From assembly GCA_029266495.1 (NCBI GenBank), contig JAQSWS010000018.1, forward strand, positions 1 to 64,000: a stretch of 64,000 bases of DNA. The letters run 5' to 3'. The translations under genes were made by a program, and so were the position numbers. The notes under the pieces are model-generated. The model saw only the letters and a program-made list of their open reading frames with translations. It did no database searches and was not told the DNA's origin. Below, one piece after another: positions 1 to 64,000 of this stretch (the first letter of the stretch is position 1; every line of letters starts with the position of its first letter). The stretch is from Rariglobus sp. (GTDB lineage Bacteria; Verrucomicrobiota; Verrucomicrobiia; Opitutales; Opitutaceae).

Positions 1-85
1 ATTTCTTGGTCACCCTCACACGCTGTTTGATGGTGCCTGTTGAGCGTGTTGAAAGGCGCTAAGGTATCGGAATGCTGCGAAGCGC
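1..85. other. Window edge with possible weak terminator
   Basis: No coding sequence is supported. The bases GGCGCT at 55-60 and AGCGCC at 81-86 form a 6-bp inverted repeat with a 20-base loop just past the methyltransferase stop, followed on the minus strand by a short T-run. It is a weak candidate terminator. Confidence 0.2.
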
Positions 86-739
86 CTAGCTTTTGGAGGC
101 GTCCAGAATGATCGAGGTGTAATTCAGCGCGCCATTATGGTTGCGCTCGTCAAGGTGTTTGGAGCGCACGATGCGACCGTCCGCCAGGCTCCATTCGCAT
201 TCATGGAAATTCCCGTTTTCGTCGAAGTATTCGAGTAATTTGCACTGGAATCCGGCTTGTTCAAACAACGCGGAGAACGTCCGGTAGGTGTGCAAAATTT
301 TATGATCATCAGCCCCGGGGCCGCTTCCGCCAACGCGAACCCATTCCCGGTAAATGGGGCTGGGGTGCAGGCCGTCGGGAACGGCCACCCGTAGATAACC
401 GCCCGGGCGAAGGTATTTGAAGCAGTTGGCGGCCGCGATTGCGCCCTGATCGGACGTGAGATGCTCCCAAACATGCTCGGCTAGCATGGCGTCAATCGAT
501 CCAGGAGTGAAAAACCGGTCCCAGTCCGATTGCTTGAGCATGTCCAGATACTCGATGTCCGACGGTATCCAGTCGGTGTCGCACACGCCCGCAGCACCTA
601 GGACGATGCGCTTCCGGGCCTCTGATTTAAGGAGTGCATTTTTAAGCTCATGAGAGCCTCTGACGCGCCGGTAGCGGGCGCGCGCGCGAATAAGCGCCGG
701 ACCTATGACGGGCGTCGCTTTGAGTAAGGTTAAAATCAT
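86..739 (-). CDS. SAM-dependent methyltransferase-like protein
   Basis: Small class I methyltransferase-like protein of about 217 residues, probably modifying a sugar or lipid in the adjacent surface-polysaccharide cluster. The core reads AEHVWEHL, then FKYLRPGGYLRVAVPDG, the acidic helix and post-motif strand typical of the Methyltransf_11 family. The N-terminal glycine-rich SAM loop is weak (VLGAAG). The start is placed at 739 because that ATG overlaps the TGA of the upstream glycosyltransferase (ATGA), a sign of translational coupling; a further 26 residues upstream are open but lie inside the neighbouring gene. It is the last gene of a two-gene minus-strand unit with the GT2 gene. The substrate cannot be told. 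Confidence 0.8.
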   Translation of the reverse strand: MILTLLKATPVIGPALIRARARYRRVRGSHELKNALLKSEARKRIVLGAAGVCDTDWIPSDIEYLDMLKQSDWDRFFTPGSIDAMLAEHVWEHLTSDQGAIAAANCFKYLRPGGYLRVAVPDGLHPSPIYREWVRVGGSGPGADDHKILHTYRTFSALFEQAGFQCKLLEYFDENGNFHECEWSLADGRIVRSKHLDERNHNGALNYTSIILDASKS

Positions 740-1482
740 GGCATTCTGATATGGAAGCGTCGGACGATTTTTTTTCGCAGGTAGCGCATCAGGGCAAACA
801 CGTCCCATGGCCAGCAACTGTATGCGGAGAAATGCCGGTGGCGGACCGTAATCTCTTCTCGGTAGTTGGCCCAGAGCCCGGAGTCACTCACTCCGCCGCT
901 ACCGCACTCTGCGATGCAGAGGTTGAGGCTGGCAAATGCCTCGCCCGCGTCCACGAGACGGAGGTTGAATTCGTAATCGGCCTGGATGCGCAGTGCGGTG
1001 TCGAAGCCGCCGTATCGTTCAAACGCGGCGCGTCGGTAGAATGTGGCTTGATGATGAACGAAGTTCCGCCGGATGGCCGTGTCGGTGCCCGCGAAGGGGT
1101 AGGCGCGCCCATTGTCGAAACGAGCTTCGCCAGCAGCAATTGAGGCCTGGGTTCCGACGAGCCGTTCGGCGACTTCGACCAGGACGGAAGGAGCGGCAAG
1201 GCGGTCGTCGGCACCGAGGAATAACACCCATTCGCCGCGCGCCACGGCGATACCTTTGTTCATCGCGTCGTAGATTCCGTGGTCGGATTCGGAAACAAGG
1301 CTGGCGATGCGGGCGTGGTGCAAGTCGAGCCATTCGCGGGTGCCATCGGTGGAGGCGCCATCAACGACGATGATCTCTGCGGGGAAAGTCTGCGCCCAGA
1401 GGCTTTCGAGCGCGATCTGCAGGCGAGGGCCGGGATTCTTGGACACCACAATCACGCTGATGCTGGGCGGAGAGGCAGGCAT
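736..1482 (-). CDS. Glycosyltransferase family 2
   Basis: GT-A fold glycosyltransferase of about 248 residues, expected to add a sugar to a polyprenyl-linked oligosaccharide at the cytoplasmic face. The N-terminal strand ISVIVVSKNPG is followed by IIVVDGASTDGT and by SDHGIYDAMNKGI, the nucleotide-sugar-binding signature of WcaA/WcaE-like GT2 enzymes. LFLGADD supplies the metal-binding DxD-like motif. The start is uncertain: ATGs at 1482 and 1500, and an ATG pair at 1554/1551, all fit. The 1482 start begins right before the first conserved strand, and 1554 would overlap the divergent GT2 gene. The gene is coupled to the methyltransferase by an ATGA overlap. Acceptor and donor are unknown. Confidence 0.85.
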   Translation of the reverse strand: MPASPPSISVIVVSKNPGPRLQIALESLWAQTFPAEIIVVDGASTDGTREWLDLHHARIASLVSESDHGIYDAMNKGIAVARGEWVLFLGADDRLAAPSVLVEVAERLVGTQASIAAGEARFDNGRAYPFAGTDTAIRRNFVHHQATFYRRAAFERYGGFDTALRIQADYEFNLRLVDAGEAFASLNLCIAECGSGGVSDSGLWANYREEITVRHRHFSAYSCWPWDVFALMRYLRKKIVRRFHIRMP

Positions 1483-1522
1483 TGCTTTGGGCGAAAGCAT
1501 TCCGCAGCTTGCGTGCGTGTCG

Positions 1523-2446
1523 ATGTCCGAGTCGCCCATCTTGTCTGTCATCATTGTTGCCTATAAATCAGCCACCGAGATCGGCCCGGCCGTGGGCTCG
1601 TTGCCGGTCACGTTGCTGGGGCGGAGCGTGGAGGTGTTCGTGATCGATAACTCCCTTGATAGTGATGGCACGGGCATGGTGCTCCGTGAGCAATATCCCG
1701 ATGTTCATTATATCGTTCCTGCTGAGAATCTGGGGTTTGGGCGCGCCAACAATCTGGGTTATGCGCGGAGCCGGGCCGAGTGCGTTTTATTTTTGAATCC
1801 CGATACGGTCTGCAACGCGATCGCGCTGGAGCATTGTGTGCGACGGGTGCTGGCGGAGCCGGACGTTGGTTTGATTTCACCGAGGTTGGTCATGGCGGAC
1901 GGGGGGATGGATTTGGCATGCCGACGGAGCATCCCGACTTGGTGGGACGGGTTTTGCCGGGCAAGCGGGCTGGCGGCGCGTTTCCATGATCGTCCATGGG
2001 CGGCGGGCTATAATCTTACTTATTTACCCGCCGAAGGGACTTACGCGGTCGGGGCGATCAATGGAGCATTTATGCTGGGGCGCCGCGAGGTGTTGATCAT
2101 CTCGGCTGAACATGGAGGAGACGGGAGGGAGCAGGTTTTCGATGAGGCGTTTTTTATGTATGGTGATGATCTCGACCTCTGCATTCGCGTAGCTCGAGCC
2201 GGCTTCAAAATCGTCTATGATGGACGAGTGAGCATAACGCATCTGAAAGGTTTGAGCGTGGCGAAAAACTACGAGTTGATGTCACGCGCAATCTTCGATG
2301 CGAACCGGGATGTTTACCTGAAGCATTTCAACCCGCGTGGTTCGGCGTGGGTAAGATGGAAGTGGTGCGCGGCGTTCGGAACCTGGAAACTAATGGCCCG
2401 CCTGAGGGCGCGGGTTCGCGGTTACCGGCGAGTCAAACCACTGTGA
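1523..2446 (+). CDS. Glycosyltransferase family 2, rhamnosyltransferase-like
   Basis: About 307 residues, GT2 of the WbbL/rhamnosyltransferase type. Motifs in order: LSVIIVAYKS at the N-terminus, VFVIDNSLDSDGTG, ENLGFGRANNLG (the usual NxGFGxxxN signature), LFLNPDT as the metal-binding site, and FFMYGDDLDLCIRVARAG near the C-terminus, which resembles the ED-D-R-aG acceptor motif. The start at 1523 fits directly before the first conserved strand; the frame is open 216 bases further upstream, but that part is antisense to the neighbouring glycosyltransferase. It is divergent from that gene and convergent with the sugar transferase, ending 1 base before that gene's stop. Since rmlA and rmlB lie nearby, dTDP-rhamnose is a plausible donor, as inference. 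Confidence 0.88.
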   Translation: MSESPILSVIIVAYKSATEIGPAVGSLPVTLLGRSVEVFVIDNSLDSDGTGMVLREQYPDVHYIVPAENLGFGRANNLGYARSRAECVLFLNPDTVCNAIALEHCVRRVLAEPDVGLISPRLVMADGGMDLACRRSIPTWWDGFCRASGLAARFHDRPWAAGYNLTYLPAEGTYAVGAINGAFMLGRREVLIISAEHGGDGREQVFDEAFFMYGDDLDLCIRVARAGFKIVYDGRVSITHLKGLSVAKNYELMSRAIFDANRDVYLKHFNPRGSAWVRWKWCAAFGTWKLMARLRARVRGYRRVKPL

Positions 2447-2447
2447 G

Positions 2448-3869
2448 TCAACCGGCGACCGACGAGTCTTTCCAGCGGGTGAGGGTGAGCCCGAGGATCT
2501 GCAGGTCGAGCCAGGGGGACCAGTTTTCGATGTAATAGATATCGTGCTGGATGCGGCGGGCGAGGTCGTGACCGCCGCGCAGGCCGTTGATTTGCGCCCA
2601 ACCGGTCATGCCCGGCTTCACGAGGTGGCGCGGCAGGTAATGGGGGATCTCCTCGGCAAGGTGTTCGACGTGGTGAGGGCGCTCCGGGCGGGGGCCGACC
2701 AAACTCATATCGCCGCAAAGGACGTTCCAGAACTGGGGGAGTTCGTCGAGGTTCCAGCGGCGCAAGAAGGCCCCGATGCGGAGGAGCCGGGGATCGCCGG
2801 CCAGCGTGCTTACGTTGACGTGGTCGGTCGCGGCGGCGTCGGGCGCCATGCTGCGGAGTTTCCACATGGTGAAATGGCGGCCGCCGGCCCCCATACGTAG
2901 TTGCGAGAAGAATACCGGACCCGCGGGAGACTCGCGTTTGATGAGCAGCGCGAGCACGGCGACGACCGGGGCGGAGAGAACCAGGCCCGCGAGTGCGCCG
3001 GCGGTGTCGAGCAGGCGTTTGAGGGCACGGTTGAAGAGGCGGTTGATGGCGAGTTCCTCAACGCCGAGCACCGGAAGGCGGCCGATCGTCTGGAGGCGCA
3101 GGCCGCTGACGAGAATCTGAAACGAGGAGGGGACGATTTTCCACTCCACAAAGGCTTGTTCGCAGGCCTCGACGATGGTGTGGAGTTGCTCGCGGGGGAG
3201 ATCGGTGCGCGCGGCGATAAGGACGTCGATCTGGTGGGCGCGCAAGGTGTCGCGGAGGCGGTCGCTTGCTCCCAGCGAAGGGAGGCCTCCGGGGGCTGTT
3301 TCATGGGGCAGGGTGATCACCCCGGCGAACACCATCGGGTGCGAGGCTTGCGAAGTGAGGTCGTTCACGAGGGCACGGGCCTCGTCATTCCAGCCGAGGA
3401 TGGCGACGCGCTGGCGGAGGCGTCCAACGAGGGCGGGCCGGGTGAAGAACCGGTAGGCCGCGCTGCGCCACGCGAACATAAGCACGAGCACGATGATGTA
3501 GGCGAGAATCACAAACCAGCGGGAGATGGGCGGCTGGAACTTGAGGACCAGGGAGAGGCCAAGGTAGGCGACGAGCCAGAAGGTGGTGCCTTTGATGATG
3601 AGGTTGAGGGCCTGGAATTTTCGGAGGAGGAGGCGTTCTTCGTAGAGATTGAGCTGCGCGTAGGCGGCGATGAGGAAGGCGGTGCCGAGCAGCAGCAGCG
3701 GCAGGTAGGCGGAATAGCGTGCATCGGGCACGTCGAGGCCGATGCTGCCGATCGGGGTCGAGTAGCGAAGCCAGTAGCCGAGGGAGAGTCCGATGAAGGC
3801 CACGAGAGAGTCTCCCGCCACAAGCAGGGCGGGGAGGATGACTTTTCGCAGACGGGCGGATTCGGCCAT
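2448..3869 (-). CDS. Exopolysaccharide polyprenyl glycosylphosphotransferase
   Basis: About 473 residues, the initiating enzyme that transfers a sugar-1-phosphate onto undecaprenyl phosphate in the inner membrane. The N-terminal third has four to five hydrophobic segments (for example SLVAFIGLSLGYWL and SLVLKFQPPISRWFVILAYI). A CoA-binding-like Rossmann domain follows (QRVAILGWNDEARALV). The C-terminal bacterial sugar transferase domain starts near FNRALKRLLDTAGAL and carries MWKLRSM, NLDELPQFWNVL, SLVGPRPERP and KPGMTGWAQINGLRG. The start at 3869 begins the first membrane segment; the frame is open upstream but encodes only a low-complexity antisense stretch. Membrane topology resembles WcaJ/WbaP/Gne-type enzymes. 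It is the last gene of the minus-strand operon starting at 8883. Confidence 0.93.
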   Translation of the reverse strand: MAESARLRKVILPALLVAGDSLVAFIGLSLGYWLRYSTPIGSIGLDVPDARYSAYLPLLLLGTAFLIAAYAQLNLYEERLLLRKFQALNLIIKGTTFWLVAYLGLSLVLKFQPPISRWFVILAYIIVLVLMFAWRSAAYRFFTRPALVGRLRQRVAILGWNDEARALVNDLTSQASHPMVFAGVITLPHETAPGGLPSLGASDRLRDTLRAHQIDVLIAARTDLPREQLHTIVEACEQAFVEWKIVPSSFQILVSGLRLQTIGRLPVLGVEELAINRLFNRALKRLLDTAGALAGLVLSAPVVAVLALLIKRESPAGPVFFSQLRMGAGGRHFTMWKLRSMAPDAAATDHVNVSTLAGDPRLLRIGAFLRRWNLDELPQFWNVLCGDMSLVGPRPERPHHVEHLAEEIPHYLPRHLVKPGMTGWAQINGLRGGHDLARRIQHDIYYIENWSPWLDLQILGLTLTRWKDSSVAG

Positions 3870-3942
3870 GGGGATGTCGTTACGAGACGGATTCTTTAAC
3901 GCAAGGACGGCAAAGGGCCGAAGCGGTCGCAAAGACAAAAGA
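3870..3942. repeat. ACGCAAGG/CGCAAAGAC simple intergenic repeat
   Basis: The spacer between the sugar transferase and the O-antigen ligase gene contains ACGCAAGGACGGCAAAGG followed by a degenerate CGAAGCGGTCGCAAAGAC. It is an imperfect purine-rich repeat. A related stretch (CGCGAAGGACACGAAAAAG) lies at 7970-7990 between rmlB and the reductase gene. No coding signal is seen. Confidence 0.4.
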
Positions 3943-5997
3943 TCATGGTGAGGGACGGGAGATGAACTCGAGCAGGGTTCGTCCGGAAAGCCAGCCGAAG
4001 GGAGGCACCTGATCGCGGAGCTCCGGGGGGAGGATGACCCGGGCCTGGATGTTGACATCCGCTGGCGGCGTGCCGTCGGGATGGCCCATGAGCACTCCGT
4101 AGCCGGTGCGGAGGCGGCGGTAGGGTGCGCCGGTGGTTGCGGGTGTTTCCAGGGCGGCCCATGGATCGAGGCCATGACGGCCGGCTTCTTCGTTGGCGAG
4201 GGCGCGGATCCGGGGGCGAAGCGCATCAAGGGGAGGCTGATGCCAGAGCGGTGACCAGGCGAAGGCGGGGTCGAGCAGCCATTCGGCGGCGAAGGCACGG
4301 ACCGCCCCGTTCGTATCATTCAGCTGGATACGGGAAAACCCCAGGCCGAGATAAACCGCGCCACGATGGGGGGCGAGGCGGGCGGCGTCCAGGAAGTGCG
4401 CACCGGCGGAGGCCGGGTCCGAGTCGAGCAACAGCCAGCCGAGGTTGTAGTGGGCGTAGTCCACGTCGGGGTTGGCGGCGAGGGTGGATCGCAGGAGGAG
4501 GATAGCGGTGTCGGGGGCGCGGGGCGTGCGGGCCGTGGCCAGGTGGGAGGCGAGCAACTGGGGGTAATAAGGATCACCGGGCGCGAGGATCATGGCGCGG
4601 TCAAGGGAGGAGGCGTAACCGGAAAGATCGTGGCTGGCGGCTTGGTCGAGCGCGCCGGCATAGGCCGAGCGTGCCGCGAGGTCGCGCGCAGTGGCGAACA
4701 GCACGGGGGCAAGCAGCAGCAGCCCTCCGCACGCGGCAAGGCGGCCGTGGGCCAGGAGAGGTCGATCCCTGCGCTCACGCTCGGGGCCACGGGTTGACGG
4801 CGCGGCCCAGGCGGCCAGGTGGACGGCGGCAAGGACGGTGAAGACGGGGGTGGCGAAGGGATGGTCGAAGAGCAGCACCGTGGAGGCGCCGACGATACCC
4901 GAGGCAAGGACGATGCGTTCGCGCGTCCAGGGTGCGGCGCGCAGGCCGGTGAGCATGCCGGCGACGAGGAGCAGGGCGGCGAGAAGGCCGGCGGCGCCGA
5001 GCGTGGCCCAGAGTTGGACCGGGGTGTTGTGAAGTTGGAGAAAATTGTCGGCGGTGCCGGGCAGGTTGGCGCGCACGCGGGGAAACACGTGGGGGATCGA
5101 GCCTGCGCCCCAGCCTGCGACGGGCCGCCCGGCGCCGAGGCGGATCCCGCCGAGGAGCATGGCGGTGCGCTGATCATTGCTCTCGCGGGCGGAGGCACTC
5201 CAGCGGCCGTGAAGAACGAGGTCGCGCAAGCGGGCGTTGGCGGCGAGGGTGGTGCCGGCAAGCACGACGACGAGCATGATCAGGACCAGGGGACGCCCGC
5301 GTTGAAGCAGGCTGATTGCGGCGGCAGTGCCGCCGGCGGCGGCGAGTGCGAGAACGGCGCCGCGGCTCTCGGAGGAGACGGCGACGGCCGCGGCGAGGAC
5401 GATGCCGAAAATAAACGGCAGGCGGGTGCGTCCGCTCCCGCGAATCGCACAAAAGGCCAGCCAGGTGGCGGCGAGGACGGCCACGCTTCCGGTGGTGTTG
5501 GCATGGCCGAAAGGTTGGGCATTGCGCGACCCGAGTCCCGCCAGGCCGGCCCACGGTTCGAGCCAAAGCAGCAGGCTGGCGGCGAGAATGATAAAAATGA
5601 GGAGTCCGCCGATGCGAAGAGTGCGGTCGAGGTGCGGCGGCTGCAGCCACGGGAGCAACGCGTAAGGAAGGGCGCATGCGCCCAGGAGGGGCAGCAAGTG
5701 GGGCATGACTGCGCCGCGGAGCGGGCTGAGGAGGGCGGATGCGACCGCGGTGAGGACGAGCAGGGCGAAGCCGGCGTCGAGCGGACCGCCGAAGCGGGCA
5801 TGGGGCCGGTCAATCCCGAGCCTCCAAAGAGCGACGGCGACGGGGAGAAGCCAGCCGGCGGAGGCAAAGAGCGCCCAAGGCCAGGCCTGGATGCGCGTCG
5901 ATGAGGGCGGGAGCAACGAGAGCCCCAGAATCAGTGCGCAGGCGAAGGCGGCGAGGAGTGCCGGGAGGAGGCGGGGCGCGAAAGGGGCTGGCATCAC
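3943..5997 (-). CDS. O-antigen ligase/polymerase family membrane protein with TPR-like tail
   Basis: About 684 residues. The first 440 or so hold ten or more hydrophobic segments ([53 protein letters not shown]). Between them lies a periplasmic loop with [30 protein letters not shown], which resembles the Wzy_C/O-antigen ligase signature. The C-terminal 200 residues look like tetratricopeptide helices ([36 protein letters not shown]). The protein would polymerise or ligate lipid-linked polysaccharide units on the periplasmic side. Its ATG overlaps the rmlA stop (5994-5997), so it is coupled in the rml operon. Ligase and polymerase cannot be told apart from sequence. Confidence 0.85.
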
Positions 5998-6881
5998 ACG
6001 GGCGGGACGTCGAGGAGGCGCTGCAGGTAGGCGGCATAACGCGACTTGCCGTGCAGGCGGATGGAGGCTTCGACGCCGGCGCGGTCGATCCAGTCCTGAC
6101 GATAGGCGATTTCCTCGAGGCAGGCGATTTTGAGGCCCTGGCGTTGTTCGATCACCTGGACGAAGAGACTGGCGTCGAGCAGGGAGTCGGGGGTGCCGGT
6201 GTCGAGCCAGGCGGTGCCGCGTCCGAGGATCTCGACACGAAGGTCTCCGCGATGAAGGTAGGCGCGGTTGAGGTCGGTGATCTCCAATTCACCGCGGGCG
6301 GAGGGCTTGAGGGCGCGCGCCAGAGCGACGGCGTCCCGGTCGTAGAAATAGAGGCCGGGAACTGCGTAGTTGGATTTTGGATGCACCGGTTTTTCCTCGA
6401 TGGAAAGAACCCGCCGGTCGGGGGAGAATTCAACGACGCCGTAGGCCCGGGGTTCGGCGACATGGCAGCCGAAGATCGTGGCGCCGGGGCGGTCCGCACC
6501 GGCGGTTTCGAGGATCGAGGCGAAATCATGGCCGTAAAAAAGATTATCGCCCAGCACGAGGGCGCTGGGTTCGTCGCGGAGAAAACCGGTGTCCGCGGCG
6601 ATGGGGAAGGCCTGGGCGAGCCCGTCGGGACGGGGTTGCTCGGCATAGGAGAGGGCAAGGCCGAACTGGGTGCCGTCACCGAGGAGGCGTTTAAACAGGG
6701 GGAGGTCGGCGGGGGTGGAGATGACCAGGATCTCGCGGATGCCGGCGAGCATGAGGACCGAGAGGGGGTAGTAGATCATGGGTTTGTCGTAAACCGGCAT
6801 GAGCTGCTTCGAGGCCGCGAGAGTGAGGGGGTAGAGGCGGGTGCCGGAGCCGCCGGCGAGAATGATGCCTTTGCGTTTCAT
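5994..6881 (-). CDS. rmlA: Glucose-1-phosphate thymidylyltransferase (RmlA)
   Basis: About 295 residues, the usual RmlA length. It makes dTDP-glucose from dTTP and glucose-1-phosphate, the first step to dTDP-rhamnose. The start [20 protein letters not shown] carries the GGxGTRLxPLT nucleotide-binding signature. [50 protein letters not shown] and [11 protein letters not shown] follow in the normal order. The ATG at 6881 is chosen because it begins this motif; six more codons upstream are open. rmlB lies 21 bases upstream and the ligase gene overlaps the stop, so the three are co-transcribed. Confidence 0.97.
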
Positions 6882-6902
6882 GGGGGGGGTGGGGTGCACG
6901 GA

Positions 6903-7955
6903 TCAGGCGCGTCCGAGCCGCCCGAGGTTATGGGAGCCATTGAGAATCTGGCGCCACCAAGGTTCGTTATCCAAATACCAGCGGACGGTCCGGCGGAAGC
7001 CGGAGGTATGGTCCTGGTGTGGAGTCCAGCCGAGTTCGTTTTTGATTTTGGTCGCATCGATGGCGTAGCGGAGGTCATGGCCGGGGCGATCGGCGACAAA
7101 GGTGATTTGATGCGAGTAGGGTTTGCCGTCGGCGCGGGGGCGAAGCTCGTCAAGGAGATCGCAGAGCAGGCGGACGAGGTCGAGATTACGCCATTCATTG
7201 TTACCGCCGATATTGTAGGTCTCACCCGGACGTCCCCGGGACACCACGGTAAGAAGTGCCTCGGCGTGGTCGCCGACATAGAGCCAGTCACGGATGTTTT
7301 CCCCGCGACCGTAGACCGGGATGGGCTCTCCGTGGACTGCGTTGAGAATGACGACGGGAATGAGTTTTTCGGGAAATTGAAAGGGGCCGTAGTTGTTGGA
7401 GCAGTTGGTCACGAGGACGGGCAGGCCGTAAGTGTGGCTCCAGGCGCGGGCGAGGTGGTCGGAGGCGGCTTTGCTGGCGGAGTAGGGGGAACGGGGATCG
7501 TAGGGGGTGGTTTCGCTGAAGAGTCCGGCGGCGCCAAGCGAACCGTAGACTTCATCGGTGGAGACGTGGAGAAAACGAAAGCGATCACGTGTGGGCCCGG
7601 TGAGTTTTTCGAAGTGGGCGCGGGCGGCTTGAAGGAGCGTATAGGTGCCGATGATGTTGGTCTGGATGAAGGCGCCGGGTCCGTCGATGGAGCGGTCCAC
7701 GTGGCTTTCGGCGGCGAGATGAAGAATCCAGTCGGGTTGGAAATCCGCGAAGAGGCGTGCGATGGCCGGGGCGTCCGTGATGCTGGCCTGCGAGAAACGG
7801 TAGCGGGGGTGGGCGGCCACGTCGTCGAGGGAGTGGAGATTGCCCGCGTAGGTGAGGGCGTCGACATTGAGGACGGTGTGTTCCGTGGTCGTGAGCAGGT
7901 GGCGAACGAGGTTGCCTCCGATGAATCCGCAGCCGCCGGTGACGAGAATGTTCAT
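6903..7955 (-). CDS. rmlB: dTDP-glucose 4,6-dehydratase (RmlB)
   Basis: Extended SDR of about 350 residues. It converts dTDP-glucose to dTDP-4-keto-6-deoxyglucose in the cytoplasm. The Rossmann motif [15 protein letters not shown] is at the N-terminus, with [15 protein letters not shown] near residue 80, the catalytic [14 protein letters not shown] (Thr-Asp-Glu), and [15 protein letters not shown] with the Tyr-Lys pair. [12 protein letters not shown] and [14 protein letters not shown] are typical of RmlB. It lies between rmlA and an epimerase/reductase-like SDR, 58 bases downstream of the latter, in one minus-strand operon. Confidence 0.97.
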
Positions 7956-8013
7956 GAGACGAAGGGTTTGATCGCGAAGGACACGAAAAAGCGCGAGGCG
8001 AGGGTGGGCATGA

Positions 8014-8883
8014 TTATGTGCGCTGCCAGGACTGGAGGGCCTTGCGGAGGGCGTTGTGGACCGGAGTCAGGTGGATGCCGGTTGCCAGGAGCTTGGAAGA
8101 GTCGAGGATGCAGTTGGACCGGGGGGTTTTGGCGACGGTGCGCATGAACTCGGCTTCGTCGTTGAAGAAGGTGAACTCCCTGGTGCAGACACCGCTTTCA
8201 TGAATGAGGCCGGCGACCTCACGGGTGGTGACATGACCGGGGTTGGTGACATTGTAGGTGCCGAAAGGAATGCGTTTTTCCCAGCAGGAGAGGGTGGCGG
8301 CGGCGAACTCCTCGAGTTCGGAGAGGGAGTTGGCGGCATCGAGCAGGCGCTCGTAACGCATGAGCTTCGAAAGATAATTGCGCGGGCCATCATGACGGTC
8401 AAAGGGGATGCGTAACCGCCAGATGAATACGTCGGGGCGATCTGCGAGGACCTCTTCGCCGAGGGCCTTGGTGCCGCTGTAGAAGGAGCAGTTGTTCTGG
8501 CGAAAGGTGAAGTTCGGGGCGTCGTTCTCGTTGAAGCCGGCGCCGCCGGGGCGGGCGCCGGTGTAGATGCAGCCGGAGGAGACGTGCCCCCAGGGGATGC
8601 CGGCGGCCTCGCAGGCGTCGGCGATGCGGCCGGGCAGAACGGAGTTGCCGAGGAGGGTCTCGGCCTTGTGGAGTTCGCAGGCGTCGACGTTGGGTTTGCC
8701 GGTGTAGCCCGCGGCGTTGATGAGAAAGGTGGCCCGGCCGGCGCGAAGGGCCGCAGCGAGGAGGGCGGGATCGGCATAATCGAGTTCGGCACGACTGAGG
8801 CTGCGGTGGGGAATGCCGCGGACGGCAAGCAGGCGTTGATAGGCGCGGCCGATGTAGCCGTTGCCTCCGAGCAGATAAATCAT
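8014..8883 (-). CDS. NAD(P)-dependent SDR, RmlD / plant NRS-ER-like epimerase-reductase
   Basis: About 289 residues, first gene of the rml operon. The N-terminus [16 protein letters not shown] is the GxxGxxG cofactor loop; the catalytic pair is Tyr135 and Lys139 in [12 protein letters not shown]. The middle and C-terminal parts ([50 protein letters not shown]) resemble plant NRS/ER, a bifunctional 3,5-epimerase/4-reductase making L-rhamnose, more than classical RmlD. Cys105 and Lys173 align with residues I recall as implicated in the epimerase step of the plant enzyme. With rmlA and rmlB adjacent and no rmlC in the window, this protein may finish dTDP-L-rhamnose by itself. A plain RmlD or another deoxysugar reductase remains possible. 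Confidence 0.82.
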
Positions 8884-8949
8884 GGCGAGAGGGTTTGGAG
8901 GGATCGGGGGCGGGTTGCAGCCTCAAAAGTGGCGGTGGCGGGAGCGCCG

Positions 8950-9010
8950 TAGGCCTGGCGGGCGAGGAACGGGCGCCGTCGGGGTTGCCTGCGTTCACGG
9001 CCGGGGCCAC
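8950..9010. repeat. About 61-bp degenerate intergenic repeat, copy 1
   Basis: In the 205-base divergent spacer between the SDR gene and xseA, the segment begins AGGCCTGG and ends TTCACGGCCGGGGCCAC. A segment at 12720-12781 has the same ends (AGGCCTGG and CTCACGCCCGGGGCCAC) at nearly the same distance. The interior is not conserved. The rest of the spacer shows no clear promoter or gene. Confidence 0.35.
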
Positions 9011-9088
9011 GCCGAGGGGGGATTCGGGCGAAAATAATGAGACGGGATTGTGTCGCCGCGGGGCGTGGCGGGGGTTTCATGGTGGCCG

Positions 9089-10477
9089 ATGAGCGACATG
9101 GCGATTTCCGGGGGCGAGGAGGCGCGCGTTGAAAGCGTGAGTGCCTTTACGCGGCGGGTGAAGACGGTGCTGGAGCGGGAAATCCGGCCCGGCTGGGTGC
9201 GCGGGGAGGTATCCAACCTTAGACTACAAGCGAGCGGGCATGTTTATTTTTCGCTCAAGGACGCGGGGGCGCAGCTGGCGGCGGTGTTGTTTCGCGGTGA
9301 CGCCGCGCGGCAGACGGTGAAGCTGCGCGACGGGGCGCAGGTGCTCGTTTACGGGGAGGTCTCGGTTTACGAGGCGCGCGGCAACTACCAGCTGATCGTG
9401 CGGGCGGTGATCGAGGATGGGGAGGGACGGCTGCAGCGGGAGTTCGAGGCGCTCAAGCGGCGGCTGGCGGACGAGGGGCTGTTTGCGGCGGAAAACAAGG
9501 TGGCGGTCCCCGCGATGCCGCGAACGGTGGGTTTTATCACCTCGCCGACGGGCGCGGCGGTGCAGGATTTTATGCGAATTCTGATCCGGCGCGGCTGGCG
9601 CGGGCGTGTGGTGGTGCTGCCCGCCAAGGTCCAGGGCGACGGGGCGGCGGCGGAGATGGCGGCGTGGGTGGAGTATGCCGGCGGGCTTCGCCGCGGAATG
9701 ACCAATGACCAATGTCCAACGACCCATGACGGATCGGAGGGGGCGGCGCTTTCGGCTGCGGGGACGGAACCGTTTTTTGATTTGCTGGTGATCGGGCGTG
9801 GGGGCGGGTCGCTGGAGGACTTGTGGGCGTTTAACGAGGAGCCGCTGGTGCGTGCGGTGGCGGCGTGCCGGGTTCCGATCATCTCGGCGGTGGGGCATGA
9901 GATTGATTTTACGCTATGCGATTTTGCGGCCGATGTGCGCGCGGAGACGCCGAGCGCGGCGGCGGAGTTGATTTCGAGCGGGTTTGTCGAGGCGTTCGAA
10001 CGGGCGGGCCGGCTGGCGGCCGATCTGGTTTATCGGGTCGGTGTGGGCATGGAGGCGGCCGACGAGCGGCTGGCTCATGCGCGGTCTCGACTGCGGCTGC
10101 TGGCGCCGTCGGCGCAGATCGAGCGCGGCCACCTGAGGCTCGACGACCTGACGAACCGGTTATCCGCGGCACTGGGAGCGACGGTGCAGGGGAGGCGTCA
10201 GCGGCTCAGGGACGCGGCGGCGATGCTGCGCGAGCGTTCGCCGCAGCGGCGGGTGGAGGCGGAGTCGCAGCGGTTGCTGGCGCTGTGGAAGCGGTTGCAG
10301 GCGGCGAGTCCGGCCTCGGTGTTGAATCGCGGATTCGTGATCATGCGCGATGAGGACGGCCGGCCGGTGCAAAAAAAAGCCGCCGTCCAAAAAGGGCAGC
10401 GGCTGGAGGCGGAATTTGCCGATGGAACGGTGCCGGTGACCGCCGCCGAGGGCGGCGGAATGACCAATGACCAATGA
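9089..10477 (+). CDS. xseA: Exodeoxyribonuclease VII large subunit (XseA)
   Basis: About 462 residues. With XseB it degrades single-stranded DNA. The N-terminal OB domain runs VSAFTRRVKTVLEREIRPGWV, GEVSNLRLQASGHVYFSLKD; the catalytic domain has VGFITSPTGAAVQDF, LLVIGRGGGSLEDLWAFNEE and IISAVGHEIDFTLCDFAAD; a charged coiled-coil region and ASPASVLNRGFVIM follow. Residues 204 to about 215 (MTNDQCPTTHD) are an insertion coded by a degenerate AATGACC heptamer array in the loop before the RGGGS motif. The last residues (MTNDQ) and the stop codon are coded by a second, perfect array. The start is 9089 or 9098 (MAISG); both precede the first conserved helix. xseB is not in the window. Function should be intact if the loop tolerates the insert. 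Confidence 0.95.
   Translation: MSDMAISGGEEARVESVSAFTRRVKTVLEREIRPGWVRGEVSNLRLQASGHVYFSLKDAGAQLAAVLFRGDAARQTVKLRDGAQVLVYGEVSVYEARGNYQLIVRAVIEDGEGRLQREFEALKRRLADEGLFAAENKVAVPAMPRTVGFITSPTGAAVQDFMRILIRRGWRGRVVVLPAKVQGDGAAAEMAAWVEYAGGLRRGMTNDQCPTTHDGSEGAALSAAGTEPFFDLLVIGRGGGSLEDLWAFNEEPLVRAVAACRVPIISAVGHEIDFTLCDFAADVRAETPSAAAELISSGFVEAFERAGRLAADLVYRVGVGMEAADERLAHARSRLRLLAPSAQIERGHLRLDDLTNRLSAALGATVQGRRQRLRDAAAMLRERSPQRRVEAESQRLLALWKRLQAASPASVLNRGFVIMRDEDGRPVQKKAAVQKGQRLEAEFADGTVPVTAAEGGGMTNDQ
9697..9731. repeat. Degenerate AATGACC heptamer array inside xseA
   Basis: Five heptamers in a row: two perfect AATGACC, then AATGTCC, AACGACC and CATGACG. The reading frame passes through as GGA-ATG-ACC-AAT-GAC-CAA-TGT. 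A perfect third unit would give TGA, a stop, at this point, so the A-to-T change at 9715 keeps xseA open. Confidence 0.9.
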
Positions 10478-10500
10478 CCAATGACCAATGACCAATGACC
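10459..10500. repeat. Six perfect AATGACC heptamers at the xseA 3' end
   Basis: Six exact tandem copies of AATGACC. The xseA frame enters the array in the same phase as at the internal array and stops at the TGA at 10475-10477, so the array provides the last five residues and the stop codon. The 22 bases beginning GCGGAATGACC are identical at both arrays. Read on the other strand it is TTGGTCATTGGTCATT. Confidence 0.97.
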
Positions 10501-10526
10501 GTGAGCGTGAGTGAGGCGGGCGGGGG

Positions 10527-11519
10527 CTAATTTCCTGCGGCTGCGGGGGCGGCGATGCGGGCGCGTTCGGCTTGGACGGCGGCGAGGGCGTGGGGGCGGA
10601 GTTCGGCGGTGTCGGCGGCGGTGAGAGCCTTGGGCACGTAAGCGACGGGCAGGGCGTCCGCGTTGAAGAGTTGCAGATACCAGACTGCGCCCGCCAGGTA
10701 TTTGCCGGCGGCGTTGCAATGGATGGCATCGAGGAAAAATTTAGGTTTCGAGCCCTCCTTGGCGGGGGTGCTCCAGACCCAGCCAACGTTGAGGCTCGTG
10801 CGTTGATCGGGGAACTGGCCGGCGGGCGGATTTTCGAAATCGAACTTGGGGTCGGGGGTGTAGGTCCAGCGCGGGGTCTGGCGGGCGAGTTGGAAGGCGT
10901 CGCCGACGGGGAGGACGCGGAAGCTTTTGCCATCGGCGAAGGTTTTATAGGCGGAGGTCAGGTCCGCATACATTTTCGCGGGAGTGAATCCGTCATCTTT
11001 TTTAAAGAAATCGTGGTCTTCGCGATAGGCCCAGGTTTGGTGGACGACGATTTCGGCGGTGGGGGCGTATTTGCGGATGGCGGCGATGAGTTCGTCGGCG
11101 AATGGCTGGAAGGTCTCGGGTTTGAAGCTGAGCTGGCTCCATTGCTGGAGGGTGACGATGTCCCACGGCTGGGCGGAGAGGAGTTCGGGAAGGGTGAAAT
11201 CGCTTTTCTCGCCGGTCTTCGGGTGGGAGGTTTTATAGGCTTTGCCCTTGGGATCGCCGGCTTCGGCTTGGTTGAGGTGACGGGCGTGGCGTTCGAGGGA
11301 GCAACCGCCGATGCTGGCGCGGCCGACGAGGAGTTGTTTGCCACCGGCTTCGGCCATGTAGGGGAGGTAGCCGAGCGCGTCGTTGGAAAAGCTGTTGCCG
11401 ATGGTGAGGAGCTTGAGGGAATCGCGTTCGGCGGCGGTGACCGAGGTCCAGATGGCCAGGGTTGAAAGCACCGTGATCGCAAGGATCAGGCGGGAGCAGG
11501 AAAGCGGTCTCGTAATCAT
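10527..11519 (-). CDS. Secreted SGNH-like (DUF4886-type) hydrolase
   Basis: About 330 residues with an N-terminal signal peptide (LILAITVLSTLAIWTSVTAA). The mature protein opens with LLTIGNSFSNDALGYLPYMA, the GNSFS block I of SGNH-fold proteins of the DUF4886 type. WDIVTLQQWSQ acts as a block III-like strand, and LDAIHCNAAGKYLAGAVWYLQ near the C-terminus holds the Asp/His block V. Such proteins are probable esterases acting on acetylated or acylated glycans in the periplasm. A paralogue with the same GNSFx start lies at 31925-32770. No close partner gene is seen; xseA converges on it. The substrate is unknown. Confidence 0.75.
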   Translation of the reverse strand: MITRPLSCSRLILAITVLSTLAIWTSVTAAERDSLKLLTIGNSFSNDALGYLPYMAEAGGKQLLVGRASIGGCSLERHARHLNQAEAGDPKGKAYKTSHPKTGEKSDFTLPELLSAQPWDIVTLQQWSQLSFKPETFQPFADELIAAIRKYAPTAEIVVHQTWAYREDHDFFKKDDGFTPAKMYADLTSAYKTFADGKSFRVLPVGDAFQLARQTPRWTYTPDPKFDFENPPAGQFPDQRTSLNVGWVWSTPAKEGSKPKFFLDAIHCNAAGKYLAGAVWYLQLFNADALPVAYVPKALTAADTAELRPHALAAVQAERARIAAPAAAGN

Positions 11520-11615
11520 AAGATGATGAAGCGAACGAACGTGGACGTGACGCAGAGCGGTCGCAACACGAGACCCTTTCCGATGGGAGAAAAGTCCGTT
11601 CCGTTATGACGGCAA

Positions 11616-12554
11616 TCAGTCGCGGCGGTTGCGGTGCAACCGCCGGCGCGCCGCGAGCACCAGGCCGCAGGCAAGTCCCAGCAGCGCGGCGGAGGTCGCC
11701 GGCTCGGGAATGGGCGTCACGTCGGCGAGGGTGGAACCGAAACGGAGTTCGTCGTAGGCGCCGGCGTCGTTCACGGTGACGATGCCGACAGCCTGAGTTG
11801 AAGAAAAAACGAATGTGCCGGTCAGGGTATTCGAGGCGGTGGCGGTCACGGTTGTGCCGCCTAGGGCGGCTTCGTCACCTCCGTTTAGGCGAAACGTATT
11901 GTATTGCGCGACTGTGAGCGCCCAGAGGGTCGCGGTTCCTCCGGATGCGTTGCCGACATTGGTGAAGCGGTTGATGACGATGTAGGTGGTGTTGAGTGCG
12001 AGTGTGCCGGTGCCGTTGGTGCCCGTGGAGCCGTAACCCACGGCGACGTTGGTTGATGAGGAACGGGAGTCAGCCCAGCTATTGAAGTGGTTGGTGGTGC
12101 TGCTGTCACTGGGCGTAGTGCCAATACGGATGGTGGCTCCGTCGCCACTCAGGCCGGTGCTCTTGGTGGACAACCTCACCAAGTAGCTGCTCCACAATGT
12201 TCCCGTAAAGGGGGTGGCGATGTCGATGTCGGCACCAATGACGTTTGTTCCGGCGGAAAAATTCAGCGAACCGCCGCTGGTCTGCAGTCCGGCAAACGAG
12301 AGGCTGCTACTTTGCAAGGTGTAGTTGGCGGTGCGGAATAGGGCCGGCCCGTCATAATAGCCGACTGTTCGATCAAGGCCGATGGTATTGGTGTTCGGCG
12401 TTTGCCCCGCGAGTGCGCCAAGGGTGTATCCGTTAAAACCTTCATACACCAGCAGGGTTGCGTGGGCGGAGCTGATGGTGGCGAGCGCGAGGACGACGGT
12501 TGCGACGCGTGCAGGGCGGAGGAAGGTCAGGCAGGGGCGAGAGAGATTACTCAT
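11616..12554 (-). CDS. PEP-CTERM sorting domain protein
   Basis: About 312 residues. A signal peptide (VATVVLALATISSAHA) is followed by a Gly/Ser/Thr/Asn-rich beta-type body with LLVYEGFNGYTLGALAG near the start, a pattern found in LamG-like secreted verrucomicrobial proteins. The C-terminus has IPEPATSAALLGLACGLVLA followed by RRRLHRNRRD, which is a PEP motif, a hydrophobic helix and a basic tail, the tripartite signal for exosortase processing. The start at 12554 is chosen because the signal peptide follows; an upstream extension of 26 codons is open. It is a lone gene. Function beyond surface sorting is unknown. Confidence 0.85.
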   Translation of the reverse strand: MSNLSRPCLTFLRPARVATVVLALATISSAHATLLVYEGFNGYTLGALAGQTPNTNTIGLDRTVGYYDGPALFRTANYTLQSSSLSFAGLQTSGGSLNFSAGTNVIGADIDIATPFTGTLWSSYLVRLSTKSTGLSGDGATIRIGTTPSDSSTTNHFNSWADSRSSSTNVAVGYGSTGTNGTGTLALNTTYIVINRFTNVGNASGGTATLWALTVAQYNTFRLNGGDEAALGGTTVTATASNTLTGTFVFSSTQAVGIVTVNDAGAYDELRFGSTLADVTPIPEPATSAALLGLACGLVLAARRRLHRNRRD

Positions 12555-12796
12555 GGCAAAAGGCGTGAAGCCGGGGGAGGGGCCGCACTTGGGTATATGC
12601 GGAATTTCATGCGCGTAGTGGCTTTGCTGCAACCACGGACTGCATGAAAAAGCTCAATGCGAGCGGGCGGCAAAAGCGGTGACACCCTTCGTTTCCCGCT
12701 GGTTTGAGCGGGGCACGAGCAGGCCTGGGCGCGGGCGGGTCGTTGTCATCCACACCACCCCGAGCTCACGCCCGGGGCCACTCGGAGGGACGGGCG
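12555..12796. other. 242-base spacer with degenerate repeat and hairpin
   Basis: Holds the second copy of the degenerate repeat (12720-12781) and a 6-bp hairpin, CCCGCT and AGCGGG, at 12695-12712, with no T-run on either strand. No gene is supported. Confidence 0.35.
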
Positions 12797-13954
12797 TTAT
12801 ACCTTGGGGAATTTCGTCCACCGGGCGCCGGCCTGGGCGCTTTTCACGACGGTCTCGATGAAGGCCATGCCTTCAACGCCATCGTCGATGGTGGGGAAAT
12901 CGAGGTCTGCGGGTAATGGCTCTCCGGATACGTCGGCGGAAATGGCGCGGAACGCTTCCTGGTAAATGTTGCCAAATGCCTCGAGGTAGCCTTCGGGGTG
13001 GCCGGCGGGAGTGCGGGTGAATTTTTTCGCTTCGTCGCCGAGGTAGCCGTTGCCGCGGCCCCAGATCTCGGCGGGTTTGCCGGCGTATTTGACGGTGAGC
13101 TGGTTGGGGTGCTCCTGCCGCCATTCGAGCCCGGCCTTGGTTCCGTAGACCCGGATGTTGAGGTTGTTCTCCTCGCCGACGCTGATCTGCGAGGCGTGGA
13201 GGATGCCTTTGGCGCCGCCTTTGTAACGGACGAGGATGTTGCCGTCGTCATCGAGTTTGCGGCCCTTTACGAAGGCGGTGAGGTCGGCGCAGAGGGAATC
13301 GATTTCGAGGCCGGTGATGTAGTGCGCGAGGTTTTCGGCGTGGGTGCCGATGTCGCCGATGCAACCGGCGGCGCCGCTGCGTTTCGGGTCGGTGCGCCAG
13401 CCGGCTTGTTTTTGTCCGGTGGCCTCGAGATTGGTCGCGAGCCAGCCTTGCGGATACTCGACCACGACCTTGCGGAGATCGCCGAGATGACCGGCGCGCA
13501 CGAGGGCGCGGGCCTGTTTCACCATGGCGTTGCCGGTGTAGTTGTGGGTGAGCACGAAGACTTTTTTGGTCTTCTTGATGATGGCGCGGAGTTTTTTGGC
13601 CTCGGCGAGGCTGAAGGTCACGGGCTTGTCGCAGACGACGTTGAAGCCGCACTCCAGAAAGAGTTTCGCGGGCGGGAAATGCTGATGGTTGGGCGTGACG
13701 ATGACGATGAAATCGAGGCGTTCGGTGGCGGGCTTGCGGCTTTCGAGCCTGGCCATCTCGGCGTAGGAACCGTAGACGCGGGCGGGATCGAGAAAGAGAT
13801 CGGCACCGGAGAGTTTGGAGCGTTCGGCGTCGGAGGAGAAGGCGCCGGCCACGAGCTCGGCTTTACCATCCATCTGAGCGGCAATGCGGTGGACCGCGCC
13901 GATGAAGGCGCCGCGTCCGCCGCCGATCATACCAAAGCGGAGTTTTCTATTCAT
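12797..13954 (-). CDS. Gfo/Idh/MocA family oxidoreductase
   Basis: About 385 residues, an NAD(P)-dependent sugar or polyol dehydrogenase-like protein of the cytoplasm. The Rossmann motif [17 protein letters not shown] is at the N-terminus; [20 protein letters not shown] and [19 protein letters not shown] contain the family EKP-like motif (here CDKP). [20 protein letters not shown] carries the catalytic-type DIGTH sequence. The ATG at 13954 begins the Rossmann strand; 22 more codons upstream are open but are coded by the AGTAGCGGGTAG repeat and are not believed. It lies 102 bases downstream of a sugar isomerase/epimerase gene, a common pairing in ketosugar or inositol pathways. The true substrate is unknown. 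Confidence 0.9.
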
Positions 13955-13957
13955 TGA

Positions 13958-14053
13958 AGTAGCGGGTAGGCGGCCTGAAGTAGCGGGTAGTGAGTAGCGG
14001 GTAGGCAGGAGGTTTCGCAAGCGTGATGCTCGCTACTCACTACCCGCTACTTC
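13958..14053. repeat. AGTAGCGGGTAG repeats with perfect 23-bp inverted repeat
   Basis: Three direct copies of AGTAGCGGGTAG begin at 13958, 13979 and 13993, and one inverted copy is at 14040-14051. The segment 13977-13999 is exactly complementary to 14031-14053 (23 bp, 31-base loop). It fills nearly the whole 102-base space between the Gfo/Idh/MocA gene and the sugar isomerase gene. Confidence 0.95.
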
Positions 14054-14056
14054 TGG

Positions 14057-15103
14057 TTACTGATTTTTCTTGTCGAAGGCGGCGTCGAAGGCGACGGCGC
14101 TGGGGGGGAAATCGAGTTTGCGGACGAAGGCGGAAGCTTCGGTGGCGCCATGGACGCGATCCATGCGGATGTCCTCCCACTCGACGGAGAGCGGACCGCG
14201 GTAGCCCACGTCATTGAGGGCGACGATGATTTCCTCGAAGTGGATGTCACCGTGGCCGAGGGAGCGGAAATCCCAGTGGCGGCGGGCATCGCCGAAGCTG
14301 GTGTGTCCGCCAAAGACGCCGACGTCGCCGTTCCCGTGTCCCCACCAGACGTCCTTCATGTGGGCGTGGTAGATGCGATTGCCGAACTCGCGGATGAATT
14401 TCACGTAGTCCACGCCCTGATAGCCCAGGTGGGACGGGTCGTAGTTGAAGCCGAAGCGCTTGTGGCCATTGACGGCTTCGATGGCGCGGCGGGCGGTGGC
14501 GATGTCGAAGGCGATCTCGGTGGGGTGAACCTCGAGGGCGAAGTTGACGTTGGCTTTGTCGAACGCCTCCAGGATCGGGCCGAAGCGTTTGCCGAAGTCG
14601 GCGAAGCCGGCGTCCCAGTAGGCCTGGGAGGTGGGCGGAAAGGCGTAGATCGAATGCCAGATCGAGGACCCGGTGAAGCCGTTGACGACGGCGGGGAAGG
14701 GGTCCTTGCGGGCGGCGGCGCCGGGCTTGGCATCGAAGAAGATGCGGGCGGCTTTCGCGGCCAGGGCGAGTTTTTTGGCGGCGCGTTTGCGGACGCCCTC
14801 GGGATCGCCGTTGCCCCAGACATCGGGCGGAAGGATGGACTTGTGGCGCTCGTCGATGAGGTCGCACACCGCCTGGCCGACGAGGTGGCTGGAGATGGCG
14901 AAGGAGGTGAGGCCGTGGTCCTTCAGGAGCTCCCACTTTTGATGAACGTATTTTTTGCTGGATACGGCAGCGTCGACGTCGAAGTGGTCGCCCCAGCAGG
15001 CGAGCTCGAGGCCGTCGTAGCCCATTTTTTTGGCGAGCGGGGCGAGTTGTTCGAGGGGGAGGTCGGCCCACTGGCCGGTGAACAGGGTGACGGGTCTGGG
15101 CAT
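14057..15103 (-). CDS. Sugar phosphate isomerase/epimerase (xylose isomerase-like TIM barrel)
   Basis: About 348 residues of the AP-endonuclease-2/xylose-isomerase-like TIM barrel superfamily, expected to interconvert keto and aldo sugars or act on inositol-type substrates using a divalent metal. Metal and substrate residues sit in the usual strands: [25 protein letters not shown] (Glu), [14 protein letters not shown] (Asp-His), [12 protein letters not shown] (His) and [13 protein letters not shown] (Glu). The start ATG at 15103 directly precedes the first strand. It lies between a NamZ-type gene (41 bases upstream) and the Gfo/Idh/MocA gene, forming a likely three-gene unit. The precise reaction cannot be read from sequence. 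Confidence 0.88.
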
Positions 15104-15144
15104 GGAGGGGAGGGGGTGAAAATGCAGGTCTGGCGAAAAGAGGA

Positions 15145-16494
15145 CTAATTATACAGCCAGTATTTACGGGTGAGCTGCTGGTAGGTGAGCGCCTGGGTGC
15201 GCCAGGCGGCGATATTGGCTTCGACGTCAACGCGGGCGCCATCGCGCTTGAGCGCGTTCCACCAGGCTGTGGAGCCGACATGGATGTTGAAGCTGCGTGC
15301 CTGCACGGGAGTGATCTTGTTGAAGGGATTCGGCGGGTCGTAGCGGCAGGCGAGGCGCATGAGGTGGAAGCTCAGCTCGGTGGGGCGCCACGCCTGCCAG
15401 TTGGTGACGTCGACATAGACGCCCTCCTTGGGGGCGCCGGAGGCGTCCGCGACGGTGATCTTGCGGAAGGAGAGCCCGGGGATGTCGAGCGCGGTGAGGT
15501 CGCGGACGAGGCGGTCGGCGGGCACGCCCCTGAAGGTGAGTCCGCGGAAGGGATACTGGACGCCGACGCCGTGTTTGAAGCCGCTGTATTCGCAGCCGAG
15601 GCCGGTCATCGCGTAGCCCATCACGGTGGGGAAATCGCGGACCATGGGCGAGGTGGGGACGAAGGTCAGGCCGGTTTCCGGCCAGCGCATGGAGCGTTTC
15701 CACCCGCGCATGGGCACGAGGGTGAGGCGTCCCTTGCGGCGGACGTTCTCCGGGACGGCGAGGATGCCCGGTTCGCTGGCGGCCAGGCGGGCGATCTCCG
15801 CCATGGTGAGTCCGTGGACGTAGGGTATCCGGTAAGCCCCTACACCGCTGAACCACTCGCGATCGAGGAGCGGGCCGTCGACCTTGAAGCCGCCGAGGGG
15901 GTTGGGGCGGTCGAGAATGATGACCTCGACGTTGTTCTCGAAGCAGGCGTCCATCGCGTAGCGCATCACCACGTTGTAGGTGTAGGAGCGCACGCCGATG
16001 TCCTGGAGGTCGATGACGAGGGCATCGAGGCCCTTGAGCTGGGCGGAGGTGGGTTTGCGGTTTTTGCCGTGGAGCGAATGGATGGGCAGCCGGGTGCGCG
16101 GATCGATGGAGTCCTCGAAGTTGACGGAGGCCTTGATGTCGCCGCTGAGGCTGTGCTCGGGGGCGAAGAGGGCGGTGAGCCTGGCGTTGGGCGCGCGGCG
16201 GAGGACCTCGATGGTGCTTTCACCGCGGCGGTTGACGCCGGCGGGGTGGGTGAGGAGCCCGACTTTTTTTCCGGCAATGGCGCGGAAGCCGGTGGCTTCA
16301 AGGACATCCACGCCGAGCATGACGGGGAAGGGAAACGCGATGGACGGGGCGGCGGGGGAAGGGGTAGGCGCGGGGAGGGTGCGGGCGGGCGTGGGCTTGA
16401 CGGGAGGCTTGGAGCGGCAGCCGGTGAGCCCGGTGAGGGTGGCCCCGAGGGTAATCAGGAACGGCAGAAGGAGGAGACGGGCGTAACCGGGCAT
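15145..16494 (-). CDS. DUF1343 / NamZ-type exo-beta-N-acetylmuramidase lipoprotein
   Basis: About 449 residues. The N-terminus has a hydrophobic segment ending in a lipobox (LTGLTGC, Cys26), then a Pro-rich linker, so it is likely a lipoprotein. The body is DUF1343: [73 protein letters not shown] and [21 protein letters not shown], the same order as NamZ, an exo-acting N-acetylmuramidase in peptidoglycan turnover. Glu in APEH is a plausible catalytic residue. Placement before a sugar isomerase and an oxidoreductase would suit recovery of released amino sugars, as inference. Confidence 0.88.
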
Positions 16495-16568
16495 GCGGGG
16501 TTACTGTGAATCCGAAGCGGAGCCCGTCGAGCTGGAAGCGAGGTTTTCGCGTGGGAACTTTGCGACGG

Positions 16569-18218
16569 TCAGCGAGTGAGGGCGAAGCCAAGGAGGCCGG
16601 CTGCGAGGAGGTAGTAGCAAAAGGGAATCAGCACGTCGCGGATCAGCGTGCCCTCGCGTCCGGCGAGACCGACGGTCGCGGAGGCGGCCACGACGTTGTG
16701 AATGCAGACCATGTTTCCCGCCGCGCCGCCGACGGCCTGCAGGGCGACCACCCACAAGGTCGAGACGCCGATGGTGTCGGCCACTCCGAACTGGAAAAGC
16801 GAAAACATCATGTTGCTCACGGTGTTGCTTCCGGCGATGAAGGCGCCGAAAGCCCCGACGCACGGGGCGACCAGCGGCCAGGCGGAGCCGGCGACCTGCG
16901 CGGCGTTTTGCGCCAGCAGCAGCGGCATGCTGGGAAGGCCGGCATCGTTGACGCCGGAATTGATGAAAATGCGGGCCAGGGGAATGGCAAAGAGCAGGGC
17001 GATGCAGGTGCCCTTCAGGGTGAGGACGGAGGCGCCGATCGCCTGCCGGCGCGCCGAACCCGGCATGCGGTGCAGCCACCAGGTGGTGATCACGACAACG
17101 AGAAAAACCGTGCCGGGCAGGTAGAGGGGTTCGATGGCGGCCTTGATGCCAGTGCCCAGGATATTGGTCCAGCCCACGCGGACGGAGAGCAGCCAGGCCT
17201 TCAGGGGCAGGGTGTTCAGTCGCGTCAGCACGAGCAGGCCGCCGACGAACACGTAGGGCATCCAGGCACGCAGCAAGCCCGGGGCGTTGGCGACGGGGGT
17301 TTCCTCGATCTTCAGGGAACCGAGCCAGGCGGCCGGCCATTCATTTCGGGGCGGGAAATCCCAGGTTGTCTTTGGGAGGAGGAAGCCGCGACGGGCGGCG
17401 GTGACGACGACGGCGAGCCCGATCAATCCGCCGATCAAGGAAGGGAACTCCGGTCCGAGAAAAACCGCCGTGAGGGTGTAGGGCACCGTGAAGGAGAAAC
17501 CGGAGAACAGGGCAAATTTCCAGATGCCTAGGCCGTCCCGCCACGAACGGGCGGCGCCAAAAAACCGGGTGATCACGCACACGAGTAACAAGGGAAGGAA
17601 CGTGCCGATCAGACCGTGTAAAATCGCGACGCGTGCGGCGAGTTGCAGCAGGTATTCCCCCTGGGTGATGCCCAATTCGGCGAGGCGGGTGGCGACCAGG
17701 GGCGAGCCGCTCAGCCCGTTGTTGACGCCGATCAGGATGGGCGTGCCGACCGCGCCGAACGAGACGGGCGTGCTTTGGATGATCAAGGTTGCCAGGACGG
17801 TGGCGAGGGCGGGAAAACCCAACGCAAGGAGCAGGGGGGCGGCCACCGCGGCGGGTGTGCCGAAGCCCGAGGCGCCCTCGATGAACGAACCGAAGAGCCA
17901 GGCGACAATGAGGGTTTGCACGCGCCGGTCGGGTGACAGGGCGAGGAAGCCGTGACGGATGGTGCCGACTGCGCCGGAGGCCTGGAGCGTGTTGAGGAGG
18001 AGCACCGCGCCGAAGACGATGTAGAGCACGCTTACGGCGATGATGGCGCCCTCGATCGTCGAGGCGGCCACGCGTGCCAGGGGCATTTTCCAGGCGAAGA
18101 GCGCGACGCCGGCGGTCAGCGCATAGGCGACGGGCATGGCGCGTTTTGCCGGCCAGCGAAGGAGCACGAGAAGGATGGCGACAGTGGCGACGGGGCAGAG
18201 CGCAAGGAGGATGAGCAT
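16569..18218 (-). CDS. lctP: L-lactate permease family transporter
   Basis: About 549 residues with roughly a dozen membrane segments, in the range of the LctP family, which imports lactate or glycolate with protons. The family signature SFIEGASGFGTPAAVAAPLL is present near residue 115, followed by IIQSTPVSFGAVGTPILIG, and GAFIAGSNTVSNMMFSLFQFG lies in the C-terminal half. The next gene upstream is a glycerate kinase, so the pair may serve uptake and use of lactate, glycolate or glycerate. The actual substrate cannot be told. Confidence 0.93.
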   Translation of the reverse strand: MLILLALCPVATVAILLVLLRWPAKRAMPVAYALTAGVALFAWKMPLARVAASTIEGAIIAVSVLYIVFGAVLLLNTLQASGAVGTIRHGFLALSPDRRVQTLIVAWLFGSFIEGASGFGTPAAVAAPLLLALGFPALATVLATLIIQSTPVSFGAVGTPILIGVNNGLSGSPLVATRLAELGITQGEYLLQLAARVAILHGLIGTFLPLLLVCVITRFFGAARSWRDGLGIWKFALFSGFSFTVPYTLTAVFLGPEFPSLIGGLIGLAVVVTAARRGFLLPKTTWDFPPRNEWPAAWLGSLKIEETPVANAPGLLRAWMPYVFVGGLLVLTRLNTLPLKAWLLSVRVGWTNILGTGIKAAIEPLYLPGTVFLVVVITTWWLHRMPGSARRQAIGASVLTLKGTCIALLFAIPLARIFINSGVNDAGLPSMPLLLAQNAAQVAGSAWPLVAPCVGAFGAFIAGSNTVSNMMFSLFQFGVADTIGVSTLWVVALQAVGGAAGNMVCIHNVVAASATVGLAGREGTLIRDVLIPFCYYLLAAGLLGFALTR

Positions 18219-18293
18219 GGCGACGGGGAGCGGGGTGGTGGAGTGAAAGGCGTGTGAAGGAACCGCGGCAGTTTGAATGAGTGCGCCGGGTGG

Positions 18294-19454
18294 CTATTGG
18301 GCGAAGACGGTTTGAAGAGCGCGGATGAGGTTGGGGGTGGCCTCGCGCAGGGCTTGGTCGTGGGTGTGGGACACCGGGGTGATGCCGTGAAGTGTGCAGC
18401 CGTCGACGGGCGGGACGGCGATCCGGCCGGCAAACACGTGCGCCGGCTTGCCGTGGTTGCGGGCGCGGACGACAAGCGCGCCGGGGCCTTTGCCGGAGAG
18501 CGAGCTTTCGTCGAACCGGCCCTCTCCGGTGATCACCATGCCGGCGGCTGCTAGGCGCGCATCAAGGTCGAGCCAGGCGGAGACGAGATCGCTGCCGGGA
18601 ACAAGAAGGGCGCGGGCGGAGCAGAGAAAGCCAAAGGCGATGCCGCCGGCGGCGCCGGAACCGGGCGTCGCCGCAAGACCGGCGGGCGCGCCGGCCTGGG
18701 CGATGAGCAAGCCGGCGAGGCGGGCGGAGGCGTTATCCAGTTCCTGGATACGGGAGGTTGCCAGGCCTTTTTGCGGGCCGTAGACGGCGGCGGCGCCACC
18801 GGGACCGAGGAGCGGGTTGGCCACATCGCAGGCGATGCGGATGGGTGGAAGGTCGTCCGGGAGGTGTCCGTCGACGCGGATGATTTCGGGCCAGCGGGCG
18901 GGCGTGGGATTGGCCAGGGGATGTTCGCCGGCGTTGAGGAAGCGGAGGCCGAGCGCGGCGAGGGCGCCTGCTCCCAAGTCGTGGGTGGCGCTGCCTCCGA
19001 CCCCGAGCAGGATGGTCCGGGCTCCGGCGGCGTGCGCGGCGCGGATGAGTTCGCCGGTGCCGCGGGTGGTGGCGTGCCACGGGTCGCGCCGTTCGGGTGG
19101 AAGCAGGCCGAGTCCGCTGGCCTGCGCCATTTCCACCAGGGCAACCATGCCCGTTGCGGAGCAGGCGGGCAGTGAGAGCAAGGCACGGGCGGCCGGGGGG
19201 ATGTTTTCGAAAGGGACCAGGCCGAAGCAGGCGTCAACGGGATCGCCGCGCGGGCCGGTCACGGTGATGGCGTGCAGCGATCCACCGCCGGCACGCGTGA
19301 GGATTTCGCAGAAACCTTCACCGCCATCGGTAAGGGGACAGAGATCAACCGACCAGTCGGGTTGCAGGGTTCGCAGGGTGGTGGCCGTGAGTTCGCAGGC
19401 CCGGGTGGCGCTCAGGCAATGCTTGAACTTGTCGAAGGCGATGAGAACGCGCAT
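18294..19454 (-). CDS. Glycerate kinase (type 1)
   Basis: About 386 residues, the common length for the GlxK/GarK class, which phosphorylates D-glycerate to 2-phosphoglycerate. Motifs include VLIAFDKFKHCLSATRACE at the start, CPLTDGGEGFCEIL, LLGVGGSATHDLGAGALAALG with the Gly-rich nucleotide loop, PLLGPGGAAAVYGPQKG, PGSGAAGGIAFGFL, and ITGEGRFDESSLSGKGP near the C-terminus. The start at 19454 begins the first conserved strand; ten upstream codons are also open. It is followed by the lactate permease gene 75 bases downstream. Confidence 0.95.
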   Translation of the reverse strand: MRVLIAFDKFKHCLSATRACELTATTLRTLQPDWSVDLCPLTDGGEGFCEILTRAGGGSLHAITVTGPRGDPVDACFGLVPFENIPPAARALLSLPACSATGMVALVEMAQASGLGLLPPERRDPWHATTRGTGELIRAAHAAGARTILLGVGGSATHDLGAGALAALGLRFLNAGEHPLANPTPARWPEIIRVDGHLPDDLPPIRIACDVANPLLGPGGAAAVYGPQKGLATSRIQELDNASARLAGLLIAQAGAPAGLAATPGSGAAGGIAFGFLCSARALLVPGSDLVSAWLDLDARLAAAGMVITGEGRFDESSLSGKGPGALVVRARNHGKPAHVFAGRIAVPPVDGCTLHGITPVSHTHDQALREATPNLIRALQTVFAQ

Positions 19455-19508
19455 GGGGTGGTGCGAATGGCGGGGCGTGGGCATCCTGAGCGCAAGCCCG
19501 GGGCTGCG

Positions 19509-19769
19509 TCAGGCGGGACCGATGTAAGCGAAGCGCGGTTGAATGCGTCCATCGATTTCGATGGTTTCCAAAAACATCGCGCGGGGCCGCACCCACAGGC
19601 CGTAGTCGCCGTAAAGCAGGCGGTAGACGACGAGTTCGTCCTCCGTCTCGGAATGACGGGCGACGCCGAGGACGAGGTAGTCCTTGCCTTTGTAATGACG
19701 GTAGCGACCGGGGCGCGGACCATCGGGGTGGACGGGAATGGGGGGAGCGGGGGTGTCGTCGCAGGACAT
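19509..19769 (-). CDS. DUF1653 domain protein
   Basis: About 86 residues. The body GRYRHYKGKDYLVLGVARH, TEDELVVYRLLYGDYGLWVRP and MFLETIEIDGRIQPRF is the DUF1653 domain, a small SH3-like fold of unknown role. The ATG at 19769 is preferred over a GTG at 19778 because GGGTGGGG, a Shine-Dalgarno-like stretch, lies just before it. An 8-bp hairpin sits immediately upstream of that site (19779-19801). It is divergent from the esterase gene. Confidence 0.85.
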   Translation of the reverse strand: MSCDDTPAPPIPVHPDGPRPGRYRHYKGKDYLVLGVARHSETEDELVVYRLLYGDYGLWVRPRAMFLETIEIDGRIQPRFAYIGPA

Positions 19770-19778
19770 GTGCCCCAC

Positions 19779-19801
19779 CCTGTCAGCGCGAGCCTGACAG
19801 G
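19779..19801. promoter_or_regulatory. Inverted repeat between DUF1653 and esterase genes
   Basis: Perfect 8-bp arms CCTGTCAG and CTGACAGG with a 7-base spacer. It lies in the 90-base divergent region and abuts the probable ribosome binding site of the DUF1653 gene, so it can act as an operator in DNA or as a translation-controlling hairpin in RNA. Neither role is shown. Confidence 0.5.
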
Positions 19802-19859
19802 CGCAAGCCGGCGCACGCTGAACGGTTGACCACAGGAGAAAATATCATCCGGTAGGGGC

Positions 19860-20636
19860 ATGGCCAACGCCCGCAAAGCAGTCTCGTTCCACGTCACGGG
19901 CCTGGATACGCGCTATGTGATCTATGTGGACGTCCCGGAGCCGGCTCCGACTGCCGCGGAGCCATGGATCACGGTGTTGTGCCTCGACGGTGACGATCAG
20001 TTCGACGCAATGCGCAAGGCGCGGAAGGCGGTCGCGGGGGAACATGCGCTGCCACCGCTGCTGCTGGTGGGGATCGGTTATGGGGCGAGCTACACGAAGC
20101 CGGGCAACCGCCGGGCGCGCGACTACACCCCGGTGGCCATCCCGGAGGAGACCGGTGCGGGCGGGGCGGAGGCGTTTCTGGAGTTCTTGACCGGGAGCGT
20201 CTGGCCGGAGATTGAGCGGCGTTATCCGGTGCATGCGACGCTCCGCGGGATCGCGGGTTATTCCCTCGGCGGACTGTTTGCGCTGCATGCGCTGTTCAAG
20301 CCACGGCCGTTTTTCAACCGGGTGCTGGCGGCATCGCCGTCAATCTGGTGGGGCGAACGGGCGATTTTGAATACGGTGACGACAATCCAGACGGAAGGCG
20401 TCGTTTTGCCCGCGAGGTTATTCCTCAGCGTCGGGCTCAAGGACAGCCAGTCGATGACCGGCGACCTCGGATTGCTGGAGAGGGAGCTGGCGGAGCGCCC
20501 TGTAGGCGGGCTGGAGGTGAGGAGCGCGCGGTTTCCGGGGCGCAGTCACTTCAATGCGATCTCCGTCAGCTTTCGAACGGGTCTGGCGGAGCTGTTTGCA
20601 CCGGCGAAACCGGGCGCAGGCGTTGATGATATTTAA
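19860..20636 (+). CDS. Esterase D family alpha/beta hydrolase
   Basis: About 258 residues. The order of motifs fits the putative esterase (esterase D / IroE-like) family: WITVLCLDGDDQFDAM near residue 40, RRARDYTPVAIPEE, the nucleophile elbow GIAGYSLGGLFALHAL with the catalytic Ser, FNRVLAASPSIWWGE, and a C-terminal FPGRSHFNAISVSF that supplies the His. There is no signal peptide, so it is cytoplasmic, where it could hydrolyse siderophore, acyl or S-acyl esters. Its stop overlaps the stop region of the BON gene. The substrate is unknown. Confidence 0.85.
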   Translation: MANARKAVSFHVTGLDTRYVIYVDVPEPAPTAAEPWITVLCLDGDDQFDAMRKARKAVAGEHALPPLLLVGIGYGASYTKPGNRRARDYTPVAIPEETGAGGAEAFLEFLTGSVWPEIERRYPVHATLRGIAGYSLGGLFALHALFKPRPFFNRVLAASPSIWWGERAILNTVTTIQTEGVVLPARLFLSVGLKDSQSMTGDLGLLERELAERPVGGLEVRSARFPGRSHFNAISVSFRTGLAELFAPAKPGAGVDDI

Positions 20637-21136
20637 AGCGGGGCGGTCAAGTGGGACGTCACGTTGACGACGCCATCGGTGTCCATGGCGTGGTAGATCG
20701 CCTTGGCAACGAGGTCGACCGAGGAGACGGCACCGGTGAGCGTCACGTTGCCGTTGGTGGCATCCACATTGATGTCCATCGCGGAGAGGTCGCGGTCGAG
20801 GACGTATTTGGCTTTGATGACGGTGATGATCCGGGCGTCGGCAATCTTGCCTCCGGCAACCCCGGCTTTTTCACGGACAATTTTCCCGCCCTGTTGAAGC
20901 TCGCGCTTGATGTCGTCGGGCATGAGGTGCCAGTCCTGGGCCTTCGTGACCAGGCTGTCTTTGAGGTGGGTGGTGGTATCGGCCGCTTTTTCGCCGAAGG
21001 TCCGCGTGTCGGCGGGCGGCGGGTTGGAGGTTGCCGCCGGTGCGGAGGCACGGGATGGGGTGTCGCGGTTGAGGTAGAGGCTATACGCGAAGGCGCCGAC
21101 AACGGCACCGAGGAGGAAAATGAGGAGGCTTTTCAT
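20633..21136 (-). CDS. BON domain protein with N-terminal membrane anchor
   Basis: About 167 residues. MKSLLIFLLGAVVGAFAYSL is an N-terminal membrane or signal-anchor helix. A Pro/Ala-rich linker and a helical part (ADTTTHLKDSLVTKAQDWHL, MPDDIKRELQQGG) follow. The C-terminal BON domain reads ITVIKAKYVLDRDLSAMDI, VTLTGAVSSVDLVAKAIYHA. BON domains bind phospholipid at the envelope. A second protein of the same plan (LTPSDIKADLEKSGR, VVKGKYVADRHLSALKINVD) is coded at 25077-25625, so the two are paralogues. The much longer frame upstream is antisense to nothing conserved and runs through the terminator. Confidence 0.85.
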   Translation of the reverse strand: MKSLLIFLLGAVVGAFAYSLYLNRDTPSRASAPAATSNPPPADTRTFGEKAADTTTHLKDSLVTKAQDWHLMPDDIKRELQQGGKIVREKAGVAGGKIADARIITVIKAKYVLDRDLSAMDINVDATNGNVTLTGAVSSVDLVAKAIYHAMDTDGVVNVTSHLTAPL

Positions 21137-21211
21137 GGTAGATGAGGTGAACCTCTTTGCAGACCGCGGCTTGCCGGTTTTGTTCGGAAGGGCGGGGGCG
21201 CGTGGGGGCAT

Positions 21212-21245
21212 AAAAAAGCGCGCGGGCTTGGAGCCGGCGCGCGCT
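21212..21245 (-). terminator. Terminator of the fucose-isomerase-like gene
   Basis: On the minus strand, AGCGCGCG and CGGCT pair with AGCCC and GCGCGCT (stem with small bulges), followed by TTTTTT. It lies 20 bases past the stop of the gene at 21265. Confidence 0.75.
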
Positions 21246-21264
21246 GCGGGTGGAGGCGGGTTGA

Positions 21265-22893
21265 TTAGAATGCCGAGCCGTCGGCCTTGGTGCCGCACAC
21301 ACTGACTTCGAGGCCGAGGTTGGCCGCGAGCTGGGCCTTGGTGTAGAGCGCGAGATCGGCGTCTTTTGCACTGTTGGCGTAGGCGACCTGGATGTGGTTG
21401 CTCTTGTGGCGGGCCATCATCTGGTCGCGGTTCACTCCGTAGGTTACCGCGTGCATGATCGGCCACTGCACGGTGGTTTCTTTCCAGCGACGTTCGGTCT
21501 CGGCCTGCGGAAGTTCGATGACCTTGGCACGGCCGAGATCCATCTTGAGTTTGCCGCTTTCGACGAAGACGCGGCTCCAGACGATTTCGCCTTTTTTGGC
21601 GATGCCGCGGAGGGTGCCGCCACCGAGGCGGAAATACATGCCGGGCTGGCGGAGTGAGTCGCTGCCCGCCCAACCGCCGACGTGATGCGCGGGCGGGGCA
21701 CTGCCGGAGATGAGGAACACCCAGACATAGTCGTCGGTGGTGCCGCTCTCGTCGTAAGCGCCCCAACGCAGGTCGTGAAGCGTGTTTTCGACGGGCTGGC
21801 CGAGGGCCTTGTGCACGCGGCAGGTGAAGAGACCATCGAGGCCGGCACACTCGTCGACCTCGTTGAAGTGGGGGATCGGCTCGCCCGCCCGCACGACTTT
21901 GCCGGCGGCGTTTTTGACGGGCGGGCGATCGCTGTTGTTGAGCGTGCCCTCGACGAGATCGGAGGCGGGCAGCAGATCCTTGAGGCCCTGCTGGTATTGG
22001 ATGCCGATGGTCTCGGCGCCGAATTCGTCGGCGATGCGCACGGCGGCGATGTAGGTTTTGCACTGCCAGATCACCTGCGCCTCGGTCAGCTCGGTGGCTT
22101 CGTCGGTGCCGAGGTGGAACTTGAGGCCTTTCTTTTTATACCAGGCGAACACGGCCTGGGCGTCCTCGTTGCTGACCTGGGTTGCTCCATAATAAAGGGC
22201 GGACTGGGAAAGGCGCTCCTTGTAGACGCCGGTCTGGAAGAGGAGTTCGTCGGGGATGATGGCGTTATACATGCCCATGCAGCCTTCGTCGAAGATGCCC
22301 ATGATGGATTTCTTCACGCGCAGTTCGTCGGCGAGTTTTTTGGCCAAGGCTTTGGCTTTCGCGGGCACGGCGGCCCTGGCGAGCGGCTTGACGTGGGTGA
22401 TCCTGTGCTTGGTCACGCCGGTCTTCAGCCACGTGGCGAGGCTGGAGAGGAAGTAGGCGTCGTCGAAGTGGTCGCTCCAGAGCGTGGAGTATTTCACGCC
22501 GGCCTTGGTGAGGGAGCCATTGAGGTTGAGCATGCCGACGAGGCCGGGCCAGGTGCCGGACCAGTTGGCGACGGTGAGGATGGGGCCGCGATGCGAGATG
22601 AGTCCGTGAAGGATGTGGTGCGAGTATTGCCAGACGGCCTCGGCGACGATGATCGGCGCATCGGGATCGATGGTCGCGAACACCTCCATGCCTTCTTTTT
22701 GCGAGGAGATGAAGCCGTGCTTCACGTCTTTTTTGTAGCCGTGGGCGCGGACGAGCTTGTGGCCGAGGTTGGCGACGGCGGCGGCGAGGGTCTTTTCCAT
22801 TTCGGCCTGCGCGGCCCAGCAGACGGCGTTGGCGGTATGGCGGAGGTCGCCGTTCGCGATCAGGGTGACGGTGTTTTTCGGTGCCTTGGGCAT
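21265..22893 (-). CDS. L-fucose isomerase-like protein
   Basis: About 542 residues, related to the L-fucose/L-arabinose isomerase superfamily, which interconverts aldoses and ketoses with a divalent metal. Recognisable stretches are [78 protein letters not shown], and [30 protein letters not shown] is close to the FucI metal-site region. The start ATG at 22893 follows a divergent 109-base spacer shared with an AraC regulator at 23003, so the two probably form a regulated pair. A hairpin terminator follows the gene. The substrate may be fucose, rhamnose or another deoxysugar; this is inference. Confidence 0.85.
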
Positions 22894-22922
22894 GGGAATG
22901 AGAAACGAAGAGATAGAGATAA

Positions 22923-22937
22923 TCGGCGAATTGCCGA
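22923..22937. promoter_or_regulatory. Palindrome in the isomerase/AraC divergent region
   Basis: TCGGC-GAATT-GCCGA lies 30 bases before the isomerase start. The arms are perfect. A possible sigma70 -10 element TATACT for the AraC gene lies at 22956-22961. It is a candidate regulator or promoter site. Confidence 0.4.
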
Positions 22938-23002
22938 ATGGGGGTGGGCGGTGATTATACTCTCGATTGCCGGGGCGGAGAATGGATAAAGGAAGATCAA
23001 GA

Positions 23003-23884
23003 ATGGATAAAATCGGCCCACGTTCCGTAGAGTCGCTGCTTTCGAAGCAGGTTACGGGGACGCGTTATTTTTTTCTCAATCTCGCGCCGGCGGCCGGCGT
23101 GAAAGGGGTGTCGGTGACGCTGGGCGGGCGGGAACGTTGCAACCCGGACTATGAGGTCCGGCGGAAGTCCTATTCCTACCACGGCTTGGAATACGTCGCG
23201 GAAGGAACGGGCGTGGTGGAGCTCGACGGCGTCGCGCATGAGCTGCGGCCGGGCTGCGTGTTTGCTTATGCGCCGACCACGCGTTGCGCGATGCGCACCG
23301 AGCCGGCGAAGCCGATGCTGAAGTATTTTGTGTGCGTCACGGGCGGGGACGTGGCGCGGCGGCTGCGAAAAGCCGGAGTGGGACCGGGCGTGGTGCGCGC
23401 GCTGGCAGCGCATGCGGAGATTCGCAGCGTGGTCGAGGACCTGGTGCGCGAAGGCCAGCGCACGGGTGCGCTGGCGCGGACGATTTGCGCCCAGTTGTTC
23501 GAGTTGTTGCTGCTCAAGATTGAGGATGCGGCGGGTGCGCCCGCGCAGGGTGATCCGGCACAGGAAAATTTCCAGCGTTGCAAGGCGTTGATCGATGCGG
23601 AGGCGGAGCGGTTGATGACCTTGCGGGAGATCGCGGCGGCGGCGGGGCTGGAGGAATCGAGCGTGTGCCGGTTGTTCCGGCGGTATCACGACACGAGTCC
23701 GTATCAATATCTGTTGGGGCGGAAGATGAACCTTGCGGCGGCGTTTCTGGTGGAGGGTCGCGGGCGCGTGAAAGAGGCGGCGCAACGCGTGGGTTTCGCC
23801 GACCCGTATCATTTTTCGCGGTGTTTCAAGGGCGTTCATGGCGTGGCGCCGAGCAAGTTGTTGAAACACAGCCGGCAGGCGTGA
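23003..23884 (+). CDS. AraC family transcriptional regulator
   Basis: About 293 residues. An N-terminal cupin-like sensor ([33 protein letters not shown]) would bind a sugar, and the C-terminal double helix-turn-helix runs [59 protein letters not shown]. The ATG at 23003 has AGGA at a good distance; an ATG at 22982 in the same frame is also possible. It is divergent from the fucose-isomerase-like gene and probably activates it when substrate is present. Confidence 0.92.
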
Positions 23885-23900
23885 GCGGGGGGCGGAATCA

Positions 23901-23925
23901 GCGCGCGGGCAAGCGCGCGGCCTAC
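23901..23925. repeat. GC-rich GTAGG-type hairpin element
   Basis: GCGCGC-GGGCAA-GCGCGC followed by GGCCTACG; on the minus strand it reads CGTAGGCC then GCGCGC, TTGCCC, GCGCGC. It shares its plan (GTAGG, GC palindrome, short loop) with the element at 59041-59065. It lies between the AraC and epimerase genes. Confidence 0.5.
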
Positions 23926-23978
23926 GAAATGCCGGGGTGAGCGCTTGTGGTGTGTGACGGATTCGCGTGAATGGAGCG

Positions 23979-25070
23979 ATGCCTACCGGCTCCACGATCA
24001 TTCGCAGTCTCGACGCAGCGCGGCTGGATATCCCGTTGCATGTGCCGTTCGGGATTTCCGGCGGGGCGCAGGCGGTCGCGCACAACGTGCTGGTGACGCT
24101 CGTGCTCGAGGACGGAACAATCGGTTATGGCGAAGCGGCGCCGCTGCCGGCCTACAACGGAGAGACGCAGGCGCGGGTGCTGACGGCATTGAAAAAAATC
24201 GGCGACGCGGTGGCCGGGTGCCACGGGAGCGACTGGCGAAAGCTGGCGGCGCACGCACGGGCGCCGGCGGGCGGTTCGGGCTCGGCGCAGGCGGGCTTCG
24301 AGATGGCGTTGCTCGATGCGTTGACGAAACGCGACGGCGTGCCGTTGTGGCGGTTTTTTGGCGGTGCGGGCACGGAGTTGGAAATCGACATGACGGTGAC
24401 GACGGGGTCGGCACCCGAGGCGATGGCGGCGGCGCGGGATATCGTCCGGCGCGGCATTCGCATGATCAAGGTGAAGATCGGCGGTCCGGCGGGCGCGGCG
24501 CACGATCTGGCGCGGCTGGTGGCGATTCACGAGGTCGCGCCGGAGGCTCCGTTGATTGTGGACGGCAATGCGGGCGTGTCGCGTGCGGAGGCGCGCGAGT
24601 TGATCGCGGGATTGAAGCGTCTCGGGATCGCTCCGGCGTTATTGGAGCAATGGCTCCCGAAGGACGATCTGGCGGGGATGCGGGCATTGCACGAAGAGTC
24701 CGGCTGGGCGGTTGCGGCGGACGAGGCGGCGTGCACGGCGGCGGATGTGCGGCGCATTGCGCACGAGCGGGCCGCCCAGGTGATCAACATCAAGTTGATG
24801 AAGGCCGGTCTTGCCGAGGCATTCGACATCGTGGCGGCGGCGCGTGAGACCGGGCTGGGATTGATGATCGGCGGCAACGTTGAGTCGATGCTCGCGATGA
24901 CGACCTCCGCGTGCTTCGCGGCGGGGATCGGGGGCTTTTCGTATGCAGATCTGGATACGCCCTTGTTCCTGGCGGAGAATCCCTTCCTTGGTGGGTTCAC
25001 GCTTGCGGGCGGCCGGCTCTCGGTGGCGCATATCGGGCGCGGCCACGGGGTGGAGCCGAGGGTGGCGTAG
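23979..25070 (+). CDS. Dipeptide epimerase-like enolase superfamily enzyme
   Basis: About 363 residues, the length of L-Ala-D/L-Glu epimerases and relatives. An N-terminal capping domain (LDIPLHVPFGISGGAQAVAH, IGYGEAAPLPAYNGET) is followed by the (beta/alpha)7 barrel with RMIKVKIGG (catalytic Lys-x-Lys), PLIVDGNAGVS (metal Asp), LLEQWLPKDD (Glu), VAADEAACTAADV (Asp) and VINIKLMKAGLAEA (second catalytic Lys). The start is uncertain: the ATG at 23979 and a GTG at 23967 are both open. It would racemise or epimerise small dipeptides, for example from murein, but muconate or sugar-acid activity cannot be ruled out. It follows the AraC gene by 94 bases. Confidence 0.88.
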   Translation: MPTGSTIIRSLDAARLDIPLHVPFGISGGAQAVAHNVLVTLVLEDGTIGYGEAAPLPAYNGETQARVLTALKKIGDAVAGCHGSDWRKLAAHARAPAGGSGSAQAGFEMALLDALTKRDGVPLWRFFGGAGTELEIDMTVTTGSAPEAMAAARDIVRRGIRMIKVKIGGPAGAAHDLARLVAIHEVAPEAPLIVDGNAGVSRAEARELIAGLKRLGIAPALLEQWLPKDDLAGMRALHEESGWAVAADEAACTAADVRRIAHERAAQVINIKLMKAGLAEAFDIVAAARETGLGLMIGGNVESMLAMTTSACFAAGIGGFSYADLDTPLFLAENPFLGGFTLAGGRLSVAHIGRGHGVEPRVA

Positions 25071-25076
25071 CCGGGC

Positions 25077-25625
25077 TCACATCGTGTTGGGAGCGGCCGG
25101 GGACGAGGCTTCGGGTGCCTCTGCGGAGTCGATTTTAAGGAGGCCGATGACTTGGGTGACGCCCTCGGTGTCGAGCGCGAGGGCGATGGCGCGGCCGGCG
25201 AGTTCGAGGGAGCCGACGGGACCATTGAGCGTCACGATGCCTTGGTCGGCATCGACGTTGATCTTGAGCGCGGAAAGGTGGCGGTCGGCGACGTATTTGC
25301 CTTTAACGACCGCGACGATGCGGGCGTTGTCCAGGGCGCCGCCCGCTTTTTCACCGGCGGCGAGGCTGCGGTCGCGGACGACGCGGCCGGATTTTTCCAG
25401 GTCCGCCTTGATGTCGGAGGGAGTCAGTTTCCATTCGGCGAGCCGGGCATTGAGGGCGGCGATCGCATCGCTGGCGGCCGCCTGGCTTTTTTCGACGGCG
25501 GAGTCGGTGCGTTCGGAGAGGGTGGGTGGACGGGCGGGCGGGGTGTCCTCGGGCTTTGATTTGTCGGAGCAGCCGGCGGTCAGCAACGCAAGCAGGGCGA
25601 AGAGTGTGAATGCGGATGTTTTCAT
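25077..25625 (-). CDS. BON domain lipoprotein
   Basis: About 182 residues. The N-terminus FTLFALLALLTAGC is a lipoprotein signal with the acylated Cys19. A helical linker with an Ala-rich stretch (AAASDAIAALNARLAEWKL) leads to LTPSDIKADLEKSGR and a BON domain (IVAVVKGKYVADRHLSALKI, VTLNGPVGSLELAGRAIALA). It is the paralogue of the membrane-anchored protein at 20633-21136. The start at 25625 was chosen for the signal; 19 more codons are open upstream. It probably sits in the envelope. Stop codons of this and the epimerase gene are 6 bases apart, convergent. Confidence 0.87.
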   Translation of the reverse strand: MKTSAFTLFALLALLTAGCSDKSKPEDTPPARPPTLSERTDSAVEKSQAAASDAIAALNARLAEWKLTPSDIKADLEKSGRVVRDRSLAAGEKAGGALDNARIVAVVKGKYVADRHLSALKINVDADQGIVTLNGPVGSLELAGRAIALALDTEGVTQVIGLLKIDSAEAPEASSPAAPNTM

Positions 25626-25783
25626 GGTGAGCGGGGGTTGATGCGTTGGGGTGAAGGACAAGGGATCCACGGGACGGTTCACGGCGGACGGCCGGTCGGA
25701 TTCGTGCTAGCGTTCGGCGGGAACGTGCTGGCATTGAGTGGTTTTATTTTTGCGGCGGGCGCTTCATGGGGGTTGCATGAGGC

Positions 25784-26566
25784 ATGTCATCCAAATCCGC
25801 CCTTATCACGGGAGCCTCACGCGGCATCGGCCGCGGCATTGCCATCGAACTCGCCAAAGCCGGCCATCGCATCGCGATCAACTACGCCGGCAACGCAGAG
25901 GCCGCGGGCGAGGCGCTTGCCTTGGTGAAGGCGGCGGGTGGCGATGGTTTTATCGTGCAGGGAGACGTCGCGGTCGCGGCGGATCGTGAGCGGATGGTGG
26001 CCGAGACCGTGAAGCAATTTGGCCGCATCGACCTGCTCGTAAACAACGCCGGGGTCGCTCCCAAGGTCCGCGCCGACCTGCTTGATGCGGGCGAGGAGAG
26101 CTTTGACCGTCTTTTCAACATCAACCTCAAGGGGCCGTATTTCCTCACGCAACTTGTGGCGAAACAGATGCTCGCGCAGGCGCCGGATGCGGAGGGTTTC
26201 CGCGGACGCGTCGTCAACATCACGTCGATCTCGGTCTACACCGCCTCGGTCAATCGTGGCGACTACTGCATGGTGAAGGCCGGTCTTGCGATGATGACGA
26301 AGCTCTTCGCCGACCGTCTCGCGAACGACGGCATCAACGTTTACGAGATCCGTCCCGGAGTGATTGCCACCGACATGACCGGTGCGGTGAAGGAGAAATA
26401 CGACAAGCTCATCCTTCAGGACGAGCGGGGCATCACCCCTATCCGCCGTTGGGGCAAACCCGAGGACATCGGCCGTGCCGTGAGTGCGATCGCCGAAGAC
26501 CGGTTCCCGTTTTCGACCGGCGCGGTTTTCGACGTGGATGGCGGGTTCCACCTGCAGCGGCTGTAA
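25784..26566 (+). CDS. SDR family oxidoreductase, 3-ketoacyl-ACP reductase-like
   Basis: About 260 residues, classical [23 protein letters not shown] holds the TGxxxGIG cofactor loop, [13 protein letters not shown] the NNAG motif, and [10 protein letters not shown] with YCMVKAG gives the Ser-Tyr-Lys catalytic set. The C-terminus [13 protein letters not shown] is typical of FabG-like enzymes. It reduces a carbonyl with NAD(P)H; a fatty acid role cannot be separated from sugar or steroid reduction since no fab genes lie nearby. A strong terminator follows (26602-26627). Confidence 0.9.
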
Positions 26567-26601
26567 GGCTCCGGACGCGGCCCGCCGCCCCTCTTTCCCC
26601 T

Positions 26602-26627
26602 GGCGCACTTCGGTGCGCCTTTTTTTT
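26602..26627 (+). terminator. Rho-independent terminator after the SDR gene
   Basis: GGCGCAC-TTCG-GTGCGCC, a perfect 7-bp stem with a UUCG tetraloop, followed by eight T residues. It lies 36 bases after the SDR stop and separates it from the ribonucleotide reductase gene. Confidence 0.95.
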
Positions 26628-26736
26628 GCGCGGGGCGATCATCGAATCGCATGTTTCCCAAGCGGAAAACCCGGTAAGTAGACTCATCAGAAGTGCTGGC
26701 CGGGGACTGGTAGAAAAAAGCGTAATACCCTGATGA

Positions 26737-26785
26737 CCACAACCTGTGGGGGGTTGACGTTGTATTGCCCACAATCCCTTGTGGG
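26737..26785. promoter_or_regulatory. Paired NrdR-box-like palindromes
   Basis: CCACAACCTGTGG at 26737-26749 and CCCACAATCCCTTGTGGG at 26768-26785, with left arms 32 bases apart, i.e. three helical turns. This matches the known arrangement of NrdR sites (two 16-bp palindromes with CACA...TGTG cores and about 15 bases between) upstream of ribonucleotide reductase genes. A TTGACG -35-like element lies between the boxes. Sequence identity to the AT-rich NrdR consensus is only partial. Confidence 0.5.
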
Positions 26786-26916
26786 TTTGTGTTCTCTCCG
26801 CAGCCGTCTTATCTTGGTGTAACCAAGGCCTGCGAACGGAGGGCATAATTCGCTGGAAGTTGCCCTTGGCGGCTCCCTGCATCTGTTCCTCGCCCCTGCT
26901 TCACTCCCTTATTTTT

Positions 26917-29430
26917 ATGCCCTTATCGTCCCATTCTTCCCCCTCTTCAGCACCCGCCACCCCCCGCCACGGTTCCCAGGTGCTGCAACGCAGCATTGCG
27001 CCGGCCGATCGTCTGGTGATCAAGCGCGACGGATCCCGCGTCCGTTATGACCAAAACAAAATCACGCGTGCCGTTGCGCTGGCATTCCGTGAAGTCCATA
27101 CGGAGGAGGCCGACAATCCCTACCGCGACGACATGCTTGCCTGCTTCGGGCTGGACAGCGACCGCTTCATCGAGGCGACGAAGATCGCCGGAGCCGTGTC
27201 CCAGATTCTTGAGCTCCACTACCGGCAGGGTCTGCATCCGACGATCGAGCAGGTGCAGGATGCGGTGGAAAAAGCCATCGCCGCCTCCGGCCACTGGGAG
27301 GTGGCCCGGGCTTACATGCTTTATCGTGAACGCCGTGCGCTCACCCGTCTCGCCACTTACGCCGACAGTGGCCTGGCCGATTACATTGCGATGGCCAAAT
27401 ACTCGCGTCATCGCGCCGAGCTGGGACGTCGCGAAACGTTTGCCGAGGGCGTCGAACGCGTGGCGGAGATGCACCTGGAGTTTTTCAGGCCCAAGCTGGC
27501 GACGCGCGTTCCCGCCACGTTGCCCGCTCCGCTGGTCGCGCTGGCCGGTGAAACCGCGCCGCTGCTGGCGAAAGTCCTGTGCGGGCGTGAACTCTCCGAC
27601 GTGGTCGAGGGTGTTTTCGCGGATGTGACCGCCAAGCGTGTGCTGCCGAGCATGCGCTCGATGCAGTTCGGCGGCGAAGCCATCCTCAAGAACCACAGCC
27701 GCATGTTCAATTGCAGCTTCTCCAACGTCGACCGCGTGGAGTTTTTCCGGGAGTTTTTCTTTCTGCTCCTCAGCGGTTGCGGCGTCGGTTTCTCCGTGCA
27801 GAAGCACCATATCGCGCTGCTTCCCCCGTTGCCGACGCGCGCCTCCTCGCACGACCTGCCGGTGTGGCATTACCACATCGGGGACACGATCGAGGGCTGG
27901 GCCGATGCGCTGCACGCGCTGTTCCAGTCGTTCTACGAAGGCAAAAAAATCGAGTTCAACTACTCGTCGATCCGCCCGCGTGGAGCCCACCTGCGCACCT
28001 CCGGCGGCAAGGCCCCCGGGCATCTTCCGCTCAAGCAGGCGCTCACCCGCATCGAGTCCCTCCTGGAGCAGGCGGCCGGGCGCGCCCTGCGCCCCATCGA
28101 AGTCTACGACATCAACATGTTCACGGCGAAGGCGGTATTGGCCGGGGGAATACGTCGCTCGGCCACGATCTGCCTTTTTTCGCCCGACGACGAGGAGATG
28201 ATAGACGCGAAGACCGGCAACTGGTTCGAGACGCATCCGCAGCGCTCCGCCTCGAACAACTCCGCCGTGCTTGCCCGCGACGATCGCAACGCCGAGCACT
28301 TCCGCCGGCTTTTCAAGGCGCAGAAGGAATTTGGCGAGCCCGGTTTCTTTTTCTGCGACCACCCCGAGGCGGGTTGCAACCCGTGCGCCGAGATCAACCT
28401 CCTGCCGGTCATCGACTGGGAGTTGTCCGGCGAGGAGCTGGGCAGGCTTTTTGCCTGGGGTTACAAGGGCGACCTGCCCGGCACCACGCGCCTCTCGGGT
28501 TTTCAGCATTGCAATCTCACGACGATCAACGGGCGCGCCGCGACCACGCCGGAGCGTTTTTATGAGGCGTGTATTTCGGCCACGGTGATTGGCACGTTGC
28601 AGGCGGCCTACACCGACATGCCGTATCTCGGACCGGTGACCCGTCTCATCAACGAGCATGATGCGCTGCTGGGGGTTTCCATCTGCGGCTTCATGGACAA
28701 CCCGAATGTGTTGTTCGATCCCGAGATCCTCCGCAAGGGGGCCGGCCTTTGCCGCGCGACCAACCGCCTCGTGGCGGAGACGATCGGAATCCGGCCCGCG
28801 GCGAAGCTCACGACCTGCAAACCCGAGGGCACCGCGTCGCTGTTGCTCGACGCCGCCTCGGGCATTCACCCGCACCATGCGCGCCAGTATTTCCGCCGCG
28901 TGCAGGCCAACCGCAAGGAACCTGTTTACGCCTTCTTCAAATCGATCAATCCGCAGATGACGGAGCCGTCCGTCTACAGTCCGCAGACCGACGACGTGAT
29001 CACCTTTCCTATGAAGGCGGCGGATGGCGCGATCCTGCGCAAGGACCTGAATGCGCTCCAGTTTCTCCAGCTCGTGATGCTGGTGCAGCAATCGTGGGTG
29101 ATTCCCGGCGGCGACCCCGAATCGCGGTCGGCGGGGTTGCATCACAATGTGTCCAACACCTGCACGGTGCGTCCCGACGAATGGGAGGCGGTGGCTGATT
29201 TTATCTGGTCGAACCGTGCGCTCTTCACCGGCGTGTCGCTGCTTCAGGATGCGGGAGACAAGGCTTACATGCAGGCGCCCCGCGAGGAGGTCATGACCGA
29301 GGGCGACATCGCCAGGTGGAACGCCCTGCGCCCGCGGCATGTGGATTACACGAAGCTCCGCGAGCACAGCGACGAGACCAGCTTGAAGGACATCGTCGCC
29401 TGCGCCGGCGGTGCGTGCGAACTCACGTGA
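26917..29430 (+). CDS. nrdJ: Ribonucleotide reductase, B12-dependent (class II) type
   Basis: About 837 residues. An ATP-cone-like N-terminal domain (LVIKRDGSRVRYDQNKITRA) precedes the catalytic barrel with MFNCSFSNVDR (Cys266), LLSGCGVGFSVQ, NPCAEINLLP (Cys490 and Glu492, the thiyl site), FQHCNLTTING (Cys532), CKPEGTASLLLDAASGIHPH and NVSNTCTVRPDEW. The C-terminus CAGGACEL supplies a redox Cys pair. It reduces ribonucleotides to deoxyribonucleotides. The lack of a nearby nrdB and the overall pattern fit an adenosylcobalamin-dependent enzyme, though a class I large subunit is not fully excluded. The start at 26917 omits 46 open upstream codons that carry no conserved sequence. Control by NrdR is suggested by upstream palindromes. 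Confidence 0.88.
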   Translation: MPLSSHSSPSSAPATPRHGSQVLQRSIAPADRLVIKRDGSRVRYDQNKITRAVALAFREVHTEEADNPYRDDMLACFGLDSDRFIEATKIAGAVSQILELHYRQGLHPTIEQVQDAVEKAIAASGHWEVARAYMLYRERRALTRLATYADSGLADYIAMAKYSRHRAELGRRETFAEGVERVAEMHLEFFRPKLATRVPATLPAPLVALAGETAPLLAKVLCGRELSDVVEGVFADVTAKRVLPSMRSMQFGGEAILKNHSRMFNCSFSNVDRVEFFREFFFLLLSGCGVGFSVQKHHIALLPPLPTRASSHDLPVWHYHIGDTIEGWADALHALFQSFYEGKKIEFNYSSIRPRGAHLRTSGGKAPGHLPLKQALTRIESLLEQAAGRALRPIEVYDINMFTAKAVLAGGIRRSATICLFSPDDEEMIDAKTGNWFETHPQRSASNNSAVLARDDRNAEHFRRLFKAQKEFGEPGFFFCDHPEAGCNPCAEINLLPVIDWELSGEELGRLFAWGYKGDLPGTTRLSGFQHCNLTTINGRAATTPERFYEACISATVIGTLQAAYTDMPYLGPVTRLINEHDALLGVSICGFMDNPNVLFDPEILRKGAGLCRATNRLVAETIGIRPAAKLTTCKPEGTASLLLDAASGIHPHHARQYFRRVQANRKEPVYAFFKSINPQMTEPSVYSPQTDDVITFPMKAADGAILRKDLNALQFLQLVMLVQQSWVIPGGDPESRSAGLHHNVSNTCTVRPDEWEAVADFIWSNRALFTGVSLLQDAGDKAYMQAPREEVMTEGDIARWNALRPRHVDYTKLREHSDETSLKDIVACAGGACELT

Positions 29431-29464
29431 GCCGCAAGCCTCGCGGATTCTGCACCTGTCGGGA

Positions 29465-30316
29465 TCAGTAGGCTTTTTCGATCGTCTCGAAGCCGTTGCC
29501 CAGGACGATGACGCGCCTGGTTTCATCGATCGCGATGAAGCGCAGGCGGCGCTTCATGTCGACGGTGCCTCCGATGTAGATCATGACCCCGTCGACCATG
29601 ATGCGCGGGTTTTTTCCCCCGAGCACGCCGCTGATGTGCAGTTCGTCGATGACCAGGCCGGTGAGCCGTTCGAGCCTGACCTGTGGTTTCGGTTTGGGAG
29701 CGGGGAGCGCCGGCGGGGGCGGGAGCGGGGCCAGTGGGGGCGCATCCGGCAGGGCGGCGCCGAGCGGTTCCCCGATGATCGCGTTGAGATGGTCGACGTT
29801 GGCGTTGCTCTTGGCGACCACGTCCCGGGTCTGTTGAAGAATTTTGACGCTGGTGGGAACGTCCTTGGACGGGACCGCCTTCATGCTGCCTGGACGCGCC
29901 ATTTCCATCAGAAACGGATACGCGCTTTTCACCGAAAAATAGGCGCAGGCCAGGACGATGACCGCGGCGATGCACACTTTGAAGAAGCGGACAAAAGTGG
30001 GCACGGACAACGGCTGCGACGGGCGTGCCGGTGCGGGCGCGGGCACCACCGCAGGTGCGACGAAGGGTGGCGTGGTGGCTTGGGCGGCCGGTGCTTGCGG
30101 GGCCGCGGGTTGCGCCGGGAGCAGCCAGGGAGGCAGCGAGGCGGCGGGTTGCGGCGGGGAAGATGACGGCGGGGAGGCACCCGCTGGAGTTGCGCCGACA
30201 GTGGGGGAAGAGGCCGCCGGCGGCGTGGACGGGTGAAACGAAAGCGGACGTAATTGTGCCTCGCGGGCTTTTTGCTCGAGCACCTGCCGGCGGATTTCTT
30301 CGACGGTTAAAGCCAT
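29465..30316 (-). CDS. Single-pass membrane protein with Pro-rich N-terminal region, function unknown
   Basis: About 283 residues. The first 30 residues are charged and helical (ALTVEEIRRQVLEQKAREAQ). A Pro/Ala/Ser-rich stretch follows to about residue 105, then one transmembrane helix (VCIAAVIVLACAYFSVKSAY). The C-terminal domain is exposed and ends LHISGVLGGKNPRIMVDGV, MIYIGGTVDMKRRLRFIAI and RRVIVLGNGFETIEKAY, a small beta-rich domain with a faint likeness to the OB-like or HR domains of secretion proteins. The start at 30316 is the first ATG before the charged helix. It converges with the ribonucleotide reductase gene. No function is assigned. Confidence 0.7.
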   Translation of the reverse strand: MALTVEEIRRQVLEQKAREAQLRPLSFHPSTPPAASSPTVGATPAGASPPSSSPPQPAASLPPWLLPAQPAAPQAPAAQATTPPFVAPAVVPAPAPARPSQPLSVPTFVRFFKVCIAAVIVLACAYFSVKSAYPFLMEMARPGSMKAVPSKDVPTSVKILQQTRDVVAKSNANVDHLNAIIGEPLGAALPDAPPLAPLPPPPALPAPKPKPQVRLERLTGLVIDELHISGVLGGKNPRIMVDGVMIYIGGTVDMKRRLRFIAIDETRRVIVLGNGFETIEKAY

Positions 30317-30334
30317 GAGATCGCGACCATTCGT

Positions 30335-30359
30335 AAAAAAAGTTTCAAAAAACTGAAAC
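30335..30359 (-). promoter_or_regulatory. Weak terminator-like hairpin in the leader of the 29465 gene
   Basis: On the minus strand GTTTCA-GTTTTT-TGAAAC is followed by seven T residues, ending 19 bases before the start codon. The stem is short and A/T-rich. It might be an attenuator or a chance structure. Confidence 0.3.
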
Positions 30360-30455
30360 CAAGGCACGAGCCTCATGGCAAGCTTATGTCGCTAGTGGAA
30401 TAGGCCAATACATTGATTTTTCTGGAAAATGGATGACGGCGTCAGCAGGACGCGC

Positions 30456-30485
30456 AAAAAAACCGCGTCTTTGATGAGACGCGGT
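30456..30485 (-). terminator. Rho-independent terminator of the Cys-rich peptide gene
   Basis: On the minus strand ACCGCGTCT-CATCAA-AGACGCGGT (9-bp stem) is followed by TTTTTT. It lies 26 bases after the stop of the gene at 30512. Confidence 0.93.
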
Positions 30486-30511
30486 CGGGGCGGTGAAAAT
30501 GGCGGGGGCTA

Positions 30512-30748
30512 TCAGGTGGCCTTGTCGGGTTTCGGGGCGTTTTTGCCGCCGCATTTTTCGCAGTTCTTGTCGTCTTTGGCCGCGGTGGCGCAGCAGCCAT
30601 GCGGGCAGGCCTTGCCGGCTTCGGCGTTCTTTTTGCAGCACGCGGCGGGTTCGCCGGCGAGAGCAGGCTTGGGGTCTTCGGCGCGGGCGAGGTTTGAAAA
30701 CGCGAAGGCGGCAACGAGCAGGGCGAGGGGGAGACGCAGGGATTTCAT
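30512..30748 (-). CDS. Small Cys-rich secreted protein, function unknown
   Basis: About 78 residues. A signal peptide (LPLALLVAAFAFSNLARA) precedes a mature part of about 55 residues with seven Cys and one His in ACCKKNAEAGKACPHGCC and NCEKCGG, with Lys-rich spacers. The clustered Cys suggest metal binding or disulfides in the periplasm. The gene stands alone and ends in its own strong terminator, so it is likely a real, separately expressed unit. No family is recognised. Confidence 0.7.
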   Translation of the reverse strand: MKSLRLPLALLVAAFAFSNLARAEDPKPALAGEPAACCKKNAEAGKACPHGCCATAAKDDKNCEKCGGKNAPKPDKAT

Positions 30749-30891
30749 GGGGTGATAATGAGGTTACGTGGCGATGAGAGCCGGGGAGGAATAAAGCACG
30801 GTCACCGGCCCTGCTCAAGTCGTGATCGCAATTGGGCTGCGGATGAAAATACCTCGCCGGACTGAAACGCGAACGGCACGCTCCGGCCCCA

Positions 30892-31917
30892 ATGATTTTT
30901 ACCTGCCAACCAGGGTTTGTGGATTTGCTTGCGGGCGAGTTGAGTGCGCTTGGCTGCGCGCCGGTGGAGCAGGGGCCGGGCTGGGTGAGGGCGGAGGGGA
31001 AACTTGAGGGAGGAAACCAGACCTCTGAAGGCGGACTGCCGGATTTGTGCTTTCCGCAGATGACACTGCTTGATCCGGTCGAGATTTCGGCGGACTCGGT
31101 CAACGCGCTGGCGGCGAAGATCACCGAGCAATTTCTCGCGAGCGCCAAAACCGAACGTTTTGAAGGCGCGTGGCCGTGCCTTTTCGAAGAGGCCGCCGAG
31201 CTCGACGGGCTCGGGCGCCGGGTCAAGGGTGTGGAAAAGATGGTTCACGAGAACCTCAAGAAGCGCATGTCTCGCGTGGCAAAGCTCGCGGTCGCGGACA
31301 AACCGCGCGGCGTCGCCCGGCTGCGCGGGTTGTATGTGTTTTTCGTGGATTTCAAACGGGCCTTCGTCTCGCGCGAGGCGATTTTCGGCGGTCAACGCCG
31401 CATGGCCGATGACGAGCAGGCTCCGTCGCGTTCCTATCTGAAAATCGAGGAGGCCTACATCGTGCTCGGGCGTGAACCGGCCTTTGAGGAAACCGTGGCG
31501 GATCTCGGCGCGGCGCCGGGCGGGTGGAGTTACAGCGCATCGAAGCGCGGGGCGAAGGTCGTCGCGGTGGACAACGGTCCGCTCAAGGGGGGCGCGTATA
31601 ACAATTACAAGATCGAGCACCGCATGGAGGACGCGTTTACGTTTCGTCCCGCGCCGGACCAGGTGTTCGACTGGATGTTCTGCGACCTGGTTGAGGAGCC
31701 GCACCACGTCATGGAAAACTTGATACAACCATGGCTGGAGAACAAGTGGTGCCGCCATTTTGTGATCATTCTGAAATTCGGCCGGGTGGATCCGCTTGCG
31801 TTGTTACGCGACGTCCGGGCGCCGGAGTCGGTGTTCTCGCGTTGTGCGACGAACGTCCGCGTGCGGCATCTTTACCACGATCGCGAGGAGTTCACGATCG
31901 TCGGCGAGGTGCGGTGA
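30892..31917 (+). CDS. rlmM: 23S rRNA C2498 2'-O-ribose methyltransferase-like (RlmM)
   Basis: About 341 residues. The N-terminal half is a THUMP-like region (CQPGFVDLLAGELSALGC) and the C-terminal half an FtsJ-type methyltransferase: TVADLGAAPGGWSYSASKRG holds the SAM loop, KVVAVDNGPLKGG the acidic strand, DWMFCDLVEEPHHVME the catalytic Asp region and CRHFVIILKFGR the catalytic Lys. The order and the FCDLVEEP motif match RlmM, which methylates C2498 of 23S rRNA in E. coli. It is a lone plus-strand gene facing the SGNH-like gene, 7 bases apart. Confidence 0.92.
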   Translation: MIFTCQPGFVDLLAGELSALGCAPVEQGPGWVRAEGKLEGGNQTSEGGLPDLCFPQMTLLDPVEISADSVNALAAKITEQFLASAKTERFEGAWPCLFEEAAELDGLGRRVKGVEKMVHENLKKRMSRVAKLAVADKPRGVARLRGLYVFFVDFKRAFVSREAIFGGQRRMADDEQAPSRSYLKIEEAYIVLGREPAFEETVADLGAAPGGWSYSASKRGAKVVAVDNGPLKGGAYNNYKIEHRMEDAFTFRPAPDQVFDWMFCDLVEEPHHVMENLIQPWLENKWCRHFVIILKFGRVDPLALLRDVRAPESVFSRCATNVRVRHLYHDREEFTIVGEVR

Positions 31918-31924
31918 ACCGGCC

Positions 31925-32770
31925 TCACCTGGCGGGCTGAAGCTGTTCCCAGGCGAGTGCCTGCAACTTTTTGCTGTCTTCTGCGGAGAGTTTGAGGCGC
32001 CGGGCGACGGCATTGTCCGCGGGCAGGGTGCGGGGATCGGCATCGTAGATGCGACCGTAGAAGAGGAGTGCGGAGAGATAGGCTCCGAGCGCGCTTTGGT
32101 GATAGTTATCCTGGCCCCAAATGGAGAGCGGGCCTTCGGACTCGGGCGTGGCGGGATTGTCGGCCAGGCCTTGTTTCACGGCGGCGAGAAAGGTGTCGCC
32201 CACGGGCACCCAGCCTTGCACCGAGAAGTCACGCGCGGCCTCGCTGTAGGCCCGGCGCAGGCCGGCTTGCATCTCCTCGATCGAGGCGAAGCGACCCTTG
32301 GTCACGAGATCGGGGCGCGCCCAGGTTTCGTAGAGCCAGATCTTCACGGACGGGTTTTGCGCGACGAACAAGGCTTTCAGTTTTTCGACGTGGGCGCGGA
32401 AGGAGTCGTGGGAGGCGGTGCCGCCGTCGGCGGCGGGCAGGGGACCGGTGCTGTAGTCCTGGAGAACGACGATGTCCCAGGGTTTTTCGATCAGCTCGCG
32501 CTTGTTTTCATAATGAAACTGCAGCGTTTTTCCGCCGACGGTTTCCATCGTGACGGACGGGGATTTTCCGCCCGCGGCGGCAAGTGCCTGGAAGAGCGCG
32601 GGGACGCCGCCAGCCGGGTCTTTGTTCAGTTCGACGGCCTCGCCGACGCCCACGTTGCGAGGGACGAATGTGAAACTGTTGCCAACGAAGAGAACCGACT
32701 GGGCTTGGAGGCCCGCGGCGAAGATGCAGGCAAGGATCGCCGGCAGGCGAAGGGCGCGAAGGGGAGACAT
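31925..32770 (-). CDS. Secreted SGNH-like (DUF4886-type) hydrolase, paralogue
   Basis: About 281 residues. A signal peptide (LPAILACIFAAGLQAQ) is followed by VLFVGNSFTFVPRN, the GNSF block I, then WDIVVLQDYSTGPL and IWLYETWARPDL. Near the C-terminus IWGQDNYHQSALGAYLSALL holds the Asp and His of block V. It is homologous in plan to the protein at 10527-11519 (GNSFS, VTLQQWS, VVHQTWAY). It lies downstream of the LacI gene (88 bases) on the same strand and could be its co-transcribed partner. A periplasmic esterase is likely; its substrate is unknown. Confidence 0.75.
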   Translation of the reverse strand: MSPLRALRLPAILACIFAAGLQAQSVLFVGNSFTFVPRNVGVGEAVELNKDPAGGVPALFQALAAAGGKSPSVTMETVGGKTLQFHYENKRELIEKPWDIVVLQDYSTGPLPAADGGTASHDSFRAHVEKLKALFVAQNPSVKIWLYETWARPDLVTKGRFASIEEMQAGLRRAYSEAARDFSVQGWVPVGDTFLAAVKQGLADNPATPESEGPLSIWGQDNYHQSALGAYLSALLFYGRIYDADPRTLPADNAVARRLKLSAEDSKKLQALAWEQLQPAR

Positions 32771-32858
32771 GGCGGGGATTGTCAGCGGATCACGACGGTT
32801 GCGGAAACTCTTTTCGGGCGGTTCAGGATGGAAACGAAATCGTCGCGGTGCCGGTTGT

Positions 32859-33872
32859 TTATGGTGACGACCACGAACTGGCCACCAATACGCGTTTAGG
32901 CAGGGCGGGGAGGCCGCGTTCGTTGCGGTGGATCTGGCCGATGATCAGGTCGATCGCGGCGGCGCCGACCTGCGCGGGGTTTTGGTTGATTTGAAATGTG
33001 TATCCCAGCTTTGGCTTGGCGAGGTTGAGCTCGACATAGGAGACCTCCGGCGGACGAAAACCGTCCTCGTAGGCCCACTCCAGGAAGCATCTGCTGTTGG
33101 TGATGATGCCGTCGGGTTTGGCGCGCTTCAGCCAGAGGAGGAAATGGGATTTCTCCCATTTTTCGAAACAGTAGGCGTCCATGCGCTCCGCAGGCGGTTT
33201 CAGCTGCTGCCAGCAGGTGAAGGCTCCCAGCCATTGCGGGGCGATGGTGGTGACTTCTTCCGGGCGAGCGCAGAAGACAATACGCCGGCGGCCCTGCGCC
33301 TCGAGTTGTTGCAGCGCCAATTGCATGCCGTGGAAGTAATCGGGCGAGGCGCGGTGCATGTCGGGTTTGCTCAGAGTGTAGTCGATGGTGGCACACACCA
33401 GGTTTTCCCAGCGGATCTTGCTCAGGTCGCAGCCGTCGGGCACGGGCAGCACCAGCAGGCTGGTGATACCGCGTGCTTGCAGGACGCCGTTGAGGCGTTC
33501 CACCGAACCATTGAGGTCGCTCAAGCGGAAGACTTCCTCCTTGTATCCCAACGACTGTGCGCGCTGGGCGGCACCGGCCAGGTAATAGCGCGTGTAATTG
33601 CGCCTGCCTGAGGGGGTGCAATCAAGGAAGGCGATGACCGCGCCCTGCGGGGAGCGCCGGTAGCCGCGCACCTGGGCGGTGAAGGCGGAGACAAAGGGGT
33701 TTGGCCGGTATCCCAGCTTTTGGGCGATCGCCGTGATGCGTTCGCGCTCGGCCTTGGAAACCTGCGAATTGTTGCTCAATGCGCGCGACACGGTGGACTG
33801 CGCGACTCCGGCCTGGAGGGCGACGTCGCGTGTCGTCACCGGACGTGAAGAGGGCGTTTTTTTCTGGGGCAT
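32859..33872 (-). CDS. LacI family transcriptional regulator
   Basis: About 337 residues. The N-terminal helix-turn-helix TRDVALQAGVAQSTVSRALS with hinge helix AERERITAIAQKLGYRPNP is diagnostic of LacI. The periplasmic-binding-like sensor domain follows to the C-terminus. The gene is divergent from the GH116-led operon, and an operator-like palindrome (CGCATCAATATGCG) lies 44 bases upstream of its start. It would repress the operon until a sugar inducer binds. The same 14-mer type recurs upstream of genes at 47013 and 48143. The inducer is unknown. Confidence 0.95.
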   Translation of the reverse strand: MPQKKTPSSRPVTTRDVALQAGVAQSTVSRALSNNSQVSKAERERITAIAQKLGYRPNPFVSAFTAQVRGYRRSPQGAVIAFLDCTPSGRRNYTRYYLAGAAQRAQSLGYKEEVFRLSDLNGSVERLNGVLQARGITSLLVLPVPDGCDLSKIRWENLVCATIDYTLSKPDMHRASPDYFHGMQLALQQLEAQGRRRIVFCARPEEVTTIAPQWLGAFTCWQQLKPPAERMDAYCFEKWEKSHFLLWLKRAKPDGIITNSRCFLEWAYEDGFRPPEVSYVELNLAKPKLGYTFQINQNPAQVGAAAIDLIIGQIHRNERGLPALPKRVLVASSWSSP

Positions 33873-33915
33873 GCCGTCGATGAGCGTCGATGCAACGCAC
33901 GAATGTCAATACGTC

Positions 33916-33929
33916 CGCATCAATATGCG
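33916..33929. promoter_or_regulatory. LacI-type operator, site A
   Basis: CGCATCAATATGCG: CGCAT and ATGCG arms with a 4-base spacer. It lies between the divergent LacI and GH116 genes. An identical 14-mer is at 49273-49286 and two 13/14 matches are at 48096 and 49205. A looser match, GCATCGGGTATGC, lies at 33956-33968. Confidence 0.8.
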
Positions 33930-33981
33930 ATGAGTCGGTCTAGGCGGTGCGGTTTGCATCGGGTATGCCGTGGGCTCCCCT

Positions 33982-36549
33982 ATGGCTTATCAGGTAACGA
34001 TGGAACGGAATCAGAAACCCCGCAGCGGCCTTGCGCTCGGCGGTCTGGGCTGCGGTTGGTTCGAGCTGAGGCAGGACGGGCAGTTCTACAACTGGAACAT
34101 CTTTAACAACCGTCCGGTCGCGCGGGGGACGCCGTTTGAGGGGAATACAAGGTCCGCGTTGTTTTTTCTGGTGCGTTATCAGGCTCAGGGCGCCGAGCCG
34201 CGGATTTGCCTTCTGCAGATCGAGGACAGCCACGGCGTGGCCGGACTGGAGGGACACGAGTTCCAGTATATTTTCCCGTGGATCGCGGGGGTCGACCGCA
34301 TCGATTATTCGGCGTCGTTCCCGTTTTCGACGCTGCGTTACTCGGCGCGCGATCTGCCGCTGGAGGTCGTGATGACGGCGTGGTCGCCGTTCATCCCGCG
34401 CAACGAAAAAGATTCGGCGCTGCCGGTCGCGTTTTTTGATTTCAAGATCCGGTCGGCGTGCGACGCGCCGGTCGATGTCTCCCTGCTGGCCTCGATGCGC
34501 AATTGGACGGGATATGATGTGCAGGCCAAGGCCTGGGCCAATCGTGTCGTCGAAGGCGCGGGTTTCCGGGCGTTCGAGATGTCGTGCACCGGCATGGACA
34601 CGACGCGCGAATCATTCGGAAGCATGGGCATCGCTTCGCTGAGCGCGGATTCGCACGCTTACTGCGGCTGGGGGCATCCACATCCGTATTACGAGCGACT
34701 GCTGCGCGAGCGCGGTATTCCCGAGGTGGACGACACGGCGGCACGCAACGCGACGGAGCCAGGACTGGGCCTGTGGGCCAAACACCCGTGCTTTTCCACG
34801 ATCGGTCGCGCCGTGCGTTTGGAAAAAGCGGGCGACACGCTGGAGCACACCTTTGTCGCGGCATGGGATTTCCCCAATCGTCACGGTCGGCTGCTGGCTG
34901 AGCCGGGCTTCGGTCCGGCGGGTTATCTCGAAGCGGGAAGCGCAGGCGCTGCTGGAAACGGCGTGGGCAAGGCGCACAACGAGGGACACTACTACAGCAA
35001 TTTTTTCTCGTCGGCCGCGGATGTGGCGGCCTACGCGGTCGCGCATGCCGCGCGCTTGCGCGAAGAGACAAGGCGGTTTCACGACGCCTACTTTGATTCG
35101 TCACTGCCCGGCAGTGTGCTCGATCAGATCAACTCGCACCTGAACACGTTCCGCACGAGCAGCTGGTTCACGCGGGCGGGGGACTTCGGGATCGTCGAGG
35201 GGCTGAGCCCGGTGAAATCGTTCGCGGGCCTGTCCACGATTGATGTGGCGATGTATGGCGGAATCTCGACTGCGGCGCTTTTCCCCGAATTGGAGAAGGC
35301 GGTCATTCGTTCGCATCAACGTTTTCAAAACGAAAACGGTTCGGTGGTTCACTCGATCAGCCACAACTACCAGGAGAAGAATCCGCGCGAGGCGTCCGGC
35401 TCGCGTCTCGATATGCCGGCGCAATACGCCTACCAGGCGTTGCGAGCCGGATTGTGGCAGGCCGACCGTGCGTTTCTTGCGGAGGTGTGGCCTTCGGTGA
35501 AGCGCGCGCTCGAGTATGGATTGCGAGAACGCGATCACGACGGCGACGGCTTGCCGGACATGGCGGGCATCATGTGTTCCTACGACAATTTTCCGATGCA
35601 CGGTGTCGCGCCCTACGTGGCGACCCAGTGGCTCGCGGCGTATGCGGCGGCGGTTGAGACGGCCATGCTTCTCGGTGACGCGACGGCGGAAGCACGCTTT
35701 CGCGACGTGCTCCAGCACGGCACGACGACGCTCGAGTCGAAGGCCTGGAACGGGTCCTATTACCGGCTCTACGCCAAGGGGACCGACATGGACGAAGGCT
35801 GCCTGAGCGACCAGATCATCGGGCAGTGGGCGGTGCGACTGCTGAACCTGCGTCCGTTTCTGAAAACGGAACGCGTGCAAGGCGCGCTGCGGTCAGTGCT
35901 GCGCATGAATTATTCGGCGGACCAAGGATTGAGAAACTGCCAGTGGCCGGGTGACGCATTTTTGCATGACGTGCCGCCGGATTGCTGGGTCGATCAGGCC
36001 AACACCTGCTGGAGCGGCGTGGAGCTGGCGTTCGCGTCGCTGCTGATTTACGAGGGACTTGTAGAGGAGGGACTGGAGCTCGTGCGCAATGTGGACGATC
36101 GCCACCGGCGCTGGGGCATCTATTGGGATCACCAGGAATTTGGAGGACACTATTTCCGCCCAATGTCGGCATGGGGAGTGATCCATGCCTCCTTGGGTTT
36201 CAGCGCGGTGGACGGCGTGGTGACATTCGATCCCAAGGTCACGGAGGAGAACGGGGGCTGCCGGCTCTTCTTCGTCACGGCGGATGGCTATGGGCGCTTC
36301 GAGCGCGACGCCGAGGGCATCGCCGTGTGCGTATTATCCGGTCGCCTCCGACTGCGGTGCTTGCGCATTCGCATCATGTGTTCGCGGGCGTGGGTGCTTA
36401 CGTTCGACGGCCGTTCGCTGCACCTCCGTGGCGAGGACGGTTTTCTCACGGCGGATTTTCCGGACTGGTTGGAAACGCCCGCCGGCGAGTCCGTGGTGCT
36501 GGTGCCCCAGCCTGATTCTGTTCCCGACTCTCAATTTCAAACCGTATGA
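33982..36549 (+). CDS. GH116 family glycosidase (GBA2-like)
   Basis: About 855 residues. The N-terminal domain starts SGLALGGLGCGWFELRQDGQ and contains FYNWNIFNNRP, typical of the GBA2 N-terminal region (DUF608-like), and the C-terminal (alpha/alpha)6 domain holds STIDVAMYGGISTAALFPEL, DHDGDGLPDMAGIMCSYDNF and GCLSDQIIGQWAVRL. GH116 enzymes are beta-glucosidases, beta-xylosidases or glucosylceramidases. No signal peptide is seen, so it is cytoplasmic and acts on imported oligosaccharides. The start is the ATG at 33982; a GTG at 33970 is also possible. It is the first gene of a tightly packed plus-strand operon and overlaps the next gene by 4 bases (ATGA). Confidence 0.87.
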   Translation: MAYQVTMERNQKPRSGLALGGLGCGWFELRQDGQFYNWNIFNNRPVARGTPFEGNTRSALFFLVRYQAQGAEPRICLLQIEDSHGVAGLEGHEFQYIFPWIAGVDRIDYSASFPFSTLRYSARDLPLEVVMTAWSPFIPRNEKDSALPVAFFDFKIRSACDAPVDVSLLASMRNWTGYDVQAKAWANRVVEGAGFRAFEMSCTGMDTTRESFGSMGIASLSADSHAYCGWGHPHPYYERLLRERGIPEVDDTAARNATEPGLGLWAKHPCFSTIGRAVRLEKAGDTLEHTFVAAWDFPNRHGRLLAEPGFGPAGYLEAGSAGAAGNGVGKAHNEGHYYSNFFSSAADVAAYAVAHAARLREETRRFHDAYFDSSLPGSVLDQINSHLNTFRTSSWFTRAGDFGIVEGLSPVKSFAGLSTIDVAMYGGISTAALFPELEKAVIRSHQRFQNENGSVVHSISHNYQEKNPREASGSRLDMPAQYAYQALRAGLWQADRAFLAEVWPSVKRALEYGLRERDHDGDGLPDMAGIMCSYDNFPMHGVAPYVATQWLAAYAAAVETAMLLGDATAEARFRDVLQHGTTTLESKAWNGSYYRLYAKGTDMDEGCLSDQIIGQWAVRLLNLRPFLKTERVQGALRSVLRMNYSADQGLRNCQWPGDAFLHDVPPDCWVDQANTCWSGVELAFASLLIYEGLVEEGLELVRNVDDRHRRWGIYWDHQEFGGHYFRPMSAWGVIHASLGFSAVDGVVTFDPKVTEENGGCRLFFVTADGYGRFERDAEGIAVCVLSGRLRLRCLRIRIMCSRAWVLTFDGRSLHLRGEDGFLTADFPDWLETPAGESVVLVPQPDSVPDSQFQTV

Positions 36550-37847
36550 CCGTTCATCCCCACCGCTATCCCGCGACGCTACCGCGTTCAGTCTCTTTCC
36601 AAGTCGTGGCCGAAGGCCAGTCCTTGGACGTGTTGCATCACGCCGCAGCCGACTATGTCTCTTTCGAATGTGACGGCCCTGTGCGTGTCGAGATCACGCT
36701 GCCGTCCGCTCCCGGCAAGGTGGCGATTCGTCCGTCGAGCCTCGGCATTCGTCCGGAGATCGAGGGCACGAGCCTGGCTTTCACCGTGTCCGGACCACGT
36801 TACCTGCAGGTCGAGATCGCGGGACATCCATTGCTTTATGTTTACGCGTTACCGCCGGAGCCAACCGCTCCCGTCGGTCCCCACGTGAAACGATTCGAGG
36901 GCGGTAAAATCCACGATGTCGGCATGCTCACGCTCGCTTCGGGCGAGGTATGCTGGATCGACGCGGGCGCGGTGGTGCGGGGCAGCATTCGCGCCGCAGA
37001 CGCGACGAATGTGCGGGTCGGCGGCTACGGCGTGATCGACGGCGGAATCTGGCCCGAGCGCGGTGAGAAGCGGCGCAAGGCGATCGTGTTCGAATCCTGC
37101 AAGGACTGCCGGGTGGAGAATATCCTGATGCTCGGGCCGAGCAGTTGGATGGTTGTATTCGGTGGTTGCGACGGAGCGGTTGTAAGCGGCGTGCGCCAGA
37201 TCGCCGACAACATGAGTTCCGACGGAATAGACATCGTTGGATCGCGCAATGTGCGCGTCACCGGCTGCATGTTGCACAACGGCGACGACAACATCGCCAT
37301 CAAGGCGCTCGATGACAACCCCGGTCAAAACCAAGAGCGCTGGCACGGCAATGTGGAGAACGTCGTGGTTTCGGGCTGCGCTTTTTATAACATCCACGGC
37401 GGCTCATCGATGGAGGTCGGCTACGAGACCCGCACTGATCATATCCGCAATATTCGTTTTGAGGACATCGACGTTCTTGCCGTGCACAATTTCGGCTCCG
37501 TCTTCGGCATTCACACGGGCGATCGCGCCCTCGTGGAAAACATCACGTGGGAAAATATCCGCGTTGAGCATCACTACGATAAACTCATTGATTTTCGCGT
37601 GCTGTGGTCGCGCTGGAATCGCGACGCCGAGCGCGGCACGGTCCGCAACGTCACGCTGCGCAACATCCGCGCGGTGCAGATTCCGCCGAACGTCGGCTAC
37701 ACGCTTAGTGTGATCGCCGGCTACGATGCTGATCATCCGATTTCCGGGGTGACGTTTGAAGACTTCGAGCTCGGCGGCCGTCGCGTCGCGAACGCCGACC
37801 AGCTCGATCTCGTCACGCGCCACGCGCACGACCTTGTTTTCCGCTGA
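36546..37847 (+). CDS. GH28-like right-handed beta-helix protein
   Basis: About 433 residues. The N-terminal part is a small beta domain (FECDGPVRVEITLPSAPGKV). From about residue 115 the protein is a parallel beta-helix with GVIDGGIWPERGEK, MSSDGIDIVGSRNVRVTGCM and LHNGDDNIAIKALDDN, and IHGGSSMEVGYETR. The Asp in SSDG and the DD in NGDD align with the GH28 catalytic aspartates (NTDG, DD); the GHG motif is replaced by IHGG. No signal peptide is seen. It could be a polygalacturonase-like or other glycan-cleaving enzyme. The start overlaps the GH116 stop. Substrate specificity is uncertain. Confidence 0.75.
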   Translation: MTVHPHRYPATLPRSVSFQVVAEGQSLDVLHHAAADYVSFECDGPVRVEITLPSAPGKVAIRPSSLGIRPEIEGTSLAFTVSGPRYLQVEIAGHPLLYVYALPPEPTAPVGPHVKRFEGGKIHDVGMLTLASGEVCWIDAGAVVRGSIRAADATNVRVGGYGVIDGGIWPERGEKRRKAIVFESCKDCRVENILMLGPSSWMVVFGGCDGAVVSGVRQIADNMSSDGIDIVGSRNVRVTGCMLHNGDDNIAIKALDDNPGQNQERWHGNVENVVVSGCAFYNIHGGSSMEVGYETRTDHIRNIRFEDIDVLAVHNFGSVFGIHTGDRALVENITWENIRVEHHYDKLIDFRVLWSRWNRDAERGTVRNVTLRNIRAVQIPPNVGYTLSVIAGYDADHPISGVTFEDFELGGRRVANADQLDLVTRHAHDLVFR

Positions 37848-37889
37848 CCTTGCTTTCTGTCAGACACCCAAACCCCAACCCCAAAAAAA

Positions 37890-40631
37890 ATGAACCTGCG
37901 TTCCTACCCCCGGGCGTGCGTTGCGCTCCTCTGCGCCACGCTGCTCGCCTCCCCCCTGATTCAACCTCCCGTCAATGCTGCCGATCTCAGCGGTAGCTAC
38001 ACCTGGAAGCCCGTCCGCCTCGGCGCGGGCGGGTTTGTCACCGGAATGGTGATACATCCGCTCAACCCAAGCGTGCGCTACTGCCGCACCGACGTGGGCA
38101 ACGCCTACCGCTGGGACACCACCGTCAACGAGTGGGTGCCCATGATCGTGCGCAACGGCGCGACCGGGATTCCCGCTTCGGTGGCCGTCGCGCCGGCTGA
38201 ATTCGGCGTCGAGTCCATCGCGGTCGATCCGGAGAACACCAGCGTCATCCTGATGTCGTTCCCGGCCCGCTATAATTCCACCGGGAATCTGATCGGGTCG
38301 GTGTTTCGCAGCGACGACGGCGGTCGGAACTTCGTAAAGGGGGATCTCAACGTGAAGATGATTCCCAACGATCTCAGCTGGCGCAGCCGCGGGGAACGCA
38401 TGGGCATCGATCCCAACAACAGCCAGGTTGTTTACTATGGCAGTATTCAGAATGGCCTGTGGAAGAGCGTAAACGGCGGCCTCAACTGGAGCCAGCTCAC
38501 CGCGGGCGGCGCACCCGCGCTCACCGCAAACGTCGCCGGAATCCGCTTCGATCGCGTGAGCGCCACCGACACCACCGTTTATGCGGTGGTCGCCGACACC
38601 GGCGTGCTCAAATCCACGGACGGCGGCGCCACCTGGACCGATATCAGCGCCGGCTCCGCGCTCGCAAATTCTCCCAGCTACAGCCTCGTCGATTCGGAGG
38701 GGAATCTTTACGTCACCAAACGCGGCACCAACACGATCTGCAAGATGACGCGCGCCGGCGTCTGGTCCACGCTCACGCCCACCTTCGGCTCCTCGGGCAA
38801 CACGGCCAACAACCTTGCCGTGGACCCGTTCAATCCGCAGCGGCTGTTCGCAGTGGGCAACGGCAGTTGCGTCTCGCGCTCGCTCAATGGCGGCGCGACT
38901 TGGACTTCGCTCGGCAACTTCCTCAAGTTTGCCAACACCCTTGGCTGGCTCCCGCAGGTGACCAACGGCACTCCCAATGCCTGGCGTTCCAACGGCGGCA
39001 TCCAGTTCGATTCCTCCGGCCGGCTCTGGCTGCCTCAAGGCAACGAAGGCGTGCTCAACGTCGTGCCCAGCGCCACGAACACCGAGACCAACACGAATCC
39101 GCTTCTGTGGAAAATCGAGAGCAAGGGCATTGAGGAATTCGTCGGCCGCGACGTGGTCATCCCGCCGGGGAATGGCGACCAGCCCATCGTGGCCATGGAG
39201 GACGGCACCGGCTTCCTGATCGAAAACCCCGACACCTTCGTCTCGCTCCAGGCGCATCTCGCCGACCAGCACATCAACGCCGGAACCAGCATTTCCGTCT
39301 GCCCCAATGATCCCAACTTCATCGTGATCGCCTGCGCCGACGTCTACAACACCGGCTCGCGCCTGGACTACTCCGGCTACTCCACCGATGGCGGCCTCAC
39401 CTGGACCAAGTTCGCCGCCCGCGCCGGGACCCCGTCCGCGAAGGCGGGCATCATCGCCGTCAGCCGTCGCAACGGCTGGACCGCGGGCGCGGACCATCTC
39501 GTCTGGTATTCCACCGGCAACCGCGCGCCCTTCTGGTCGCACGACGGCGGCCAGACTTGGACGCTTGGCGTGGGCTTCACCGCCAACCTGACCTCCGGTG
39601 TCTTCACGGATGCCACCGTTGGTTTTGCGGATCCCTCTCTCAAGCAGCACACGCTCGTCGCCGACCAGTCCGTGCCCGACAAGTTCACCCTCTACACTTC
39701 CTGGGGCGGAGCCAGCCGGCTCTACCAGAGCACCGACGGCGGTGTGAACTGGACTGCGGTGAGCGGCCACGGCCTTCCCAGCAAGGCGGGTAACGCGACC
39801 CTCCTGTCTAATCCCCACGTCGCGGGCGACTACTGGTTCGTGTTTGGTAAGGATCCCACCACCACCTCTGGCGTCTGGCGCTCCACCAGTGGCGGCACCG
39901 TCTACACCAAGCTCGCGAACGTCGACCGCGCCAACACCATCGCCATCGGCAAGGGCGCGGGGACTCCGGGTGCGGCCTTGTATTCAGTTTATATATACGG
40001 GCGGCTCACCTCCACGAGCGAGTGGGGCGTGTTTCGCAGCATCGACGAGGGACTCACGTGGGATCGCCTGAGCTATTTCCCCGCCGGCCTCGTCGACATG
40101 CCCACCAGCATGGCCGCCAGCCAGGACACGTTCGGCCTGGTTTACATCAGCTACAGGGGCAACTCCTACGTCTATGGCCGGCCCGGCGCGCCGATCACCG
40201 TGGCCAACGCCGGCTTTGAAGCCGCGACGAATTGGAGCGTCTGGTTTGACTCCACGAAGAGCCCGAATCCCTACACGCGCGTGCAGGATGACGCCGCTCC
40301 CGGCGGAGCGTGGCGCGGCAATATCGGCGGCTACACGAGTTATAACACCACGGTCTACCAGACTGTCACGGGCCTCACGAACGGCAACTATACGCTCCGG
40401 GGCCTGTTCAAGTCCGGCGGCGGGCACGCCTCGATCCGTTTCATCGCGAGCAACTACAATTCCGCCGGCAATAACAAATGGACCGCTATTCCCCCCTCCA
40501 GCTCCACCTACGTGCAGGTGACGATTCCGAACATCCCTGTGAGCAACGGCAAGGTGACGATCAATGCTTACGCAGTCTCCAACACCGGAGGATGGGTTCA
40601 CTTCGACCAGATCGAGCTCTCCAAGGACTGA
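37890..40631 (+). CDS. GH74-like secreted protein with C-terminal CBM-like domain
   Basis: About 913 residues. A signal peptide (VALLCATLLASPLIQPPVNA) is followed by two beta-propeller halves with BNR-type repeats (SVFRSDDGGRNFVKG, GLWKSVNGGLNWSQL). YCRTDVGNAYRWD (Asp68) and VAMEDGTGFLIENPD (Asp438) align with the two DIGG-type Asp motifs of GH74 xyloglucanases, one per propeller; this alignment is by eye. GERMGIDPNNSQVVYYGS is typical of the family. Residues from about 768 to the end (ITVANAGFEAATNWSVW, VHFDQIELSKD) form a carbohydrate-binding module. The tandem gene at 40663 lacks it. It likely cleaves a beta-glucan such as xyloglucan outside the cell or in the periplasm. Confidence 0.85.
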   Translation: MNLRSYPRACVALLCATLLASPLIQPPVNAADLSGSYTWKPVRLGAGGFVTGMVIHPLNPSVRYCRTDVGNAYRWDTTVNEWVPMIVRNGATGIPASVAVAPAEFGVESIAVDPENTSVILMSFPARYNSTGNLIGSVFRSDDGGRNFVKGDLNVKMIPNDLSWRSRGERMGIDPNNSQVVYYGSIQNGLWKSVNGGLNWSQLTAGGAPALTANVAGIRFDRVSATDTTVYAVVADTGVLKSTDGGATWTDISAGSALANSPSYSLVDSEGNLYVTKRGTNTICKMTRAGVWSTLTPTFGSSGNTANNLAVDPFNPQRLFAVGNGSCVSRSLNGGATWTSLGNFLKFANTLGWLPQVTNGTPNAWRSNGGIQFDSSGRLWLPQGNEGVLNVVPSATNTETNTNPLLWKIESKGIEEFVGRDVVIPPGNGDQPIVAMEDGTGFLIENPDTFVSLQAHLADQHINAGTSISVCPNDPNFIVIACADVYNTGSRLDYSGYSTDGGLTWTKFAARAGTPSAKAGIIAVSRRNGWTAGADHLVWYSTGNRAPFWSHDGGQTWTLGVGFTANLTSGVFTDATVGFADPSLKQHTLVADQSVPDKFTLYTSWGGASRLYQSTDGGVNWTAVSGHGLPSKAGNATLLSNPHVAGDYWFVFGKDPTTTSGVWRSTSGGTVYTKLANVDRANTIAIGKGAGTPGAALYSVYIYGRLTSTSEWGVFRSIDEGLTWDRLSYFPAGLVDMPTSMAASQDTFGLVYISYRGNSYVYGRPGAPITVANAGFEAATNWSVWFDSTKSPNPYTRVQDDAAPGGAWRGNIGGYTSYNTTVYQTVTGLTNGNYTLRGLFKSGGGHASIRFIASNYNSAGNNKWTAIPPSSSTYVQVTIPNIPVSNGKVTINAYAVSNTGGWVHFDQIELSKD

Positions 40632-40662
40632 TCGTTTAGCATAATCCGAATTCATACCCACG

Positions 40663-42960
40663 ATGACTGGTTCCCTCCGCCTCCTTCCACGTGCAGCGTT
40701 TTTATGCGCCGCACTCTTGGTCACGGTCCTGCAATCGCCCGCGTTGCGCGCGGCCGATTTATCCGGCGATTACCGCTGGCAGCCGGTCCGTCTGGGGGCG
40801 GGGGGATTTGTCACCGGTCTGGTGATACACCCGCTTGATCCCGACGTGCGTTATTGCCGCACCGATGTCGGCAACGCCTACCGCTGGGACGTCGCCGCGC
40901 GTGAATGGATGCCGCTGGTCGTGCGCGAGGGCTCGTCCGGCGTGCCGGCATCGGTCGCGTCCGCGCCGTCGAAAATCGGCGTCGAGTCCATCGCCGTCGA
41001 CCCGCTGAACCCCAAGGTCGTGCTGATTTCGTTTCCGGCCAAATACAGCTCTTCCGACAAGAAATCCGTCACACCCATCGCCGGCTCGGTGTTTCGCAGC
41101 ACCGACGGCGGCCGCAATTTCACGCAGAGCAACCTGAATGTGAAGATGGTTCCCAACGGCAACTGGCGCCACAAGGGCGAGTGCATGGGCATTGATCCCG
41201 TCAACCCGAGCATCGTCTATTACGGCTCGCGCGAAAACGGCCTGTGGCGCAGCGCCGACGGCGGACTCAAGTGGACGCAGGTTGCCACCAAGGGCGCACC
41301 CGCCGTGAACGCCAACGTCATCGGCATTCGCTTCGACCGCACGAGCCGCACAACCGTGACCACCTATGCGATCGTCGCCGGAGGCTCCGTGCTGCGTTCC
41401 GTCGATTCCGGCGCGACGTGGGCCGAGGTGGGCGCGAAGTCCGGTCTTGAGGGCAAGCTCGGCAACAGTTTCGTCGATCAGCTCGGTAATCTCTACGTTG
41501 TCAAAAACGGGACGCGCACGATGTGGAAAATGACCCGCGAGGGCGCGTGGTCCGAGTTGACTCCAGACTTTGGTTCCTCGGGCAACAACGCCAACGGCGT
41601 CGCGGTCGATCCCGCGAATCCCTCGCGTCTGTTCGCGATCGGCAGCGGCGGCAGCATCTCGCGTTCGCTCGACGGCGGCTCGACCTGGGTGCGCCTTGGC
41701 AATCGTTTCTCATTCAGCAACACGTTCGCCTGGCTGCCCCAGCTGATCAAAGGAAGTCCAGATGGCTGGCGTTCCAATGGCGGCATCCTCTTCGATCAAA
41801 AAGGCCGTCTCTGGGTGCCGCAGGGCAACGAAGGCGTGCTCACCGTCGTGCCGAGCGCGGATGACTCCGAGACCGCGGCCAAGCCGCTGCGCTGGCAGAT
41901 CGACAGCAAGGGTATCGAGGAGTTCGTCACGCATGACATTATCATTCCTCCGGGCAGTGGCGACCAGATGGTCGGCGCGGTCGAGGACGGCACGGCCTTC
42001 CTCATTAAAAATCCCGACACCTTCGACGTGGTGCAGGCCAATCTTCAGCCGCAGCTCATCTCCAACGGCACCGGCCTCGCCTTCTGTCCCAACGCGAGCA
42101 ACTACCTGGCGGTCGCGACCGCCGACGTCCATCACACCGGCTCGGGCAAAGATTACTCGGGCTACTCGACCAATGGCGGTCAGACTTGGACGCAGTTTGC
42201 TTCGCAGCCTCCGGGAGCGAAAGCCGGCAGCATCGCCATCAGCCGCCGCGACGGCTGGGGCGAGGGCGCCGACCATCTCGTGTGGTATCCGCTCGGCAAC
42301 CGTCCGCCTTTCTGGTCGCACGATGGTGGGAAAACGTGGACGCAGTCCGAAGGTTTCCCGCTCAAGTCCAACGGCACCTTCGATCAACAACTCAGCGGCT
42401 TCTGGAACGGCGCGCTCAAGCAGCGCGCGCTCATGGCCGCCCCACATGTCGCTGACCGCTTTTTCCTCTACACAATCTGGGGCGGGGCGAACCGCCTGTT
42501 CCGATCCGACGATGGCGGACGCAACTGGGTTCCCGTGCCCGACTCGGGTCTGCCCGCCGGCGGACATCATGCGCAACTCGCCGCGAATCCGTTCGTGAAA
42601 AACGACCACTGGTTTGCCGACGGCTGGGAAAGCGGAGGTCCGAGCGGCCTGTGGCATTCGACCGACGGCGCGACCTACGTAAAGCTGCCTGGCATCGAGC
42701 GCGCGATCACGCTTGCCCTCGGCAAAGGCCCGGGCGCAACCGTCGCGGTTTATTTCTATGGCAAACTGACTGACGATCCCGAGTGGGGCGTGTTTCGCAG
42801 CGTTGACGGCGGCGCGACATGGGACCGCATCAGCCGTTATCCAGCCGGGCAGATCGACATCCCGACCAGCATGGCTGCGAGTCATGACACCTTCGGCCTC
42901 GTAGCGATCGGCTTGTCCGGAAACAGCTTCGTTTACGGCAAACCGCTCCGCAGCCGCTGA
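40663..42960 (+). CDS. GH74-like secreted protein, tandem paralogue without CBM
   Basis: About 765 residues, strongly similar along its length to the protein at 37890-40631 but without the C-terminal carbohydrate-binding module. A signal peptide (FLCAALLVTVLQSPALRA) precedes YCRTDVGNAYRWD (Asp68), SVFRSTDGGRNFTQSNLNVK, GECMGIDPVNPSIVYYGS, and AVEDGTAFLIKNPD (Asp442). Both GH74-type Asp positions are kept. The gene lies 31 bases after its paralogue, ends with a TGA at 42960, and the deacetylase gene begins 1 base later. Duplication followed by loss or gain of the module is the simplest history. It may differ in substrate chain length or branching. Confidence 0.85.
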   Translation: MTGSLRLLPRAAFLCAALLVTVLQSPALRAADLSGDYRWQPVRLGAGGFVTGLVIHPLDPDVRYCRTDVGNAYRWDVAAREWMPLVVREGSSGVPASVASAPSKIGVESIAVDPLNPKVVLISFPAKYSSSDKKSVTPIAGSVFRSTDGGRNFTQSNLNVKMVPNGNWRHKGECMGIDPVNPSIVYYGSRENGLWRSADGGLKWTQVATKGAPAVNANVIGIRFDRTSRTTVTTYAIVAGGSVLRSVDSGATWAEVGAKSGLEGKLGNSFVDQLGNLYVVKNGTRTMWKMTREGAWSELTPDFGSSGNNANGVAVDPANPSRLFAIGSGGSISRSLDGGSTWVRLGNRFSFSNTFAWLPQLIKGSPDGWRSNGGILFDQKGRLWVPQGNEGVLTVVPSADDSETAAKPLRWQIDSKGIEEFVTHDIIIPPGSGDQMVGAVEDGTAFLIKNPDTFDVVQANLQPQLISNGTGLAFCPNASNYLAVATADVHHTGSGKDYSGYSTNGGQTWTQFASQPPGAKAGSIAISRRDGWGEGADHLVWYPLGNRPPFWSHDGGKTWTQSEGFPLKSNGTFDQQLSGFWNGALKQRALMAAPHVADRFFLYTIWGGANRLFRSDDGGRNWVPVPDSGLPAGGHHAQLAANPFVKNDHWFADGWESGGPSGLWHSTDGATYVKLPGIERAITLALGKGPGATVAVYFYGKLTDDPEWGVFRSVDGGATWDRISRYPAGQIDIPTSMAASHDTFGLVAIGLSGNSFVYGKPLRSR

Positions 42961-42961
42961 G

Positions 42962-43729
42962 ATGTCGCGCTCTGTCCAGTTGCTCACGCGGGCCGATGAC
43001 GCCGGACTGAACGCCGGCACCAACGAAGGCGTGCACCGCGCTGCCGCGCACGGCGTGGCTCGAAACCTGTCGGTGCTCGGTATCGGTCCGGCGCTGGCGG
43101 ACGCCGCGCAACGCTTGTCCGGACTCGACGTCAGCTTTGGATTTCACGCCTGCCTCAACTCCGAATGGCTGGAGCCCTGTTGGGCGCCGCTGTCCGGCGA
43201 TGCGCGATTGATGGATGCACGCGGCATGCTGCCGTCGGATTGGGCCGCGCTCCGGCTGCTCAATCCTCCGGGCCGCGCGGTGGAAGAGGAGTTGTCCGCG
43301 CAACTGCGACGGCTACGTGAGCATGGCTTCGCTCCCACTTACATGGACGAGCATATGTTATTTTCCTGCGCGTTGCCGGATCTCCGGCCGATGCTTGTCG
43401 AGTTCGCGCGACGCGAGGGACTCGTTTATCGCATGGAACTCCCGTGTCTGCCTCCGCTCGCCGCGGATTCGGACGATGCGTTGAGCCGCTTTATGCGCAG
43501 GATTGCCGCCGCCGCTCCGGGCACGTGGTTGGAGATTGTTCATCCGGCGATCGATTCGGCCGACATGATCGCTGTCCGGAAAAAAGGCCAGCCGTCCGGA
43601 GTGGTCGCCGCCGGGCGGGCCGGAGACCTGCGTGTTTTCACCGATCCGCGGGTGATGGACGTCTGCACCGCCGGAAACATCCGCCTGCTCCGCTACGATG
43701 AATTGGCCGTCACGACCTGCACTTTATGA
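42962..43729 (+). CDS. ChbG/YdjC family carbohydrate deacetylase
   Basis: About 255 residues. LLTRADDAGLNAGTNEGVHR has the metal-binding Asp-Asp motif, VSFGFHACLNSEW a His, and GFAPTYMDEHMLFSCALPDL the second Asp/His set of the YdjC/ChbG family, which deacetylates N-acetylated oligosaccharides such as chitobiose. There is no signal peptide. It starts 1 base after the GH74-like stop and overlaps the next gene by ATGA, so it is a mid-operon gene. In this locus it may remove acetyl groups from imported sugars. The substrate is unknown. Confidence 0.88.
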   Translation: MSRSVQLLTRADDAGLNAGTNEGVHRAAAHGVARNLSVLGIGPALADAAQRLSGLDVSFGFHACLNSEWLEPCWAPLSGDARLMDARGMLPSDWAALRLLNPPGRAVEEELSAQLRRLREHGFAPTYMDEHMLFSCALPDLRPMLVEFARREGLVYRMELPCLPPLAADSDDALSRFMRRIAAAAPGTWLEIVHPAIDSADMIAVRKKGQPSGVVAAGRAGDLRVFTDPRVMDVCTAGNIRLLRYDELAVTTCTL

Positions 43730-44787
43730 AAACGTTTCCGTTTATTGTTCTGCTGATCGCATGCGGCCTTACTGTCGTGCGCGGCGCCGAGTTATCGCCA
43801 GACGATTCCCGGGTGCGCTACCTCGGACGCTTCGACCGCACTGATGCAGCCGGGCCGCGTTGCGCCTGGACCGCCAGTTCGGTCACGGTTGCCATCAGCG
43901 GCGGCTCGTTGAGCGTGAAGCTCAAGGACGGCGGGAAAAACGTTTGGCAGGTCATCGTCAATGGCCAGCCGGCCGGAGTGCTCGCGCTTCAGGCGGGCGA
44001 GCAGACTTATCCGGTCGTGACGGGACTCCCCGCCGGCCGCCATGTCGTGGAGCTGTTCAAACGCACCGAGGCCCAGCAGGGCGTCACGCAGGTGCTGGGC
44101 TTCCAACTCGAGGGCGGCGAGGTGCGGGCGCCGGAGCCTGCGCGCAAGCGGCGCATCGAGGTGATCGGCGACTCTATCAGCTGCGGTTACGGCAACGAGG
44201 CGCCGGGCAAGGAACACAATTTCTCGGCTGCGACCGAAAACGGCTGGCTTGCCTACGGTGCCGTGGCGGCGCGCGCGGTGAACGCCGACTACGTGTGCGT
44301 TGCGTGGTCCGGAAAGAAGCTGTGGCCCAACAACAGCATCATCGACTATTACGACCGCGTGCTGCCGGAGCCAGGCGCAAAGAAGTGGGATTTCGCCACC
44401 TGGGCGCCTGACGTGGTGATCATCAATCTGGGCACCAATGATTTTCGCGGGAAAACCAATCCCGACGAAGCCGGATGGGTTGCTGCCTACGTTGAATTCA
44501 TAAAACGGATACGCGCGACCTATCCGAAGGCATCGATCTACTGCGCGCTCGGGACCATGCTCAGCAACTGGCCCGAAGACCGCAGGCCGCGGGCGACGAT
44601 CCTCGGGTATTTCCAGAAAGTCATCGATCAAACCAACGCGGCAGGTGGACCGCCGGTCCGGTTCATCGATTTCGGCGTGCAGAAAGCCGAGCACGGCTAT
44701 GGCGCCAACTGGCACCCCAGCGTGAAGACTCATGAACTCATGGCTACGAAACTGACCGGCGTGCTGAAAACGGACCTCGGTTGGTGA
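43726..44787 (+). CDS. CE2-like acetyl esterase (SGNH hydrolase)
   Basis: About 353 residues. A signal peptide (FIVLLIACGLTVVRGAE) precedes a jelly-roll domain to about residue 140, then an SGNH domain: RIEVIGDSISCGYGNEAP with the nucleophile Ser150, VAWSGKKLWPNNSI, DVVIINLGTNDFRGKTNP, and a late GANWHPSVKTHELMATKL with the catalytic His330. The position three residues before the His is Ala327 rather than Asp, consistent with CE2 enzymes that use a Ser-His dyad. CE2 members remove O-acetyl groups from plant polysaccharides. It overlaps the ChbG stop by ATGA. It would deacetylate the polysaccharide before or after GH74-like cleavage. Confidence 0.87.
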   Translation: MKTFPFIVLLIACGLTVVRGAELSPDDSRVRYLGRFDRTDAAGPRCAWTASSVTVAISGGSLSVKLKDGGKNVWQVIVNGQPAGVLALQAGEQTYPVVTGLPAGRHVVELFKRTEAQQGVTQVLGFQLEGGEVRAPEPARKRRIEVIGDSISCGYGNEAPGKEHNFSAATENGWLAYGAVAARAVNADYVCVAWSGKKLWPNNSIIDYYDRVLPEPGAKKWDFATWAPDVVIINLGTNDFRGKTNPDEAGWVAAYVEFIKRIRATYPKASIYCALGTMLSNWPEDRRPRATILGYFQKVIDQTNAAGGPPVRFIDFGVQKAEHGYGANWHPSVKTHELMATKLTGVLKTDLGW

Positions 44788-44845
44788 GATTGAAGATGAG
44801 CACCAATCGCGCCCCGACTCGATCGGAGTTGGGCGGAAAATCTCC

Positions 44846-46801
44846 ATGATGTCCGTCCAGCAATTACCGGCGAACGACGCGGCGCAACCGGCGGCCAAGA
44901 CCTGGCATTGCGGCACGCTGACCTACACGAAGGCGGGGATCATCACGCTGTTCACCTTCCTGCTGTTCGGGAGTTTCTCGTTCAACCTGATGATGACGGT
45001 GGTGCCGAGCATCCTGCCGCTGAAACTCAAGAGTCTGGGAGCTTCCGACGTTTTGATCGGCATGCTGCTCACCAGCATTTTTCCGATGTTCGGCTTGGTG
45101 ATCTCGCCGTATCTGAGTTTCAAGAGCGACTACCTGAGAACGCGGTGGGGCCGCCGCAAGCCGTTCTTTGTTTTCACGCTGCCGTTTGTCACGCTGAGCA
45201 TCCTGCTGCTGGCGTTTTCCGAGGACATCGCGCGCCTTCTGCAAGGCTCGGGGTTTCTGGAAAATCTTTCGCCGACGGCGGCGGTGATCGGCGTGATGAG
45301 CGTGTGCATTGTGGCGTTCCAGTTTGCCGACGTGGTGATCGCCTCGGTCTACAACTACATCTTCAACGACACGGTGCCGGTGGCGCTGACCGGGCGCTTT
45401 TTCGGTCTCATGCAGATGGTCGGGGCGGCGAAGGGCTTCCTCTACAATTATTTCATCTTCAAATACGCCGAGAGCCACATGAAGGAGATCTTCATCGTCA
45501 CGGCGCTGGTGTATTTCGTGGGGATCGGGCTGCTGTGCGTCTTTGTGAAGGAAGGCGAATATCCGCCCGTCACCGAAAAGGAGAAGGTCAACACGCGGGG
45601 TTTCTCAGGGTTCAAGACGTTCTTCCGTGAGAGCTTTTCCCATAAGTTTTATTGGACGAAATTCGTCTATTCGATGTCGCCCGCGTTCGGTGCGGCACTC
45701 TGGCCGTTCAACCTTTTTTATTACAAGGAAATGGGTCTGCCGCTGGATTACATCGGCAAGGCGGCGGCGGTCACCTCGCTGGCGGGCATGATCGCGGCTT
45801 ACTTTGCCTCCGTCTACATCGACCGCTGGCATCCGCTGCGTATCCTTGCGTATTCAGGTGTGTTCGCCGCCACGCTTTCGGTGGCCAACTGGATCTGGCT
45901 TTTCGTGACGGTGCCTCCGCTGGCGTTCTTTTGGCTGAACATGCTGGGCGGAGGATTGATCGGTGTCTTTCACAGCGCGCTGTGCACGGTGGCCGCCGTG
46001 CCATTCGACATGCGTCTGCAGCCCAAGTCGCGTTACGGACAATTCTGTTCCGCGCAGTCCATCGTGACGAACATCTGCAAGATGATCGCGGGCGCGGCGG
46101 CGGGTTATTTTTTCTATTTCATCAAGACGCAGTTTTTCCCGGGATCGGACTATGCCTACCGGTTCAATTTCGTGTGGTCGGCGGCGGCCAGCATCGTGAT
46201 GGGTTTCGTGATCTGCAGTCTCTACCGCCAGTGGCAGGCACTCGGCGGCGACCGGGGATTCAATCCGCCGGCACCTTGGGAGGAGAAGGGCTACGAGGAG
46301 ATGGAACGGCCCTCGTTCGTGGGCACGCAGGTTCGCTGGCTCAACCATGCGTTGGGCATGACGAATGTCATGATGTTCAGCACGGTGGCCTTCATGATTT
46401 GGGTGACCTACTGGCTGTGGCACATCGACTGGACCACGACCTTCGAGGTATATCTGTTCGCGCTGATTCCGGTCTCGGTGCTGCTCTATCTCTGGTGGGT
46501 GAAAATTGAGCGTGCGATCAAGGCCGACGTGGTCCGTTGTGCGGCGGGCGAGCCGGTCAAAGACGGCATTCCGCATCACGGCATCTTTTTTGTGAAAGCC
46601 TGCGTGCTGCTGCTCGGCATGCCGGTGAAGATCGGACTGATGGTCGTGGCGATCCGCGAAGGACTGCACACCGGCGTGATTGTCTTCGGCATCGGCGCGC
46701 AGATTGCCGACCTCGGCGTGATCCTGGCGGTGCTGATCCTGCGCCGGCTGGAGCGCGGCAACGATCCGATGCTGGACTATGACGGCCGAAAGGCGGTCTA
46801 A
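44846..46801 (+). CDS. MFS/GPH-type sugar transporter with extra C-terminal helices
   Basis: About 651 residues, larger than the usual 400-500 of GPH transporters. The N-terminal 480 residues show about twelve membrane segments with GPH-like landmarks (FPMFGLVISPYLSFKSDYLR, RTRWGRRKPFFVFTLPFVT, FADVVIASVYNYIFNDTVP). A cytoplasmic loop follows (EEKGYEEMERPSFVGTQVRW), then about four more helices (VMMFSTVAFMIWVTYWLW, VYLFALIPVSVLLYLWWV, VFGIGAQIADLGVILAVLIL). It would import the oligosaccharides released by the operon's enzymes with H+ or Na+. It is the last gene of the operon and begins 58 bases after the esterase. Confidence 0.88.
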   Translation: MMSVQQLPANDAAQPAAKTWHCGTLTYTKAGIITLFTFLLFGSFSFNLMMTVVPSILPLKLKSLGASDVLIGMLLTSIFPMFGLVISPYLSFKSDYLRTRWGRRKPFFVFTLPFVTLSILLLAFSEDIARLLQGSGFLENLSPTAAVIGVMSVCIVAFQFADVVIASVYNYIFNDTVPVALTGRFFGLMQMVGAAKGFLYNYFIFKYAESHMKEIFIVTALVYFVGIGLLCVFVKEGEYPPVTEKEKVNTRGFSGFKTFFRESFSHKFYWTKFVYSMSPAFGAALWPFNLFYYKEMGLPLDYIGKAAAVTSLAGMIAAYFASVYIDRWHPLRILAYSGVFAATLSVANWIWLFVTVPPLAFFWLNMLGGGLIGVFHSALCTVAAVPFDMRLQPKSRYGQFCSAQSIVTNICKMIAGAAAGYFFYFIKTQFFPGSDYAYRFNFVWSAAASIVMGFVICSLYRQWQALGGDRGFNPPAPWEEKGYEEMERPSFVGTQVRWLNHALGMTNVMMFSTVAFMIWVTYWLWHIDWTTTFEVYLFALIPVSVLLYLWWVKIERAIKADVVRCAAGEPVKDGIPHHGIFFVKACVLLLGMPVKIGLMVVAIREGLHTGVIVFGIGAQIADLGVILAVLILRRLERGNDPMLDYDGRKAV

Positions 46802-46922
46802 GCCGGGCCTCTTCGGTTGAGCGAGCGTGGCGTCGCGCAGGCCGGTCTGCTTGATTCGGATACCACGCTTGGCACTGAAGTGCATGGCCCTATGCAAAAT
46901 ACTGCGCGGAGGCGAATGGCTG

Positions 46923-46957
46923 AAAAAAAGAAACCGCAGCCGGTGAGGGCTGCGGTT
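46923..46957 (-). terminator. Rho-independent terminator of the PEP-CTERM gene
   Basis: On the minus strand AACCGCAGCC-CTCACC-GGCTGCGGTT (10-bp perfect stem) is followed after TC by seven T residues. It lies 55 bases past the stop at 47013 and could also stop read-through from the transporter gene on the other strand. Confidence 0.95.
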
Positions 46958-47012
46958 CGCGGTGTCGAGGAAGTGGCCAGGGAATAACATTCCCGTCGCC
47001 GTGCGACGGACG

Positions 47013-48026
47013 TCAGCTCTTGCGGCGGGAAGCGCGGGTGGCGAGGGCGAGCGAGGCGAGTCCGAGCAATGCGGCGTAGGTCGAAGGCTCGGGGATGGTG
47101 CCGACGGTGATGGAGCCGATGCCGTTGGTGAAATAATCGCCAAAGCCCGCGGAGACGAGATCGGCATAGTCGTATTCACCTGCGGTCAATGTGGTGCCGG
47201 CGATGCTGAGGAGGCCGACGGTGATGTCCTGATCAAGAGTGACGATGATGGATGAAGCGTTGCCGGCATTGTTGGCCAACGTGAGGGCGCCGGTGGTCGT
47301 CCAGTCGAAGTCCGCGTCGAAGCGGCTCCAAGCGTCGAGGGTAACGCTGGTGTTGATGCCGAGGGAACCGGCGGTGGTGGCCTTGATGGTGGAGATCACG
47401 TCGGAGCTGTTGCTCACGGTGGCGGTGACGCCGTCCACCACCATGCTGGCCGAGCCGCCCGCCCGCCAAGTGCCGGCGAAGGTGTTGCCCGCATTGGAGA
47501 GAGTGAAGTCACCGTTGCGGAGAAAGTGCGCGGTCGCGCCAGTTCCGCCGCTGATCAACGTGGTGAAGGTGATGTTGCGCTTGTCTCCGGTCGTTGCATT
47601 GGTGCCGCTGGATTTTAAAAAGGTGGAGCCGGTGCCGAGCTGCATCGTTCCCGCGAGAGTATGAGTGGTCGTGCTTCTGGCGTTCACAATGAGGGACCCG
47701 GCGCTCGTGACGATGTTGGCGGTGTGGGTGGCGTTGACGCCGGTGGTGGTGCTCTGAAGGTTGAGCTGGCCTAAAAGGGACAAGGTTCCTCCGCCGAACG
47801 TGCTGCCGGTGGTGGCGTCCGTGCGGAGAACGTGACCGTTGGAGACGATGTAGGTATTGCCGCCAGTCGGAACTCCGGAGGGCGTCCAGGCCGCTGCGGT
47901 GTTCCAGGTGGTGCCTGAGTTGCTGTAGGTGAAGTCGTCGGCGGAGGCGGCGGTGGCCAGACAGAGTGCGACGAACGAGGATGTGAGAACGCCGGAGCGG
48001 AGGAGGAGCGGGGAACGAGTATGCAT
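47013..48026 (-). CDS. PEP-CTERM sorting domain protein
   Basis: About 337 residues. A signal peptide (GVLTSSFVALCLATAASA) is followed by a Thr/Gly/Ser/Asn-rich repetitive beta body with FTYSNSGTTWNTAAAWTPSG, a common opening of autotransporter-like beta-strand proteins. The C-terminus IPEPSTYAALLGLASLALAT and RASRRKS forms the PEP, hydrophobic and basic tripartite sorting tail. The start at 48026 was chosen for the signal. A LacI-type operator (48096-48109) lies 70 bases upstream, so it may be co-regulated with the GH116 operon. A strong terminator follows. Function unknown; a surface protein is likely. Confidence 0.85.
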   Translation of the reverse strand: MHTRSPLLLRSGVLTSSFVALCLATAASADDFTYSNSGTTWNTAAAWTPSGVPTGGNTYIVSNGHVLRTDATTGSTFGGGTLSLLGQLNLQSTTTGVNATHTANIVTSAGSLIVNARSTTTHTLAGTMQLGTGSTFLKSSGTNATTGDKRNITFTTLISGGTGATAHFLRNGDFTLSNAGNTFAGTWRAGGSASMVVDGVTATVSNSSDVISTIKATTAGSLGINTSVTLDAWSRFDADFDWTTTGALTLANNAGNASSIIVTLDQDITVGLLSIAGTTLTAGEYDYADLVSAGFGDYFTNGIGSITVGTIPEPSTYAALLGLASLALATRASRRKS

Positions 48027-48095
48027 AATAATAAACGGGTGGGGGGACGCTTCAGAAGTTAGGCATCCGCCTGATGCGAGGGGAGTCGTCGTTAA

Positions 48096-48109
48096 TGCAT
48101 ATTGATGCG
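48096..48109. promoter_or_regulatory. LacI-type operator, site B
   Basis: TGCATATTGATGCG, the reverse complement of the site A motif with one mismatch. It lies 70 bases upstream of the PEP-CTERM gene at 47013-48026 and inside the intergenic space after the nucleoside hydrolase remnant. Confidence 0.7.
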
Positions 48110-48142
48110 TTGGCGTGTTCGGATCCGCGTGAAAGACCCGGC

Positions 48143-49133
48143 TCAAGGCCGTATCGTCTTGTCGGAAGCCGGCAGCCCCGCCTTGGGTGGAGTCATCGCC
48201 AGCTCCTCGAAAAGCGCGGCGATGCGAGGTGCGTCGGCAGGGTCGTTGAGTTCCGAGGTATAGCGGCGGTTGGGGGCGTCGGGTTCATCGCGCCAGGCAT
48301 TGCGGCCGATCTGGTCGATGTGGTTCGAGCCTCGATCCACGACCTTGAAATACGGGTCGAAACCACGCACGGCCACCAGCACCGAGATGGAGTCAGCCGA
48401 GTGCCGGACGGCACCCACGTTGGCCTTTCCGAGGTAACTGCGATAGGCAAGACTCACCGGCCAGACTTGCGGATCAAGCTTCACGATCCTGCGACCGATG
48501 GACATCGATTCGGCGAACTCGCCGCCTCCGGTGTAGGTGAGCATCGTGGGCCAGCGGTCGTTCACCTCGCGCGTCGATTCGGGGTCGGTGCGAAAGTTGC
48601 CCCACTTGCCGTTGCCGGGTTTCGTCTCGGCGGGATAACGGCTGCCCATGCAGACGTAGTGCGCGACTTTGGCCGCGACCAGATCCGTCCCGGCAAGCGG
48701 ACTGTTGGCATCGGGCTTCGTGTCCAGCAGCGCCGCAAGGTTAGTGAGGTCGCCGACGCTCACGATCGTCACATCGGGGCCTTTTCGTTTTGCCAGCAGG
48801 CGCCGGTAAAGCGCGGCCGCGTCGATCTTCTCGTGCTTTTCAAAAAAGTCTTGGGGGAACGCTTCGGAGACCTCCTGTGCAAAAAGGCTGTCCTGCCGAA
48901 CACCGCGCTTGCCCGAAACCAGTCCGATCGGCAGGTCGGCGCGTCCGTAGTCCCGAGACCATCACGGCGAGCAGCTCGATTTCACCGCGGTCCGCCATGA
49001 CATGAAGCTGTGCCAGGGCGGCCACATCATCGACGTCGGAATCCATATCGGTGTCGAAGATCACCGGCAGGGGGGCGGCAATCGCGCGCGCGGTCAGAAG
49101 AGAGGCAAGGAGGAGGCAGGAGAGTTTGATCAT
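48143..49133 (-). pseudogene. Nucleoside hydrolase-like gene broken by an internal deletion
   Basis: The first part codes a signal peptide (LSCLLLASLLTARAIAA) and LPVIFDTDMDSDVDDVAALA, the Asp-rich metal site of nucleoside hydrolases. About residue 60 the frame shifts: after AVMVSG the sense continues in another frame as YGRADLPIGLVSGKRGVRQD and, later, VTIVSVGDLTNLAALLD. Intact relatives have a short stretch between these blocks; here it is missing, so a deletion of a non-multiple of three near 48946-48955 is the likely cause. Two LacI-type operators lie upstream. The gene would once have been a secreted nucleoside hydrolase-like enzyme. A sequencing error cannot be ruled out, but a missing segment makes it less likely. 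Confidence 0.75.
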
Positions 49134-49204
49134 GGGGTAACCCGGGGTGCTCATCGGCGAGGCATTGTCTTGCGGGGGGACGAAAGGCGCAAAGTCCCGG
49201 GCCG

Positions 49205-49218
49205 TGCATATTGATGCG
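49205..49218. promoter_or_regulatory. LacI-type operator, site C
   Basis: TGCATATTGATGCG, identical to site B. It lies 72 bases upstream of the nucleoside hydrolase remnant's start. Confidence 0.75.
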
Positions 49219-49272
49219 GAGGCGTCCGTGGCGGGGCGTCGGTTTGAACGACGGGCGTTTTGGGGGAAACCC

Positions 49273-49286
49273 CGCATCAATATGCG
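49273..49286. promoter_or_regulatory. LacI-type operator, site D
   Basis: CGCATCAATATGCG, identical to site A. Its centre is 68 bases from that of site C, a distance that would allow loop formation by a tetrameric LacI protein. Confidence 0.75.
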
Positions 49287-49541
49287 TGCGGATGGACTTT
49301 CGCCGGGTGGTTTCCGTGCCCATGAATCGGATGCGATCCCCCGCATCCCTTCCGTCCCGTCAAGGCCCGCTCATTCGGACTTTGGCGGAGGCGACCTGCC
49401 ACCTTTTGCTTTCATGATTTTACGCTGCCTCCCTTCCTGTTTCGGTTTTTGGTTTTACGCCATTGTGATTCGCGACGGTCGATGCCAGCACAGACTGGCA
49501 TATCGCCTGCGGCGGTTGACGTGAGTCGATCGCCCCTGCCC

Positions 49542-52500
49542 ATGAGCGCTCCTTCAGTTTTACCCCCGTTCGCAGCCCGGTCCCGATCGGGATTCGCCCT
49601 GCTCATCACGATCACGCTGCTGGCGTTTTTGGTGCTGCTGCTGGTATCGCTTGCTTCGCTCACGCGGGTGGAAACGCAGGTGGCGTCGAACAATCAACAG
49701 GTTGCCCAAGCCCGGCAGAATGCACTGATGGCGCTGAACATCGCGCTCGGCGAGTTGCAGAAATACGCGGGCCCGGATCAGCGCACCACCGCGCGGTCCG
49801 ACATGGACGCGGCGTTGGTCAACACCTCCGTGAAAAGCGGACGCTGGGTCGGCGTTTACGGCAGCGGGGTTTCGGCAAATTACGCGGACGCCCCCTCGGT
49901 CGTCGCCGCCAAGATCGCGGCGGATGCGGCTTCCGGGCCGGACAACGGCTCGCAGGCGCGGTTGCTCAACTGGCTGGTGAGCGGCAACGAGGGCACGGCG
50001 TTTGATCCAGGTTCCGCCGTGGCCGCCGACGGACATATCACCGCGGCTCCTCCGTCGTTTGCTTTCACGCCTGCTGATCCCGTCGCCAACATTGCCGGCG
50101 GCGCTCCGACCGTGGCGGGGAACGAAGCGCGTTTGCTGGTGGGCCCGGGCACGGTTGGCACGGCGGTCAATGATTACGTCGCAGCCCCCCTGGTGAATAT
50201 CGAGGCCGCCGCCGGGCAGGTTCCCGGCCTGTCCGGTGCGGCAACCATCGGGCGTTACGCCTGGTGGGTGGGCGACGAAAACACCAAGGCGCGCATCAAT
50301 CTGCCGCTGACCCAGGACACCGCGCGACTTCCCCAGGCGTTCGTCAACGCGTCGCGCGCGGCGGTCGAGTTGATGGATGGGGTGAACATCGAGGGTGCCG
50401 CCGCCACCGCCCCGGCCGACGCCGCAGCCCACCGCCTGACCAGTTATAATCCGGCCACCCCCGCGAGTGCGGATGCGATTCCCCGCTTACTGAACACAAA
50501 TCAATTGGACATGTTGGGCACGAACGCCGCGTCCGCGACCGCGCTCACCGCCGCGCGCAAATACCGGTTTCATGATCTCACGGCCGCGTCTTCGTCGGTT
50601 CTCTCGGATACGTATGCGGGCGGATTGAAAAAGGATTTGTCCGCGCTTCTGGCCACGGGTGCGGCCAGTCCCGCCGCCACGGACTTTCTTTTTGTTCCGG
50701 AACCCGAAGGGATATCACCCATCACCACGCGGGCCAGCACCAACACCTATGGTGTGCCGACCTGGGGCTTGTTGCGCTCGTTTGCCACCACGAGGGTTCC
50801 GGCGGCGGCACGCATCAAGGATCCCCGCCTGCCTTCCGACATTGAGACGGGTATCTCGCCTGTGCTCACGAATGCCTCCGTGGGATTCCAATACATGGCC
50901 GATGACAATGTCGTGGGCACGCCGATACGTCTGGCGCTGTTCCCTCTCGCGGTGCTTTGGAACCCCTACACGTTTACGCTGAAGGGGGCGAAATATGAAT
51001 TCGGGGTGGTTCGACGTTATACCGGACAACTGCAGTTGCAGGCGGTCCTCCCCGGTTCGACCGCAGAAAATCCCCGTGTAAGGATAAAGGAGACACGCAA
51101 TTTCCAGCGTGGGGGCGGCTTGGTGACGGGTGGGGCGGCTCCGATCGGCGTGGATCCCGATGTGCCGGGTTCCGGTTACGCCGACGTCGAAGACGATACC
51201 GTGGGCACGACCGATCCCGCGAGCAACGCCTACGTGCGCTTCGTGATCGACGCAAGTGACGTGGATCTGGCTCCGGGCCAGAGCGTGGTATTCACGCTGC
51301 CTTACGGCAACCATACCTATTCCGCGCCGGACAGCGGGTCGCCGACCAATGAGCTCAGGCGCGGCCTGCGCACCATTACTTACGCGGCGATGCCCTCTGC
51401 CTGCAGCATTGGCCCCGATGAGCTCAATTATCGCGTGACGAGCAATGGCTCCGGCAACCTGACTTCCGCCCTTCCGCGCACGATGTTCTCGCCCGGCAAT
51501 CTTAACGCCAACTTCACCGCCGGCGAGGTGGATGCCTACCTCGGCGCAGTCGCTGCCGTTGGTCCGGACGGTTTCGGGCTGGAGCCGGGCGGCAAAGGGA
51601 TACCCAAGCCGTGGTATCAGTCGATCAGCCGTTCTGTCAGCGGAGGCAGCAGCACGTCCACGATCATGAAGGACGGAATTACCTTCCCTTCGGTCCCCAC
51701 AAACGGACTCGAACCGCTTATTGCGGTTCGAGTCCGTTTTTCCGGCAGTGCCACGCGTTGGATCGCCCAAAATAACCTGCGGGCTCCGTTGCAAACGCGG
51801 TTGCCGCTCGACGAAGGCGTCGTGCCGGGAATCGCCGGCGCCACGGTCGGAGGCAGCTGGCAAGGCTACACTGCCGCGGTGGGCTCCGACCTCGTCTCGT
51901 CGGGAGTATCTCTGGATGCGAATACGGCGGTGAGCGACACGACTCTTTTCGAATATCTGCCCGACGACTTGCCGCTCATGTCGCTGGGGCAGTTGCAACA
52001 TGCCAATCTCTCGAAAATCAGCACCTATCCATCCTATCCGCTGGGCAACAGTCTGGTTGATTATCATTTCCGGGATTCGGTTGATCCGGCGGGCCCGACC
52101 AATCCGCCCTATCTTGCGCACGACTATATCGCCTCCTTGGTGCGCACCGATGGCAGGGTGCTGTCGTCCCCCACCAACTCCAATGCGCCGAGTCAGCTGA
52201 TCACCGCCTATTACGACATGTCCTACCTGCTGAACCGCGCGTTGTGGGACCGTTACTTTGTGTCAACCGTGCCTCATGTCGGCACGGGCAAGATCTCGGA
52301 TGTGCCGGGTTCCGTTCCTCCGATTCTGCCCAACGACCGGCGTGTGCGTCAGGCCGGCGCCCAAGACGCGGATTTGCTCGACGCCGACAAGGCTGCGGCC
52401 GGCCTGATGGCGGCGGGCGGCTTCAACATCAACTCCACCTCCGAGCAGGCGTGGCGCGCCGTCCTCGGTGGTATCAACCAGCTCGCTTATAATCCCGCCA

Positions 52501-53303
52501 ACGGGTCGGGCGGGTCGGCGCTGGGAGCCGCGCTGCCTCGTTTTGCCAGGCCGACATCCACGGCGGTCGCCGCGAGCCAGCCCTGGCAGGGCTACCGGCA
52601 GCTCAGCGACGTGCAGATCGCCCAGCTTGCACGCAACATCGTCGCCGAGATTCGCAATCGCGGGCCGTTCGTTTCCATGGGCGACTTCATCAATCGCCGC
52701 CTGCGAGACAATGACGACACCACTTCGGTTACGCTTAATGCGGATGAGCGGTTCAAGGGACCGATCCAGAATGCGATCGACGCCGCCGGCACGTTGACGG
52801 GTTCCAACCGCATGACCGGCGCGACGGGCATCAATGTCGGAACGACCAACGCCGTGAGCGCCGCGGCGCCCTTCACCACGCAGAACCAGTCACACTCCGC
52901 CAATACCAAGTGGGCCTACACGGATATCAGTCTGATGCGTGGAGGTCCGGCCGCGGTGGCGCCCTACAGCACGCGTTCGGCATTTGCGCCGCAGTTTCTC
53001 ACGCAGGCAGACGTGCTCTCGGCCATCGGCGACGGGCTTTCGGCGCGCTCCGATACGTTTGTCATCCGCACCTGCGGTGAGTCGGTCAACCCTTTGCTGA
53101 CTTCCGCCGACGCCGGCTATGTAACGGGTCGCGCCTGGTGCGAGGCGGTGGTCCAGCGGGTGGTCGAGCCTGTCGTGCGCAAGAACTCCAATCCCTCTTC
53201 CGCCGACTACAACGAACCCGCCGGATCTTCCGGCGGGCAGATCGATTTTGGCCGCCGGTTTAAGGTCATCTCCTTCCGATGGCTTGGCGCAACGGACATA
53301 TGA
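49542..53303 (+). CDS. Verru/Chthon cassette protein A-like giant prepilin-like protein
   Basis: About 1253 residues. The N-terminus SRSGFALLITITLLAFLVLL, with RS before GF, is a prepilin-type cleavage and transmembrane helix. NARMALMIALGELQ-like NALMALNIALGELQKYAGPD follows, a hallmark of Verru/Chthon cassette protein A. The remainder is secreted, Pro/Gly/Ala-rich and rich in Ser/Thr. The start at 49542 precedes the cleavage motif. A 17-bp perfect hairpin followed by a T-run lies in the coding region at 51701-51741. Proteins B, C and D of the cassette are not seen nearby. The family's role is unknown; a pilus-like or surface assembly is a guess. It overlaps the next gene by ATGA. Confidence 0.85.
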   Translation: MSAPSVLPPFAARSRSGFALLITITLLAFLVLLLVSLASLTRVETQVASNNQQVAQARQNALMALNIALGELQKYAGPDQRTTARSDMDAALVNTSVKSGRWVGVYGSGVSANYADAPSVVAAKIAADAASGPDNGSQARLLNWLVSGNEGTAFDPGSAVAADGHITAAPPSFAFTPADPVANIAGGAPTVAGNEARLLVGPGTVGTAVNDYVAAPLVNIEAAAGQVPGLSGAATIGRYAWWVGDENTKARINLPLTQDTARLPQAFVNASRAAVELMDGVNIEGAAATAPADAAAHRLTSYNPATPASADAIPRLLNTNQLDMLGTNAASATALTAARKYRFHDLTAASSSVLSDTYAGGLKKDLSALLATGAASPAATDFLFVPEPEGISPITTRASTNTYGVPTWGLLRSFATTRVPAAARIKDPRLPSDIETGISPVLTNASVGFQYMADDNVVGTPIRLALFPLAVLWNPYTFTLKGAKYEFGVVRRYTGQLQLQAVLPGSTAENPRVRIKETRNFQRGGGLVTGGAAPIGVDPDVPGSGYADVEDDTVGTTDPASNAYVRFVIDASDVDLAPGQSVVFTLPYGNHTYSAPDSGSPTNELRRGLRTITYAAMPSACSIGPDELNYRVTSNGSGNLTSALPRTMFSPGNLNANFTAGEVDAYLGAVAAVGPDGFGLEPGGKGIPKPWYQSISRSVSGGSSTSTIMKDGITFPSVPTNGLEPLIAVRVRFSGSATRWIAQNNLRAPLQTRLPLDEGVVPGIAGATVGGSWQGYTAAVGSDLVSSGVSLDANTAVSDTTLFEYLPDDLPLMSLGQLQHANLSKISTYPSYPLGNSLVDYHFRDSVDPAGPTNPPYLAHDYIASLVRTDGRVLSSPTNSNAPSQLITAYYDMSYLLNRALWDRYFVSTVPHVGTGKISDVPGSVPPILPNDRRVRQAGAQDADLLDADKAAAGLMAAGGFNINSTSEQAWRAVLGGINQLAYNPANGSGGSALGAALPRFARPTSTAVAASQPWQGYRQLSDVQIAQLARNIVAEIRNRGPFVSMGDFINRRLRDNDDTTSVTLNADERFKGPIQNAIDAAGTLTGSNRMTGATGINVGTTNAVSAAAPFTTQNQSHSANTKWAYTDISLMRGGPAAVAPYSTRSAFAPQFLTQADVLSAIGDGLSARSDTFVIRTCGESVNPLLTSADAGYVTGRAWCEAVVQRVVEPVVRKNSNPSSADYNEPAGSSGGQIDFGRRFKVISFRWLGATDI
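51701..51741 (+). repeat. Perfect 17-bp hairpin with T-run inside the Verru/Chthon A gene
   Basis: AAACGGACTCGAACCGC and GCGGTTCGAGTCCGTTT are exact complements separated by TTATT and followed by further T (TTTTT at 51737-51741). It codes NGLEPLIAVRVRF. In form it is a rho-independent terminator, although within an open frame. Confidence 0.9.
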
Positions 53304-54070
53304 AAACCTTCTTTTATCGTGTTCTGGTGCTGGTGATCACGGCGATGTCTTCGGCGTCGGTTTTGCCTGCGCAGTCTGACAGGGCTGAACCTCCTGTCCT
53401 GTTTCGAACCCTCGCCCTGGGCGAGTCGATCGATGGCGTCTTTTACGAGGTGCGCCCGGGAAAGGCGGTCGCACTGAGCGCGGCCCGGGGCGGTTTTTCC
53501 GCCGCCTACGAAAGTCCGGAGGGGGGGCGCGTGCAGATTTACCGGGAGGTTCCTCCGATCCCGCCCGAAACCAAGCCCCGCCGGGTGCCTGTGGCGGAAG
53601 CCCAGCTCGGCAAGGGTGGGCCCTGGCTTTTGATGCTGGTTACCTCGCCTGATAGCCGGTCTGGCGAGCCTAAGCGCATTCAGGCGGTCGCGGTGGATGA
53701 TTCGTGGGACGTGCATCCCGTGAAGACGATCCGGGTCATCAATTATTTGAGATGGCGTGCCCGCGCGGCCGTGAAGATAGGCGGGTCTGCGGTTGAGGTG
53801 CCTGCCGGGCAGTCGCAAATTTTTTCATATCCAGGGGAGAGCGAAGAGTCCTGGGTGCAGGTGGCTGTTCTGGAGGATGAGGGCTGGGTGATGCGGGCCA
53901 GCGAACCGAAGGCAACTTTTGCGAAAACACGCTCCACGCTGATCTTGTCGCACGTGCCCCCGACGCGGGAAGAACCGACTCCGCGGGGAGTCGTCATCAG
54001 CAGCCTCATCGAGATTGCGCCAAAGCCGCCCGCCGGGCCAGTGACGGTCGCCCAATCGGGTCGTCGCTGA
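53300..54070 (+). CDS. Secreted protein of unknown function, linked to the Verru/Chthon A gene
   Basis: About 256 residues. A signal peptide (FFYRVLVLVITAMSSASVLPA) precedes a beta-rich body with VLFRTLALGESIDGVFYEVR, FSAAYESPEGGRVQIYREV, QSQIFSYPGESEESWVQVAV and LEDEGWVMRASEPKATFAKT. The ATG overlaps the upstream stop (53300-53303, ATGA), so the two genes are translationally coupled, which suggests a shared process. The stop TGA at 54068-54070 is followed in the same frame by a decayed copy of the protein's own C-terminal region. No family is recognised. Confidence 0.7.
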   Translation: MKTFFYRVLVLVITAMSSASVLPAQSDRAEPPVLFRTLALGESIDGVFYEVRPGKAVALSAARGGFSAAYESPEGGRVQIYREVPPIPPETKPRRVPVAEAQLGKGGPWLLMLVTSPDSRSGEPKRIQAVAVDDSWDVHPVKTIRVINYLRWRARAAVKIGGSAVEVPAGQSQIFSYPGESEESWVQVAVLEDEGWVMRASEPKATFAKTRSTLILSHVPPTREEPTPRGVVISSLIEIAPKPPAGPVTVAQSGRR

Positions 54071-54094
54071 GTCGTCCCATGGAGGCGCTTTGAT

Positions 54095-54271
54095 GACGAG
54101 TCGTGGGTTCACGTGGCGGTGCTGGAGGAAAACGGCCGGGTTCCGAGGTGTAGCGGATCCAAGGCGACGATCGCGAAAACGCGTGCGACCATGATCCCGG
54201 CGGATATGCCGCCGACGGCCGAGGATGCCGATCCGCGGGCCGTGGCGACAGCCTTCCTTCCAGTGGTTTAG
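54095..54271 (+). pseudogene. Decayed in-frame copy of the preceding gene's C-terminal region
   Basis: Read in the same frame as the upstream gene beyond its stop: DESWVHVAVLEENGRVPRCS, then KATIAKTRATMI and DMPPTAEDADPRAVATAF, ending with TAG. It aligns with EESWVQVAVLEDEGWVMRAS, KATFAKTRSTLI and HVPPTREEPTPRGVVISS in the upstream gene. There is no start codon or ribosome site of its own that fits. It is best seen as a tandem tail duplication that has decayed, or as a read-through extension. Confidence 0.75.
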
Positions 54272-57078
54272 TTTTCGACGAGGCGGGCGCGTCCCCAGGC
54301 GCCGCGGTCGCCGGAATTTTTACCGGTGCCGCTCCAGACGAGTTGTTGCAGGCGGAATTCGCCGTCGTCGCTGTTGTCGATCGCCACGTCGAACAGGAGT
54401 TCCATCCCGGTCTTCGGTTCAAAACCGAGCACCGACCATGGCAGGCGCACTTGCAACGTGTAGCCGTCGCCGGCCACGTCCTTCACGACGACCACGGAGC
54501 ACTCCTTGCCGGCGTCGGGGTGATCGACGACAAACACGCCGGGGGTTGCGCCCGCGCCGATCAGGATTTGGCGGTCGCTGAACTGAAGACTGCCGCCCTC
54601 GCCAGGATTTTTCGATCCGATGAACAACTCGATGGCATCCGCGGACCAGTAGGATTTGGGTTCCTTGTCGTTTTTACCGGGGGTGGGATCTTTGACTTGA
54701 ATGAGGAAGTGAAGGGCCTGCGAGTCCCGGCAGAGACGGAAGGCGCCGCCGAGTTTCGGGTTGGGATTGCCGATCATGACGCGGCTGGCGCCGATGGGTT
54801 CGGCGGGGCGCCCGGGCCAGTTCGTGGTGGAGCCGTCGAGCTGGAGCCCGGGGAGCGCCGGTGGGATTGCGACGATCCTGGCGGGGCCGGCGCCCCGGCC
54901 GGAAAAACGAGGATCGTCGAAGCTGAAGGGCATTTCCTTGCCCAGGATGACGTCGTAGATGCGGGCGTGGGTGGTGCGGGCGGCGTCGACGAGCGGCAGG
55001 TAGGGGCGGTCGGTCACGTCAACGAAGCCGGTGTTGTTGCCCTCGCCGTTGAAGCCCTCGAAGAAGCGGCCGGTGATGGACTGGTCGGTGTAGATGAACC
55101 ACTGCGAGCCGACGACGTAGCCGGTGGCGGCGGATTGCTCGACGTAGTTGCGATAGCCGAGGCCGCGCTCGGCCTGGTTCTTCACTTCCTTGCCGCCGCC
55201 GAGGCCCTGTTCGGTGGAGCTGTAATACCACTCGCTGAGGAGCATCGGGCGTCTGCCGCTCCAGTTGTAGATCTTTTCGAGGAAGTCTTTTTCGATGCCG
55301 TAGGTGTAGTAGTTGACGCTGACGACATCGAGATACCTGCCGCCGATGCGCACGGCGTCCTCGTTGTTGGCGGTGTGGGGCGTCCAGCGGCTGCCGATGA
55401 GGAGGTGGTTGGGATCGTGTTTTTTGAAGGTCCGGTGGATCAGGCTGTAGTAGGTTTCCAAATACAGTTGGTAGAAGGCGCGCATGTCGGCGGCGGCGGC
55501 ATCGGTCTGGATGAAAAGCGGTTCTTCCCCGAGTTCGTCGAAACGGGTGAACGGCCTGGCGGGAGTCCAGGCGGCGTTGAACTTCGCGATGTCGCCGTAT
55601 CTGGCGCGCAGCGTCTCGACGAGCTTTGCCTTGGCGGCGACCTTGCTGGCCTTGTAGGCGGGAATGAGCTTGGGCAGGTTTTCGAAGTGTTGCTCGTTGC
55701 CGAGGAAGTAGCCGATGAGGAGCGGGTCGCCGGCGTTTTTTGCGATGGATCCGGCGAAGGCTTTGTCAAGGGCCTCCGCTACTCCCGGTGCGAAGGGATC
55801 CATGATCTCGGCGGCGCCGATTTTGTCGGGGAGGTGAACGACGCCTTGCGACTTGCCGTCGGGGAGGAAGGCGACCGTGGGGAAATTGAGTTCGCGCATC
55901 GTTCGCGAGTAATTGCCGAAGGCGCCGGCGCTGTTGAAGCCCCAGGCGCGGAGGCGTTCGACGGCCTGGCCGGTCCACTCATCGTAGGAGTAGGGTTTGC
56001 CGTGTTTGCGAATCCAGTTGGCGATCTGGAAGGAGAAGATGCCCCAGTCGGGCCGGCGGTCGCGCCAGGCGGTGATCCAGGCGGGATCCTGGGTGTCGGG
56101 AACCCATTCGTAGATTTTTTCGCGGCCCCTGACGGTGGTGAAGTCATCGGTGTTGGCGATGCCGCAGACGCCGAGCTGGAAGAAGGCGTTGCCCTCGGGG
56201 GTGACGAGAACGTGGCGGTCCTTGCCGATCAGGGCGGTGTGGAAGAACCCAGTCGCCTTCAGTCCGAGTTTTTCGCCGCTGCCGGCGAGGCCGCCGAACT
56301 TGTCGAGCGCGGGACCCCGATAGGTGCCAAGGGCGGCCTGTTGAGCGGTGATGTCGGCCTTGAGTTCATCCTCGGATCGGACCTTGCCGGGGTAGTCCTT
56401 GCGGGCGGACTGGCCGAAGCGGTCGACAAGGAACTTGCGCCCGGGGGCAGCGCCGCCGGCGGAGGGCGCGGGGGCGAGCGGGGAGATTTTGAAGGAAAAA
56501 CCCGTCCGGTCGGGGTAGCGTTTGAGGTCGTAGCGATAGATCCAGGCGAAGACGGGCCAGTCCCACGTGCGGTTGTCCTGAAGTTGTTGATACGCGGCGG
56601 GGACGGTGAAGCGGATGGCTTCGCCGAGCGAATGGATGATGTCGAGGTGACCGGCGTCACCGTGGGCGAGAAACTGGCCGGCCTTGGCGACGGGAAACTC
56701 GCCGGACTTCTCCCCGAGGGCGAAGCGCCCGCCTTGATTCAGGTTGATGGGAAAGAGGGTGGTGAATTTGAGGATGGCGGCGTCTTCTGGGGCGTTGTCG
56801 AAACCATAGGTGACGGAATTTTCGGCTGCGGACACGGCGATCCTGAGGACGAAGCCGTTGGGGTAGGTGGCCCGTGCGCCGCCGTGACCGTCGAGGGCAA
56901 AGGTGGGTTTGAGTTCCTTTTTGTCGGCGGTGTCGAGGGACGGCGGCGGCAAGGTGAAGCGACCGAGCGTGCCGGCATTCACGACCGCGCCCTCGTCGGA
57001 GAGCGAGAGTTCGACGATCTGCGCGGGAAGGGACCGGACGACGCAGAGACTGAGGAGGAGGAGCAGGGCACGTTTCAT
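54268..57078 (-). CDS. Agarase-like (GH50-type) clan GH-A glycosidase with CBM9-like tail
   Basis: About 936 residues. A signal peptide (ALLLLLSLCVVRSLPAQ) is followed by an N-terminal beta domain, then a TIM barrel with RHVLVTPEGNAFFQLGVCGI and IGYFLGNEQHFENL (Glu462, candidate acid/base) and PMLLSEWYYSSTE (Glu616, candidate nucleophile). These positions fit the GH50-type agarase plan. The C-terminal 170 residues (ASRVMIGNPNPKLGGAFRLC, SYWSADAIELFIGSKNPGEG) look like a CBM9-type carbohydrate-binding domain. The ATG at 57078 begins the signal. A palindrome lies at 57104-57120 in the promoter region. The natural substrate is uncertain; agar is possible but not shown. Confidence 0.78.
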   Translation of the reverse strand: MKRALLLLLSLCVVRSLPAQIVELSLSDEGAVVNAGTLGRFTLPPPSLDTADKKELKPTFALDGHGGARATYPNGFVLRIAVSAAENSVTYGFDNAPEDAAILKFTTLFPINLNQGGRFALGEKSGEFPVAKAGQFLAHGDAGHLDIIHSLGEAIRFTVPAAYQQLQDNRTWDWPVFAWIYRYDLKRYPDRTGFSFKISPLAPAPSAGGAAPGRKFLVDRFGQSARKDYPGKVRSEDELKADITAQQAALGTYRGPALDKFGGLAGSGEKLGLKATGFFHTALIGKDRHVLVTPEGNAFFQLGVCGIANTDDFTTVRGREKIYEWVPDTQDPAWITAWRDRRPDWGIFSFQIANWIRKHGKPYSYDEWTGQAVERLRAWGFNSAGAFGNYSRTMRELNFPTVAFLPDGKSQGVVHLPDKIGAAEIMDPFAPGVAEALDKAFAGSIAKNAGDPLLIGYFLGNEQHFENLPKLIPAYKASKVAAKAKLVETLRARYGDIAKFNAAWTPARPFTRFDELGEEPLFIQTDAAAADMRAFYQLYLETYYSLIHRTFKKHDPNHLLIGSRWTPHTANNEDAVRIGGRYLDVVSVNYYTYGIEKDFLEKIYNWSGRRPMLLSEWYYSSTEQGLGGGKEVKNQAERGLGYRNYVEQSAATGYVVGSQWFIYTDQSITGRFFEGFNGEGNNTGFVDVTDRPYLPLVDAARTTHARIYDVILGKEMPFSFDDPRFSGRGAGPARIVAIPPALPGLQLDGSTTNWPGRPAEPIGASRVMIGNPNPKLGGAFRLCRDSQALHFLIQVKDPTPGKNDKEPKSYWSADAIELFIGSKNPGEGGSLQFSDRQILIGAGATPGVFVVDHPDAGKECSVVVVKDVAGDGYTLQVRLPWSVLGFEPKTGMELLFDVAIDNSDDGEFRLQQLVWSGTGKNSGDRGAWGRARLVEN

Positions 57079-57103
57079 GGGGCAAGGGGAGGACACGCAG
57101 GCG

Positions 57104-57120
57104 CTTTATGATCTATAAAG
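57104..57120. promoter_or_regulatory. Palindrome upstream of the agarase-like gene
   Basis: CTTTAT-GATCT-ATAAAG, perfect 6-bp arms, 26 bases before the start at 57078. It could be a regulator or sigma-factor site. It does not match the LacI-type operator. The 189-base region has nothing else clear. Confidence 0.45.
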
Positions 57121-57267
57121 ATAAAAAAAGCGCGGGCGTTTTTTCTCTTCGGCAATGGCAGTCTCGGGCGTCCGGCGTGGACGGCACTGGTCGATGAGTC
57201 CCGGTCCGATCAAAGCCGTGCAGGTGGAGTTCATGCTCGCGATGGAGCGTGCCGGCCCGGAGGAGGA

Positions 57268-59025
57268 TCAGGGCAGGAGTTTGGCGCGCTGGGCGAACTG
57301 AATGTCGTAGATCGAACCGGCGACGGGCTGGCCGGTGAGTTCGAAGAGGACGCGACCGGAGACGGGGCCGACTTGGAGTTCGGAGGTGGTGATGGCGGCG
57401 CCTTGAGTGGTGGAGGGAAAACGGGAATAGCCGTCCTGCACGCGGACGCCGTCGGGACCGCCGGCGGAGTGGGCGCCGACGACAATGCCAAATTCCGCGG
57501 GAGTCACGCCGATCAGGTTGCGACGGAGATCGTGGCCGGTGGAGCTCCGGGTGTTGTAGCCGGCGCTCTCGTAGTTCCAGACGACGGCCCAGCCGCAGGT
57601 TTCGTAGGCGTCGCCGCTCAGCGTGCCGCGGTTGACCATGAGGAGACCGGAGTCCTTCGAATAATGATTATCCCAGAGGAGGGCGTAGGCGTATTTCAGG
57701 TGGGTGTCGTCCACGCACTCGCCGGTGGTGATGTCGGTGTTGAAGCGCGAGTCGAGGGACTTGCAGCCCTTGATGACGATGTTGCTGGTCTGCGGTGCGG
57801 CGGTGGTGAAGCCGTGGCGCGTCTGGCGGGCGGTGCAGTTTTTGTAGAGGAGGTTCTGGCCTTTGATGTAGAAGCCGTAGCCGGAGCCGCCGCCGCCACT
57901 GTTGCGCGCGTTGGAGGCGATGCAGTTGAGGAAGGTGACGTTGATGGCGTGCGAAGTCATGAACGCCTGGGTGCGAAAGGACGCGATCTCGACGTTTTTG
58001 AAGAGACCATGGTGAAGTCCCTTGATGGCGACGGTGGTGCCGATGTCCGACTCGGGCACGGTCACGCCTTCCTCGGGGGCGGCGGTGAAGATGAGATCTT
58101 GGAGTCCGCAGTTGCGGAGGAGTTCGGTTTGCAGCGGTGAGACGGTGACGGGCATCTCGGCCGGATCGAGGTCGCGGGGGATGGGAACATCGAGGAGGAG
58201 AGCGGCGTCTTTTTTTGATACGATGCGACGAAGGAAAGTGAAGGCGTTGCTGGCATCGGTGAACTTGGGCTGGCTGTCGGAATCGTAGTTGGTCCAGCGG
58301 AGCGCGCGGGGGGCCTTGGCGGGATTGAAGGCGTTTTGGCGGACGAATTTTTCCGACATGATCTGACGGATGACGATTTGGTCGCCGGTGCTGAACACGG
58401 CGGCGTTGGCGACGGTGAGCGTGCGTGTGCCGAGGGCGGCGGGCGCTTTCACGGTGGTGCCGGTGGCGCGGGCGTAGTGCCACGAGGCGCTTTCGGGCTT
58501 TTGGAAATTGACGACGCCGGTGCCGAACGCGGCGTTCTGTCGGTCGGCGACGGAACCGGCGGCGTGATAGGAGGCGTCCACCTGGAGCGTGGTGCGGCCG
58601 AGGCCGGCGCCCTTGATCACAGTGTTGTCGGTGGTGACGTTGACGGAGTTTCCACCGGAACCGATGCGGAAGGAGCCGGCGGGGATGAGCACGGTGCCGC
58701 CGGAGGGAAGGGCGGCGAGGGCGGCGTTGAGTTTGTCGGTGATGTCTTCGTTGGCCGCGGCGGAGATGGTTTGGGTGGCGGCGGGAATGCCGGTGAAGTC
58801 CTCGCGTTCGCCGTAGTGGTAGCCGGCGTAGGAGAAATCGAAGGCGCCGGCGTTCCAGGTTTTCCCGCCGACGGTGAGCGTGGGGAACGACCAGGAGCCG
58901 TCGGTTTTTTTGACGAGCAGTTGGGAGTTGGCGGCGAAGAGCCCGCTCCCGAGGGCGAGCAAGGCGATCAGTCCGGGACGGATGAAAGCGGTGAGGGCGG
59001 AGGACGGGAGCGGGCGGGTGTTCAT
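57268..59025 (-). CDS. Right-handed beta-helix pectate-lyase-like secreted protein
   Basis: About 585 residues. A signal region (PGLIALLALGSGLFAANSQ) is followed by GKTWNAGAFDFSYAGYHYGE and AALPSGGTVLIPAGSFRIG, the start of a parallel beta-helix like that of pectate lyase superfamily proteins. Its repeats continue through VINKGAGLGRTTLQVD-like VIKGAGLGRTTLQVD, NIVIKGCKSLDS and HGFTTAAPQTSNIVIKGC. It is strongly similar to the downstream-in-map paralogue at 59072, but lacks that protein's N-terminal insert of about 140 residues. It would bind or cut a polysaccharide. No catalytic residues could be assigned. Confidence 0.75.
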   Translation of the reverse strand: MNTRPLPSSALTAFIRPGLIALLALGSGLFAANSQLLVKKTDGSWSFPTLTVGGKTWNAGAFDFSYAGYHYGEREDFTGIPAATQTISAAANEDITDKLNAALAALPSGGTVLIPAGSFRIGSGGNSVNVTTDNTVIKGAGLGRTTLQVDASYHAAGSVADRQNAAFGTGVVNFQKPESASWHYARATGTTVKAPAALGTRTLTVANAAVFSTGDQIVIRQIMSEKFVRQNAFNPAKAPRALRWTNYDSDSQPKFTDASNAFTFLRRIVSKKDAALLLDVPIPRDLDPAEMPVTVSPLQTELLRNCGLQDLIFTAAPEEGVTVPESDIGTTVAIKGLHHGLFKNVEIASFRTQAFMTSHAINVTFLNCIASNARNSGGGGSGYGFYIKGQNLLYKNCTARQTRHGFTTAAPQTSNIVIKGCKSLDSRFNTDITTGECVDDTHLKYAYALLWDNHYSKDSGLLMVNRGTLSGDAYETCGWAVVWNYESAGYNTRSSTGHDLRRNLIGVTPAEFGIVVGAHSAGGPDGVRVQDGYSRFPSTTQGAAITTSELQVGPVSGRVLFELTGQPVAGSIYDIQFAQRAKLLP

Positions 59026-59040
59026 GGGCGGAGACGGAGC

Positions 59041-59065
59041 GGGCGCGCACGAGGCGCGCCCCTAC
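59041..59065. repeat. GTAGG-type hairpin element between the beta-helix genes
   Basis: GGGCGCGC-ACGAG-GCGCGCCC, perfect 8-bp arms, followed by CTAC; on the minus strand GTAGGGGCGCGCC leads the hairpin. Its plan matches the element at 23901. It fills most of the 46-base spacer between the two beta-helix genes. Confidence 0.7.
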
Positions 59066-59071
59066 GGGGAT

Positions 59072-61282
59072 TTACGGGAGGAGCCTGGCGCGTTGGGCGA
59101 ACTGGATGTCGTAGAGCGATTCGGCGACGGGCTGGGTGGCGAGTTCGAAGAGCACGCGGTTGGATTGGGATCCGACCTGAAGCGTTGGAGTGGTGATATT
59201 GATGCCCCAATCGGCGGCGCTTTGCGTGGTATTTTCACGGGTGTAACCGTCTTTGATACGGATGCCGGCGGGGCCCTGGCCGGCGTGGGCGCCGATCACC
59301 AGGCCGAACTCGGCGGGCGTGACGCCGAGGAGGTTGTGGCGAAGATCTTTGCCGTGGGTGTCGTAGGTGTTGAAGCCCTCGTTTTCGTAGTTCCACACGA
59401 TGCTCCAGCCGCAGGTGGCGTAGGCGCGGGGGCTGAGTTCGCGACGGTTGACGAGCAGCAGGCCGGCCTCGTTGGAGTAGTGGTTGTCCCAGAGAATGCC
59501 GTGGGCGAACTGGAGGTGGGAGTCGTCCACCGACTCGCCGCCGGTCGTGACGCTGGTGTGAAAGCGGTAGTCGATCGAGGAGCAGTTTTTGATGACGATA
59601 TTGCACGTCTGCGAAGCGGCGGTGGTGTAGCCGTGGCGGACGTTGATCGCGTTGCAGTTTTTATAGAGGAGGTTCTGACCCTTGATGTAGAAACCGTAGC
59701 CGGAGCCGCCGCCGCCGCAGTTGAGGGCGTTGGCGGTGGTGCAGCCGAGGAACGACGTGTTGACCGCGTAGGTGGTGGCGAAGCCGAGGCTGCGGAAGCT
59801 GTCGATGTCCACGTTCTTGAAAAGACCGTTGAGAACGCCGGTCACCATGACGGTGCAGCCGAGCGAGTCCTCGGGATTGGCGACGCCGTCTTCGGCATCG
59901 GCGGTGAGCGTGAGATCCTGGAGCCCGCTGTTGTTGAGAAAAGTCGATGGAGCGCGGGGTGTCACCGTGATCATCGCGTTGGCGGGATTGAGCTCGTGCG
60001 GAATCGGCGCGTCGAGGGTGAGAACGTTGCCCGAGCGGGAGAGAATCCGGCGATAGTAGCAGAAGGAGTAGCTCGGATCGGAGAATAGCGGGACATTGGC
60101 CGCGTCGTAGTTGGTCCAGCGAAGCGGCTTCGGGGCGTAGGAGGAATTGCTGGCGTAGGCGGAAACGAACGAAGACCACATGATCTGGCGGATCACGATG
60201 CCGGTGGCGCTGGCGAGTTTGTTGTAGGGATCGGAGACGGTGAGCGTGCGTGCGCCGAGGGGAACGGTGGCGGAGGCGGTGGCGACGTTGGGTTGGATGC
60301 TGCCGTAGAACCAACCGCCGCTGTCGGCCTTGTAGAAGTTGATCACACCGCTGGCGAACGTGGCTTCCTGGCGATCGGCCACGGCGGTCGCGGTGTGGTA
60401 GGTGGCGTCGACTTTCAACGTGGTGACGCCCATGCCGGCGCCTTTGATGACCGTGTTGTCGGTGGTGACGCTGATGGCCTTGCCGGTCTTGCCGGCGCCG
60501 ATGCGGAACGTGCCGGCGGGAATGATCACGGTGCCGCCGGAGGGCAGGGCGGCGAGGGCGGCGTTGATCTTGTCGGTGATGTCCTCGTTGGCGACGGCGG
60601 AGATCGTCTGCGTGGAGGCGGGCACGCCGGTGAACTCCTCGCGTTCGCCATATTGGTAACCAGCGTAGGAGAAGTCGTAGGTGCCGGCGTTCCAGGATTT
60701 GCCGCCGACGGAGAGCGTGTTGAATTGCCAGACACCGCCCACCTTGGAGAGCAGTTGCGAAGGCGAGCCCTGGCGGGTGACGACGACGTTGTCTACGTAG
60801 AGGGGAGTGAGGTTGCCGCCGATGCGGAAGCTGAGCCTGGCGTCGGAGATGTTGGCCCCCGAATGCGTGTAGATGATCGTGGTGCGCGCGGAGGCGGTGC
60901 CGACGTTCACGCCGTAGGTGCCGCCGAAGATGGTCGCGGTGTTGCGCAGCAGGACGTCGATGGGCTTGGCGGCGTCGGCGCGGGCGTCGAACGCGATCGT
61001 GTAGGTGACTCCGCTGACCAACGGCTGGCCGAGAAGCTGGTCGAGGTTGACGGCGGATTTGGAGGAACCGCCGTTGGTGATGAGCACGCGGCCCCAGCCG
61101 GCGCTGTTGTCGAGGGTGGCGGCGGCGCCGGTGGCGAGCTTGAGCGACCAGGGATCGGTGCCGCTGATAAAGTTATCGTTGACGATCGCGTTGATGGCGC
61201 GAGCAGGCACGGAGGTGAAGACGGCGGACAACGTCAGTGCCATCACAGCACGACGGAGGGGGTGGCGGGGTTTTGTATTCAT
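59072..61282 (-). CDS. Beta-helix pectate-lyase-like protein with N-terminal CBM-like domain
   Basis: About 736 residues. A signal peptide (AVMALTLSAVFTSVPARA) precedes an extra domain at about residues 32-165 (VNDNFISGTDPWSLKLATGA, GVTYTIAFDARADAAKPIDV, RIGGNLTPLYVDNVVVTRQG), similar to CBM4/16-type carbohydrate-binding modules. The beta-helix follows: SWNAGTYDFSYAGYQYGERE, PSGGTVIIPAGTFRIGAGK, SGYGFYIKGQNLLYKNC. It is a clear tandem paralogue of the protein at 57268-59025. The start at 61282 gives the signal peptide. It lies 87 bases downstream of the 2-hydroxyacid dehydrogenase gene in the same direction. Substrate unknown. Confidence 0.78.
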   Translation of the reverse strand: MNTKPRHPLRRAVMALTLSAVFTSVPARAINAIVNDNFISGTDPWSLKLATGAAATLDNSAGWGRVLITNGGSSKSAVNLDQLLGQPLVSGVTYTIAFDARADAAKPIDVLLRNTATIFGGTYGVNVGTASARTTIIYTHSGANISDARLSFRIGGNLTPLYVDNVVVTRQGSPSQLLSKVGGVWQFNTLSVGGKSWNAGTYDFSYAGYQYGEREEFTGVPASTQTISAVANEDITDKINAALAALPSGGTVIIPAGTFRIGAGKTGKAISVTTDNTVIKGAGMGVTTLKVDATYHTATAVADRQEATFASGVINFYKADSGGWFYGSIQPNVATASATVPLGARTLTVSDPYNKLASATGIVIRQIMWSSFVSAYASNSSYAPKPLRWTNYDAANVPLFSDPSYSFCYYRRILSRSGNVLTLDAPIPHELNPANAMITVTPRAPSTFLNNSGLQDLTLTADAEDGVANPEDSLGCTVMVTGVLNGLFKNVDIDSFRSLGFATTYAVNTSFLGCTTANALNCGGGGSGYGFYIKGQNLLYKNCNAINVRHGYTTAASQTCNIVIKNCSSIDYRFHTSVTTGGESVDDSHLQFAHGILWDNHYSNEAGLLLVNRRELSPRAYATCGWSIVWNYENEGFNTYDTHGKDLRHNLLGVTPAEFGLVIGAHAGQGPAGIRIKDGYTRENTTQSAADWGINITTPTLQVGSQSNRVLFELATQPVAESLYDIQFAQRARLLP

Positions 61283-61369
61283 GGGGTAATGCCGTGGCAA
61301 AATGACATGGCAAAGCGGGGCGCCGGCGGTCAGGCCGGCGAAAAGGGGGGAACCGGGGGTGGAGGTCGC

Positions 61370-62434
61370 TCAGGTCGAGCGGTCGTAGAGTTCGGGCGTG
61401 ATCAACGCTTCCAGCGGCTCGCCGCGCAGGTAGCGGTCGAGATTGTCCAGTGCGAGACGTCCGCACGCGGGGAGACGGTCATAGGTGGGGCCTCCGATGT
61501 GGGGGGAAAGTAATGCATTGGGTGTGACCACCGCGGGCGACTCCGGGCCGAGCGGTTCCTTGGCGACGACATCGAGGGCGACCTGGATGCGGCCGCTTTG
61601 CGCCTCGCGCAGCAGGGCGGGCTCGTCGACGAGCAGGCCTCGCCCGACGTTGACGAACACGGCGTCGTCGGGGAGCGCGGCGAGCACCGGGGTGTTGATG
61701 CTCGCGATGTTGTGCGGGGTGAGCGCCTCACATTCGAAAAACACTTCGCTCCGGGCGGCGAGTTCGGCGAGCGACTGGCAGGGGGTGACGCCGGCGTTTT
61801 CCATGAGTGCTGACGGCACACCGGAGGAGAACGCGCAGATACGGACGTTGAAGGGCTGGAGCAGGCGAATAAGGGAGCGGGCGACATGCCCGAAACCGTG
61901 CACGCCCACGCGGCGGCCGATCAGCGTGCGCGTCTGGAGCCGCACGGTCGAGTTGCGCCAGGGAATGGCCCGCGGTCCGGTGATGATCTGCTGCCAGGCC
62001 GGTTGCCGGCGCAGCGCGGCGAGAGCGAGCAGCAAGGCGTGTTCGGCCACGGTGTCTCCGGCGAGCGCACCCCAGTTGGTGAGCAGGCCGCCACGTTCGA
62101 GAAAGGCACGGGAGACGAGGGACCGCGCCGAGCCGGCCAGGTGGCAGACGTAGCGCAAGGCCGATCCGGCTTCGGCGAAGGCCGGAGGGATCGCGGGCGT
62201 GGACCAGCACGATACGATCACCGTGGGTTGAAACTCCTCAAGCAGCGCGAGCCATGCGACAGGTGTCAGCGAAGCGGTGGCGGGGCACCAGCGGACTTCG
62301 ATGTCGTCCAGGTCGATGACGTTATTCGGGAAAAAATCGCCGCGTTCCTGTGCGTTGATCGCAAAGAGCACGCGCTCGGTGGAGTGCGTGGCTTTGCGAC
62401 CGGAGGAAGCTGCGGGTGTCGCAAGGGTGTCCAT
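61370..62434 (-). CDS. D-isomer-specific 2-hydroxyacid dehydrogenase
   Basis: About 354 residues. GRRVGVHGFGHVARSLIRLL is the Rossmann GxGxxG-like loop, VFVNVGRGLLVDEPALLREA the catalytic Arg region, VALDVVAKEPLGPESPAV the Glu region and LSPHIGGPTYDRL the catalytic His. The family reduces 2-keto acids with NAD(H); glycerate, hydroxypyruvate and phosphoglycerate are common substrates. The start at 62434 is preceded by only 9 bases from the end of the PEP-CTERM gene, so the two may be co-transcribed. Substrate cannot be told. Confidence 0.9.
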   Translation of the reverse strand: MDTLATPAASSGRKATHSTERVLFAINAQERGDFFPNNVIDLDDIEVRWCPATASLTPVAWLALLEEFQPTVIVSCWSTPAIPPAFAEAGSALRYVCHLAGSARSLVSRAFLERGGLLTNWGALAGDTVAEHALLLALAALRRQPAWQQIITGPRAIPWRNSTVRLQTRTLIGRRVGVHGFGHVARSLIRLLQPFNVRICAFSSGVPSALMENAGVTPCQSLAELAARSEVFFECEALTPHNIASINTPVLAALPDDAVFVNVGRGLLVDEPALLREAQSGRIQVALDVVAKEPLGPESPAVVTPNALLSPHIGGPTYDRLPACGRLALDNLDRYLRGEPLEALITPELYDRST

Positions 62435-62443
62435 TGCAGCGGT

Positions 62444-63319
62444 TCAAACGCCCTGGCGGCGGCGGAGGGCGACCACACCGAGCGCGAGCACGCCGGCGAG
62501 GGCGGCGTAGGTGGAGGGTTCGGGGACGGCAGTGTAGTCGATCTTGATGTTATCGAGCGTGTAGCTTGAACCCGCAGTGTTGGAGAACGCGAGGGTGTCG
62601 AAGCTGGTGGTCAGTCCTGCAGTATCGACGACGGTGGCCGTCTGGGTCGAACTGACGGAGTCACCGGTGAACACGCCCGTGTAGGAAAGACTCACCGAAA
62701 CGGTTGAAATGTCAGTCCGGGTGATGGTCAGCGTTCCGGTATAGATGGAGCTGGCGGCAAAAGTCTTGAATGCGCCGCCCCCGGATGCGCCGAGCTGCAC
62801 GTAGCCTGTTCCAATACTGCCTCCGATAAGAGTCGTGCTGGTGCCGCGTTCGTAGAAGCGAAGGATGTTGTTGCTGGCGGCAGCGGTATTCACGCCGCCC
62901 AAGTAGCCGGCGTAGCTGCCGGTAAACGCGGCGTTGCTGACCCCGAAGCTGTCGCCGGTCATGCGGGTGCCGGAGTTAAACAGTCCCGAGCGAAAGCCGG
63001 CGGCCGAGTTGCCCGTCGTGGCGAAGCTGACGTCGAAGGTGAGCTTGATGCTTTCGGTTACTCCGAGGCTCACCGGGCTGCCCGAGGCGGTGAAGTAGGT
63101 GAGGCCGGTCATGCCCGTGGTCGCCTGGTTGAGGGTTCCTCCGCTGGCGGTGAGGTTGCCGCTTGTTCCTGAAACGAACCATTGAGACGAGGTGGAGAGG
63201 GACTGGTTGGTGCGGTCGTTGTCCGCAAAAGTGTCGTTGAGCAGCGTGGTGACAGTTTGGGCGGAAAGCGGGAGGGCGAGGGCTCCGGAGAGGCAGAACA
63301 GGCGAAGGGCGGTGGTCAT
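62444..63319 (-). CDS. PEP-CTERM sorting domain protein
   Basis: About 291 residues. A signal peptide (LFCLSGALALPLSAQ) is followed by a Thr/Ser/Gly-rich beta body (LLNDTFADNDRTNQSLSTSS, VSLSYTGVFTGDSVSSTQTA). The C-terminus AVPEPSTYAALAGVLALGVV with ALRRRQGV is the PEP, hydrophobic and basic tripartite tail. It lies 8 bases downstream of the deacetylase-like gene and 9 bases upstream of the dehydrogenase gene. No exosortase is in the window. Function unknown; probably a surface protein. Confidence 0.85.
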   Translation of the reverse strand: MTTALRLFCLSGALALPLSAQTVTTLLNDTFADNDRTNQSLSTSSQWFVSGTSGNLTASGGTLNQATTGMTGLTYFTASGSPVSLGVTESIKLTFDVSFATTGNSAAGFRSGLFNSGTRMTGDSFGVSNAAFTGSYAGYLGGVNTAAASNNILRFYERGTSTTLIGGSIGTGYVQLGASGGGAFKTFAASSIYTGTLTITRTDISTVSVSLSYTGVFTGDSVSSTQTATVVDTAGLTTSFDTLAFSNTAGSSYTLDNIKIDYTAVPEPSTYAALAGVLALGVVALRRRQGV

Positions 63320-63327
63320 GGGGGCGG

Positions 63328-64000
63328 TTAGTTTTTAGCGGGTGCGGTGGTGGTGGAGAGCGATGCGGCGAGTTCGGCGGGGGTCACCGTGGGGATTTTG
63401 TTTTGGCTGACGTAGTCGACGATCTTGAGGAATTCGTCCCAGCGGGCGTCGTCCCACTTGTTGGGGTGGCCTTGAAGAATGAAGTAGCGGCGCCTGGCGG
63501 CGTGCTGGTTGTAGCCACTGATGAATTTTTCCGCGCTGGGGACGAAGAGCGGCTGTTCGAGATTCACCTTCCACACACGATCGAGGACGGTGATCTTGCC
63601 TGCTTCGCCGACGGCCTGGCCGCGGGCGTCGATCGGGGTTGGATAGAGCCAGACCTTGAGGGTGGGATCCTCGGTGAGGACGCGCACGGTGGCGTCAAGA
63701 TCGGCGGGGGAGGCGGGCAGATTGCCGCCGCCGGGAGGGCCGTAGGTTTGAAACGCGAAGCCCAGCCGGGCCTGGGCGAGTTTCTGGGATTTGGCGAACC
63801 GCTCCTTTTGTTCTTCGTAGGAGCGGGCGGTGAATTCGGCGGCCTCCTTGTCGCCGACCGCGTGCACGGCGTGATCATAACCGTGGAAGAAGAACTCGAC
63901 GAGGCCGGTGTCGTGCATTTCCCGCAACCAGGCGAAATAGGCGGGTTTGTCGCCTTCGAGGGAGTCGGCGATGACGCCGAGCGAGAGCTTGATCTGGCGT
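63328..64000 (-). CDS. Polysaccharide deacetylase-like protein, 5' part outside the window
   Basis: At least 224 residues, with the frame open to the end of the window (SLGVIADSLEGDKPAYFAWL precedes the first in-window TTG). FFFHGYDHAVHAVGD and RYFILQGHPNKWDDARWDEF resemble the His-containing motifs of polysaccharide deacetylase-fold proteins of the NodB-like type, and FQTYGPPGGGNLPASPADL a following loop. The stop is at 63328 and the PEP-CTERM gene follows 8 bases later. The N-terminus, including any signal peptide, is not visible. Confidence 0.65.
   Translation of the reverse strand, partial: RQIKLSLGVIADSLEGDKPAYFAWLREMHDTGLVEFFFHGYDHAVHAVGDKEAAEFTARSYEEQKERFAKSQKLAQARLGFAFQTYGPPGGGNLPASPADLDATVRVLTEDPTLKVWLYPTPIDARGQAVGEAGKITVLDRVWKVNLEQPLFVPSAEKFISGYNQHAARRRYFILQGHPNKWDDARWDEFLKIVDYVSQNKIPTVTPAELAASLSTTTAPAKN

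Follow-up and report, generated by a model that had tools for sequence, protein, structure and literature searches.

AATGACC heptamer arrays within and at the end of xseA in Rariglobus, and the association of this repeat family with one-sided hairpins

Two AATGACC arrays in xseA

How does a short tandem repeat come to lie both inside a conserved gene and at its very end, in the same reading frame? The question is raised by xseA, which codes for the large subunit of exodeoxyribonuclease VII, in the draft genome of a Rariglobus sp. (GCA_029266495.1, here designated G000; 4.89 Mb in 172 contigs). The gene occupies positions 9089–10477 on the plus strand of the window, by which we mean the entire 64,000 nt stretch of contig JAQSWS010000018.1 that was analyzed. 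Its assignment is based on Pfam domain PF02601 (E = 2.9e-85), on OB-fold domains, and on the homologue 8txr_A, the only one among solved structures at E up to 0.001 (E = 1.4e-73). The alignment to 8txr_A is interrupted at XseA query residues 197–222, i.e., around the insert described below. The best named matches of XseA point to the Opitutaceae. According to a gene caller written for this analysis, the start is probably the ATG at 9089 rather than the GTG at 9050.

The inner array (9697–9731, plus strand) consists of five imperfect units (AATGACC, AATGACC, AATGTCC, AACGACC, and CATGACG) and is read as MTNDQCPTTHD. The terminal array (10459–10500, plus strand) consists of six exact AATGACC units. 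Both are detected by Tandem Repeats Finder and both share one codon phase, with ATG at 9698 and 10460 in the xseA frame. The inner array stays open in this frame owing to a TGT codon in its third unit (9713–9715, plus strand), whereas in the terminal array that unit carries the TGA stop codon of xseA (10475–10477, plus strand). The original prediction, made from the letters of the window, was that two in-phase arrays lie in and at the end of xseA and that the outer one encodes MTNDQ and the stop, and sequence and frame bear this out. The gene had also been labeled as essential-type; given that E. coli can do without xseA, this label is doubtful.

Compared to relatives, XseA carries a 27-codon insert around the inner array (9692–9772, plus strand; residues 202–228; edges approximate, from XseA alignments), which exceeds the 35-nt array in length. 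A weak inverted repeat adjoins this array (9681–9694, plus strand; 4-bp stem, score 4 with a threshold of 6), for which a long-loop version scores 6. The terminal array is abutted by the hairpin CCGCCGCC-GAG-GGCGGCGG (10440–10458, plus strand; score 8), which encodes part of the C-terminal end of XseA. A convergent neighbor gene (10527–11519, minus strand) ends 26 nt past the terminal array. Codons of xseA tend to end in G (G3 0.58, C3 0.23), nearby minus-strand genes are C-ending (mostly about 0.6), and the plus strand is G-rich in the first 26 kb of the window.

In an AlphaFold model of XseA (14 sequences, mean pLDDT 77.4, pTM 0.53), residues 209–224 within the insert have a pLDDT below 50 and lie between a predicted helix (186–199) and a predicted strand (232–237). 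The new tail (residues 454–462) also has a pLDDT below 50, as do residues 1–9 and 407–416. The low values for insert and tail fit a tolerated loop and tail, and they are also expected because the other 13 sequences in the model are devoid of these parts.

The insert is absent from XseA of 8 of the 10 congeners that cover the site (the pieces from G200 and G201 stop short of it) and from all 14 more distant XseA sequences that were aligned (24 loci were given, of which 10 without the searched string were left out). In two congeners, G117 and G097, the site also holds an insert, of different content; that of G097 comprises two arrays. From this distribution among relatives, the insert looks like a gain, rather than a loss, at a variable loop. 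At the 3′ end of xseA, G097 has a hairpin, four units instead of the six in G000, and the same MTNDQ-stop ending; the hairpin scores 8 in G000 and 11 in G097, where a longer version is found at the same site. The ordinary TAA stop of the G178 gene is followed shortly beyond by decayed units, and the xseA ends of the other eight congeners have no array near the stop in the sequence inspected. The claims that the repeat entered xseA and that it moved the end of the gene are thus supported by alignment with relatives, the terminal array having replaced the xseA end in G000 and G097.

Phase variation was considered for the xseA end and rejected, because the stop stays in the third unit with six as well as with four units. 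For the inner array, a frameshift is possible in principle, and no off allele was found among the 11 XseA aligned (that of G000 included).

That the arrays are due to chance or to an assembly artefact is extremely improbable. The genome is a draft in 172 contigs, which would leave room for misassembly, but the 14-mer AATGACCAATGACC matches the window eight times with up to two mismatches, compared to a mean of 0.21 and a maximum of 2 in 100 dinucleotide shuffles. Moreover, the same xseA sites carry arrays in separate congener genomes, which refutes an artefact.

A further claim was that a single A-to-T change had rescued the reading frame at the inner array, i.e., that a pure AATGACC array entered xseA and that a point mutation from TGA to TGT was then selected. 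TGT is found at the critical codon in all four in-frame inner arrays of xseA, which are from three species (one in G000, one in G117, and two in G097), and this argues for constraint on the frame. For the same reason, the change is not private to G000. In addition, AATGTCC is an ordinary unit of the repeat family, common where no rescue is needed: in the set of 121 arrays from three congeners (see below; the two xseA inner arrays of the set are excluded from unit counts), it is present in 36 of 119 other arrays, and the third unit begins with AATGT in 21 of 118. Among four-unit arrays, 23 of 79 are already open in the frame used by xseA and 40 of 79 are closed in all three frames of the AATGACC sense. 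As open arrays and AATGTCC are this common, a copy that came with the variant may simply have been kept. A rescue mutation private to G000 is thus not supported, and we consider the rescue reading quite unlikely; a rescue may have taken place in an ancestor from which all three species descend. A copy that already bore AATGTCC and landed in its single open frame would suffice to explain xseA.

A dispersed heptamer family and its gene context

The exact 14-mer occurs 74 times in G000 (43 copies on the plus and 31 on the minus strand), compared to none for a reversed-pattern control, and visual inspection assigns the copies to 30 arrays. With a less stringent 19-mer that tolerates up to two mismatches, there are 185 matches genome-wide, compared to 3 in the control. 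AATGACC thus forms many scattered sets with at least two direct copies of one heptamer, i.e., a dispersed heptanucleotide repeat. In its canonical form, which is about 32 nt long, one strand reads CATT(GGNCATT)4 and its complement (AATGACC)n. Four units are most frequent among the 121 arrays from the three congeners G000, G097, and G117 (81 arrays), followed by three (19), five (11), six or more (9), and two (1).

The family is very unevenly distributed. The exact 14-mer is present in 34 of 200 genomes from the family Opitutaceae, with 133 copies in the congener G097 and 118 in G004, which belongs to another genus; among eight other congeners scanned, G041, G134, and G164 have none. In a phylum-wide draw, three exact units were found in 13 of 387 genomes. 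Individual copies are patchy as well. At L111:5280 and 6390, both within a DinG-like gene, and at L111:1207, upstream of a gene, G000 shares its array only with G097, or with G097 and G117, among the relatives aligned. For the array at L122:3039, relatives are not cleanly empty, and some have degenerate heptamers.

Gene context was determined with our second gene caller, corrected for codon skew and with genes scoring below 15 ignored. About a third of the arrays (41 of 121) are inside genes, 39 of them in the GGTCATT sense and 2 in the AATGACC sense, the latter both in xseA (the xseA array of G117 is outside the 121-array set). The largest class, though not a majority, comprises 49 of the 121 arrays, which precede a start in the space between two co-directional genes and have GGTCATT in the sense of the gene. 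Their distance to the start ranges from 5 to over 1000 nt, with many at 5–35 nt, and at least one of them (L122:6749) really lies at the end of a gene missed by the caller. Of the remainder, 7 overlap the 5′ part of a gene, 7 cover a gene end in the AATGACC sense, 7 follow a stop in the AATGACC sense, and 10 have other arrangements. In 112 of 121 arrays, the GGTCATT strand has no stop codon in any frame. The orientation with stops is thus found at gene ends and the open orientation within genes, the inner arrays of xseA being the exception. As to the question, raised originally, of whether arrays cluster at gene ends, they do cluster at the boundaries of genes, but most often before a start codon and in the reverse orientation.

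A link of the arrays to the replication strand was considered and set aside: although 111 of 121 arrays have AATGACC on the G-rich strand, gene direction is confounded with skew. The rpo operon is C-rich in sense; outside of it, the rpoC-sense strand is G-rich in two of three stretches. The rpoC gene (PF04997) was not found in G000, despite a stated completeness of 99.75%.

Copies inside genes in the GGTCATT sense are read as GHWSLVI. Pfam supports eight of nine sampled genes that bear an array on the GGTCATT strand (DinG-like, GcpE, DnaE, UvrA, VWA, periplasmic binding, Fe-S/DmsC, and HemF); for one gene, there is no family. At the 5′ ends of genes in L114, L126, L132, L248, L210, L212, and L215, arrays code, as judged by eye, for WSLVIGH-like hydrophobic cores, and several of them look like the core of putative signal peptides in secreted-looking proteins.

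The case of xseA is not the only one in which an array supplies a stop codon. A gene with an RF-1 domain (release factor-like; L122:6292–6768, plus strand), which the second gene caller had missed, ends with KSGRRGMTNDQ-stop in G000, with KAGRRGMTNDQ-stop in G097, and with KAGRKISGRDA-stop in G041, a genome devoid of the exact 14-mer. Judged from these endings, it is a second gene with a moved end. Called genes that end with MTNDQ or MTNFQ in L208, L211, and L243 are short or weakly scored. Simple repeats thus rewrite the ends of conserved genes, as in XseA and the RF-1-domain protein. As they also enter DnaE, UvrA, DinG-like, and HemF proteins, automatic annotation and conservation scores should be read with caution in such regions.

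The frequent position upstream of starts, often at 5–35 nt, together with the seven arrays just after stops in the opposite sense, would suit functional RNA or DNA elements, e.g., translation or termination elements. Such a role would also agree with the compensating stem changes by which the hairpin of L118 in G000 and that of L215 in G097 differ. However, about a third of the arrays are inside genes, the family is absent from most Opitutaceae genomes and from three of the eight other congeners scanned, and a common function was not seen among 11 array-bearing genes tested, xseA included. Moreover, the orientation before starts is also expected from avoidance of the ATG codons of AATGACC. We thus regard a role as functional elements as rather improbable.

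Hairpins on one side of the arrays

We called a hairpin when an inverted repeat with a score of at least 6 ended 0–2 nt before the array on the AATGACC strand. In an initial set, this applied to 18 of 35 arrays, compared to 1.6% of 6000 random positions, and to none of the 35 on the other side. In the three congeners, a G+C-rich hairpin is found at the 5′ side of AATGACC in 49 of 121 arrays and at the 3′ side in none. Controls gave 1.4% for 3800 positions within genes, 1.6% for 996 positions after stops, and 1.2% for 1640 positions before starts. In 41 of the 49 cases, no nucleotide separates the hairpin from the first unit. Among 151 AATGA sites outside of arrays, three score at least 6, and all three are themselves copies with one or two units. 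This base-exact, one-sided link provides a testable handle on where heptamer arrays grow.

Hairpin rates differ between genomes: 28 of 53 arrays in G000, 19 of 41 in G097 (41 arrays in 21 stretches, out of 62 array starts), and 2 of 27 in G117. Hairpins were found at 7 of 15 arrays in G004 and G135, which represent two other genera, and at 1 of 17 in G150 and G203. A first look at loci from other genomes of the family gave 6 of 37. None was found at 10 loci from the phylum-wide draw (one of which is from the same family) or at 46 arrays on viral contigs, 2 of which have one on the other side. Given these uneven rates, the hairpin does not accompany the heptamer universally, and even in the three congeners 72 of 121 arrays are devoid of a hairpin by the score used.

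The stems are variable, with 35 distinct starts (first six bases) among the 49 hairpins, the commonest being CCGCGC with 12. In 19 picked pairs of orthologous arrays, the hairpin is present in both partners in 5, in one partner only in 9, and in neither in 5. Hairpin and array thus turn over independently. That a hairpin can precede its array is suggested by L111:6390, where G041 is devoid of the array but already has an inverted repeat (CCACGCGGCGACCGGCGTGG) that differs by a single base.

Long arrays more often have a hairpin: 7 of 9 arrays with at least six units compared to 42 of 112 shorter ones (one-sided Fisher test, p = 0.022). The mean number of units is modestly different, 4.7 with a hairpin versus 4.0 (one-sided p = 0.042), and the fraction of exact units does not differ significantly (p = 0.12). 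These p-values are optimistic, because orthologous arrays are counted more than once.

A reading of the hairpins as terminators was rejected, as no T-run was seen by eye after the inspected hairpins on either strand.

Neither a link between hairpins and heptamers nor the AATGACC family is named in the titles and abstract openings among the literature matches listed, and searches with the exact repeat strings and with the GHWSLVI peptide gave no paper. The one-sided link of a hairpin with a heptamer array thus appears to be a new element in the literature examined.

Intergenic arrays also occur as inverted pairs, in which AATGACC units are followed some 25–120 nt on by GGTCATT units, or in a similar arrangement (L206, L207, L208, L214, L227, L237, L243; L321–L325, L327, and L328). 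Such pairs could form one long hairpin. On the viral contig IMGVR_UViG_3300017987_002545 (L354 and L364), many AATGACC arrays face GGTCATT copies.

Candidate mechanisms and known systems

Copies of the array are present or absent at orthologous sites of congeners and differ in unit number. We favor the reading, with a probability of about 0.6, that arrays disperse by a route left unspecified, grow by slippage at the feet of hairpins, and are filtered by reading frame. Copies would arrive at new sites by insertion or by conversion from another copy. A polymerase that copies the AATGACC strand would meet the hairpin at its foot, where it may slip and thereby lengthen the array. Selection would then retain copies that do little harm, i.e., those in intergenic regions, at gene ends, in likely signal peptides, in loops, and in an open frame. 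Of the two xseA copies, the inner one would have been tolerated in a variable loop and in its single open frame of the AATGACC sense, and in the 3′ copy the third unit would provide the stop whatever the length of the array. In vitro, polymerases have been described to slip on a template that combines a hairpin with short direct repeats (PMC4134008, in the sections available). The hairpin data fit slippage at the hairpin foot, short of proof. No insertion machinery was identified for the arrays, and no target duplication was defined.

A more far-reaching version would treat hairpin-anchored arrays as a distinct repeat class. The arrays would be born, or would grow, at the 3′ foot of hairpins that replication exposes in one of the strands. 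The hairpins would be perfected by template switching, and the arrays, as the fixed part of the element, would reflect how the replication machinery tends to copy rather than what a transposase recognizes, repeatedly writing GMTNDQ ends and GHWSLVI signal-peptide cores into proteins. We offer this as a tentative possibility.

A palindrome with a fixed motif on one side is also reminiscent of REP and REPIN elements, and the hairpin and its GGTCATT foot could have been moved jointly by a tyrosine transposase (RAYT). Inverted pairs with inward motifs are found in G097 and G117 and, mostly without hairpins, in G150 and G203. G000 has one Y1 transposase gene, the flanks of which contain GTCATTTTTT and AAATGACAAAAAA. 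There is also a precedent from O. terrae (Verrucomicrobia), which we take to be Opitutus terrae. As far as the available sections of that survey go, REPs with GTAG or CGTC tags consist of a palindrome with a fixed motif at one end and occur singly or as inverted pairs; intragenic GTAG REPs are most numerous in O. terrae, where both uvrA genes are among their hosts, and the termini of GTAG REPs often supply stop codons (Di Nocera 2013; PMC3733652).

Against such an origin, the stems of the AATGACC hairpins are not conserved (see above), and the tag is neither GTAG nor CGTC, the motif beside the hairpin being CATT/GGTCATT (the far side was viewed by eye). Hairpin and array are separable in orthologous pairs. 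Of 37 genomes tested, 35 have the Y1_Tnp domain, including all 13 that carry the 14-mer and 22 of the 24 that do not, and no array flanks the RAYT-like Y1 gene within L166. RAYT mobilization was set aside on these grounds, and a REP/REPIN-like origin is, in our view, quite unlikely. Unlike REPs, the fixed part of the AATGACC elements is a tandem heptamer array, the stems do not form a conserved family, and arrays without a hairpin are common. The inverted pairs, which can fold into a larger hairpin, resemble REPINs as described in the available part of the report (Bertels and Rainey 2011; PMC3116915), but neither a conserved palindrome nor a matched transposase was found here.

TAACTGA direct repeats have been reported from marine Beggiatoaceae, Cyanobacteria, and Bacteroidetes, and translation or termination elements were proposed for them in Beggiatoaceae (MacGregor 2015; PMC4679880, here and below in the sections available). 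Like AATGACC, they are direct repeats of 7 nt with few units per set, scattered, and patchy across lineages. Most TAACTGA sets precede a start, and 13 of the sets overlap a stop codon upstream. One orientation of TAACTGA is closed by stops in all frames and extends over gene ends, and the other is open and found inside ORFs, an asymmetry that AATGACC shares. The AATGACC family differs by its heptamer, by mostly having about four units, by the one-sided G+C-rich hairpin beside many arrays, and by having about a third of its arrays inside genes, including repair genes. In the available text of that paper, the string “palindrom” is absent and “stem-loop” occurs 36 times, in passages on RNA folds of the repeats themselves. 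Given the TAACTGA and GTAG REP precedents, it is already known that repeats can enter genes and provide their stop codons. The dispersed heptamer in xseA is thus a well-documented case of an ordinary kind, with a new and testable structural association.

Heptanucleotides were reported as the commonest class of long repeats in most genomes that have such repeats, and slippage was proposed for them (Mrazek 2007, as cited in the available text of PMC4679880). AATGACC differs from such long simple sequence repeats in that one sequence is tied to hairpins, with the limit that AATGACC is the only heptamer surveyed in this genome.

Other repeats were seen next to arrays or at their sites. In L334 of G004, an array that ends at 1144 is directly adjoined by a second one with at least eight copies of AGAAGCC, so that the period of 7 is retained while the unit switches from AATGACC to AGAAGCC. 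At site 8147 of L111, relatives (G150, G202, and G117) have dispersed-looking inverted repeats of the GAGAACGAGTAGGAG type at the same intergenic site. Similarly, CACGGAT-type repeats, also dispersed-looking, are found in G097 at the intergenic site of an array (site 3204 of L122, in L222).
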